40,335 bases of DNA from Coriobacteriia bacterium (lineage in GTDB: Bacteria; Actinomycetota; Coriobacteriia; Anaerosomatales; Kmv31), in the NCBI GenBank assembly GCA_014859305.1, contig JACUUM010000021.1, forward strand, positions 1-40,335, read 5' to 3'. The first letter of the stretch is position 1, and each line of letters opens with the position of its first letter. The position numbers and the translations under genes were made by a program. The notes beneath the pieces are model-generated. The model ran no database searches. It had not been told where the DNA came from and saw nothing but the letters and a program-made list of their open reading frames with translations. Positions 1 through 40,335 of this stretch are shown here, one piece after another.

Positions 1-1
1 G

Positions 2-286
2 GAGCTCACCGTCGGCGGTACCGCCTACTACGCGAACGGCAAACCCTTCGCCGCGGCGCGCGGCAACAGGCTCTACCTTCGGTTGCGCAGGGCCGAGGAG
101 GACGAGTTGCGCACCGAGGCCGCCTCCGGCGGCGGCGCCACCCCTCAACGCGACTCGCTGGGACTGTTCCCGCTGCCGGCGTCGGTGTACGACGATTTCG
201 AGCGCGTGTGGACGCTCGTGGTGGGATCCTTCGAACAGACGCTGCCCCCGGTGGAGGAGGAAGCCTGCGGGCAGGTGCTGGCCTGA
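2..286 (+). CDS. TfoX N-terminal-like protein, C-terminal part (5' end outside window)
   Basis: Only the last 94 codons are inside the window; the frame is open from base 2 and ends with TGA at 284-286. The visible part has a GGxAYxxNG motif, then FAAARGNRLYLRL, then an LFPLPASVYDD segment and a C-terminal helix. This order resembles the TfoX/Sxy N-terminal fold, in which a glycine-rich strand is followed by an NGK turn and a basic strand. The next plus-strand gene (start 758) shows the same pattern and is probably a diverged paralog. Function is unknown; TfoX-like domains occur in many proteins unrelated to competence. The family assignment rests on motif recognition only. Confidence 0.6.
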   Translation, partial: ELTVGGTAYYANGKPFAAARGNRLYLRLRRAEEDELRTEAASGGGATPQRDSLGLFPLPASVYDDFERVWTLVVGSFEQTLPPVEEEACGQVLA

Positions 287-757
287 GAGGGGGCTGCGAA
301 GACCGGTCGCAGCCGCCGGACGCGGCCCGGTACGTGAGAAAGGGGCCGCCCCGCGTGGGACGGCCCCTCGGCATTCCGCCACCCACCTGCCGGGCCTGGG
401 GGGCTGTGAGCGTGACGCGGGCGGCGGTCAGCCTACCATGATGGGGATGTGCCGCTCCTCGGCGCGCTCGCCTTCGCTGCACGGCGAGCAGCAGCGCGAG
501 CCGGGCCGAGCCCGTCGCGCTTGCACCCCGCGCTCACCTCGCAGCTCGTGTCGATCAGCGAACCCGGCCCCTCCCGGCTCATCCCTTCAGGTGCATGTTA
601 ATCCCGTTTAAGCCGAATCGGAAGCACGGTTCGGCGAACGGCTCTTCCGCGAGCGGAGGCATGAGGAACGGCGACGCCGATGTGACGCGTATTACCGGCT
701 CGCGCGTCGCCTGCGCCGATACTCTCCAGGGGGACGAAGAAGGCGCGGAGGTGCCCG
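287..757. other. 471-bp non-coding gap
   Basis: I find no convincing gene here. Short open frames on both strands lack the GC-rich third-position pattern of the neighbours and have no good ribosome binding site. The gap holds one strong hairpin at 341-368 and a locally AT-richer patch around 595-640. A GGAGG at 747-751 is the ribosome binding site of the next gene. Confidence 0.5.
341..368 (+). terminator. Hairpin after the TfoX-like gene
   Basis: AGGGGCCG pairs with CGGCCCCT, extended by CCC/GGG with one bulged A, around a CGCGT loop. It lies 55 bases after the stop of the first gene. No T-run follows, as is common in this GC-rich window, so termination is inferred from position and stem strength. 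Confidence 0.5.
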
Positions 758-1387
758 GTGGCCGACTGGGGGACGACGACGCGGGGCCTGACCGCCCTGC
801 TCGACGAGGCGCTCGCCGACGCGGGATGCGAGCGGCGTGTGGTTCCCGGAGGGCCGGCATACACGGTGAACGGGCACGTCTTCGCCCTCGTCCGCCGGGA
901 CGGGATCCGAGTCCTGCTGCCCGAGGACGAGGAGACGTGCGATGAGAACCGTCCGCGGCCGTTGCCCGGACGCGAGCTTTCGGGTTTCGTCCCGGTGCCA
1001 CACCACGTGTGTCAGGACCCCGACGCCCTTCGCTCGCTGGTGCTCGAGTGCTACGAACGCGCGCGCTCCCTGCCGCCCAGGGCCGGTCGTGTCCGAGAGC
1101 GAGATGGCGGCGTGGGTCCGCGTCGGGGGATACTACGCCCTATGTTCCACGACGAGGACACGCACACGGTGGTTGAGCGGATGCTCGACCACCTCTTCCA
1201 GGACCAGCGGGCCGTCTCGCGGTACCGCATCCTGCAGCAGGCTGAAGCGATGAGCCTGCCCGCGGAGGTCCTCGCGCTGTTCGACCTGCTCCCGCCCGGC
1301 GAGTTCACCCGCCGCCGGTTGGTGGACCAGCTCAACTCCGCGATCGTCGGGCACGGCATGGGCGCGACGCTCGGTACGTTCGACTAG
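758..1387 (+). CDS. Two-part protein: TfoX-like N-terminus plus helical C-terminal domain
   Basis: GTG start chosen because GGAGG at 747-751 sits 6 bases upstream; product 209 aa. Residues about 15-110 repeat the pattern of the partial gene at 2-286: GGPAYxxNG, then a basic strand, then GFVPVPHHV and a final helix ending in LPP. About residues 110-128 are an Arg/Gly-rich stretch that looks like untranslated spacer. From M129 (codon 1142-1144) a distinct domain begins with FHDEDTHTVVERML; it ends in a segment LPAEVLALFDLLPPGEFTR that recalls DUF2795-type domains. A GGGGGA lies 11-16 bases before codon 1142, so two overlapping products or two genes sharing a frame are possible. No function can be assigned. 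Confidence 0.6.
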   Translation: MADWGTTTRGLTALLDEALADAGCERRVVPGGPAYTVNGHVFALVRRDGIRVLLPEDEETCDENRPRPLPGRELSGFVPVPHHVCQDPDALRSLVLECYERARSLPPRAGRVRERDGGVGPRRGILRPMFHDEDTHTVVERMLDHLFQDQRAVSRYRILQQAEAMSLPAEVLALFDLLPPGEFTRRRLVDQLNSAIVGHGMGATLGTFD

Positions 1388-1412
1388 CGGTCGCCGCCCC
1401 GCGACGGCACGG

Positions 1413-1550
1413 TCAGTGTGCGGTGATGCGTACCTTGTAGCCCGTCCCGCTGCACTCGGGGCACTTGCGGAAGTCACCGCCGCCTTTGGCGAGCAGGACC
1501 TTCACCCACCGGTTCCCCTTGCACTTCGGACATGGTTCTCGGCTGACCAT
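1413..1550 (-). CDS. 45-aa double-CxxC zinc-ribbon protein
   Basis: Tiny protein with two cysteine pairs, C7-x2-C10 and C30-x2-C33, the second within CPECSGTG. This CxxCxGxG element is the repeat unit of the DnaJ zinc finger, so a single Zn2+ bound by four cysteines is expected. Start: the ATG at 1548-1550 has GAGGAG 9 bases upstream. The in-frame ATG at 1557-1559 directly abuts that sequence and is less likely. It is convergent with the gene at 758-1387 and divergent from 1734-2090. Proteins of this size with one ribbon are often chaperone-like or nucleic-acid-binding; the role here is unknown. Confidence 0.7.
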   Translation of the reverse strand: MVSREPCPKCKGNRWVKVLLAKGGGDFRKCPECSGTGYKVRITAH

Positions 1551-1655
1551 CTCCACCATCTCCTCACGCCGTCCGCCCGGGCCGGGAGCAAGCACCGGTC
1601 CATCCGGCGAGGAAGAATCAGGTGCGGCCTGCGCCGCGATCGCGGGTCTGAACGC

Positions 1656-1681
1656 GTTAAGCGCGGCGTCCCCGAGGGTAT
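1656..1681 (+). promoter_or_regulatory. Sigma-B/sigma-F-like promoter, GTTA-N16-GGGTAT
   Basis: GTTA at 1656-1659 and GGGTAT at 1676-1681 with a 16-base spacer, about 50 bases before the start at 1734. The architecture matches the general stress sigma consensus (GTTT, GGGTAT) known in Bacillus (SigB) and mycobacteria (SigF). The paralogous gene at 5473 has the same arrangement, which strengthens the call. Confidence 0.55.
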
Positions 1682-1733
1682 CCCTAGGCACGGTCCGACT
1701 GGCTCGTACGTCCTTTGGCGGGAGGTGAGCGAG

Positions 1734-2090
1734 GTGCCCCGGGTCAACGGCGGGAACGCCGCGGAGTACCGCGAATCCGACATGCGCCTGCTTCTGCACG
1801 AGCGCGGCGATTGGGACGACTGGGTCGGTCCGATCCGCTACCTCCATGCGCACGGCGGCCACGACCCGGACATCAAGCCGTCTTTCGCGCAGCGCATGAT
1901 GGTCGACCTGGAGCGGCTCTACGCCGAGGGAGTCCCGTTCACGAAGCAGCCCGGCGAGGCGTACCGTCTCGCGAGGGGCCGCCGGCGCGGCGGGTGGGAC
2001 GGTGCTCGCCGGCGCGTGATGCCGTACGCCCTCCAGCCGCCGTTCCCGCGGGGGCACTACGAGACGAGGGAGCCCCACAAGCTGAAGTGA
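1734..2090 (+). CDS. Small protein of unrecognised family, paralog of 5473-5796
   Basis: GTG start at 1734, with GGAGG 8 bases upstream, gives 118 aa. The core runs from about residue 10 to 85 and contains GDWDDWVGPIRYL, then DLERLYAEGVPFT, then PGEAYRLAR. The same landmarks (GxWxDW, DLxxLxxxGxxFT, PxEAxxLAR) occur in the same order and spacing in the protein at 5473-5796, so the two are paralogs. The C-terminal 35 residues are basic and Pro/Arg-rich and have no counterpart there. There is no signal peptide or membrane segment, so it is probably cytosolic. I do not recognise the family. A stress-type promoter at 1656-1681 suggests a role in general stress, by inference only. Confidence 0.75.
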   Translation: MPRVNGGNAAEYRESDMRLLLHERGDWDDWVGPIRYLHAHGGHDPDIKPSFAQRMMVDLERLYAEGVPFTKQPGEAYRLARGRRRGGWDGARRRVMPYALQPPFPRGHYETREPHKLK

Positions 2091-2115
2091 GCCGGGTCCT
2101 CGGGCGGGACCCGGC
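2091..2115. terminator. Hairpin 1 of a convergent double terminator
   Basis: GCCGGGTCC pairs perfectly with GGACCCGGC, starting directly after the stop at 2090. With the next hairpin it separates two convergent genes and probably works on both strands. Confidence 0.65.
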
Positions 2116-2119
2116 GCGA

Positions 2120-2154
2120 GCCGAGGGCCCGGGGCGACCCCCGCGGCCCTCGGC
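2120..2154. terminator. Hairpin 2 of a convergent double terminator
   Basis: GCCGAGGGCC (2120-2129) pairs with GGCCCTCGGC (2145-2154), with a further CGGGG/CCCCG stem inside. It lies 24 bases beyond the 3' end of the minus-strand gene at 2179. Confidence 0.65.
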
Positions 2155-2178
2155 CTGCGTTCAGGATCCGTGTCGGCG

Positions 2179-2982
2179 TCAGCCCTGCGGACCCTTCCGT
2201 CCTACCGGCTGACGGCCGCCCTGCGGCGCCTCGGCACCCCGCTCGACGGGCACCTCGCGACGCCCCTCCTCGGCTCGCTCCTTCACGCGCTCGCCGGTGC
2301 CGCGCGACCCCTCGCGGATCTTGGGAGCCTCCATCTCGACGCGATTGAGGGCCCGCGACCAGTAACCGCGAAGCGGCTCGATGCCCGCACCCCCGATCGC
2401 CACGATCAGGATACCGACGAACGCCGCGAGTATCGCGTAGAACAGGCCGGCCACGATGAGAGGTGCGATCCCCAGCTGCGTCACGGCAGCGAAGCCCGCG
2501 ACCACCAGGACGGCGCCCGCCGTCACGTTCGCGAGGATGCGTCCGTACGTCAGAGTGCCGGTCGCGGCAAGCACGAGCTCGCGCACCGCTGCCGCGATCG
2601 CCGCGCCTATCACCACGATCAACGCGGCGGCGAACACGTTGGGCAGGTAGCCGATGAGGTCGTTGATCAGCGTGCTCACGGGGTTGGGACCGAATATCCC
2701 GAACGCCAGTTGCAGCACGAACAGCATCACGACCCAGTACACGGCGCTTGCGAGCAGGCTCGACGCGTCGTACTTGGAGCGTGAGAGGACCTGCTTGACG
2801 CCGCCGCGCTCGACCAGCCGGTCGAACCCGACCCTCTCGAGCACCGCGTCAGTCAGCTTCTGGAGCGCTTTCGCCACGAAGTAGCCGATGATCAGTATGG
2901 CCAAGAAGGCCAGCGCCAAGGGGATGAACGCGATCACCGCCCCTATGGCGTCTCCGACCGCTCCTATGATCTGCTGCAGCAT
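2179..2982 (-). CDS. Conserved-TM-helix (mechanosensitive-channel-like) membrane protein
   Basis: 267-aa membrane protein. The ATG at 2980-2982 is preferred because GAGG lies 9 bases upstream; an ATG seven codons earlier has no ribosome binding site. The first helix (about 5-45) is followed by a conserved segment ALQKLTDAVLERVGFDRLVERGG and then three more hydrophobic stretches, roughly 70-100, 110-150 and 165-200. This helix-linker layout is that of the conserved TM-helix repeat found in MscS-related proteins. The usual MscS beta domain is absent. The last 60 residues are highly charged (Arg/Glu) and probably cytoplasmic. It may be a small osmotic channel or a membrane scaffold. It is divergent from htrA, with candidate stress-type promoters between them. 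Confidence 0.75.
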   Translation of the reverse strand: MLQQIIGAVGDAIGAVIAFIPLALAFLAILIIGYFVAKALQKLTDAVLERVGFDRLVERGGVKQVLSRSKYDASSLLASAVYWVVMLFVLQLAFGIFGPNPVSTLINDLIGYLPNVFAAALIVVIGAAIAAAVRELVLAATGTLTYGRILANVTAGAVLVVAGFAAVTQLGIAPLIVAGLFYAILAAFVGILIVAIGGAGIEPLRGYWSRALNRVEMEAPKIREGSRGTGERVKERAEEGRREVPVERGAEAPQGGRQPVGRKGPQG

Positions 2983-3051
2983 CTCGCAACACCTCGCCTC
3001 CATAGCCGAGCAAAGGCCTCGGCTGTCGTCCTCCCTGCCGTACGCCGCTAT

Positions 3052-3077
3052 CTACCCTCATGCGACGCGGTACCAAC
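3052..3077 (-). promoter_or_regulatory. Candidate promoter GTTG-N16-GGGTAG for the TM-helix protein
   Basis: Read on the minus strand: GTTG (3077-3074), 16 bases, GGGTAG (3057-3052), about 70 bases before the start at 2982. It has the same spacing as the promoters at 1656 and 5407 but a less perfect -10. Confidence 0.35.
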
Positions 3078-3096
3078 GAACGCGACGCACCATGCG

Positions 3097-3122
3097 GTTG
3101 CTAAACGCTCTCCGGGGGGAAT
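3097..3122 (+). promoter_or_regulatory. Candidate promoter GTTG-N16-GGGAAT for the HtrA-like protease
   Basis: GTTG at 3097-3100, 16 bases, GGGAAT at 3117-3122, about 65 bases before the htrA start. This is a weak match to the stress-type pattern; it counts mainly because the divergent gene has the same spacing. Confidence 0.3.
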
Positions 3123-3186
3123 GTTCACGCCGGCCGCGGCCGTGACGACCGGCTGAAGGCTCACAGGATCTTCGGAGGTGGATGAC

Positions 3187-4392
3187 GTGAGGACCGACAG
3201 GATCGCATCGCGCGTCGTGCTTGCGCTCGCGCTCGTGCTCGCGCTGACCGGCCTTCCCGGTTGCGAGGACTTGGGGGTCGACGGCGGCGGCGACCGCTCC
3301 TTGGAGACCACGCCGGGGCGAGAGGCCACCCGCCCGGCCGAGGGGACACCCGGCGCGCCTCTCCCGGATAGCGGAGAGGGGAGCGTCGCCGGGGCTGCGG
3401 AGGCCGTCCTGCCCTCGGTGGTGAACGTGGCGACGCGTCAAGCCATGGAGAACCCGCACGGGGAAGGCAGAGCGGAGATCGAGGTCGGCACGGGGAGCGG
3501 CGTGATCATACGCCCTGACGGCCACATCATCACGAACAACCACGTCATCGCGGGATCGGACGAGATCGTGGTCCTCATCGGCGATGAGGAGGTCAGCGCG
3601 AGCGTCGTCGGGCGCGACGCCGCAACCGACCTCGCTGTGATCAAGGTCGACCGCGAGGGTCTGGACCCCGCGCAGGTCGGCGAGACCGGCGACCTGGTGG
3701 TGGGGCAGTGGGTGATAGCGGTGGGCAGCCCCTTCGGCTTGGACAAGACCGTCACCGCCGGCGTGGTCTCCGCGCTCGGCCGCACCACGCTTCAACCTTC
3801 CCAGGAGGAGATCACCGCCTACACGAACCTCATCCAGACCGACGCGGCGATCAACCCGGGCAACTCCGGCGGAGCGCTGGCCGACCTCGACGGACGCGTC
3901 GTCGGCATCAACACCTTGATCGAGTCCCCGACCGGACAGAGCGCGGGCATAGGCTTCGCGATCCCGATGGACTTCGCGATGGGTGTCGCCGAGCAGCTGA
4001 TCGAGACGGGGCGTGCCGAGCACGCGTTCATGGGCGTGGAGGTGTCCTCGATCCCGCCCGGCGCCGAGGAGCAGCTCGGCGTCGAGAGCGGTGCGGTCGT
4101 GGGGGCGGTCGAGCCCGGCTCTCCCGCGGCGGAGGCCGGCATCCAGGACGGCGACGTGATAGTGCGCGTCGGTGACGACGACGTCGACAACGCCGAGGAC
4201 CTGTTCGCCGCGATCCGCGGCCGCGAGGTGGGTGAGCAGGTCGAGGTCGAGTTCGTCCGCGACGGCGAGTCGGAGACCGTGCGGGTGACGCTCGCCGGAC
4301 GCACCTCCGAGTCCCGTCAGGAAGACAGCGGCGACGCGACCCCGCAGACCCCGCCCGAGGACATCCCGGGTCTCCCGCCGGGTCACCCCTGA
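3187..4392 (+). CDS. htrA: HtrA/DegP-type serine protease, predicted lipoprotein
   Basis: 401-aa S1C protease. GTG at 3187 is chosen because GGAGG (3174-3178) lies 8 bases upstream; GTG at 3178 overlaps that site. Residues 1-26 form a lipoprotein signal ending LTGLPGC, so C26 should be lipidated and the enzyme anchored outside the membrane. An acidic, Gly/Pro-rich linker (about 27-75) precedes the trypsin-like domain. Triad: H119 in NNHVIAG, D148 in ATDLAV, S227 in GNSGGA. One PDZ domain (about 275-370) contains the typical GSPAAEAGIQDGDVI. These proteases degrade or hold misfolded secreted proteins. One PDZ resembles actinobacterial HtrA/PepD or HhoA more than two-PDZ DegP. It is divergent from the TM-helix protein, consistent with an envelope-stress pair. 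Confidence 0.93.
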   Translation: MRTDRIASRVVLALALVLALTGLPGCEDLGVDGGGDRSLETTPGREATRPAEGTPGAPLPDSGEGSVAGAAEAVLPSVVNVATRQAMENPHGEGRAEIEVGTGSGVIIRPDGHIITNNHVIAGSDEIVVLIGDEEVSASVVGRDAATDLAVIKVDREGLDPAQVGETGDLVVGQWVIAVGSPFGLDKTVTAGVVSALGRTTLQPSQEEITAYTNLIQTDAAINPGNSGGALADLDGRVVGINTLIESPTGQSAGIGFAIPMDFAMGVAEQLIETGRAEHAFMGVEVSSIPPGAEEQLGVESGAVVGAVEPGSPAAEAGIQDGDVIVRVGDDDVDNAEDLFAAIRGREVGEQVEVEFVRDGESETVRVTLAGRTSESRQEDSGDATPQTPPEDIPGLPPGHP

Positions 4393-4422
4393 GGCTCGGC
4401 GGGCATCGATCTGCAGGGGGGC

Positions 4423-5319
4423 TCAGGTCGGCTCGGCCTCCGACTCCTCGTGCGCGAACGGGTCCGCTGTCCCGCCCACGACCTCGAAGGTGACGCTGTA
4501 GTCCTCCTGGCCGCGTCCTCGGTCGATCGCTTCGGCGTACAGGTAGCGGGCGACATCGGCGACCTCGATCGGGACCTCGAGCGTACGGGCGAGCAGCCCC
4601 GCGTGGATCAGGTCCTTGTGGGCGGCAGAGGCGCTGTAGTGCGGCGAGAAATCGCGCGTCAGCAGCATCTCGCGCTTCGCCGCGACCAGCGGGGCCGCCG
4701 GGCCGAACTCCAGGACGTCCAGCACCCGGTCCCGCGGGATGCCGGCCGCCTCGCCGAGCGCGACGGCCTCGACCATGCCGGCCATCGTCACGCCGATGAC
4801 CACGTTCGAGGCGAGCTTGGCGGCCGTCGCGGAGCCCGGCGGCGGCATGTACAGGACCTCTCGCGCGATCAGCCGCAGGTACGGCTCGGCCTTCACGAGC
4901 GGGGGCTCCTCCCCGCTCACGAGGGCTACCAGGGCGCCCTGAGACGCGGGCACGACACTGCCCAGCACGGGAGACTCGAGGTAGGCGAGACCCTCCTGGG
5001 CGAACAGGTCGTGGAAGGCGACAGCGTCGTCGTAGGAGTTGGTCGTGCAGTCCACGACCACCTTCGCCTCCCGCCGAGGAGCCGCGAAGAGCCCGTCGGG
5101 ACCCGCGGCGACGTCGCGCACCGCGTCGCTGTCGAACAGGCACAGGAACACGACGTCGCAAGAGGCCATCACCTGCGCGGGCGTCTCGGCGGCCTCGGCC
5201 GGGATCCCCTGCGCGCGCTCGGCGGTGCGGTTCCAGACCGTCAGCGGCACGCCCTGGGAGATCAGCCGCATCACCTGCGCCCTGCCCATGTTCCCGAGAC
5301 CGATGTAGCCGACCTTCAT
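4423..5319 (-). CDS. NAD(P)-dependent beta-hydroxyacid dehydrogenase
   Basis: 298-aa member of the 3-hydroxyisobutyrate dehydrogenase family. ATG at 5317-5319 with GAGGAGG 5 bases upstream. The N-terminal Rossmann domain (1-160) begins MKVGYIGLGNMG, the dinucleotide-binding loop. SPVLGSVVPASQG (about 120) is the substrate-binding segment, where many relatives have DAPVSGG. GSATAAKLASN (about 167-177) carries the conserved catalytic lysine and the asparagine. The all-helical C-terminal domain follows. Substrates in the family include 3-hydroxyisobutyrate, tartronate semialdehyde and glyoxylate/succinic semialdehyde. The changed substrate loop makes the exact substrate uncertain. It is probably monocistronic. 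Confidence 0.85.
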   Translation of the reverse strand: MKVGYIGLGNMGRAQVMRLISQGVPLTVWNRTAERAQGIPAEAAETPAQVMASCDVVFLCLFDSDAVRDVAAGPDGLFAAPRREAKVVVDCTTNSYDDAVAFHDLFAQEGLAYLESPVLGSVVPASQGALVALVSGEEPPLVKAEPYLRLIAREVLYMPPPGSATAAKLASNVVIGVTMAGMVEAVALGEAAGIPRDRVLDVLEFGPAAPLVAAKREMLLTRDFSPHYSASAAHKDLIHAGLLARTLEVPIEVADVARYLYAEAIDRGRGQEDYSVTFEVVGGTADPFAHEESEAEPT

Positions 5320-5357
5320 GCCGTCCTCCTCGCCCCGCACGGCCCGCGTGTCAGGAG

Positions 5358-5363
5358 ATACCC
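5358..5363 (-). promoter_or_regulatory. GGGTAT -10-like element before the dehydrogenase
   Basis: GGGTAT read on the minus strand, about 40 bases before the dehydrogenase start. No GTTT-like -35 stands at the 16-base spacing, so this is weaker than the plus-strand element at 5407-5432 in the same intergenic region. Confidence 0.3.
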
Positions 5364-5406
5364 GCCCTAAGGCGGTGCGACGCGGGCCGAGGTCCGCGGT
5401 GCCGGC

Positions 5407-5432
5407 GTTTCTCGCGGGTGGGCTAAGGGTAT
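5407..5432 (+). promoter_or_regulatory. Sigma-B/sigma-F-like promoter, GTTT-N16-GGGTAT
   Basis: Exact GTTT at 5407-5410 and exact GGGTAT at 5427-5432 with 16 bases between, about 40 bases before the ATG at 5473. This is the best stress-sigma-type promoter in the window. Confidence 0.65.
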
Positions 5433-5472
5433 CCGAAGGGGCGAGGGACGTGCTCGGGCGGAGGTGGCCGCG

Positions 5473-5796
5473 ATGTCGACGCTGAGAGCGGGGTTCGACG
5501 ACTACAGCGTGGAGGACCTGCGCGCGGCCTACGGACGGGGCGGGTGGAGGGACTGGTCCGGCCTGGTGCAGTGGCTCGAGGAGTCCGGCGTGGACGACGA
5601 TTCGCTCGACCAGAGCAGCGTGTACCACCTCGCCGCGGACCTGCGCCAGCTCGACAACGACGGCATCGACTTCACGACCGACCCTGCCGAGGCCTTCGCG
5701 CTGGCCCGCCAGCACTGCTCGCACGTCGACACGGTGGACGAGGGCGGGGACCCCTATACGGGCTACGCCGGAGAACGCGAGCACGTCGAGCCTTGA
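5473..5796 (+). CDS. Small acidic protein of unrecognised family, paralog of 1734-2090
   Basis: 107 aa; ATG at 5473 has GGAGG (5460-5464) 8 bases upstream, better than the GTG at 5464 that overlaps it. The core contains GGWRDWSGLVQWLEESG, then HLAADLRQLDNDGIDFTTD, then PAEAFALAR, matching the order and spacing of the protein at 1734-2090. The protein is strongly acidic, whereas its paralog has a basic tail. There is no signal peptide, membrane segment or cysteine cluster. The fold is probably helical, with a conserved W-x2-W pair. Function unknown. It is preceded by the clearest GTTT-N16-GGGTAT promoter of the window, so stress or stationary-phase expression is a reasonable inference. Confidence 0.8.
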   Translation: MSTLRAGFDDYSVEDLRAAYGRGGWRDWSGLVQWLEESGVDDDSLDQSSVYHLAADLRQLDNDGIDFTTDPAEAFALARQHCSHVDTVDEGGDPYTGYAGEREHVEP

Positions 5797-5823
5797 GCCC
5801 CTCGGGTGCCGCGCCGGAGGTCG

Positions 5824-5843
5824 GACCCCGCGCCGCGGGGGTC
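5824..5843. terminator. Hairpin between convergent genes
   Basis: GACCCC (5824-5829) pairs with GGGGTC (5838-5843) across an 8-base loop. It sits in the 90-bp gap between the small acidic protein and the 3' end of metW. Moderate stem, no T-run. Confidence 0.4.
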
Positions 5844-5886
5844 ACGCGGCAGGTCTGGCGGAGGCACAGGGCGCGTGCGGAAGCGC

Positions 5887-6501
5887 TCAGGCCCGTGCGA
5901 CCACCGCGATCGAGGTCTCGGCGAGCAGGTTCGGCGCGATGCGCACGAGCGCGCCGGGAAGACCGGCATCCTCGGCCAGGGGTATCTCGCGCTCGATGCG
6001 CACCCCGTTGCGGGCGCAGAACACCCGGAAGTCCTTCACCGTCGTCAGATGGATGTTGGGCGTCTCGTACCACTCGTAGGGCAGTGAGGACGAGACGGGC
6101 ATCCTCCCGCGCAGGCCGAGGTACCCCCGGACCCGCCAGTTCCCGAAGTTGGGGAACGAGATGATGCCCCGCTCCCCCACCCGCAGCATCTCGCGCAGCA
6201 CGAGCGCGGGGTTGCGCACGACCTGCAGCGTCTGGGAGAGCACCACGAGATCGAACGCACCGTCCGGGAAGCCGGCGAGCCCCGCGTCGATGTCGGCCTG
6301 CACCACGCTCACGCCGCGCGCGACGCACGCGCCCACGCCGGCCAGGTCGAGCTCCACGCCGCGCACGACCGCGCCGCGCGTCTCTCGCACGGCCTCCAGC
6401 AGGGCACCGTCGCCGCAACCCAGGTCCAGCACGCGGGCGCCGGGAGGGACGATCCCGGCTACCAGTGCGAGGTCCCGGCGGAGTCGCTCCGCTGCGGTCA
6501 T
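5887..6501 (-). CDS. metW: MetW-like methyltransferase-fold protein
   Basis: 204 aa, ATG with GGAGG 6 bases upstream. A class I methyltransferase fold with VLDLGCGDG at residues 24-32 as the SAM-binding motif. MetW hallmarks are the LSQTLQVVRNP segment and the stretch ISFPNFGNWRVRGYL followed by SLPYEWYETPNIHL. MetW acts with MetX in bacterial methionine synthesis; its precise role is not settled. It may support or modulate homoserine acylation, or be linked to homocysteine metabolism. Its ATG overlaps the metX stop (ATGA), so it is translationally coupled as the last gene of metY-metX-metW. Confidence 0.93.
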   Translation of the reverse strand: MTAAERLRRDLALVAGIVPPGARVLDLGCGDGALLEAVRETRGAVVRGVELDLAGVGACVARGVSVVQADIDAGLAGFPDGAFDLVVLSQTLQVVRNPALVLREMLRVGERGIISFPNFGNWRVRGYLGLRGRMPVSSSLPYEWYETPNIHLTTVKDFRVFCARNGVRIEREIPLAEDAGLPGALVRIAPNLLAETSIAVVARA

Positions 6502-7700
6502 CGGGCACCTCCTTCGGCGGTCGCCGCGGGTACGAGGCCGAGCCCCTGTTCGCGACCGACGTGCAGGAACGGGCCGATCAGCCCGGTCTGCGCCTCCTCC
6601 TCCAGCAGGAAGGCGTCGTGGCCGTACGGGCTCGGGACCTCGGCGAAGGAGACCTCGGCTCCGTTGGCCAGGAGCGCGCCGACGATCTCGCGCGCCTGGT
6701 AGGTGGGGAACAGCCAGTCGGACGAGAACGACAGCACGAGGAAGCGCGCCGTGACGGGGCGGAGGGCCTCGGCCAGCGTCGGCGACTCCCCGCACCAGTC
6801 GAAGTAGTCCATCGCCTTGGTCATGTAGAGGTACGTGTTCGCGTCGAAGCGCTCGACGAAGCGCTTGCCCTGGTAGGCCAGGTACGTCTCCACCTCGAAC
6901 TCGTGCACGAAGCCGAAGGCGTACTCGCTGCGTTCGCGCAGCCTGCGTCCGAACTTCTCCCGCATCGACTCGTCGGAGAGGTACGTGATGTGACCAACCA
7001 TCCGCGCGATCGCCAGCCCGGGGTCGGGCTGCCTGCCTCGGCCGTAGTAGTCGCCGCCCGCGAAGGCCGGGTCTTCCAGGATGGCGCTGCGGCCCACCTC
7101 GTTGAACGCGATCGCCTGAGCGGAGAGGCGCCAGGTGGTCGCATCCGCGATGACCGAACCGACGCGTTCGGGGTAGCGCTTCGCCCAGGCGAGCGCCTGC
7201 ATGCCGCCCATCGACCCGCCGATGACGGCGAGCAGGCGGCGCACACCGAGCGCGTCGAGCAGGCGCGCCTGGACGTCGACCATATCCTCCACTGTGACCA
7301 GCGGGAAGCGGAGTCCGTAGGGGTGCCCCGTCTCGGGGTCGGGTGAAGCCGGGCCGGTGGTGCCGGAACAGCCGCCGAGCACGTTGCTGCACACGACGAA
7401 GTAGCGGTCCGTGTCGATCCCCTTGCCCGGCCCGACCATCGCGTCCCACCACCCTGCGCGGGCGAACCGGGGGTCCGCGGCGCCGGGCACGGCGCTGACG
7501 TGCGCGTCCCCGGAGAGAGCATGGCAGATGAGCACCGCGTTCCCGCCGTCGGGCGAGAGGGTGCCGAAGGTCTCGTAGGCGACCTCCGCGCCGGGCAGGA
7601 CACGCCCGCCGAGGAGCGTGAGGGGCTCGGCGAGGCGGAGCGTGCCCGCGGCGTGCGCCACGGCGGTGAAGGCCGGCGGAGCGGCGTTGACGGCCGACAT
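6498..7700 (-). CDS. metX: Homoserine O-acetyltransferase
   Basis: 400-aa alpha/beta-hydrolase-fold enzyme that transfers an acyl group, normally acetyl from acetyl-CoA, to homoserine, giving the substrate of MetY. The nucleophile is S163 in GGSMGGMQ; the acid is D328 in SSDWLFP and the base is H361 in YGHDAF, all with family spacing. ALSGDAHVS, NVLGGCSGTTGP and the long helical lid (about 180-300) are typical of MetX. Some MetX-like enzymes use succinyl-CoA, so acetyl specificity is inferred. It starts 4 bases after the metY stop and overlaps metW by 4 bases. Confidence 0.96.
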   Translation of the reverse strand: MSAVNAAPPAFTAVAHAAGTLRLAEPLTLLGGRVLPGAEVAYETFGTLSPDGGNAVLICHALSGDAHVSAVPGAADPRFARAGWWDAMVGPGKGIDTDRYFVVCSNVLGGCSGTTGPASPDPETGHPYGLRFPLVTVEDMVDVQARLLDALGVRRLLAVIGGSMGGMQALAWAKRYPERVGSVIADATTWRLSAQAIAFNEVGRSAILEDPAFAGGDYYGRGRQPDPGLAIARMVGHITYLSDESMREKFGRRLRERSEYAFGFVHEFEVETYLAYQGKRFVERFDANTYLYMTKAMDYFDWCGESPTLAEALRPVTARFLVLSFSSDWLFPTYQAREIVGALLANGAEVSFAEVPSPYGHDAFLLEEEAQTGLIGPFLHVGREQGLGLVPAATAEGGAR

Positions 7701-7704
7701 CGCG

Positions 7705-9009
7705 CTACACCCCCTCCAGCGCCTGCTCGAGGTCGGCGAGGATGTCCTCGGCGGTCTCGATGCCCACCGACAGGCGCACGAAGTCCTCGCCGATGCCGGC
7801 ACGCGCCAGTTCCTCGGCCGAGAGCTGCGAGTGCGTGGTGGAGGCCGGGTGGATGATGAGCGACTTGGCGTCGCCCACATTGGCCAGGTGGCTGAAGAGC
7901 GTGACCTTGTCGATGAGCGCGCGCCCGGCTTCGCGCCCGCCCTTCACGCCGAAGACGACGATACCGCCGTGGCCGTTGCGCAGGTACCGGTCCGCGTTGT
8001 CCTTGGTGGGGTGCGACCCCAGGCCGGGGTAGGCCACCCAGTCGACTCCGGGGTGCGACTCGAGGTAGCGGGCCACGGCGAGCGCGTTGTCGGAATGGCG
8101 CTGGACCCTCAGCGAGAGGGTCTCGAGCCCGAGCAGGAACTGCTGGGAGTTGAACGGCGAGAGGGCGGCTCCGAGGTCGCGCTGGAGTTGCACGCGGGCC
8201 TTGATCGCGAACGCGATGTTGCCCAGCCCGGGGAAGTCGCCGAAGGTCTCGGCATAGCGCAAGCCGTGGTAGCTCGGATCGGGCTCGGTGAAGCCGGCGT
8301 GCCGGCCGCTGGCGCCCCAGTCGAAGTTGCCGCCGTCGACGAGCGCACCGCCGACGGACGTGCCGTGACCGCCGATCCACTTGGTCAGCGAGTGGATGAC
8401 GACCGCGGCGCCGTGCTCGGCCGGGCGGCACAGGTAGGGGGTCGCGAACGTGTTGTCCACGAACAGCGGGACGCCGAGAGAGCGGCCGGCCCGGGCGAGC
8501 CCCGCGATGTCGGGCACGTCGAGACGCGGGTTGCCGATGGTCTCGACGAACCAGGCTCGCGTGGTGCCGTCGGTGGCGGCCGAGAAACCCTCGGTGTCGG
8601 TCGTCTCCACGAAACGGACCTCGATGCCGAGCCTGCGCAGCGTGTGCAGGAAGATGTTCCACGTGCCGCCGTACAGACTCGTCGAGCTCACGATGCTGTC
8701 GCCGCAGCCCGCGACGTTCAGCAGCGAGATCACCTCGGCCGAGTGCCCGGACGCCGTCGCCAGCGCTGCGGTGCCGCCCTCGAGGGCGGCGAGGCGCTGT
8801 TCGAGCACGTCGTTCGTGGGGTTCATGATGCGAGAGTAGATGTTGCCGAACTCGCGCAGACCGAAGAGGTCGGCGGCGTGGTCGGCGTCGCGGAAGTTGT
8901 ACGCGACCGTCTGGTAGATCGGGACGGCGCGCGAACCGGTGGTGGGGTCGGGGGACTGGCCGCCGTGCACGGCCAGGGTGTCGAAGCCGAAGGGCCCGGT
9001 CTCGCTCAT
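7705..9009 (-). CDS. metY: O-acetylhomoserine sulfhydrylase (PLP-dependent)
   Basis: 434-aa Cys/Met-metabolism PLP enzyme. It joins O-acetylhomoserine with sulfide to give homocysteine, or with methanethiol to give methionine directly. K210 in HSLTKWIGGHGT is the Schiff-base lysine; FVDNTFATPYL upstream holds the aspartate that pairs with the PLP ring nitrogen. Its 434 residues match MetY (about 425-440) better than the shorter MetB/MetC (about 380-400). ATG start with GAGGAG about 6 bases upstream. First gene of metYXW, preceded by a Met-rich leader peptide and a hairpin region (9035-9165), so control by methionine supply is likely. Confidence 0.95.
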   Translation of the reverse strand: MSETGPFGFDTLAVHGGQSPDPTTGSRAVPIYQTVAYNFRDADHAADLFGLREFGNIYSRIMNPTNDVLEQRLAALEGGTAALATASGHSAEVISLLNVAGCGDSIVSSTSLYGGTWNIFLHTLRRLGIEVRFVETTDTEGFSAATDGTTRAWFVETIGNPRLDVPDIAGLARAGRSLGVPLFVDNTFATPYLCRPAEHGAAVVIHSLTKWIGGHGTSVGGALVDGGNFDWGASGRHAGFTEPDPSYHGLRYAETFGDFPGLGNIAFAIKARVQLQRDLGAALSPFNSQQFLLGLETLSLRVQRHSDNALAVARYLESHPGVDWVAYPGLGSHPTKDNADRYLRNGHGGIVVFGVKGGREAGRALIDKVTLFSHLANVGDAKSLIIHPASTTHSQLSAEELARAGIGEDFVRLSVGIETAEDILADLEQALEGV

Positions 9010-9034
9010 GATGTCTCCTCGAGTCTCGTGTGTG

Positions 9035-9074
9035 CCGACGAACGCCCCGACCGGCGTCGTCGGGACCGGCGGGG
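9035..9074 (-). promoter_or_regulatory. Interleaved hairpins between Met leader and metY
   Basis: Three pairings compete. The first is 9066-9074 with 9045-9054 (CCCCGCCGG with CCGGTCGGGG, one bulged base). The second is 9059-9064 with 9046-9051 (CCCGAC/GTCGGG). The third is 9057-9063 with 9035-9041 (CCGACGA/TCGTCGG). The first and third are interleaved and cannot form together, which is the geometry of an attenuator. No T-run follows the last hairpin, so translational or Rho-dependent control is as possible as intrinsic termination. Confidence 0.5.
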
Positions 9075-9078
9075 GCTG

Positions 9079-9165
9079 CTAGAGCCGCCCGGATCCGGCG
9101 CGCGCGCCGATGGACCCGGGCTGGGTCATCATGCCGCGCATCATCACGAGAGCTGCGTGTGACAT
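9079..9165 (-). CDS. Methionine-rich leader peptide upstream of metYXW
   Basis: 28-codon frame starting MSHAALVMMRGMMTQPG, with five methionines, four of them in the pattern MMRGMM. It lies between a promoter (9242-9269) and metY (start 9009). AGGAGG lies 13 bases upstream, slightly long; an in-frame ATG nine codons earlier lies before that site and is less likely. Leader peptides rich in the regulated amino acid are the sensors of ribosome-mediated attenuation, as with trp, his, leu and, in actinobacteria, cysteine leaders. Stalling at the Met codons when charged Met-tRNA is scarce would alter pairing in 9035-9074. That the peptide is translated is inferred from position, composition and neighbouring structures. 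Confidence 0.6.
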   Translation of the reverse strand: MSHAALVMMRGMMTQPGSIGARAGSGRL

Positions 9166-9241
9166 CTCGCTCGACCGTCCTCCTCTCGGCATCTCGACCG
9201 ATCTGACTGCCGGCGCCGCGGAAGGCGACGCGTGGTTCCAG

Positions 9242-9269
9242 AGGATACCAACATCAGCGGGAAGTACAA
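9242..9269 (-). promoter_or_regulatory. Promoter of the metYXW operon
   Basis: On the minus strand TTGTAC (9269-9264) and TATCCT (9247-9242) are 16 bases apart, a good housekeeping-type -35/-10 pair in a locally AT-richer patch. Transcription would start near 9235, giving a leader of about 225 bases that contains the Met-rich peptide and hairpins. No SAM riboswitch core is recognisable in it. Confidence 0.6.
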
Positions 9270-9371
9270 CGCACGTGCCGGGTGCGTTTCGGGCGTCGAG
9301 CCGCCTCCTGGCGGCGGCAGACGGGGCGGGCGGCCTCACGGGGGCGACCGCGGCAGCGGCCGCCCGCCGTC

Positions 9372-10214
9372 CTACCGCCGGAACAGGCGCCAGCGACGCC
9401 GACCCTCGACCTCGCCGCCTGCCGGCGTCTCCGCCCGGCCCCGCGTCGCCTTCGGGGCGGCCGGCGGCACGCCCGCCTCCGCCTGCTCCTCGGCGGCCTT
9501 CTCTAGGGACTCCTCGCCCGAGCTCGTGCGCCCGAGCCACTCCTCCTGCGAGGGCAGATGGCGGGGAGCGTAGCGCAACTCCTCGCCCGGCGGCTGCAAG
9601 TGCGCCTCCGGCTCGCCCGGCAGGTGCTCGTCGCCCGTGCCGTGCGGCCCCGTCGCCGGGCCTCCGAGGTCCGGGTTGTCCGCGGCCTCCGCCGAGCCGT
9701 GGAAGAGGTGCGGCCTGGGCCGCTGGTCGGGCCCGGCAGTTGCCGCGGAACCGGGGCGGGCCGCGGGCCGCTCCGAACGCCCGGCCGCGACGACCGGCAC
9801 GCGACGAGCCCGGCGTGCGGACTCGTCGGGCAGCCGCACTTCGAGCACGCCGTCACGGTAGGCGGCCCGCACCTTCGAGGGGTCGACCCCTTCGGGGAGC
9901 GACACCCGCCGCTCGAACTCGCCCCACGCCGACTCCCGGACCGCGTAGCGCTCGGGAGGCGCGTACCGGTCCCGCTCCACCCCGCCCCGCAGCGTCACGA
10001 CGCCGCCGGTCACGGTGACCTGCAGCTCCTCCAGGCGCATGCCCGGCGCCTCCAGCCGGATGACGACCTCGCCCGCGTCGACGTAGACGTCCATCGGAGG
10101 CTTCCACTCGCCCGGCAGGCGACGCGTGGGAGCGCCGAAGCGCGCGAGCAGGCGCTCTACGTCGCGTTGGAGCGCGACGAGCTCGGCGAGGGGCATCGTG
10201 TTCTGGGTGGCCAT
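9372..10214 (-). CDS. Hsp20/alpha-crystallin small heat shock protein with long tail
   Basis: 280 aa, ATG at 10212-10214 with AAGGA 7 bases upstream. The alpha-crystallin domain spans about residues 38-135: PPMDVYVDAGEVVIRLEAPG at its start, ESAWGEFERRVSLPEGVD in the middle and AAYRDGVLEVRLP as the closing strand. Small Hsps bind unfolding proteins without ATP in large oligomers. Bacterial members are usually about 140-160 aa. Here some 140 extra residues follow, rich in Pro, Gly, Glu and Arg, apparently disordered, ending in RRRWRLFRR. It is divergent from the P-type ATPase; a GGGTAT element lies 53-58 bases upstream. Confidence 0.92.
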   Translation of the reverse strand: MATQNTMPLAELVALQRDVERLLARFGAPTRRLPGEWKPPMDVYVDAGEVVIRLEAPGMRLEELQVTVTGGVVTLRGGVERDRYAPPERYAVRESAWGEFERRVSLPEGVDPSKVRAAYRDGVLEVRLPDESARRARRVPVVAAGRSERPAARPGSAATAGPDQRPRPHLFHGSAEAADNPDLGGPATGPHGTGDEHLPGEPEAHLQPPGEELRYAPRHLPSQEEWLGRTSSGEESLEKAAEEQAEAGVPPAAPKATRGRAETPAGGEVEGRRRWRLFRR

Positions 10215-10266
10215 GGGTGGTCCTTCCCGTTGAGGGCCCGGGCGGCCTCGTCCGGCGCAGGTCCAT

Positions 10267-10272
10267 ATACCC
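10267..10272 (-). promoter_or_regulatory. GGGTAT -10-like element before hsp20
   Basis: GGGTAT on the minus strand, 53-58 bases before the hsp20 start, without a GTTT at the matching distance. A stress-sigma promoter would suit an Hsp20 gene, but the -35 is missing, and TATATG directly overlapping could instead be a housekeeping -10. Confidence 0.35.
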
Positions 10273-10281
10273 AGCAGGTCC

Positions 10282-10302
10282 CGGCCGCGCTCGGCGCGGC
10301 CG
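10282..10302. repeat. Inverted repeat between divergent hsp20 and ATPase genes
   Basis: CGGCCGCG (10282-10289) and CGCGGCCG (10295-10302) form a perfect 8-bp stem with a 5-base loop. It lies just upstream of the hsp20 -10-like element, so it could be an operator; it does not match the HAIR consensus of HspR. Confidence 0.3.
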
Positions 10303-10366
10303 CTATCCGGGAAGACTGACGCGGCAGGCGGGTGGATGATGCGGACGGACGTCGCGAGGGGGGCCA

Positions 10367-13204
10367 TTGGCGTCACGGGAGGACATAGCGCCGGCTGCTC
10401 GCGTGGAGAGGCCGTCGTACCAGGCGATGACCGAGGAGCATCTGCTCTCCTCTCTGGTGACGTCGCGCACGGGGCTGTCCTCCGACGAGGCCGCGGCACG
10501 TCTTCAGCGCTACGGCCCCAACGAGATCGCGGCGGTGAAGGGCACTCCGCTCGCGCTGCGCTTCCTCGCGAACTTCTACCACCTCTTCGCGATCCTGCTA
10601 TGGGTCGGGGCGGCGCTCGCCGTGATCGGCGGGTTGCCTGAGCTCGCCTACGCGATCGCCGCCGTCATCGTCGTCAACGCGGTCTTCTCGTTCTGGCAGG
10701 AGTACCGCGCCGAGCGGGCCACCGAGGCGCTCAAGGAGCTCATCCCCGCGCGCGCCGGCGTCTTGCGCGACGGCGCGCGCGTCGAGCTGCTCGCGCGCGA
10801 GGTGGTCCCGGGCGACGTGCTCCTCCTCGAGGAGGGCGACAACGTCCCGGCTGACGCTCGGCTGATCGAGGAGTACGACCTGCGCGTCAACCAAGCGACG
10901 CTGAACGGCGAGTCCGCGCCGGCCAGGCGCGTCGCCACCCCCGTGCCGGCCGAGCCTTCCGCTCCCACCGAGGTCGCCAGCCTCGTCTTCGCCGGCACGT
11001 CGGTCGTCTATGGCCGAGGGCGAGCCGTCGTCTTCGCGACCGGGATGGACACCGAGTTCGGCAGGATCGCCCGCCTGACGCGCTCCGTCGAAGAGGAGCT
11101 CTCGCCGCTCCAGAAGCAGATGGAGCGCATCACAAGGCTCGTCGCGCTGCTGGCGGTCTCCCTCGGCGTCGTCTTCTTCGTGCTGGGCTACTTCGTGGCC
11201 GGCCTCACGCTCATCGAGGGGTTCCTGTTCGCGGTCGGCATCATCGTCGCCAACGTGCCCGAGGGTCTCCTGCCCACCGTCACGCTGTCGCTGGCGATGG
11301 GCGTCCAGCGCATGGCGGGACGCAACGCCCTCGTCAAGCAGCTCGCCGCAGTGGAGACACTGGGGTCGACCACGGTGATCTGCACGGACAAGACGGGGAC
11401 CCTGACGGCGAACGAGATGACCGTACGCCAGGTCTGGACCGCTGAGGGGCGCGTCGAGGTACACGGCGTGGGTTACGAGCCCACGGGGCCGGTCCGCCCC
11501 TCGCTCCCGACGCTGGAGCCGCTGGCGCGCGCGGCATCGTTCTGCAACGACTCGCGGCTGGTGCCTCCCGACGACGCCCATCCGGCCTGGCGGGTGGTCG
11601 GCGACCCCACGGAAGGCGCGCTGCTGGTGATGGCACGCAAGGCCGGCTTCGATCCCGACGCCGCGCTCGAGAGCGCGCCGCGCGCCTCGGAGCTCCCCTT
11701 CGACGCCGTGCGCAAACGCATGAGCACGGTCCACGCCGAGGACGGCCGCCGCATCGCGTACGTGAAGGGCGCGCCCGCCGAGGTCCTCGGACTGTGTTCG
11801 CGCGTCCTCACGGACTCGGGCGAGCGCCCGTTGGACGAACGCGCGCGCGCCGAGGCGCTGGCCGCCAACGACGAGATGGCCCGCGGGGGGCTCCGCGTGT
11901 TGGCGATGGCGCGGCGAGAGGTGCCCGACCGGCGGCGCTACGAAGCGGCGGAGGTGGAGCGCGACCTGACCTTCCTCGGCCTCGCGGGGATGATGGACCC
12001 TCCTCGGGCAGAGGTGGCCGAGACCGTCCGCCGCGCTCACAGCGCGGGGATCCGGATCATCATGATAACCGGCGACTACGGGCTGACCGCCGAGTCGATC
12101 GCCCGCCGGATCGGCATCGTCACCAGCGAGAGGCTGCGGATCGTCATCGGGTCCGAGCTCGCTTCGATGCCCGAGGAGGAGCTGGTGGCGGCTCTTCGGG
12201 CGGGCGAGGTGCTCTTCGCGCGCGTGGCGCCGGAGCACAAGATGCGGATCGCGCAGGCTCTCAAGAAGATGGGTCACGTGGTCGCGATGACCGGCGACGG
12301 AGTGAACGACGCGCCGGCGCTGAAAGCCGCCGACATCGGCATAGCGATGGGGGTCGCGGGCACCGACGTGGCGCGCGAGGCCGCGAAGATGGTGCTTGCC
12401 GACGACAACTTCGCCTCGATCGTGTACGCGGTGGAGGAGGGGCGGGCGGTCTACGACAACATCCGGCGCTTCGTGACCTACATCTTCACGAGCAATGTGC
12501 CCGAGATCGTGCCGTTCATCCTCTTCGTGCTCTTCCGCATCCCGCTGCCGCTGACCGTGCTGCAGATCCTCGCCATCGACCTGGGGACCGACATCGTCCC
12601 CGCCCTCGCGTTGGGCGTCGAGGCGCCCGAGCCCGGCGTCATGGAGCGGCCTCCCAGACCGGCGCGCGAGCGTCTGCTCGACTCCCGCGTGCTGTCGCGC
12701 GCATACTTCTTCCTCGGACCGCTCCAGACCGCCGCGACCATGGTGGCCTACTTCTACCTCTACTACAGCCGGGGGTGGCGGCCCGGGGAGGCGCTCGCGG
12801 CGAGCGGGGTGGTGTACCTCTCGGCCACCACGATGACACTCGCGGCGGTCGTCTCGACCCAGATAGGCAACGCGTTCGCGCAGCGGACCACACGGCGCAG
12901 CATCGTCGAGGTCGGCTTCTTCTCGAACCGCCTGCTGCTGGCGGGCATCGCCACGGAAGTCGCGCTGATCCTCGGCATCGTGTACCTGCCGCCGCTGCAG
13001 GCGGTCTTCCGTACGGCGCCGCTGAGAGCGACGGACTGGCTGGTGCCGGCCGCACTCTGGCCGACGCTGCTTCTCGCCGACGAGCTGCGCAAGGCCGTCC
13101 TGCGCCGGGGTCCGCGTCCGCACTCGTCAGCGGGACGTGCGACGATGTCGGGGAATGACATGAGCGCGGGGCAACCCCCGTCCGAGGAGGCGAAGGCGAC
13201 GTGA
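10367..13204 (+). CDS. Type IIC (Na+/K+-ATPase-like) P-type cation ATPase
   Basis: 945-aa cation pump, TTG start with AGGGGGG just upstream. It has the cation-ATPase N-terminal domain, an actuator loop with LNGES (about 183), D341 in CTDKTGTLT as the phosphorylated aspartate, and TGDGVNDAP at 642-650. Transport-site segments resemble animal Na+/K+- and H+/K+-ATPases closely. They are ANVPEGLLPTVT in M4 (E299), TSNVPEIVPF in M5 (N710, E713), IDLGTDIVPA in M6 (D738, D742), and a C-terminal ADELRKAVLRR like YDEVRKLIIRR of the animal pump. SERCA-type pumps lack IDLGTD. No beta subunit is adjacent. Likely ions are Na+, K+ or H+; the direct coupling (GTGA) to TrkA-type genes favours K+/Na+ balance. 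Confidence 0.9.
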   Translation: MASREDIAPAARVERPSYQAMTEEHLLSSLVTSRTGLSSDEAAARLQRYGPNEIAAVKGTPLALRFLANFYHLFAILLWVGAALAVIGGLPELAYAIAAVIVVNAVFSFWQEYRAERATEALKELIPARAGVLRDGARVELLAREVVPGDVLLLEEGDNVPADARLIEEYDLRVNQATLNGESAPARRVATPVPAEPSAPTEVASLVFAGTSVVYGRGRAVVFATGMDTEFGRIARLTRSVEEELSPLQKQMERITRLVALLAVSLGVVFFVLGYFVAGLTLIEGFLFAVGIIVANVPEGLLPTVTLSLAMGVQRMAGRNALVKQLAAVETLGSTTVICTDKTGTLTANEMTVRQVWTAEGRVEVHGVGYEPTGPVRPSLPTLEPLARAASFCNDSRLVPPDDAHPAWRVVGDPTEGALLVMARKAGFDPDAALESAPRASELPFDAVRKRMSTVHAEDGRRIAYVKGAPAEVLGLCSRVLTDSGERPLDERARAEALAANDEMARGGLRVLAMARREVPDRRRYEAAEVERDLTFLGLAGMMDPPRAEVAETVRRAHSAGIRIIMITGDYGLTAESIARRIGIVTSERLRIVIGSELASMPEEELVAALRAGEVLFARVAPEHKMRIAQALKKMGHVVAMTGDGVNDAPALKAADIGIAMGVAGTDVAREAAKMVLADDNFASIVYAVEEGRAVYDNIRRFVTYIFTSNVPEIVPFILFVLFRIPLPLTVLQILAIDLGTDIVPALALGVEAPEPGVMERPPRPARERLLDSRVLSRAYFFLGPLQTAATMVAYFYLYYSRGWRPGEALAASGVVYLSATTMTLAAVVSTQIGNAFAQRTTRRSIVEVGFFSNRLLLAGIATEVALILGIVYLPPLQAVFRTAPLRATDWLVPAALWPTLLLADELRKAVLRRGPRPHSSAGRATMSGNDMSAGQPPSEEAKAT

Positions 13205-13848
13205 GAGTCATCATCGGAGGGTGCGGGCGCGTCGGCTCGCTGCTGGCCGCCCACCTGTCGCTCCACGGCCACGAGGTGGCCGTGGTCGACCAGGACCCTG
13301 ACTCGCTGGCCCTGCTGGCCGCCGGCTTCGCGGGCACGCGTCACGTGGGCAAGGTCTTCGACCGCGAGACGCTCGAGTCGGCCGGGGTCGCCCATGCCGA
13401 CGCATACGTCGCGGTGACGAGCGGGGACAACAGCAACATCGTCTCGGCGATCGTCGCCAAGCAGGTCTTCCGCGTCCCGCGCGTCGTCTCGCGCATATAC
13501 GACCCGCGCCGCGCCGAGATATACCGCCGCCTGGGGATACCGGCGGTCTCGTCGGTGGCGTGGTCGGTCAACGAGGTGCTCTCCGTGCTCCTCCATCCGG
13601 GCCTGACCACCGACGCCTCGTTCGGCGACGGAGAGGTGCGCCTCGTGAGCGTCGAGGTCCCGCCGCGGCTCGTCGGGCGCACGGTGGACGACCTGACCGT
13701 GCCCGGGCAGGTCGTGGTCGCGGCGATCGTACGCGCGGGACGCTCCTTCGTTCCGCTGCCGGGAACGCCGTTCGAGGAGCACGACATCGTGCACTGCGTG
13801 ACAGCGGGGCCGACTCTGGACCGGCTCGAGCAGATGCTCAGGCCCTGA
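13201..13848 (+). CDS. TrkA-type protein: NAD-binding (RCK) plus TrkA-C domain
   Basis: 215 aa, GTG start overlapping the ATPase stop (GTGA), GGAGG about 10 bases upstream. The N-terminal Rossmann domain (1-130) starts MRVIIGGCGRVGSLLA and has VAVVDQDPD, with the acidic residue that binds the NAD(H) ribose. The TrkA-C ligand-binding domain (about 140-215) includes VSVEVPPRLVGRTV and a FEEHDIVHCV close. Such proteins gate K+ uptake channels (TrkH/KtrB) in response to NAD(H) or nucleotides; some TrkA-C domains bind c-di-AMP. No trkH lies in the window, so the partner is either distant or the coupled ATPase. Confidence 0.9.
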   Translation: MRVIIGGCGRVGSLLAAHLSLHGHEVAVVDQDPDSLALLAAGFAGTRHVGKVFDRETLESAGVAHADAYVAVTSGDNSNIVSAIVAKQVFRVPRVVSRIYDPRRAEIYRRLGIPAVSSVAWSVNEVLSVLLHPGLTTDASFGDGEVRLVSVEVPPRLVGRTVDDLTVPGQVVVAAIVRAGRSFVPLPGTPFEEHDIVHCVTAGPTLDRLEQMLRP

Positions 13849-13862
13849 GGGAGGATGCGGCG

Positions 13863-14291
13863 ATGTTCGTGCTGGTGGTGGGAGGCGGCAAGCTGGGCGC
13901 CACGGTGGCGGGCTCCGCGCTCGCGGAGGGCCACGAGGTGGTCGTGATCGAGAAGGACGAGGAGCGCGCCGACGATCTGCGCGCCAGGCTCGAGGGCGCC
14001 ACCGTCATAGCCGGCGACGGCGACGAGCCCGTGATCCTCGAGCGGGGGCACGTCTCGCGCGCATCGGCCGTGCTCGCGCTGACCGGCGACGACGAGGACA
14101 ACCTCGTGGCGTGTCTGCTCGCACGGCGGGAGTACGGTGTGCCGATGACCGCCGGGCGCGTGAACGACGTGCGGAACCAGTGGCTCTTCGACGAGCGCTT
14201 CGGCGTGGACGTGGCGGTGTCCGGGACCCACCTGGCGGCCGACCTCCTCGCCGACCGGCTCGCGGAGCTCGCGTCGCGGTCGGATGCGTGA
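13863..14291 (+). CDS. TrkA-N (NAD-binding) single-domain protein
   Basis: 142 aa, ATG 14 bases after the previous stop, with GGGAGG upstream. A single Rossmann domain: MFVLVVGGGKLGATVA, VVVIEKDEERADDL and the TGDDEDNLVACLLAR helix. There is no TrkA-C domain, unlike its neighbour. Two TrkA-type genes in tandem are common for actinobacterial K+ systems (CeoB/CeoC of mycobacteria), where the two subunits act together. Here they follow the type IIC ATPase in one operon. A strong hairpin after the stop ends the unit. Confidence 0.9.
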   Translation: MFVLVVGGGKLGATVAGSALAEGHEVVVIEKDEERADDLRARLEGATVIAGDGDEPVILERGHVSRASAVLALTGDDEDNLVACLLARREYGVPMTAGRVNDVRNQWLFDERFGVDVAVSGTHLAADLLADRLAELASRSDA

Positions 14292-14294
14292 GCA

Positions 14295-14322
14295 GGGCGC
14301 GGGGAGGTCTCTCCCCGCGCCC
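14295..14322. terminator. 12-bp perfect hairpin, bidirectional terminator
   Basis: GGGCGCGGGGAG pairs perfectly with CTCCCCGCGCCC around GTCT. It starts 3 bases after the TrkA-N gene and lies 22 bases beyond the end of the convergent DUF378 gene, so it probably serves both. Confidence 0.7.
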
Positions 14323-14344
14323 CTCGTACCGCCTGCCGGACCCG

Positions 14345-14584
14345 CTAGCGGGCTGCCGTGCCCGTACGAGTGGCCGGCGCCTTCTCGAAGGTGAAGGCGT
14401 CGATCGCCACGTAGATCGCCGAGAGTCCGACGAGCACATAGACGATCCTGGACAGGATCGCTTCCTGACCCCCGAATATCGCGGCGACCAGGTCGAACTG
14501 GAACAGGCCGACGAGACCCCAGTTCAAGCCGCCGATGACGAGGATCGCCAGGGCGATCCAGTCCATCACGTTCAGCTTACGCAT
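14345..14584 (-). CDS. DUF378 family small membrane protein
   Basis: 79 aa, ATG with GGAGG about 8 bases upstream. Two hydrophobic helices (about 9-30 and 44-63). The first begins NVMDWIALAILVIGGLNWG, the GxLNWGLVGLF element characteristic of DUF378 (YuzA-like) proteins. The function of the family is unknown. The second helix ends in a short basic tail. It is divergent from the MFS gene, with a GGGTAT element at 14631-14636 on its strand. Confidence 0.88.
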   Translation of the reverse strand: MRKLNVMDWIALAILVIGGLNWGLVGLFQFDLVAAIFGGQEAILSRIVYVLVGLSAIYVAIDAFTFEKAPATRTGTAAR

Positions 14585-14630
14585 CTTCGGCACCTCCCCC
14601 GTCAGATCGCTGGCGGCAGACGATACGTAG

Positions 14631-14636
14631 ATACCC
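14631..14636 (-). promoter_or_regulatory. GGGTAT -10-like element before the DUF378 gene
   Basis: GGGTAT on the minus strand about 47 bases before the start; the sequence at the -35 distance (GCTA) is a poor match to GTTT. Listed because several such elements recur in the intergenic regions of this window. Confidence 0.3.
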
Positions 14637-14753
14637 CCTATGCCTCCGGAGGTAGCAGTCGATGCAGGCCGCTCGTCGGCGGCTGCCTCATGCGCTCCGC
14701 TCTTCCGGCATAATGGGCACCCGCGCCTCGGGCGTGGGCGTGGAGCCCGGGGC

Positions 14754-14759
14754 GGGTAT
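14754..14759 (+). promoter_or_regulatory. GGGTAT -10-like element before the MFS gene
   Basis: GGGTAT on the plus strand 34 bases before the MFS start at 14794. No GTTT-like -35 at 16 bases. An alternative -10, CATAAT, lies about 45 bases further upstream. Confidence 0.25.
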
Positions 14760-14793
14760 CGGATGACGGTTGCGGATGCGAGGAGGCTGCGGC

Positions 14794-16122
14794 GTGGCCG
14801 AGTTCGACGAGAGCGTGCGAGACCGCGACGACGACGTCGCGGTGTATGAAGCCGATACCGAGGGGCCCCCGGCGGGCATCGCACGCGGCAGGACCTTCGA
14901 CTCCTTCCGCCACCGCGACTTCCGCCACTTCTGGTCGGGAGCCCTGGTCTCGAACGCCGGATCCTGGATGCAGATCGTCGCGCTGGGCTGGCTCGTCTAC
15001 GAGCTCACCGGCTCCGAGCTGGCGCTGGGCGCGGTCAACTTCGTGCAGGGCGTCCCGGTCCTGCTGTTCATCCTCTACGCAGGGGCGGCGGCCGACCGTT
15101 TCGACCGCCGCAGGCTGCTCATCTGGCTGCAGCTCGCCATGATGGGGCAGGCGATCGTCCTCGGGGTGCTCACGAGCACCGGACACGTCACCATGCCGGC
15201 CGTGTACGCGCTCACGCTGTTCGGCGGCACGATGACGGCCTTCATGTTCCCGGCGTGGCAGGCCACCGTGCCCGACCTCGTGCCGAAGCGCCTGCTGCTG
15301 AACGCCATAGCGCTGAACTCGGCGCAGTTCAACGGCGCCCGCCTGGTCGGCCCCATGATAGGGGCGCTCATCTTCGCCCGCTTCGGCGTGGCGGAGGTCT
15401 TCTACGTGAACGCCGCCACCTTCCTCGTCGTCATATGGGCGCTCGCGGTCATCAGGCCGGCTCAGGAGCGCCACGTCGCCGAGGACGGGGAGTCGCGTCT
15501 GCGGGAGCTCGCCGGCGGGATCGGATACGCGCGCGAGCACCCCGGGGTCGCCGTGCTGTTGCTGACCACCGCGGCGATCACGCTGTTCGGCATGCCCTTC
15601 GCCGCGCTGCTGCCCGCCTTCGCCGACAAGGTGCTCGGCGCGGGGAGCGCGGGCTACTCCGTGCTGCTGGCCTCGAACGGGTTCGGCGCCCTCGCGGGAG
15701 CGCTGGTGGTCGCGGGCCTGCCGCACGACGTCGACCGGGGGCGCCTCGTGCGCTTCGCGGTGCTGGCGATGGGGCTGCTGCTGCTCGGACTGGCCGCGTC
15801 GCGGGCCTTCTGGCTCGCGATGCTGGTGCTCGTCGGCATCGGAGCCGCGTTCATGACGGCGACCTCCAGCGTGAACACGTCGCTGCAGGCGTCGGTGCCT
15901 CCGCGCCTGCGCGGGCGCGTGCTCTCGCTGTTCGTGCTCGCCTTCATGGGTATCATGCCCTTCGGCGCGCTCGTCTTCGGCGCCATCGCGCGGGCGATCG
16001 GCCCGGAGGACGCCATCGCCATCGGCGCCGCGGTGCTGGCGCTCGTCGGCGCGCTGCTGGTGCTGCGTCCCTCGCTGCTGGCCGACGAGCGGCCACGGCC
16101 GGCGCCGGACGCCGCGCCCTAG
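14794..16122 (+). CDS. MFS exporter, EntS-like (MFS_3 family)
   Basis: 442 aa, GTG at 14794 with AGGAGG 7 bases upstream. An acidic 30-residue N-terminus precedes RTFDSFRHRDFRHFWSGALV, the lead-in typical of EntS-like transporters, and about 12 membrane helices follow. The loop-2/3 motif AGAAADRFDRRRLL is the MFS signature. The segment PDLVPKRLLLNAIALNS is also typical of this group. Members export siderophores, macrolides or other small molecules by proton antiport; the substrate here is unknown. The stop lies 2 bases from the convergent channel gene. Confidence 0.88.
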   Translation: MAEFDESVRDRDDDVAVYEADTEGPPAGIARGRTFDSFRHRDFRHFWSGALVSNAGSWMQIVALGWLVYELTGSELALGAVNFVQGVPVLLFILYAGAAADRFDRRRLLIWLQLAMMGQAIVLGVLTSTGHVTMPAVYALTLFGGTMTAFMFPAWQATVPDLVPKRLLLNAIALNSAQFNGARLVGPMIGALIFARFGVAEVFYVNAATFLVVIWALAVIRPAQERHVAEDGESRLRELAGGIGYAREHPGVAVLLLTTAAITLFGMPFAALLPAFADKVLGAGSAGYSVLLASNGFGALAGALVVAGLPHDVDRGRLVRFAVLAMGLLLLGLAASRAFWLAMLVLVGIGAAFMTATSSVNTSLQASVPPRLRGRVLSLFVLAFMGIMPFGALVFGAIARAIGPEDAIAIGAAVLALVGALLVLRPSLLADERPRPAPDAAP

Positions 16123-16124
16123 CG

Positions 16125-16940
16125 CTACGGCGGCATGCCCTCCCCGGCGTCCTCGCCGACCGCCGCCCCTCCACGGGCCCCCTCGGCGCGCTCGCGCTCC
16201 TCTCGGCTCAGCTGTGCGGAGAAACCCGAGGCCAGGATACCCGCGGGCAACGCGAAGAGTCCGACCCCGAGGACGGAGGTCAGCGCTCCCAGGACGCGAC
16301 CGGCGAACGTCGTCGGCAGGACGTCGGCGTTGCCCGACAGTTGCACGATCACCCACCAGACCGCCATCGGGATGCTCGTGTACCTCTCAGGCTGGGCATC
16401 GCGCTCGGCATAGTACATGAGGCTGGCGGCCACGAGCAGCAGCGACAGCAGGATCGCCAGCGCCGAGAGCAGATCGGCCTTCTTGTCCCGCATCACGGCG
16501 GACATCGCGCGAAGCGACTCGGAGTAGCGCCCCACCTTGAACACCCGCACGAACCGGAAGACGCGCAGCACCCTCAGGAAGCGCAGGTCGACGCCTACGA
16601 GCGGGACGTAGAACGGCAGCACCGCGAACATGTCCACCAGCGCCATGGGCGTCAGGGCCCACCTGACCCTGCCGACGAACGGCCTGGCGTAGCGCGGGTC
16701 CACCGACACCGACCACAGCCGCAGGAGGTACTCGACGGAGAACGCCCCGATGGTCAGGTACTCGAACGCGGTGAGCAGGGGCCGGTACGGGTCGAGCAGC
16801 CCCGGGACGGTCTCGAAGACCACCGCGGCGGTGCTCGCGAGGATGAGGGCGAGGATCACCGAGTCGACCGCGCTGCTGACGCGGTCGTCCACCGCCGCCA
16901 CCTCGAGGATGTCGTACGCGCGGCGCTTGAGCCGCTCCAT
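16125..16940 (-). CDS. Voltage-gated-type cation channel with atypical selectivity filter
   Basis: 271-aa six-helix channel of the Kv/ion_trans type. S1 is at about 25-45, S2 about 58-76, S3 about 98-114. S4 (about 120-138) carries five Arg residues and one Lys in RFLRVLRVFRFVRVFKVGR. S5 is about 158-176, the pore helix starts at SIPMAVWW (189-196) and S6 is about 213-240. Where K+ channels have TVGYGD, this protein reads LSGNAD (201-206), and the pore loop counted from WW is two residues shorter than usual. The ADVLPTT after it matches the normal GDVYPTT, so it is a real change and not a frameshift. K+ selectivity cannot be assumed. A charged, Gly-rich tail closes the protein. Confidence 0.85.
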   Translation of the reverse strand: MERLKRRAYDILEVAAVDDRVSSAVDSVILALILASTAAVVFETVPGLLDPYRPLLTAFEYLTIGAFSVEYLLRLWSVSVDPRYARPFVGRVRWALTPMALVDMFAVLPFYVPLVGVDLRFLRVLRVFRFVRVFKVGRYSESLRAMSAVMRDKKADLLSALAILLSLLLVAASLMYYAERDAQPERYTSIPMAVWWVIVQLSGNADVLPTTFAGRVLGALTSVLGVGLFALPAGILASGFSAQLSREERERAEGARGGAAVGEDAGEGMPP

Positions 16941-16997
16941 GGCCTCGCCGCCCCTCCGGCTGCCGCCCGGGCGCCCGGGCCCTGGCGGAAAGGAACG

Positions 16998-17564
16998 CTA
17001 CGGCTTGGTACCCGCTGCCATCCCGTGCCAGTCGAGACCGGGGACCGGGAGAGCGTCGGCGAAGCCCGCGCGCCGCAGCGCCGAGGCGAGATCCTCGGGC
17101 TCGATCCGCACCGAGAGCGGAGGGCCTTTCGGCGTCTCGACCGGCAGCCAATCCACCGCAAGCACCCGGCCTCCGGCCTTGGCGAGCCGGAACGCCTCGC
17201 CGTATACGGCCTCGGGATCGGACAGCTCGTGGTGGAGGTTGATCATGTACACGCCGTCCGCGACGGCGTCGGGCAGGGGCACGCGAGCCTCCTCGGACAG
17301 CACGGGGACGACACGGCCCGAGGCGACCTCGGGCCGCTTCTCCCGCATCCAGGCCAGCATCTCGGGGCTTGTGTCGACGGCGTAGACGGTGACGCCGGGC
17401 GCCATCGATGCGAACCGCGCGGCGAACATGCCGGTGCCCGCGCCGATCTCCACCAGCGTCTCGGGGTCGGTCGGCCTGAGCGCCGCCCACATCACCTCGG
17501 GCACGAGCGTCTCGAAGCGCAAAGGGTCGTCGAGCTTGGCGATCCTGGCGATGTCGAACTCCAT
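16998..17564 (-). CDS. Class I SAM-dependent methyltransferase
   Basis: 188 aa, beginning MEFDIARIAKLDDPLRFETL. VEIGAGTGMFA (about 38-48) is the SAM-binding loop, VYAVDTSPEML holds the acidic residue for the ribose, and GVYMINLHHELSDPEAV is motif II of the Methyltransf_11/25 group. Substrate unknown; relatives methylate small molecules such as ubiquinone/menaquinone precursors or arsenite, but this one has no cysteine pattern typical of ArsM. It is divergent from the pst operon and transcribed separately. Confidence 0.82.
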   Translation of the reverse strand: MEFDIARIAKLDDPLRFETLVPEVMWAALRPTDPETLVEIGAGTGMFAARFASMAPGVTVYAVDTSPEMLAWMREKRPEVASGRVVPVLSEEARVPLPDAVADGVYMINLHHELSDPEAVYGEAFRLAKAGGRVLAVDWLPVETPKGPPLSVRIEPEDLASALRRAGFADALPVPGLDWHGMAAGTKP

Positions 17565-17688
17565 GCCCCGCTTCTACCCGAAACGCCCCGTGATGTAGGC
17601 TTCCTGCCGTCGGGCCTATCTCCGGCCGCACGCACGTCCTTCGCTACGAGGTGGCGACGGTGATGATGTCGCATTTCTCCACCCTGTT

Positions 17689-17697
17689 TGCTACAGT
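17689..17697 (+). promoter_or_regulatory. Candidate promoter of pstSCAB (extended -10)
   Basis: TG-C-TACAGT, an extended -10 pattern, about 75 bases before the pstS start. No clear -35 and no recognisable PhoP/PhoB box; in an extended -10 promoter the -35 matters less. Confidence 0.35.
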
Positions 17698-17772
17698 CTC
17701 CCGGGATGCTTCCGGTGGACTGGAGCTTGTTGCGGTAAGCCATGCGAGTCTCACCGACGCAGGGGTGCCTTC

Positions 17773-18714
17773 GTGCTCCATAGCCTCTCTCGGCGGGCGC
17801 ACCGTCGAGGAGACCGAACGCTGTTTCTCGTATCGTGCCGAAGGCGGCCGCACCGGCCGGCACGGCGCTCTCGTCTGCATTCATCCACGGCCCTCGTGGT
17901 GCTGCTCCTCGTGATGTCGCTCCTGGCGGGGTGCGGCGGTGTCGGGACTCGCGAGCAGATAATCGTGAACGGGTCGACGACGATCCTGCCGATCGCCGAA
18001 CTGGCCGCCAAGGGCTTCGAGGAGCGGCACGAGGGCGCGAGCGTGCTCGTGTCGGGGATGGGGTCCTCGGCGGGCATCGAGGCCGTGAGCGCGGGCACCG
18101 CGCATATAGGCACTTCTTCGCGGGACCTCAAGCCGGAGGAGGAGAGCCTCCGGCTCACGGACGTCCCCATCGCGTTCGACGGAATCGCCGTCATCGTGAA
18201 TCCGGCGAACCCCGTCGACGCTCTCACCGTGGCACAGCTGCGCGACATCTTCAGCGGCAGGGTCACGAACTGGAGGGAACTCGGCGGCGAGGACAGGGGC
18301 ATCGACCTCGTGAACCGTGATGAAGCCTCCGGGACGCGAGAAGCGTTCAAGAAGATCGTCATGGGTGAGGAAGCCGCGTTCGACCGCTCCGCGGTCGTGC
18401 TACCCGGCACCGGGCAGGTACGCGACGTGGTCTCGCGCTCGCCCGGCGCGATCGGCTACATCTCCCTCGGGTTCGTTCCGCCGCGCTTCACGAACACCAC
18501 CGTGAAGGCAGTGACGGTGGACGGCGTCGTCCCGAGCGAGGAGAGCGTGACTTCGCGGGAGTACCCGATCGCTCGCGCGCTGCACTTCTTCACGAACGGC
18601 GAGCCGAATGGGCTCACCAAGGCTTTCATCGACTACGTGCTGTCCGACGAGGTGCAGCAAGGTGTCGTCGTCGACGCCGGTTTCGTACCCGTGACGGAGC
18701 GGGGAGGGGAGTGA
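17773..18714 (+). CDS. pstS: Phosphate ABC transporter substrate-binding lipoprotein
   Basis: 313 aa, GTG start with AGGGG 7 bases upstream. An unusually long basic N-terminus (about 38 residues) is followed by a hydrophobic stretch and the lipobox SLLAGC, so C54 would be lipidated. The mature part has the PstS-type phosphate site elements: VNGSTTILPI, SGMGSSAGIEAV, GTSSRDLKPEE and DEASGTREAFKKIV. The start may lie further downstream, but no better start codon with a ribosome binding site exists before the hydrophobic core. It is the first gene of pstSCAB and is coupled to pstC by a GTGA overlap. Confidence 0.93.
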   Translation: MLHSLSRRAHRRGDRTLFLVSCRRRPHRPARRSRLHSSTALVVLLLVMSLLAGCGGVGTREQIIVNGSTTILPIAELAAKGFEERHEGASVLVSGMGSSAGIEAVSAGTAHIGTSSRDLKPEEESLRLTDVPIAFDGIAVIVNPANPVDALTVAQLRDIFSGRVTNWRELGGEDRGIDLVNRDEASGTREAFKKIVMGEEAAFDRSAVVLPGTGQVRDVVSRSPGAIGYISLGFVPPRFTNTTVKAVTVDGVVPSEESVTSREYPIARALHFFTNGEPNGLTKAFIDYVLSDEVQQGVVVDAGFVPVTERGGE

Positions 18715-19613
18715 ACGGGTCCCGGCCGACAGGCGTGGCCGGCGGCCTGCGGCTCGTCTCGCGGCAGACGCAGGTGAAGGAGTGGCTGCTTGCCGCGCTC
18801 TTCTTCGTGTGCGCGTTCGTAGCCGTGCTCGCCGTCGCGCTCATCTTCGCCTTCGTCGGCTGGAAGGCGCTGCCCATCTCCTCCGAGGTCGGGCTCGGGG
18901 GGTTCCTCGCCGGTACCGAGTGGACCTCCTCGGAGGGGAAGTTCGGCATCCTGCCGTTGATCCAGGGCTCGTTCATCGTCACGCTGCTCGCTCTGGCCAT
19001 CGGGACACCGCTCGCGGTGGGCACGGCCGTGTTCCTCTCCGAGGTCTCGACACCGAAGCTGCGCCGCATCGTGAGGCCCGCCGTCGAGCTCCTCGCGGGG
19101 ATCCCCTCGGTCGTCTACGGGTTCTTCGGAGTGGTCATGCTGCGGCCGATCGTGGGGAGCCTCACGGGCAGCGTCGGGTTCGGTCCGCTGACCGCTTCGG
19201 TGATCCTGGCCATCATGATCGTCCCCACGATCGCCGCGCTGTCCGAGGACGCCCTCGGTTCGATACCTCTCGGTATCCGCGAGGCGAGCTACGCCATGGG
19301 CGCTACGCAGTGGCAGACGATCTACAAGGTCGTGGTGCCGGCGGCGAAGATCGGCATAGTGGACGCGACCATCCTCGGCATGGGTCGCGCGGTCGGTGAG
19401 ACCATGGCGGTTCTCATGCTGGTCGGAGGGGCGCCCCAGTTCTTCAATGGGATAGGTGAGCCGATGTCCACGCTCACGGCGCAGATCGTGATGGATATGA
19501 GCTACTCGACGGGAACGCACCGCACGGCGTTGTTCGGCATGGCCGCGATCCTGTTCCTCATCTCGATGCTGCTGGTCCTCGCAGTCCGGCTTCTGTCCAC
19601 GCTGAGGGACTGA
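18711..19613 (+). CDS. pstC: Phosphate ABC transporter permease PstC
   Basis: 300 aa, GTG start overlapping the pstS stop. Six membrane helices; ELLAGIPSVVYGFFGVVML and the EASYAMGATQWQTIYKVVVP loop, the EAA motif that docks on the ATPase, identify PstC. It pairs with PstA to form the phosphate channel in the membrane. Confidence 0.95.
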   Translation: MNGSRPTGVAGGLRLVSRQTQVKEWLLAALFFVCAFVAVLAVALIFAFVGWKALPISSEVGLGGFLAGTEWTSSEGKFGILPLIQGSFIVTLLALAIGTPLAVGTAVFLSEVSTPKLRRIVRPAVELLAGIPSVVYGFFGVVMLRPIVGSLTGSVGFGPLTASVILAIMIVPTIAALSEDALGSIPLGIREASYAMGATQWQTIYKVVVPAAKIGIVDATILGMGRAVGETMAVLMLVGGAPQFFNGIGEPMSTLTAQIVMDMSYSTGTHRTALFGMAAILFLISMLLVLAVRLLSTLRD

Positions 19614-19614
19614 G

Positions 19615-20439
19615 ATGAACAAGACCGCCACGAACAACGTAGCGGTGGCGCTGCTCGGGGGTGCGGCGGCGATCACCGTGGCCGTGCTCGGCGCGATCAT
19701 CCTCTACGTGTTCGTCAACGGCATCCGCATCCTGTCCCCCGAGTTCATCTTCACGTGGCCGGAAGGCGTCAATGCCGAGGGCGGCGTCTGGCCGACGATC
19801 GTCTCCACGCTGTACGTCACCGGCCTCTCGATGCTGATCTGCACGCCCGTCGCGGTCCTCGCGGCCGTGTACCTCGCCGAGTACGCGTACCAGGGACGTA
19901 TCGTCTCGCTGATCCGGTTCGCGGCCGATTCGCTTGCCAGCGTACCCTCCATCGTCATGGGACTGTTCGGCTTCGCCCTGTTCGTGGAGGCCATGGGCAT
20001 CGGCCTCTCGATGCTCTCCGCCGCGCTTGCACTCTCGCTGCTCATGCTGCCCATCGTCATGAGGGCCACGGAGGAGGCGATCCGCTCGGTGCCCCGGTAC
20101 ATACGCTGGGGGAGCTACGGTCTGGGTGCGACCAAGTGGCAGACGGTGCGGAACATCGTGCTGCCCGCGGCCGCGCCGCGCATCATCACTGGCATCGTAC
20201 TTGCCACGGGTCGGGCCGTAGGCGAGACGGCTGTGGTCTTCTACACGATGGGTCAAGCCATCTGGCTGCCGATCTCGCCGCTCGAGTCCGGGCGTCCTAT
20301 GACGGTGCACCTCTACCTGCTGGCCGTGGAAGGCATCAACCTTCCCGCCGCATACGGGACCGCTCTGCTGCTCATGATCATGATCCTCGGCTTCAACCTC
20401 ACTGCTCGATGGATCTCGAAGCGTTATCGGAGGGTGTAG
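19615..20439 (+). CDS. pstA: Phosphate ABC transporter permease PstA
   Basis: 274 aa, ATG one base after the pstC stop. Six hydrophobic segments; [18 protein letters not shown] and the EAA-type loop [20 protein letters not shown] are typical of Pst[13 protein letters not shown] follows, as in the family. It has no long N-terminal extension. Partner of PstC and PstB. Confidence 0.95.
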
Positions 20440-20443
20440 GAAC

Positions 20444-21262
20444 ATGCTGAACGATCTCATCGCACACGACCACCAGCGAGCGCACGGCGGCGACATCAAG
20501 CTCCGCGTGAAGAACCTCGGCTTCTGGTACGGGGACTTCCATGCGCTGACCGGTATCAAGGTGGACATCCTCAACGAGGCCGTCACGGCGTTCATCGGTC
20601 CGTCAGGGTGCGGGAAGTCGACGTTCCTGCGCTGCATGAACCGTATGAACGACCTGATCCCCGGCACGCGTGTGGAAGGCAAGACCCTGCTCGACGGTGC
20701 GGACATATACGGCCCGGGTGTGGATCCCGTCGATCTCAGGCGGCGGGTGGGCATGATCTTCCAGCAGCCGAACCCGTTCCCGCAGTCCATCTACGACAAC
20801 GTCGCCTACGGACCCCGCCTCCAGGGCGTCAAGGGCAAGGGCGACCTCGACGACCTCGTCGAGGAGTCGCTCAAGCGCGCGAACCTGTGGAAGGAGGTCA
20901 AGGACATCCTGGGCCGAGGAGGGCTGACGCTCTCGGGCGGACAACAGCAGCGCCTCTGCATCGCGCGCGTGCTGGCGGTACAGCCCGAGGTCCTCCTGAT
21001 GGACGAGCCGTGTTCGGCGATCGACCCTACCTCCGTCCAGAAGATCGAGGACCTCATGGCGCAGCTCAAGGACAGCGTCACGATCGTGATCGTCACGCAC
21101 AACATGCAGCAGGCCGCCCGCGTCAGCGACTACACCGCGTTCTTCCTGCAGGAGATGTCCGGCGAGGCCGCGATCCTGGTCGAGTACGGCCGGACCAGTG
21201 AGATCTTCACGAGTCCGTCCGATAAGCGGACCGAGGACTACATCACCGGACGGTTCGGCTAG
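20444..21262 (+). CDS. pstB: Phosphate ABC transporter ATP-binding protein PstB
   Basis: 272 aa, ATG 4 bases after pstA. Walker [10 protein letters not shown] at 52-60, the PstB-specific [14 protein letters not shown] just after it, Q-loop [18 protein letters not shown], signature [13 protein letters not shown], Walker [13 protein letters not shown] and the switch histidine in IVTHNMQQA. It drives phosphate import by the PstSCA complex. No phoU follows; the next gene is convergent, so the regulator must lie elsewhere. Confidence 0.97.
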
Positions 21263-21332
21263 GAAGCCGGCCTGCCGGCGCCGAGCGCGGAGCGACGGCC
21301 GGGCGGCTCGTGGCCCCCACCACCCTGCCTCG

Positions 21333-22958
21333 CTACCTCGAGGCCGCCTCCGCGAGACGCGACGCCACCTGCTTCTTGCGCGAGAGCACGCCGGGCATCC
21401 AGGCGCTCCCCTCGGCGAGCGTGACCCCGAGGGCCCGCTCGGCGAGCTTCGTCCGGCCCACCGCCAGTATCTCGCTCCCCTCCCGCACGACGTCGGTGAC
21501 CATCAGCAGCACCAGGTCGTAGCCGCGGTCCTCGGCCAGGCCTTCCATGACGGCGAGGAGCTCGGCGCGGTGTGCGAGCACGTCCGCCGCATCCACCGTC
21601 TCCACCTGTCCGACGGCTACCCGGCTCTCGCCGACGTGGTATTCCTTCAGGTCGGCGGTGACGGTCCGGCGGGCGTCGAACACCGCGACGGCTGAGCGCG
21701 CACGGAACATCTCCATGCCGAGCTCCATCGGCTCGACGTGCGCGGCCCCGCCGAGCCACGCGGCGGTGCGGCGGTCGTCGTCGGTGGTCGTCGGCGACTT
21801 CAGCAGCACGGTGTCGGAGAGCACCCCCGAGAGCAGCACACCCGCGAGCTGCGGCGTGAGGACCGCCCCCAGCTCGCGGAAGCGCATGGCGACGATGGTC
21901 GCGGTGGACCCGACCGGCAGGTTCAGGAACATCACCGGACCGGACGTCTGCACGTCGCCCACGCGGTGGTGGTCCACGATCTCCACCACGGCCGCCTCCT
22001 CCAGGCCGGGCGCGGATTGCGCGTACTCGTTGTGGTCCACGAGCACCACGCGCCGCCGGGTGCCGCGGGCGAGGTCGGTTCGCGTCAGGATGCCGGCCGG
22101 CGCGCCCCTCTCGTCGACGACCACCGCCTCGCGGTGCGGGGACGCGAAGAGGTCCTCGGCGGCCTCGGTGAGCAGCGTGCCCGGCTGGACGAACGGCACC
22201 GACGTGTCCATGACCTCGCCGCAGCGCCGCGACAGGTTGATGAGGCGCGCCGTCGCGTACGTGTCGTTCGGCGTCGCGAGCACGGCGGCGCCGGTGCCGC
22301 GGGCGATCTCCAGCGCGGCGGGCTCGGGCTGGAAGCCGCCGGTCACGATCAGGCACGCCACGCCCGCCTCGAGAGCCATCGGCTGCGTCCGAACGCGGTC
22401 GCCCACGATCAGCGTGTCGCCGGGCGAGATGCGGGCGCGTATCGTCTCGGGCTCCATCGCCGCGATGAGCACCCCGCCGGACAGCGTGGCGTCGGCCGCG
22501 CCGGCGAGCACGCGCGCGCCGAGCGTGTGCGCGAGTTGCCCGACCGTCACCGGCATCGCCCCGAAGCCCAGCACGGCCGTGTCGTCCAGGTAGCGCTCGG
22601 CCAGTATGCGCTCGTTGACGATGCCGCGCACGGTCCCCTCGGCCACCACCGGCAGCGCGCGGACGCCGCGCTCCCGCATGAGCGCGCCGGCCTCCAGCAT
22701 GTCGCATCCCGTGCCGACCGAGACGACCTCGTGGGTCATCACGTCGGAGACGCGCGTGCGGACGTGGCGGATCTCGTCGGGAAGCATCAGACCGAACCGG
22801 GCGAAGACCCACTCCGTCTCGGGCGGCACGGGGCCGAGCCGGGCCGGCAGGTACACGTCGCCCGGGTCGGTCGCGTTCTTGAGGTGCGCGTAACCCACCG
22901 CGGAGCAGATCGAGTCGTTGTCCGGGTTGCGGTGGCCGAAGACGAGGATCTGGCTCAT
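21333..22958 (-). CDS. ppaC: Manganese-dependent (family II) inorganic pyrophosphatase with CBS-DRTGG-CBS insert
   Basis: 541 aa, start MSQILVFGHRNPDNDSICSA; a short GGAGGG lies just upstream. The DHH catalytic domain holds H9, D13 and D15 and later VEIVDHHRVGD, which together bind two Mn2+. Its two halves are split by a regulatory insert: a CBS half (VSDVMTHEVVSVG, about 70-120), a DRTGG domain (about 130-240) and a second CBS half (about 250-300). The C-terminal DHHA2 domain has the SRKKQVASRL substrate-binding motif. Such enzymes cleave pyrophosphate to phosphate and are inhibited by ADP/AMP and activated by diadenosine polyphosphates in characterised clostridial examples. It makes biosynthesis irreversible and feeds phosphate back. 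It is convergent with pstB. Confidence 0.95.
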   Translation of the reverse strand: MSQILVFGHRNPDNDSICSAVGYAHLKNATDPGDVYLPARLGPVPPETEWVFARFGLMLPDEIRHVRTRVSDVMTHEVVSVGTGCDMLEAGALMRERGVRALPVVAEGTVRGIVNERILAERYLDDTAVLGFGAMPVTVGQLAHTLGARVLAGAADATLSGGVLIAAMEPETIRARISPGDTLIVGDRVRTQPMALEAGVACLIVTGGFQPEPAALEIARGTGAAVLATPNDTYATARLINLSRRCGEVMDTSVPFVQPGTLLTEAAEDLFASPHREAVVVDERGAPAGILTRTDLARGTRRRVVLVDHNEYAQSAPGLEEAAVVEIVDHHRVGDVQTSGPVMFLNLPVGSTATIVAMRFRELGAVLTPQLAGVLLSGVLSDTVLLKSPTTTDDDRRTAAWLGGAAHVEPMELGMEMFRARSAVAVFDARRTVTADLKEYHVGESRVAVGQVETVDAADVLAHRAELLAVMEGLAEDRGYDLVLLMVTDVVREGSEILAVGRTKLAERALGVTLAEGSAWMPGVLSRKKQVASRLAEAASR

Positions 22959-23028
22959 GTCCCTCCGATGCGACGCCGTGCGGCTCCCGCCCCGGATGCG
23001 GTGCGGCAAGGCCGGGCCCGCGGCCGCT

Positions 23029-25317
23029 CTAGTCTCGCACCTTCCGGATCGGGGCGTAACCCAGCAGCAGGTTCTTGCTGCCCAGCCCCGGGAAGCTCAC
23101 CACGACCTTGTCTCCGCTCACGGCCTCGACCACCCCTCGCCCGAAGACCTTGTGCTCGATGGTGTCGCCGGGCCCGAAGGTCTCGGACGGTCTGCGCGGC
23201 TCCCTGCGAGGAGCGCCCGTGCCGAAGACGCGGCCGCCCGCGCCTTCGTACGGCGTGCGCCCCGGCCCGGGTCCGGGCCGCCGTCCGCGCTGCCTCGTCG
23301 CGCCGGCGCCGCCGAGCCCCGCGTACCCGCCCCACCCCGCGCCGCGACCGCGGTCGCCCGGCACGAGGGCTTCGGAGCCGAGTCCGCCGCGGCGGACGTG
23401 CTCCTCGGGGATCTCCTCCATGAAGCGGCTGGGCGGGTTGTACTGCTGCCTGCCGAAGAGCGACCTGGTCGCCGCATGCGTGAGGTAGAGCCGCTCCCCC
23501 GCCCGCGTGATGCCTACGTAGGCGAGACGGCGCTCCTCCTCCAGCCCCGCGGGCTCGAACATCGAGTTGGCGTGCGGGAAGACGGTGTCCTCCATGCCGG
23601 TCATGAACACGACGGGGTACTCGAGGCCCTTCGCGGTGTGCAGCGTCATCAGCGTGACGGAGCGGTCGTCCTCGGCCATCGCGTCGAGGTCGGTGCGGAG
23701 CGCGGCCCACTCGAGGAAGCCGTCGAGGTCGCCCTCCTCGTGCGTCTCGGCGTACTCCTCGACCACGCCGAGGAACTCCTGCAGGTTCTCGATGCGCCCG
23801 GTCGCCTCTCGCGTCCCCTCGGCCTGAAGCGCGCCGACCAGCCCGCTGCGCTCCAAGACGGTCTCGACGTACTCGCGCAGGGGGTAGCGCTCGCGTGCCT
23901 CGGCCAGCTCGCGCATGAGTGCGACGAACGCGCCCACCTTCTGCCGCGGTGCCGCGGCGAGCTTCACTGCCGGATCCTCGGCCGCGGACCTGAGCGCCTC
24001 GGCGAACGTGAGGCCGTTGAAGACCGCGTGCGCCTCGATCTGCTGCACGGTCGTCTTGCCGATGCCGCGCCGCGGGACGTTGATGACGCGCTTCACCGAC
24101 TGCACGTCGGCCGGGTTGGCGAGCGCGCGCAGGTACGCCATCACGTCCTTGACCTCCGCGCGCTCGAAGAAGCGCGTCCCGCCGACGATCCGGTACGGCA
24201 CGCCCGCGCGCAGCAGGCCGTCCTCCAGGGTCCGTGACTGGGCGTTGGTGCGGTAGAACACCGCGAAGTCCGCGTAGCTGCGCTTCTCCTCGCGCAGCAG
24301 CCGCTCGACCTCCGCCGCGATGAAGCCGGCCTCGTCGCGCTCGTCGGACGCATGGTAACGGGTGATCGCCTCGCCGCCCACGTTGGCGGTCCACAGCGTC
24401 TTGGGCTTGCGTCCGACGTTGTTCGCCACCACGGCGTTGGCAGCCGCCAGGATCGTCTCCGTCGAGCGGTAGTTCTGCTCGAGCTTGACCACGGTGGCTT
24501 CAGGATAGTCGCGCTCGAACTCCAGGATGTTGCGGATGTCGGCGCCGCGCCAGGAGTACACCGACTGGTCGTCGTCGCCGACGACCATCAGGTCCCGCTC
24601 GCGTGCGGCGAGCAGGTTCACGATCTCGTACTGCGCGTGGTTCGTGTCCTGGTACTCATCGACGAGGATGTGCCGGAACCGGTCCTGGTAGTGGGCGAGC
24701 ACCTCGGGCTCGCCGACGAGCAGGCGGTGCGCGTTGACCAGCAGGTCGTCGAAGTCCATGGCGTTGGCCTGTCGCATCCGCTGCTCGTAGAGACCGTAGG
24801 CGCGCGCCGTGACCTTCTCGGGCGGGGTGGACGCTCGCTCGGTGTAGGCCACAGGCCCCACCAGCTCGCTCTTCGCCGAGGAGATCCGAGCGCCCACCAT
24901 CGCGGGCGTGAAACGCTTGGGGTCGATCTCGAACTCCGCGAGCACGGCGCCGAGCATGCGCTTGCGGTCGTCGTCGTCGTAGATGCTGAAGGAGCGCGTG
25001 TAGCCGACGCGCTCGGCGTCGGCGCGCAGCATCCGCACGCAGGCGGCGTGGAACGTCATCACCCACATCGCGCGCACGCCGGCGCCGACGAGGCGCTCGA
25101 GGCGCTGGCGCATCTCGGCCGCGGCCTTGTTGGTGAAGGTGATGGCCAGGATCTCCGCGGGCGAGACGCCGAGGTCGCCGATCAGGTGGGCGATGCGGTA
25201 CGTGAGCACGCGCGTCTTGCCCGAGCCGGCGCCGGCCAGCACGAGCAGAGGCCCGGCATCGGTCAGCACGGCGTCGCGCTGCGCGGGATTGAGGTCGGAG
25301 AGATCGAGACGAGTCAT
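23029..25317 (-). CDS. pcrA: UvrD/PcrA-type ATP-dependent 3'-5' DNA helicase
   Basis: 762-aa superfamily 1 helicase. LNPAQRDAV is the Q-motif; Walker A AGAGSGKT is at 28-35, ITFTNKAAAEM is motif Ia, LVDEYQDTN is motif II, VGDDDQSVYSWRGAD is motif III, LEQNYRST is motif IV, TLHTAKGLEYP is motif V and VGITRAG is motif VI. A Gly/Arg-rich linker (about 640-705) leads to a C-terminal beta-barrel (DTIEHKVFGRGVV to the end) that in PcrA/UvrD contacts RNA polymerase. It acts in nucleotide excision repair and removal of stalled complexes. No ribosome binding site precedes ATG 25317; a TACACT -10 ends only 10 bases before it, suggesting a leaderless mRNA. Confidence 0.96.
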   Translation of the reverse strand: MTRLDLSDLNPAQRDAVLTDAGPLLVLAGAGSGKTRVLTYRIAHLIGDLGVSPAEILAITFTNKAAAEMRQRLERLVGAGVRAMWVMTFHAACVRMLRADAERVGYTRSFSIYDDDDRKRMLGAVLAEFEIDPKRFTPAMVGARISSAKSELVGPVAYTERASTPPEKVTARAYGLYEQRMRQANAMDFDDLLVNAHRLLVGEPEVLAHYQDRFRHILVDEYQDTNHAQYEIVNLLAARERDLMVVGDDDQSVYSWRGADIRNILEFERDYPEATVVKLEQNYRSTETILAAANAVVANNVGRKPKTLWTANVGGEAITRYHASDERDEAGFIAAEVERLLREEKRSYADFAVFYRTNAQSRTLEDGLLRAGVPYRIVGGTRFFERAEVKDVMAYLRALANPADVQSVKRVINVPRRGIGKTTVQQIEAHAVFNGLTFAEALRSAAEDPAVKLAAAPRQKVGAFVALMRELAEARERYPLREYVETVLERSGLVGALQAEGTREATGRIENLQEFLGVVEEYAETHEEGDLDGFLEWAALRTDLDAMAEDDRSVTLMTLHTAKGLEYPVVFMTGMEDTVFPHANSMFEPAGLEEERRLAYVGITRAGERLYLTHAATRSLFGRQQYNPPSRFMEEIPEEHVRRGGLGSEALVPGDRGRGAGWGGYAGLGGAGATRQRGRRPGPGPGRTPYEGAGGRVFGTGAPRREPRRPSETFGPGDTIEHKVFGRGVVEAVSGDKVVVSFPGLGSKNLLLGYAPIRKVRD

Positions 25318-25326
25318 AGGGGGACC

Positions 25327-25332
25327 AGTGTA
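25327..25332 (-). promoter_or_regulatory. TACACT -10 close to the pcrA start (leaderless candidate)
   Basis: TACACT on the minus strand with only 9 bases between it and the ATG of pcrA. A transcript from here would begin at or within a few bases of the ATG. No clear -35. Leaderless mRNAs are common in actinobacteria. Confidence 0.4.
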
Positions 25333-25399
25333 ACACCCCCGGGGGGCCGCGGAGATGCCGCGGAGGTGACGCGACACCCGCGAGCACCGGGAGCGCCCT

Positions 25400-25606
25400 C
25401 TACTTCACGAACTTGATCATGGAGAAGCCGCCGCTGCCCCGGTGCAGGCACTCGTCGTGGACTACTTCCTTCTCGCCCTGGATGTGCTGGATGTTGCCGC
25501 AGCGCTCGCAGACCGCCAGGTCACAGACCGTGCAGTAGCCGAGCTTCTGCGCACCCACGGCGCCGCAGTGAGAACAGAACCGTCTCGGAACGTAGTCCTC
25601 GGTCAC
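25400..25606 (-). CDS. 68-aa multi-cysteine zinc-ribbon protein
   Basis: GTG start at 25604-25606 with AGGGGA about 6 bases upstream. Three CxxC pairs (C11/C14, C25/C28, C33/C36) plus H41, H50, C53 and H55 can bind two zinc ions in a RING- or double-ribbon-like arrangement: FCSHCGAVG, GYCTVCDLAVCERCG. An in-frame upstream GTG would add about 30 residues including another CxxC, but it has no better ribosome binding site. Function unknown; it could be an adaptor or a nucleic-acid-binding protein. A 195-bp gap separates it from aroF. Confidence 0.72.
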   Translation of the reverse strand: MTEDYVPRRFCSHCGAVGAQKLGYCTVCDLAVCERCGNIQHIQGEKEVVHDECLHRGSGGFSMIKFVK

Positions 25607-25786
25607 GCGATCCCCTAAGCCCCGCGGGCGACGCTCGTCCGGGAACCGCGCGGCCGGCGCGGGCCGGTCCGGATGCCCCTCGCAGCCCTCACACACATCT
25701 CATCGGCGATGCCGGCCGCCCTGATGAGAGCTTCGCCGCAAGGCTCCTTAATCCTTCAAGCTTCGTTAACCAATCCCTCGGGCAGC

Positions 25787-25799
25787 GGCGGCACCCGCC
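25787..25799 (-). terminator. Short hairpin after aroF
   Basis: GGCGG-GTG-CCGCC begins 2 bases after the aroF stop on the minus strand and is followed by an AT-richer stretch. A plausible end of the guaB3-guaA-aroQ-aroF operon. Confidence 0.4.
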
Positions 25800-25801
25800 G
25801 T

Positions 25802-26608
25802 TCACGACTTGGTCGGGATCTCTCGCCCGACCGCCCGCGCGACCGGGACGAGCTCGCGCACGAGCGCTCGGAACGCCTCGAGGTCCAGCGACTGAGGACC
25901 GTCGGAGAGCGCCTTGCGCGGGTCGGGATGCACCTCCACCATCAGCCCGTCGGCTCCGATCGCCACCGCCGCCCGGCACACCGCCGGGACGAGGTCCGCC
26001 TGCCCCACCGGATGGGAGGCGTCCACCACGATCGGCAGGTTCGAGAGCTTCTTGACCACCGGCACGGCAGTGATGTCGAGTGTGAAGCGCGTCGCGGTCT
26101 CGAAGGTCCGGATACCCCGCTCGCACAGGATGACGTTGGCGTTTCCGCCCATGGTGACGTACTCGCTGGCCGCCAGCCACTCCTCGATGGTGGATGCCAT
26201 GCCGCGCTTGAACAACACCGGTTTACCGGAGCCCGCGGTGACCGCCCCGAGCTTCTTCAGCAGGCTGAAGTTCGCCATGTTGCGAGTGCCGACCTGCAGG
26301 ATGTCGACGTAGGAGTCCACAAGCTCCGCATGAGCGGAGTCTATGACCTCCGTGCAGGTCAGCAGCCCGTAGCGCTCCCCGGCCTCCGCCAACAGCTTCA
26401 GCCCCTCCTCTTCGAGGCCCTGGAAGCTGTACGGCGAGGTCCTCGGCTTGTAGGCGCCGCCGCGCAGCACGGCCGCCCCACTCTCGGCGACCACCTCGGC
26501 CACCGCCATGATCTGATCGCGGCTCTCGATCGAGCACGGGCCGGCGATGAGGGCCACCGTGCCGTCGCGCACCACCGCTCCAGCGGCGCGCGCGGCCTCG
26601 GCCGCCAC
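25802..26608 (-). CDS. aroF: 3-deoxy-7-phosphoheptulonate (DAHP) synthase, type I-beta
   Basis: 268-aa TIM-barrel enzyme that condenses phosphoenolpyruvate and erythrose 4-phosphate, the first step of aromatic amino acid synthesis. [12 protein letters not shown] at the start, [46 protein letters not shown] and VDASHPVGQ are the KDO8P synthase-like (AroA-beta) signatures, including metal and PEP ligands. The N-terminal ferredoxin-like domain that confers Phe/Tyr feedback in some homologues (Thermotoga) is absent. Its GTG directly follows the TAG of the chorismate mutase, with AAGGAG 6 bases upstream. Because of this, feedback may come through the coupled mutase, as in CM-DAHPS fusions; that is inference. 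Confidence 0.95.
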
Positions 26609-26884
26609 CTAGAGCTCCTTCATGACATGCAGGACGGCCCCATAGATCTCGCGCAGGTTCTCCGCGAAGAGCGGGCCTTCGTTGCATCGCGCGAGATGCT
26701 CGAAGATCTCCTCCTCGCGCTTGGGGTCGTACAGCGCGCGTTGCACGATCGGCTTCAGCTCGCGGATCGCCAGCGCGACCTCGGCGCGCTCGTTGAGCAG
26801 GTGCACGATCTCGCAGTCGACCTCGTCGATCCTGCCGCGCAGCTCCGCGATCCGCGCTTCGACGTCCCTGTCCTGCTCGGCCAT
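26609..26884 (-). CDS. Chorismate mutase, AroQ fold
   Basis: 91 aa, ATG 10 bases after the guaA stop with GGAGA upstream. Three-helix AroQ domain: IAELRGRIDEVDCEIVHLLN, then ERAEVALAIRELK, the positions of the conserved Arg and Lys that hold chorismate, then YDPKREEEIFEHL and a final helix. It converts chorismate to prephenate for Phe and Tyr. Immediate adjacency to the DAHP synthase suggests a regulatory complex, as in CM-DAHPS pairs of Bacillus or Mycobacterium. Confidence 0.93.
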   Translation of the reverse strand: MAEQDRDVEARIAELRGRIDEVDCEIVHLLNERAEVALAIRELKPIVQRALYDPKREEEIFEHLARCNEGPLFAENLREIYGAVLHVMKEL

Positions 26885-26894
26885 CCCTGTCTCC

Positions 26895-28445
26895 CTACTC
26901 CCACTCGATGGTGCCGGGCGGCTTGCTGGTGATGTCGTAGGCGACCCGGTTGACGCCGTCGACCTCGTTGATGATGCGGCTGCTCATGGTCGCGAGCAGC
27001 TCGTGCGGCAGCCGCGCCCAGTCCGCCGTCATCGCATCCGCGGAGGACACCGCCCGGATGATCACCGGATGCGCGTACGTGCGCTCGTCGCCCATCACCC
27101 CGACGGAGCGGATCGCCGGCAAGACAGCGAAGTACTGCCACACGTCGCGCCCCTCGTCCCAGCGGCCGATCTCCTCGCGCACGATCGCGTCCGCGTGTCG
27201 CAGGATCTCGAGACGCTCGTGCGTGACGTCGCCGATGATCCGCACGGCGAGCCCGGGGCCCGGGAACGGCTGGCGGTGCACGATCTCGTCGGGCAGACCC
27301 AGCTCGGCGCCCACGGCGCGCACCTCGTCCTTGAAGAGGTTGTCGAGCGGCTCGATCAGCTCGAAGTCCACGCCGGGCGGGAACGGGATGAGGTTGTGGT
27401 GGCTCTTGATCCTGGCGGTCGCGTTGCCGGCGCGGCCGCCGCTCTCGATCACGTCGGGATAGAGCGTGCCCTGGGCGAGCCACTTCACGCCCTCGAGCCT
27501 GGTGGCCTCCTCGAAGAAGACCTTCCAGAACTCCTCGCCGATGATCCGGCGCTTGAGCTCCGGATCCTCCACGCCCGCGAGCAGATCGAGGTAGCGGTCC
27601 TGGGCCTCGACGTGGATGAGGTCGATGTGGAACTGGTCGCGGAAGACGCGCACGACCTCCTCGGCCTCGTCCAGTCGCAGCAGGCCGTGATCGACGAAGA
27701 CGCACGTGAGCCGGTCGCCGATGGCGCGATGCAGCAGCGCGGCGACCACCGAGGAGTCCACTCCCCCGGAGAGGGCGCAGATGACGCGGTCGCTCCCGGC
27801 GCGCTCGCGCACGCGCTCGACGGCCTCGTCGATGATGTTGACCATCGTCCAGGTCGGCGGGACCTTCGCGACGTCGTGCAGGAAGCGCTTCATCATGTCC
27901 AGCCCGTGCGGCGTGTGGGCGACCTCGGGATGGAACTGGGTCGCGTACAGCTTGCGCTGCGCGTTCTCCATCGCCGCGACTTTCGTCTGCGCGGTGTGCG
28001 CCGTCACCCGGAACCCCGGCGGCACGTCGCCCACGCAGTCGCGGTGGCTCATCCACACCTGCTGCGAGTACGGCAAGCCGTCGAAGATGGCCGAGTCCTC
28101 GTGGTCGAGCTGAAGCTCGGCGAAGCCGTACTCGCCGACGTCGGTCCTCGGCACGGAGCCGCCGAGTTCGAGCGCCATGAGCTGCATCCCGTAGCACAGC
28201 CCGAGGACCGGTACGTCGAGGTGGAGGATGCCCGGATCCATGGAGGGCGCGCCCTCGGCGTACACGCTGGACGGGCCGCCCGATAGGATGAGCGCGGCCG
28301 GTTCCTTGGCCTTCAGCTCGTCGAGCGTGATGTCGTGCGGGACGATCTCCGAGTAGACCTTGCACTCGCGGACGCGTCGCGCGATCAGCTGCGCGTACTG
28401 CGCCCCGAAGTCGATGACGAGGACCTTGTGGGGCTGCTCGTGCAC
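26895..28445 (-). CDS. guaA: GMP synthase (glutamine-hydrolysing)
   Basis: 516 aa. The N-terminal class I amidotransferase domain has C84 in LGLCYGMQ and H172/E174 in QFHPEV. The ATP-pyrophosphatase domain starts about 205, with the PP-loop SGGVDSS at 226-232. The C-terminal dimerisation domain ends in PPGTIEWE, the usual GuaA terminus. It makes GMP from XMP. The GTG start overlaps the guaB3 stop (TAGTG), so the two enzymes of GMP synthesis are translationally coupled. Confidence 0.97.
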   Translation of the reverse strand: MHEQPHKVLVIDFGAQYAQLIARRVRECKVYSEIVPHDITLDELKAKEPAALILSGGPSSVYAEGAPSMDPGILHLDVPVLGLCYGMQLMALELGGSVPRTDVGEYGFAELQLDHEDSAIFDGLPYSQQVWMSHRDCVGDVPPGFRVTAHTAQTKVAAMENAQRKLYATQFHPEVAHTPHGLDMMKRFLHDVAKVPPTWTMVNIIDEAVERVRERAGSDRVICALSGGVDSSVVAALLHRAIGDRLTCVFVDHGLLRLDEAEEVVRVFRDQFHIDLIHVEAQDRYLDLLAGVEDPELKRRIIGEEFWKVFFEEATRLEGVKWLAQGTLYPDVIESGGRAGNATARIKSHHNLIPFPPGVDFELIEPLDNLFKDEVRAVGAELGLPDEIVHRQPFPGPGLAVRIIGDVTHERLEILRHADAIVREEIGRWDEGRDVWQYFAVLPAIRSVGVMGDERTYAHPVIIRAVSSADAMTADWARLPHELLATMSSRIINEVDGVNRVAYDITSKPPGTIEWE

Positions 28446-29617
28446 TAGCACCCCATCCCGACGCCCTGCTCGCGCTGGAGCGCCTTGCCCTCGGTCTGTA
28501 TCGAAGGGGCGACGACGACCTCGGCCTTCTGGAAGGTCTTGAGGTTCTCGTAACCGCAGGTGGCCATGGAGGTGCGCAGGCCGCCGCACAGGTTGAGCGT
28601 GCCGTCGTTCTCTCGCGCCGGCCCGACGAGGATCTCCTCCAGCGATCCCTTGACGCCGGAGTGCACGCGCGTGCCGCGCGGCAGCTCGGGATGGAACGTG
28701 GCCATCCCCCAGTGGTAGCCGCGCCCGGGCGCCTCCGACGCGCTCGTCAGCGGCGAGCCGATCATCACGGTGTCGGCCCCGCACGCGATCGCCTTGGCCA
28801 GGTCCCCGCCGGTGCGCATGCCGCCGTCGGCGACGACGTGGCAGTAGGTGCCGGTCTCGTCGAGATGCCGCATGCGGGCCGCCGCCGCGTCGGCGATCGC
28901 GGTGCACTGCGGCACCCCGATCCCGAGCACGCGGCGTGTCGTGCAGGCATGCCCCGGTCCGACGCCCACGAGCACGCCCACGGCACCGGTGCGCATGAGG
29001 TGCAGGGCGCCGGAGTAGCTGCAGCAGCCACCGACCATGATGGGGATGTCGAGGTCACGGATGAAGGTGTTGAGGTCGAGCGGCTCGTCGTAGGAGGAGA
29101 CGTGCTCGGCGGACACGACCGTGCCCTGGATCACGAGGATGTCCAGGCCGCCCTCGAGCGCCGCCCCGATGTAGCGTTCGACGTTCTGCGGCGTGAGCGA
29201 GGCCGCCGCGAGCACGCCGCCGTCCTTGACCTCGCGCACCCGCCGGGTGATGAGCTCGGGCTTGACCGGCTCCCGGTAGATCTCCTGCATCCTCGCGGTC
29301 GCTTCCTGCTTCTCGAAGCCGGCGATGAGGTCGAGCTGCGCGCCCGCGTCCGCGTAGCGCGTCTGTATGCCCTCGAGGTTGAGCACGGCCAGCCCTCCGA
29401 GCTTGCCCATGGTGACCGCGAGGGCGGGGTCGACCACGCCGTCCATCGCAGAGGCCAGGACCGGCAGGGGGAAGGAGAACGTCTTGTCCCGGAAGGTGAA
29501 CTCCCAGTGTATGTCCACGTCTCGCGGGTCGCGCGTGCGCCGCGAGGGCACGATCGCGATATCGTCGAAACCGTAGGCTCGACGCGCCGTCTTGCCCCGT
29601 CCGATCTCCACTTCCAT
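28445..29617 (-). CDS. guaB3: GuaB3-family IMP dehydrogenase-related protein
   Basis: 390-aa IMPDH-fold barrel with no CBS domains, as in the GuaB3 group of actinobacteria and cyanobacteria. It starts [30 protein letters not shown] and [18 protein letters not shown] (C225, the position of the IMPDH catalytic cysteine) and [11 protein letters not shown] are recognisable. A canonical IMPDH has about 480-500 residues with a CBS pair inserted near residue 100. GuaB3 function was long unclear; a cyanobacterial member is reported to have IMPDH activity. Coupling to guaA supports XMP production. ATG with GGAGGAG 5 bases upstream; promoter at 29796-29824 with a 180-base structured leader. Confidence 0.93.
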
Positions 29618-29673
29618 CTAGACTCCTCCTCGGTGCTCGACCATTCCGATCGGCAGCCCGGTCACGGATACAC

Positions 29674-29730
29674 GAGGACCAGGAGCAGCGGCTGCCTGTG
29701 CTGCCTCCCGGCGGCCACCGCCTGGTCCTC
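29674..29730 (-). promoter_or_regulatory. Structured leader RNA of guaB3-guaA-aroQ-aroF
   Basis: On the minus strand GAGGACCAGG (29730-29721) pairs perfectly with CCTGGTCCTC (29683-29674), enclosing a smaller GCAGC/GCTGC stem. A GTG at 29718 could open an 18-codon frame ending QPLLLVLVYP inside it. It does not match the guanine riboswitch core. A regulatory role is inferred from the long leader and strong pairing. Confidence 0.4.
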
Positions 29731-29795
29731 TACGATGTCCTGGAGCCCGCCCTCGGGCCGGCCTCCCGGCTCCTCGGGGTCCCCCGGGTACGAGT

Positions 29796-29824
29796 ATTCT
29801 AGGCGCTTTGCCAGCCTGCGTGAA
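29796..29824 (-). promoter_or_regulatory. Promoter of the guaB3 operon
   Basis: TTCACG (29824-29819) and TAGAAT (29801-29796) on the minus strand, 17 bases apart. The -10 is identical to that of the groES promoter. Confidence 0.55.
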
Positions 29825-29957
29825 TGGCAATGCCTCCCTGCGGCGCCAAGAACCTCCCAGGGGTCTCGAGAACCGCGAGCGGGGAGCTTGGTGTACAGTG
29901 CTGAACGGGCCCGAGGACGCCCTCCGCGACGCAGCCGAGCCGCAGCTGGAGGAACCC

Positions 29958-31670
29958 ATGAACCCGGATGCCGGAGCCCCGTCCGACGCGATCGCGCGCG
30001 CCCCGCGCGCCCCGGCCGGCCCCCTCGCCGCACCGCGCCTCGCGATGCTCGGCTTCGCGACCGCCGCCGTGCTCGCGCTCGCCGCGGCGCTGCCTCCCTC
30101 GGTGGCGGCCGCTCATGTCTACATCGACCCCGGGCACGGGGGTCCATACAGCAACGCCAACGCCAACGGCTTGCAGGAGAAGGACGTCAACCTGGCGATC
30201 GCCGAAGCGCTGCGCGACGAGCTCCGGGCACGCGGGCACAAGGTGGGCATGACGCGCACCCGCGACGGCGCCGTGGCCACGAAGGACCGCCCCACGTGGA
30301 ACTGGAGCGATGCGGGAGGCTGGCGCTTCTACGCGGACGGCACGACTCGCTACACCAACGGCGTTCCGAAGGACGACCTGCAGGCGCGCTGCGACAAGGC
30401 CAACACCGCCGGCGCCGACATCTTCGTCTCGATCCACAACAACGGCGCGTCCAGCAGCTCCGCGCACGGGACCGAAACGTACGCCTCCCCGAAGGACCCG
30501 CTGGGCAGGAGGCTGTGCGGACTCGTCCAGGAGGAGGTCGTGAAGGCCACGGGCCTGCGTGACCGAGGAGCGTTCACCGCCGAGTACTACGTGGTCCGCT
30601 GGACGAACATGCCGGCCGTGCTGGTGGAAGGCGGTTTCATCACCAACTCGGGCGATGCCAGGAAGCTTGCTGACCCCGCCTTCCGCCGCAAGCTCGCCCG
30701 CGGCATCGCCCGCGGAGTGGCACGCTTCCTGGACTCCCGCCCGTTCGAGCGGGTCTACCCGCGCCTCTCCGGCCCCGACCGCTACGCGACCGCCGCCGCC
30801 GTGTCGGCCGCCGGCTGGCCTGGCGGGGCATCGACCGTCCTGCTCACCAGCGGCACCGACTGGCCCGACGCGATGGCCGCCGCGCCGCTGTCCAAGCGGC
30901 TCGACGCGCCGTTGCTGCTCACCGCGCCGGGCTCCCTCAGCCCCGCGGCGCGAGACGAGATCGCGCGCCTGCGCCCCTCGGACCTGGTCGTGCTCGGAAG
31001 CTCCGCGGCCGTGAGCGACCGCGCGCTCGCCCAGGCGCGCGCCGCGGCCGGGCTCGCGCCCGACGCCGTGCGCCGGATCGGCGGGCGCGACCGGTACCAG
31101 ACGGCCGCGCTGATCGCCGACGAGCTCGGTGTGCCCTCCGACGGCCGGGTGGTGCTCGTCAGCGGCACGGCGCTGGTGGACGCCCTCTCGATCGTGGCCG
31201 AGGCGAGCCGGCGGGGCTGGCCCATAGTGCTCACGAAGCGCGACGAGCTCCCCGGCCCCACGGCTTCGTTCTTCTCCCGGAACTCCACCTCCACGGTCTC
31301 GACGCTGGTCGTCGGCGGGCCCCCGGTCGTCGCCGCCGCCCCGCTGGCCGGGCTCCCGGCGGTGGAGCGCCTGTCCGGGCCGGATCGCTACCGCACGAAC
31401 GTGGCCGTCTTCCGGAAGTACTACGCGCAAGGCCGCGTCGCCCCGATGGTCGTGAACGGCGCGGCGTCTCCCGACGGACTCGTCGCCGCGGCCTACGGCG
31501 CCAAGACGGGCAGGCCGGTGATACTGACGGGGGGCCGCTTCCTCAGCCCCTACACGCGGGAGTGGATCGCGCAGAACCGCACGAGACTGGACGGCCACAC
31601 GGTCGTCGGAGGCCCGCCGGTGGTGCCGTACCTGATGGACTGGATGCTCGTGAAGTCGGCCGCGGGATAG
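29958..31670 (+). CDS. N-acetylmuramoyl-L-alanine amidase with three cell-wall-binding-2 repeats
   Basis: 570 aa, ATG with GGAGG 5 bases upstream. The signal peptide (hydrophobic about 29-50, cleavage probably after AAA) sends it out of the cell. The Amidase_3 domain (about 52-255) has YIDPGHGG with the first zinc histidine, the glutamate in LQEKDVNLAIAEAL, the second histidine in VSIHNNGA and VEGGFITN with the catalytic glutamate. The C-terminal half is three tandem CW_binding_2 units, each starting with an RLSGPDRY-type motif (about 273, 374 and 472), which anchor proteins to wall polymers. It cleaves the amide between MurNAc and the peptide stem, acting in wall remodelling or cell separation. 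Confidence 0.95.
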   Translation: MNPDAGAPSDAIARAPRAPAGPLAAPRLAMLGFATAAVLALAAALPPSVAAAHVYIDPGHGGPYSNANANGLQEKDVNLAIAEALRDELRARGHKVGMTRTRDGAVATKDRPTWNWSDAGGWRFYADGTTRYTNGVPKDDLQARCDKANTAGADIFVSIHNNGASSSSAHGTETYASPKDPLGRRLCGLVQEEVVKATGLRDRGAFTAEYYVVRWTNMPAVLVEGGFITNSGDARKLADPAFRRKLARGIARGVARFLDSRPFERVYPRLSGPDRYATAAAVSAAGWPGGASTVLLTSGTDWPDAMAAAPLSKRLDAPLLLTAPGSLSPAARDEIARLRPSDLVVLGSSAAVSDRALAQARAAAGLAPDAVRRIGGRDRYQTAALIADELGVPSDGRVVLVSGTALVDALSIVAEASRRGWPIVLTKRDELPGPTASFFSRNSTSTVSTLVVGGPPVVAAAPLAGLPAVERLSGPDRYRTNVAVFRKYYAQGRVAPMVVNGAASPDGLVAAAYGAKTGRPVILTGGRFLSPYTREWIAQNRTRLDGHTVVGGPPVVPYLMDWMLVKSAAG

Positions 31671-31685
31671 CGCGGGCACTCGGCC

Positions 31686-31716
31686 CGCCGTTCCCGCGGA
31701 CGCGCCGTTCCCGCGG
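31686..31716. repeat. Two 14-bp direct repeats between amidase and ychF
   Basis: CGCCGTTCCCGCGG occurs at 31686-31699 and again at 31703-31716, 3 bases apart. It coincides with the terminator-like stem between the convergent genes. Confidence 0.5.
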
Positions 31717-31717
31717 G
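31693..31717. terminator. Weak hairpin between convergent amidase and ychF
   Basis: CCCGCG (31693-31698) can pair with CGCGGG (31712-31717) over a 13-base loop, 8 bases before the end of ychF. Modest stem, no T-run. Confidence 0.35.
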
Positions 31718-31725
31718 TCGGGTCC

Positions 31726-32790
31726 TCACACGTTGAAGCGGAAGTGGATGATGTCCCCGTCGCGCACGACGTAGTCCTTGCCCTCCACGCGCAGCTTGCC
31801 GGCGGCCCTCGCGCCCGCCTCACCGCCTGAGGCCACGTAGTCGTCGTAGCTCACGACCTCGGCCTTGATGAAGCCGCGCGCGAAGTCGGTGTGGATCACG
31901 CCGGCCGCCTCGAGCGCCGTGGCTCCGACGCGCACCGTCCACGCCCTGGCCTCTTTGGGCCCGTGCGTGAAGAAGCTCTGAAGCCCCAGCGTCCGGTACG
32001 CCTCGCGGACCAGGCGGTCGAGGCCCGGCTCCTCGAGTCCTTCGGCCTCGAGGAACTCCGCGAGCTCGTCGCGCTCGAGCTGAGCCAGCTCGGCCTCGAT
32101 GCTCGCGCAGATCGGGACGGGTACGACGCCGTCGATCGGCTCGAGCTCGCGCCCGATGTCGGCCTCGTCGATGTTCGCGACGTACAGCATGGGCTTCATG
32201 GTCAAGAGATGCAGGTCGCGCAGCAGCTCTCGCTCCTCGGGCGTCATCTCCATCCTGCCCGCGCGGTGACCCGCGTCCATCCACTCGCCCGCTCGGCGTA
32301 CGACCTCGAGCTTCGGCTCGATCGTCCGGTCCTTCTTCGCTTCCTTCTCCAGGCGCGGTATCGCCCGCTCCACGGTGCCCAGGTCGGCCAGCACGAGCTC
32401 GGTCCCGATGGTCTCCGCGTCGGAGGCGGGGTCCACCCGCCCGGTCACGTGCGTAACGTCCGGGTCTCTGAAGTAGCGCACCACCTCCGCGATCGCATCG
32501 GTGTCGCGGATGTTGGCCAGGAACTGGTTGCCGAGCCCCTCGCCCTCGCTGGCGCCCTCGACGAGCCCCGCGATGTCCACGAACTCCACCGTGGCCGGCA
32601 CGACCTTCTCCGGCGGGGAGATCCTGGCGACCTCGCCCAGCCGAGGATCGGGCACGGGCACCACGCCCACGTTCGGCTCGATCGTCGCGAACGGGTAGTT
32701 GGAGACGTCCACCTGCTTGCGGGTGAGCGCTGTGAACAGCGTGGACTTGCCCACGTTGGGCATCCCGACAATGCCGATGGACAGCGGCAC
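31726..32790 (-). CDS. ychF: Redox-regulated P-loop ATPase/GTPase YchF (OLA1 family)
   Basis: 354 aa. GTG at 32788-32790 is chosen: GGAGG lies 5 bases upstream and the protein then begins [17 protein letters not shown] like its relatives. G1 is GMPNVGKS (9-16), G3 is DIAGLVEGA, and the G4 position reads NIDE where GTPases have NKxD, the change that gives YchF its preference for ATP. The C-terminal TGS domain (about 275-354) has the conserved [14 protein letters not shown] and ends in [11 protein letters not shown]. It associates with ribosomes and responds to oxidative stress in other bacteria. It is divergent from the glycosyltransferase across a palindromic promoter region. Confidence 0.97.
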
Positions 32791-32853
32791 GCGCACCTCC
32801 TCCTCGGCCCCCTGCGGCACCCGTCCGAAACCGAGGCGGGCGATGGACTCTGG

Positions 32854-32860
32854 TACTGTA
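32854..32860. promoter_or_regulatory. Overlapping divergent -10 elements of ychF and the glycosyltransferase
   Basis: The sequence TACTGTA gives TACTGT on the plus strand (32854-32859) and TACAGT on the minus strand (32860-32855), so the two genes could share one overlapping promoter region. No clear -35 elements. Confidence 0.35.
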
Positions 32861-32934
32861 CTCGATGGCCGGGGCGGCCGCTACCGCGAGCGACCCGCCG
32901 GTGATGAGAGCGACATCCGACCCGGGAGACGACC

Positions 32935-34128
32935 GTGCGCATCGGCATGTTCGTGGACATGTACAAGCCCTACCTGAGCGGCGTCACCAACTACGTGAGC
33001 CTCTACAAGCGGCGGTTCGAGGAGCTCGGGCACGAGGTCTACGTGTTCGCGTTCGGCGAGCGGGACTACGACGACGGCGAGCCCAACGTCATCCGGTCGG
33101 CGGGCGTTCCTTTCGGCGCCACCGGCTGGCAGGCCGGAGTCGCGTTCTCCGCCGAGGCGAAGCGGCTGATACCGACCCTGGACATCGCCCACGTCCACCA
33201 TCCGTTCCTCTCGGGGCGGCTCCTGCTACAGGAGTCGGGTCGGCTACGGATCCCGGTGGTCTTCACCGGACACAGCCGCTACGACCTGTACTCGGACACC
33301 TACGCGAGCTACATCCCCCGTCGCATCCGCTACTGGTACCTGCGCCGCTACCTCGACCGCTTCTGCCGCGCGTGCGACCTCGTCATCGTCCCGTCGCCCA
33401 CGATCCAGCGCTGGTACCGTGAGTTCGGGGTGACGGCCCCGAGCACGCTGCTGTCCAACGCGGTGGACACCGTGCCGTTCCGCCGCCCGCCTCGCCCGAA
33501 GGGCAAGGCGGAGCTCGGCTTCCAGGAGGATACGATCGTCCTCGTCTACCTCGGGCGTGTGAGCGCCGAGAAGAACGTGGGCGTGCTGATCGACGCCTTC
33601 TCGCGCGCGGCGCGCTCCTCGGACGGGCTGCGGCTGCTGCTCGTAGGCGACGGCGCCGCCGCCCAAGAGGCCTCCTCGGCGCTCGCAGCCGTCGGACTGT
33701 CCGGACGCGCCTTCTTCGCCGGGCGCGTCCCCTACGAGCAGGTCCCCGACTTCTGTGCCGCCGGCGACGTCTTCGTCTCGGCCTCGGTCTCGGAGGTCCA
33801 CCCCCTCGTGGTCATGGAGGCGATGGCGGCGGGCATGCCCGCCATCGGGGTCGAATCCCCAGGTGTGGTGGACGTCGTCGACGACGGAGAGACCGGCCTC
33901 CTCGTACCGGCCGGCTCGGCCGACCTGGCCGGTTCGCTCGCCGAGCGCATGACGCTCCTCGCGCGGGACGCCGACATGCGCGAGAGGCTGGCGGCACGCG
34001 CGGTGGAGGTGGCGACGGAGCGCTACGACATCCGCCGCACCGCCGAGGAGATGCTCGGCCACTACGAGCGGCTGATCGGACGGCCGGCACGGCCCGCGCC
34101 CGCCGGCAAGGCCCGGCGCGAGCCGTAG
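32935..34128 (+). CDS. GT4-family glycosyltransferase
   Basis: 397 aa, GTG with GGGAG 6 bases upstream. Two Rossmann-like halves: the N-terminal half begins MRIGMFVDMYKPYLSGVTNY, with the GV/GG-type loop; the C-terminal half has VYLGRVSAEKNV, the nucleotide-sugar site. SVSEVHPLVVMEAMAAGMP holds the E-x7-E motif of retaining GT4 enzymes. It resembles diacylglycerol glucosyltransferases and phosphatidylinositol mannosyltransferases, so a glycolipid or wall product at the membrane is likely; donor and acceptor are not determined by sequence. A strong hairpin follows. Confidence 0.88.
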   Translation: MRIGMFVDMYKPYLSGVTNYVSLYKRRFEELGHEVYVFAFGERDYDDGEPNVIRSAGVPFGATGWQAGVAFSAEAKRLIPTLDIAHVHHPFLSGRLLLQESGRLRIPVVFTGHSRYDLYSDTYASYIPRRIRYWYLRRYLDRFCRACDLVIVPSPTIQRWYREFGVTAPSTLLSNAVDTVPFRRPPRPKGKAELGFQEDTIVLVYLGRVSAEKNVGVLIDAFSRAARSSDGLRLLLVGDGAAAQEASSALAAVGLSGRAFFAGRVPYEQVPDFCAAGDVFVSASVSEVHPLVVMEAMAAGMPAIGVESPGVVDVVDDGETGLLVPAGSADLAGSLAERMTLLARDADMRERLAARAVEVATERYDIRRTAEEMLGHYERLIGRPARPAPAGKARREP

Positions 34129-34156
34129 CCCCCGAGCCACGCCCCGAAGAAGCGGA

Positions 34157-34183
34157 CGAGGCCCCGGGACGGCCGGGACCTCG
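34157..34183. terminator. Bidirectional hairpin between glycosyltransferase and groEL
   Basis: CGAGG-C-CCCGG pairs with CCGGG-A-CCTCG, one mismatch, loop GACGG. It lies 28 bases after the glycosyltransferase stop and 36 bases beyond the groEL stop. Confidence 0.65.
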
Positions 34184-34219
34184 TTGCCTGGAGAGGCTCG
34201 GTGACGCGGGCCTTGCAGC

Positions 34220-36201
<1,982 letters not shown>

Positions 36202-36287
36202 GCCCTGCCCTCCTGTAGAGATCCGACCTGACGAGCCGGTGCCGCGGCGAGACGCCGCGGACCGTATGTACCCGACGAACCCCACGC

Positions 36288-36314
36288 TTAGCACTCGGAC
36301 CCCGCGAGTGCTAG
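36288..36314 (-). promoter_or_regulatory. CIRCE operator (HrcA site)
   Basis: TTAGCACTC, 9 bases, GAGTGCTAG: one base from the full CIRCE consensus (TTAGCACTC-N9-GAGTGCTAA). It lies about 10 bases below the -10 box, overlapping the expected start of the groES-groEL transcript, the usual place for repression by HrcA that is relieved on heat shock. hrcA itself is not in the window. Confidence 0.95.
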
Positions 36315-36324
36315 CACCTGGCAG

Positions 36325-36353
36325 ATTCTACTGCTGGCGCCGCGAGGCTTCAA
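36325..36353 (-). promoter_or_regulatory. groES-groEL promoter
   Basis: TTGAAG (36353-36348) and TAGAAT (36330-36325) on the minus strand with an ideal 17-base spacer. Housekeeping-sigma type, directly upstream of the CIRCE operator. Confidence 0.8.
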
Positions 36354-36404
36354 CCCCTTCCACCAGGCATTTCGGAAACAGGGTTGATAACGTGACACTC
36401 AGAT

Positions 36405-36422
36405 ACGCCCGAGGACGGGCGT
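36405..36422 (-). terminator. Hairpin after the rimI-tsaD gene
   Basis: ACGCCCG pairs perfectly with CGGGCGT around a 4-base loop, 26 bases beyond the tsaD stop on the minus strand. A likely operon end. Confidence 0.55.
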
Positions 36423-36448
36423 CGTCGCGTCCGAGAACGGGAGCGCCG

Positions 36449-38008
36449 CTACGCGCCCGAGTCCAGTCGCAGGTTGGGCACGGCCTCCGCGTCCGGGCCG
36501 AGAACGTCCCCTCGCGCGAGCCGCCAATGGGCCGCGGCCGCGATCATCGCCGCGTTGTCGGTGCACAGGGTCGGGGGCGGGACGCACACGCGGACGCCGC
36601 GCTCCGCCAAGGCGGCGCGCAGGCCCTCTCGCAGCCTGGGGTTGGCCGCCACGCCGCCGGCGAGGCAGAACGTCGTCACGCCCGTCTCCTCCACAGCCCT
36701 CACCGACTTGGCGACCTGCACGTCCACTATCGCCTGCTGGAAGCTCGCCGCGAGGTCGGGCAGGTCGATGGAGCGGCCCGCCTCCCGCTCCGCGCGAACG
36801 TGGTTGATGACCGCGGTCTTCAGCCCCGAGAGCGAGAAGTCGTAGTCGCCCGAGCGCATCATCGGCCTGGGGAAGGCGATCGCGTCCGGACTGCCGTCCT
36901 CGGCGAGCCTGGAGAGCACCGGCCCCCCCGGGTACCCGAGCCCGAGAACCTTGGCCACCTTGTCGAAGGCCTCGCCCGTCGCGTCGTCCAGCGTCTCCCC
37001 CAGCGTCCGGTACACTCCCCACTCCGGCATGTGCACGAGGGAGGTGTGACCGCCGGAGACCACGAGCGCCACCAGCGGCGGCCCGACCGTGGGATCGGCG
37101 AGCACGTTGGCGAAGACGTGACCCTCCAGGTGGTTCACGCCCACCAGCGGCACCCCCAGGGCGAACGCGAGACCCTTGGCGTAGGCCAGCCCGACCGCGA
37201 GCGCGCCGACGAGACCGGGGCCGTGCGTGACCGCGATGGCGTCCACCCCCTCCAACCCCACGCCGGCGCGGTCCAGCGCCTCCTCCACGACCGGCACGAC
37301 CGCCTCCGTGTGCTTGCGGGACGCGATCTCGGGCACCACGCCCCCGAAGCGGCGGTGGAACTCGACCTGGCTGGCGACCACATCGGCGAGCAGCTCGCGT
37401 CCGCCCCGCATCACCGCCGCGGCGGTCTCGTCGCAGGAGGTCTCGATCGCCAGGATCGTCTCCCCTCCCGCGCCTCGGTACGCGGGCGCCGGCGCCGCCT
37501 CCGCCCCGATCGCCGCGTGCGCCCTGTCGGCGAGCTCGGCGCGCAACTCCCGGTAGTGCGGGGAGAGCAGGTCGCCCGTCCACATGATGACGGCATCCTC
37601 CGACGTGTCCTCGTAGTACCCCGGGCGACGTCCCGCCACGCTGAAGCCCGCCCTCTCGTACAGCGCGGCCGCGGCCGCGTTCGACGGCCGCACCTCCAAG
37701 GTGAGGCGGCGCACACCGAGCGCGACGGAAGCCTCGATCAGGTGCGAGAGCAGCGCGAGACCCAGCCCCCGCCCCCTGACGTCGCTTCGGAGGGCGAGGT
37801 TCATCAGGTGGCCGTCCTCGCCCACGGCCATCACCCCGCCGTACCCGACGACCTCTCCGTCCCGCTCCAGCACCCGCCACAGCCGCCCGCCGAACGCCAG
37901 CTCCTGGCTGAAGATGCCCGGGCTCCACGGCGTGGGGAAGCTCGCCCGCTCGATCGCGAGCACCTGTTCGAGGTCGTCCGCGCGCATCTCGCGGATCGCG
38001 ACGGCCAC
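36449..38008 (-). CDS. tsaD: RimI-TsaD fusion: S18 N-acetyltransferase plus tRNA t6A synthase
   Basis: 519 aa, GTG start. Residues 1-150 are a GNAT domain of the RimI type: SFPTPWSPGIFSQEL, acetyl-CoA loop RSDVRGRGLG (75-83) and RRLTLEVRPSNAAAAALYERAGF. After a 30-residue linker the TsaD (Gcp/Kae1) domain starts at about 182 with ETILAIETSCDETAAAV. H293 and H297 in VNHLEGH bind the metal, VSGGHTSL is a nucleotide loop, and SFQQAIVD and CLAGGVAANPRL are family signatures. TsaD with TsaB and TsaE transfers threonylcarbamoyl to A37 of ANN-reading tRNAs; RimI acetylates the N-terminus of ribosomal protein S18. rimI often neighbours these genes; here the two are one protein with no frame break. 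Confidence 0.95.
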   Translation of the reverse strand: MAVAIREMRADDLEQVLAIERASFPTPWSPGIFSQELAFGGRLWRVLERDGEVVGYGGVMAVGEDGHLMNLALRSDVRGRGLGLALLSHLIEASVALGVRRLTLEVRPSNAAAAALYERAGFSVAGRRPGYYEDTSEDAVIMWTGDLLSPHYRELRAELADRAHAAIGAEAAPAPAYRGAGGETILAIETSCDETAAAVMRGGRELLADVVASQVEFHRRFGGVVPEIASRKHTEAVVPVVEEALDRAGVGLEGVDAIAVTHGPGLVGALAVGLAYAKGLAFALGVPLVGVNHLEGHVFANVLADPTVGPPLVALVVSGGHTSLVHMPEWGVYRTLGETLDDATGEAFDKVAKVLGLGYPGGPVLSRLAEDGSPDAIAFPRPMMRSGDYDFSLSGLKTAVINHVRAEREAGRSIDLPDLAASFQQAIVDVQVAKSVRAVEETGVTTFCLAGGVAANPRLREGLRAALAERGVRVCVPPPTLCTDNAAMIAAAAHWRLARGDVLGPDAEAVPNLRLDSGA

Positions 38009-38818
38009 CTACCCCTCCTCCGGTCCCGCGACGCCGGTGCCCGGCACAGGGCCGCCGCCCGGAAGACCGCGCAGGAGCCGCTCGGCCTCCTCGGCGTCGG
38101 ACAGACGCGTGTAGACGGGCAGCAGGCTCGCGGCCAGGCCGTCGCCTTGGGGGTTCGCGCGCACGGCACGCAACAGCGCCTCCCCCGTCGGCGCCCACAT
38201 CCCTTCCTCCGCGAGCTCGGCATCCCTGCCGAGGACCTCGCTGAAGACGTGTCCGTGCTTGGCCAGTCCGTTGCCCGTGAGCACCAGCGCTCCGGGCGGC
38301 TCCGCGAGACGTCGGCGTGAGGCCTCGCGCTGCCCGTCGAGCAGGCTGCGCCACGCGCGTGCTACGTCCTCGGGCCGCATCACGCGATCCGGCGTCAGTC
38401 GCTCGCACGAGCCCCCGCCGCACGCGAACAGCGCGGGGTAGACCTCGCCGCGCATCGCGTCGCCGACGACCCCGACGATGCACGAGCGATCGGCGAACCG
38501 CCACGCCACCGCATCCGGCGTCCCAGCGCCGAACAGCGCCGCTCCGAGGCCATGCGCGAGCCCCTTGGCGGTCGCCACCCCGATCCGCACTCCCGTGAAG
38601 GACCCTGGGCCGCGACCCACAGCGACGGTGCGGATGGAAGCCGCCTCCGTCCCCGTCTCGCTCAACACCTCCCCGATCGCCGGAAGGAGGCGCGACAGGG
38701 CTGCGCGAGGCGCGGGGAAGTCGTGCCGGCCGACGACCTCGAGCCGACCGCCGGCGAAGCGCCCCAACGCCAGCGCAATGTGCTCGGTGGCCGTGTCGAA
38801 CGCCAGGACGAGGCTCAC
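38009..38818 (-). CDS. tsaB: t6A synthesis subunit TsaB
   Basis: 269 aa. GTG at 38816-38818 overlaps the tsaE stop (GTGA), with GAGG 7 bases upstream. LVLAFDTATEHIALAL and GRGPGSFTGVRIGVATAKGLAHGLG are TsaB signatures; the fold is the ASKHA type but the metal-binding histidines of TsaD are absent, as expected. TsaB dimerises with TsaD and is needed for its activity. The middle of the protein (about 105-190) is longer than in Escherichia coli TsaB (about 230 aa). Its stop abuts the rimI-tsaD start. Confidence 0.93.
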   Translation of the reverse strand: MSLVLAFDTATEHIALALGRFAGGRLEVVGRHDFPAPRAALSRLLPAIGEVLSETGTEAASIRTVAVGRGPGSFTGVRIGVATAKGLAHGLGAALFGAGTPDAVAWRFADRSCIVGVVGDAMRGEVYPALFACGGGSCERLTPDRVMRPEDVARAWRSLLDGQREASRRRLAEPPGALVLTGNGLAKHGHVFSEVLGRDAELAEEGMWAPTGEALLRAVRANPQGDGLAASLLPVYTRLSDAEEAERLLRGLPGGGPVPGTGVAGPEEG

Positions 38819-39327
38819 TCGTCCACCTCGCCGCCACCGCCCCGGCCGCCGGGACCGGGCTCGCATGCTGCGACCCACGCCTCGGCCAACACGTGCCCCC
38901 TGGGTCCGTGAGAGACCGCGGTGAGGACCCGGTCGTCGGGACCCGCCATCCGCATCTCGACGCTCAGATGCTCGGCGGGCAACGCCGCGGGGAACCTGTC
39001 GCCCCATTCCACGAACGACGCACCGCCGCTCTCCAGGACGCCCCAGAAGTCCACGTCCTCGAGCTGGCTCTCGTCCTCCAAGCGGTAGAGGTCGAAGTGG
39101 TACAGGTCCAACCGGCCGGGGTGGACCGCCAGCAGACCGAAGGTAGGGCTGGTGACGTGGTCCTTCACGCCCAGCCCCGCTGCCACGCCCTGGACCAGAC
39201 GCGTCTTCCCCGCGCCGAGGTCCCCTGAGAGCGAGACGACGTCTCCCGGTTGCAGGAGCGGCGCCAGACATTCCCCGAGACGCGCCGTCTCCGCCTCGGA
39301 AGCGGAACGCAGTTCGAAGCGTGCCAC
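38815..39327 (-). CDS. tsaE: t6A synthesis ATPase TsaE
   Basis: 170 aa, GTG with GGGGAGG about 4 bases upstream. Walker [14 protein letters not shown] follows about 37 residues of N-terminal sequence; [11 protein letters not shown] is the switch region and [14 protein letters not shown] holds the aspartate used as Walker B in this family. FVEWGDRFP is the conserved WxD/ExG segment. TsaE hydrolyses ATP to reset the TsaB-TsaD complex. The C-terminal tail is Gly-rich. It lies 14 bases after the uracil-DNA glycosylase gene. Confidence 0.95.
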
Positions 39328-39341
39328 CCGGCCTCCCCGGC

Positions 39342-40061
39342 TCAGAACAGCGTCGGCGCCTCGTATCCGCCCCCGCCGGCGTCCCCGCCGCCTGGACGCG
39401 CATCCGCCGTATCGGCCTCCTGCGCCTCCCCGTCTTCGACGCCGGCCGGTCCTTCCGGCCGGTCCAGCACCGTCCGCAGCCGGCGGAAGTCCTCGAGCAG
39501 CACGTCGCGCTTGTCCGGCGAGTACAGCGCGGCCGCGGGGTGGTAGATCGGCACGACGTTGCGGCCGTCCACCCGGAACAGCCTTCCCCTGACCCTGGTT
39601 ATCCCCTGTTCCGTGCCCAGCAGGAACTTCGTCGCGAAGTTGCCCAGGGTGGCGATGACCTTGGGCGCTATGGCCCGGATCTGCTCTCGCAGGAAGGGTG
39701 TGCACGTCTCGATCTCCTCGGGCAGCGGGTCGCGGTTCCCGGGAGGGCGGCACTTGAGCACGTTCGCGATGTACACCTGATCGCGAGTCAGGCCGATGCT
39801 GGCCAGCAGCTCGTCGAGGAGCTTGCCCGCGGCCCCCACGAACGGTTCCCCCCGGATGTCCTCGTTGCGCCCGGGAGCCTCGCCGACGAACATCAGCTCG
39901 GCATCGGGGTCACCGACGCCGAAGACGAGGCACGTGCGAGTGTCGCCGAGGGCGCAGCGGCGGCAGTCGCCGATGAGCTCGCGCAGCTCGCCGAGCGGTG
40001 CTCCAGCCGGCTGAGGACCCGGCACACCGGGGCGGCTCGTCCCGCCGGAGCCCTCGCTCAC
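39342..40061 (-). CDS. Type 4 uracil-DNA glycosylase (4Fe-4S)
   Basis: 239 aa, GTG start. Cysteines C33, C36, C104 and C120 are placed to bind the 4Fe-4S cluster of family 4/5 enzymes. [17 protein letters not shown] is the uracil-binding motif with the conserved Glu and Gly residues, [12 protein letters not shown] follows, and PIYHPAA is the HP-type active-site motif. It removes uracil from DNA arising by cytosine deamination. The last 40 residues are acidic, Gly/Pro-rich and probably disordered. Confidence 0.96.
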
Positions 40062-40074
40062 GTCCCGTCACCCC

Positions 40075-40335
40075 CTAGATCCACGTCGTGACTTCCTTCA
40101 GCGGCCGCCGCGCGGGCTTGCCCGCCGATTCGGCGGAATGACCGACCGGCAGGATGGCGACCGGACTGAGGGGCTCCGGGATGCCCACGGCGACCCTCAC
40201 GGCCCGTTCGTCGAACGCCCCTATCCAGCACGAGGCGAGGCCGCGGTCCACGGCGGCCAGGAGGATCTGGGTCGCCGCGGCAGCGGTGTCCTGGATCGCG
40301 TACAGCCGTTCTCCCCGCTCCCCGTACCGCGCGGA
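40075..40335 (-). CDS. Nitroreductase family protein, C-terminal part (5' end outside window)
   Basis: The last 86 codons, ending in TAG at 40075-40077; the frame is open to the window edge. AIQDTAAAATQILLAAVDRG then ASCWIGAFDERAVRVAVGIP and SPVAILPVGHSAE, ending in RRPLKEVTTWI, is the standard C-terminal half of FMN-dependent nitroreductases. They reduce nitro compounds, flavins or quinones with NAD(P)H; the substrate cannot be told from this part. The uracil-DNA glycosylase gene starts 13 bases after the stop. Confidence 0.9.
   Translation of the reverse strand, partial: SARYGERGERLYAIQDTAAAATQILLAAVDRGLASCWIGAFDERAVRVAVGIPEPLSPVAILPVGHSAESAGKPARRPLKEVTTWI

Follow-up and report, generated by a model that had tools for sequence, protein, structure and literature searches.

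A Kv-type channel gene from a Coriobacteriia bacterium with a shortened selectivity filter that lacks the GYG motif

K+ filters select their ion by stacked carbonyl rings that form four stacked K+ sites, and a filter with two residues fewer has lost some of these rings. Aligned with the K+ filter, the filter of CNG channels is two residues shorter, and the deletion of YG from Shaker is reportedly a precedent for a CNG-like shortening. Whole clades seldom depart from the K+ signature. A largely eukaryotic survey of Kv-like and CNBD channels found one clade with a deviating filter, the metazoan CNG channels, and it warned that the filter sequence alone does not allow selectivity to be predicted (PMC7576140). 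The metazoan CNG channels carry a TIGE filter and are nonselective (PMC10761061). Among actinobacterial channels, NaKTs has the unusual filter LPMGNGPLSP, and it is a nonselective, Ca2+-activated cation channel (PMC5052707).

The window, that is, the whole stretch of 40,335 nucleotides that was analysed, contains a channel gene with a filter of another kind. The gene and its parts are as follows.

16125..16940, minus strand: channel gene, Kv-type with six transmembrane segments and a short non-GYG filter (open reading frame, Pfam, phmmer, AlphaFold, Foldseek)
16524..16883, minus strand: voltage-sensor domain S1-S4, residues 20-139 (AlphaFold helices 20-43, 46-80, 98-115 and 120-139)
16524..16583, minus strand: S4 voltage sensor with R or K at every third residue (AlphaFold and sequence)
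16338..16373, minus strand: pore helix, residues 190-201, with W195-W196 kept (AlphaFold helix)
16314..16337, minus strand: filter strand S202-G203-N204-A205-D206-V207-L208-P209 (codons, alignment, loop length against a GYG control)
16170..16307, minus strand: S6 and C-terminal helix, residues 212-257, with the ALPAGILASGF motif (alignment, AlphaFold)

The open reading frame (16940-16125) encodes 271 amino acids from ATG to TAG without internal stops, and its start codon is preceded by a GGAGG motif. Pfam assigns the protein to Ion_trans (PF00520, E 5.8e-29) at 101.4 bits, where the cut-off is 25 bits. When the protein was compared with solved structures by phmmer, the best full-length match was Kv4.2 (E 1.5e-28); KCNQ and Kv2.1 were further best relatives over most of its length, and MlotiK1 (mll3241) was the best match to the S5-S6 pore (E 3.5e-19). 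The AlphaFold model has a mean pLDDT of 91.6 and, when used as a Foldseek query, it matched KCNQ2/KCNQ and Kv4/Kv channels. GC at the three codon positions is 0.69, 0.46 and 0.94. The third-position value is at least 0.83 in all 30-codon blocks, and therefore the filter sits in genuine coding sequence. The gene encodes an intact Kv-type relative of the voltage-gated potassium channels.

Ion_trans, six transmembrane helices and a pore helix, as in the Kv-like voltage-gated branch, are all present in the protein and its model. So are the basic periodicity of S4 and the F/E/D charge-transfer centre of that branch. The basic residues of S4 (R120, R123, R126, R129, R132, K135 and R138) are in register, and the charge-transfer residues F67, E70 and D103 are invariant in an alignment of 58 rows. 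The voltage sensor is complete, and voltage-gated behaviour is predicted. Only about 30 residues follow the S6 motif. A preliminary description of this DNA had proposed a full S1-S6 layout, an Arg-rich S4 and a frame that is intact on both sides of the filter, and the Pfam score, the model helices, the six Arg plus K135, the uninterrupted frame and its codon-position GC bear this out.

The filter codons at 16337-16314 are TCG GGC AAC GCC GAC GTC CTG CCG, which read S G N A D V L P. The pore of the relatives has the form WWxxxTLTTVGYGDVYP, and its counterpart here is WWVIVQLSGNADVLP. The filter of this protein thus reads L-S-G-N-A-D-V-L-P against L-T-T-V-G-Y-G-D-V-Y-P in the relatives, and in the alignment its loop is shorter than that of the GYG relatives by exactly two residues. 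The T-x-G-[YF]-G signature of K+-selective channels is absent from this filter, where S-G-N-A-D stands instead. In the pore helix, T200, which is nearly invariant among the relatives, is Q. To place the missing residues, a GYG relative (L085) was predicted by the same AlphaFold method as a control. Both pore helices have 12 residues and end just before S202 in this protein and T205 in L085, and the filter loop between pore helix and S6 has 10 residues here versus 12 in L085. Since the pore helices are equal and the loop is shorter, the two residues were lost from the filter strand and not from the pore helix. In the simplest alignment, T75 and V76 (KcsA numbering) are deleted, Y78 and G79 are changed to N and A, and G77 and D80 are kept. 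The replacement of GYG by GNA, a loop two residues shorter, the WW of the pore helix and a PTT after the filter (P209-T210-T211) were all named in the preliminary description, and the codons, the alignment and the paired models agree with each of them.

Our preferred reading, with a probability of about 0.6, is that the protein is a voltage-gated cation channel with weak or no K+ selectivity that arose from a shortened K+ filter. The protein would assemble as a homotetramer. Shortening the K+ filter of a prokaryotic Kv-like channel would remove two carbonyl layers of the stacked K+ sites, and the remaining filter would be shorter and wider, with a Ser/Thr ring, a Gly carbonyl and a ring of Asn (or Glu) side chains. 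Na+ and K+ would pass with little discrimination, and Ca2+ might block or permeate as in CNG channels. Opening by voltage would then drive depolarisation of the cell, not repolarisation. As GYG is replaced by GNA and the filter is two residues shorter, the pore most likely has altered or no K+ selectivity, and it probably conducts not only potassium but also sodium and other cations. By analogy with CNG channels and NaKTs, which are nonselective, it would distinguish Na+ from K+ poorly. The shortened filter might still retain enough carbonyl sites to prefer K+, as G203 and D206 are in the same relative order as G77 and D80, and some K+-permeable channels tolerate changes in the filter. However, the filter has lost two residues and has others in place of Y78 and the second Gly, and known channels with comparable changes are nonselective, so we consider a surviving K+ channel distinctly doubtful.

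Among 69 genomes of the window's order, nine have a close family member. Four of these nine members, the window's included, have a short filter: SGNADVLP in the window, SGNSVATP in two genomes of different families (one at locus L004) and TGEFTVTP in one genome (locus L009). In all four, S or T, then G, then N or E come right behind the pore helix. The other five members have a canonical filter and a C-terminal CPxCG motif, which none of the four short-filter members has. A wider set was collected by a profile scan of genome contigs, by searches at class and phylum level, and from plasmid records and viral contigs. The contig scan gave no match with a single protein as query and gave matches with the short-filter alignment. 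In total, about 135 relatives whose pore could be read were obtained from many phyla of bacteria and archaea, and 129 of them keep GYG or GFG (with L040 counted in its other frame), and therefore the filter is normally under strong constraint. Short filters are present in four of the about 135, all in the window's order. This concentration in one order gives a Fisher p of 9.5e-6, which is descriptive only because the sampling was non-random. The exact SGNAD filter was found in the window's genome only, among the relatives compared. Two more sequences, both from another actinobacterial class, have a TPIDFGL filter that is one residue shorter. These two proteins (L131 and L132, TPIDFGLKP and TPIDFGLRP) are 64% identical and keep the CPxCG tail. 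Further searches across three other actinobacterial classes gave no new short filters. Four Kv-type channels of the same family on IMG/VR contigs classed as viral (L147-L150) all have GYG. In two relatives, L138 (G596) and L040 (from a Thermincola MAG), the frame is broken in or before the pore, and the GYG of L040 is still readable in another frame.

A sequencing or frameshift artefact was considered for the short filter and was rejected, since the frame is intact and short filters occur in three other genomes of the order. The broader explanation, an assembly error or a decaying pseudogene, draws on a draft assembly of 76 contigs, on an exact filter seen in a single genome and on a long branch. 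Against it, the intact frame has a third-position GC of 0.94, a slip would require an in-frame loss of six bases plus several substitutions, and the same shortening is present in other assemblies of the order, two of which have synonymous differences and a dN/dS of 0.083. We therefore regard this explanation as very improbable. The two proteins with the SGNSVATP filter are 88% identical and do not differ across the filter. Their genes have synonymous differences, with a dS of 0.72. Their dN/dS is as low as that of two GYG pairs used for comparison (0.084 and 0.11), and thus a working protein is supported in that lineage. This SGNSVATP pair, the one pair tested, is under purifying selection. 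The protein of the window has no close relative in the set and a branch of about one change per site, which could also reflect relaxed constraint.

The preliminary description had suggested a search for similar pores and asked whether they form a clade. Similar short pores do occur in related genomes, as described above, and the trees do not unite them, nor do they reject a single clade. In a first, quick tree of 128 rows, from which the filter columns were left out, the short-filter members were scattered, with L009 beside L002 and L007 and the others elsewhere. In a tree of 59 rows, L009 grouped with GYG members with support 98/97, and the AU test on this set did not reject a single short-filter clade (p 0.28). 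A third tree set placed L009 elsewhere and gave an AU p of 0.175 for one short-filter clade. When L009 was omitted, joining the remaining three short-filter members gave p 0.53. The restriction of the short filter to one order argues for a single origin; the trees, as inferred from these alignments, lean towards several origins.

The shared order of residues in the short filters also bears on a second reading, in which a Nav/Cav-like filter is placed on a Kv scaffold. The ring of N204 (or E204) side chains would be a high-field-strength site with Na+ or Ca2+ selectivity, and [S/T]-G-[N/E] would act as the T-L-E segment of BacNav or the T-G-E segment of Cav repeats II and IV. All four short filters have the S/T-G-N/E order, and the prokaryotic Na+ and Ca2+ filters are of the T-L-E type, such as TLESW and the TLEGWVD of CavMr (PMC7041947). 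However, the sequence and fold searches gave K+-type channels including MlotiK1, Kv and KCNQ, with no Nav/Cav or TPC chains among the best 50-60 matches listed per search. Moreover, the ring residue in this protein is N and not E, and its AlphaFold model has no separate P2 helix between filter and S6. We consider this reading unlikely but a serious alternative. We would call similarly unlikely the related proposal that within one actinobacterial order a Kv-type K+ channel switched specificity, possibly repeatedly, by shortening its filter to an [S/T]-G-[N/E] ring that works like a Nav/Cav or TPC filter. If this were true, prokaryotes would have a natural voltage-gated channel for Na+ or Ca2+ without BacNav kinship.

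The deletion might instead close the pore and leave a non-conducting or accessory protein, which would work by means of its voltage sensor or modify other subunits. Both the filter and T200 of the pore helix are altered, and a short-filter protein could in principle co-assemble with GYG subunits. However, neither a second full-length family member nor a canonical sister subunit that could be its partner was found in the window's genome, S6 and its ALPAGILASGF motif are conserved, and the SGNSVATP pair has no differences in the filter. A non-conducting role thus seems rather improbable. Elsewhere in the genome, Ion_trans_2 matched one protein only, a short channel of 160 amino acids with a canonical TTGYGD filter on another contig (L145; G000 contig C29, ~28949-29182), and therefore lost K+ selectivity in the window's channel need not remove K+ channel function from the cell.

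The neighbouring genes were also examined. The gene next to the channel on its upstream side is the following.

16998..17564, minus strand: SAM methyltransferase (Pfam Methyltransf_11; position)

On the same strand, 57 bases separate its end from the downstream start of the channel gene; it is a probable operon partner of the channel, without a known link to it. The pstS and pstC genes lie past the methyltransferase. On the other side, an adjacent MFS gene is convergent with the channel gene, and beyond it are genes for two TrkA-type proteins and a cation P-type ATPase. At 10367-14291 on the plus strand, the order is the P-type ATPase followed by two consecutive single TrkA_N proteins, and the best NCBIfam scores of the ATPase, to the Ca PMR1-type and the Na,H/K type, are both below cut-off. 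In a comparison by eye, none of the window's neighbour genes was found beside the short-filter relatives, and therefore the neighbourhood gives no functional lead.

The GYG and non-GYG relatives of one bacterial order are 40-51% identical, have about 270 residues each and include a non-GYG pair under purifying selection, and together they make a small natural system. It would let one ask which residues convert a K+ pore into another pore type, and what a bacterium would gain from voltage-gated depolarisation.

Among the known systems, NaKTs from Tsukamurella paurometabola also comes from an actinobacterium and is a cation channel whose filter departs from the canonical one; it is tetrameric, as the window's protein is inferred to be. 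It differs in having two transmembrane segments, without a voltage sensor, and a proline-rich filter unlike the one here. The prokaryotic Nav and Cav channels (NavAb, with TLESW, and CavMr) are likewise voltage-gated six-transmembrane proteins with a short filter that starts with T/S-x-E/N. However, they are a separate sequence family, with none among the best 60 solved matches listed, and the T-L-E-x-W filter type is not present in the window's protein, whose filter contains neither E nor W. MlotiK1, Kv4.2 and KCNQ have a canonical K+ filter, which this protein lacks. Closer in kind are the metazoan CNG channels, which are Kv-related and have six transmembrane segments and a K+ filter two residues shorter. 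They are nonselective (PMC10761061). The window's protein shares a filter two residues shorter than TVGYGD, but a cyclic-nucleotide-binding domain is absent from its 271 residues, where Pfam lists only Ion_trans and Ion_trans_2, and in contrast to CNG channels its voltage sensor is complete. The alignments also differ, as CNG channels keep T-I-G-E and lose Y-G, whereas the best alignment of this protein loses T-V and keeps G, followed by N. The closest system is the prokaryotic Kv-like 'ion transporter' family (PF00520), whose GYG members L002, L005 and L085 are about 40-51% identical over the full length. Compared with them the filter is two residues shorter and without GYG, while the S1-S6 layout, the S4 arginines and the ALPAGILASGF motif of S6 are shared.
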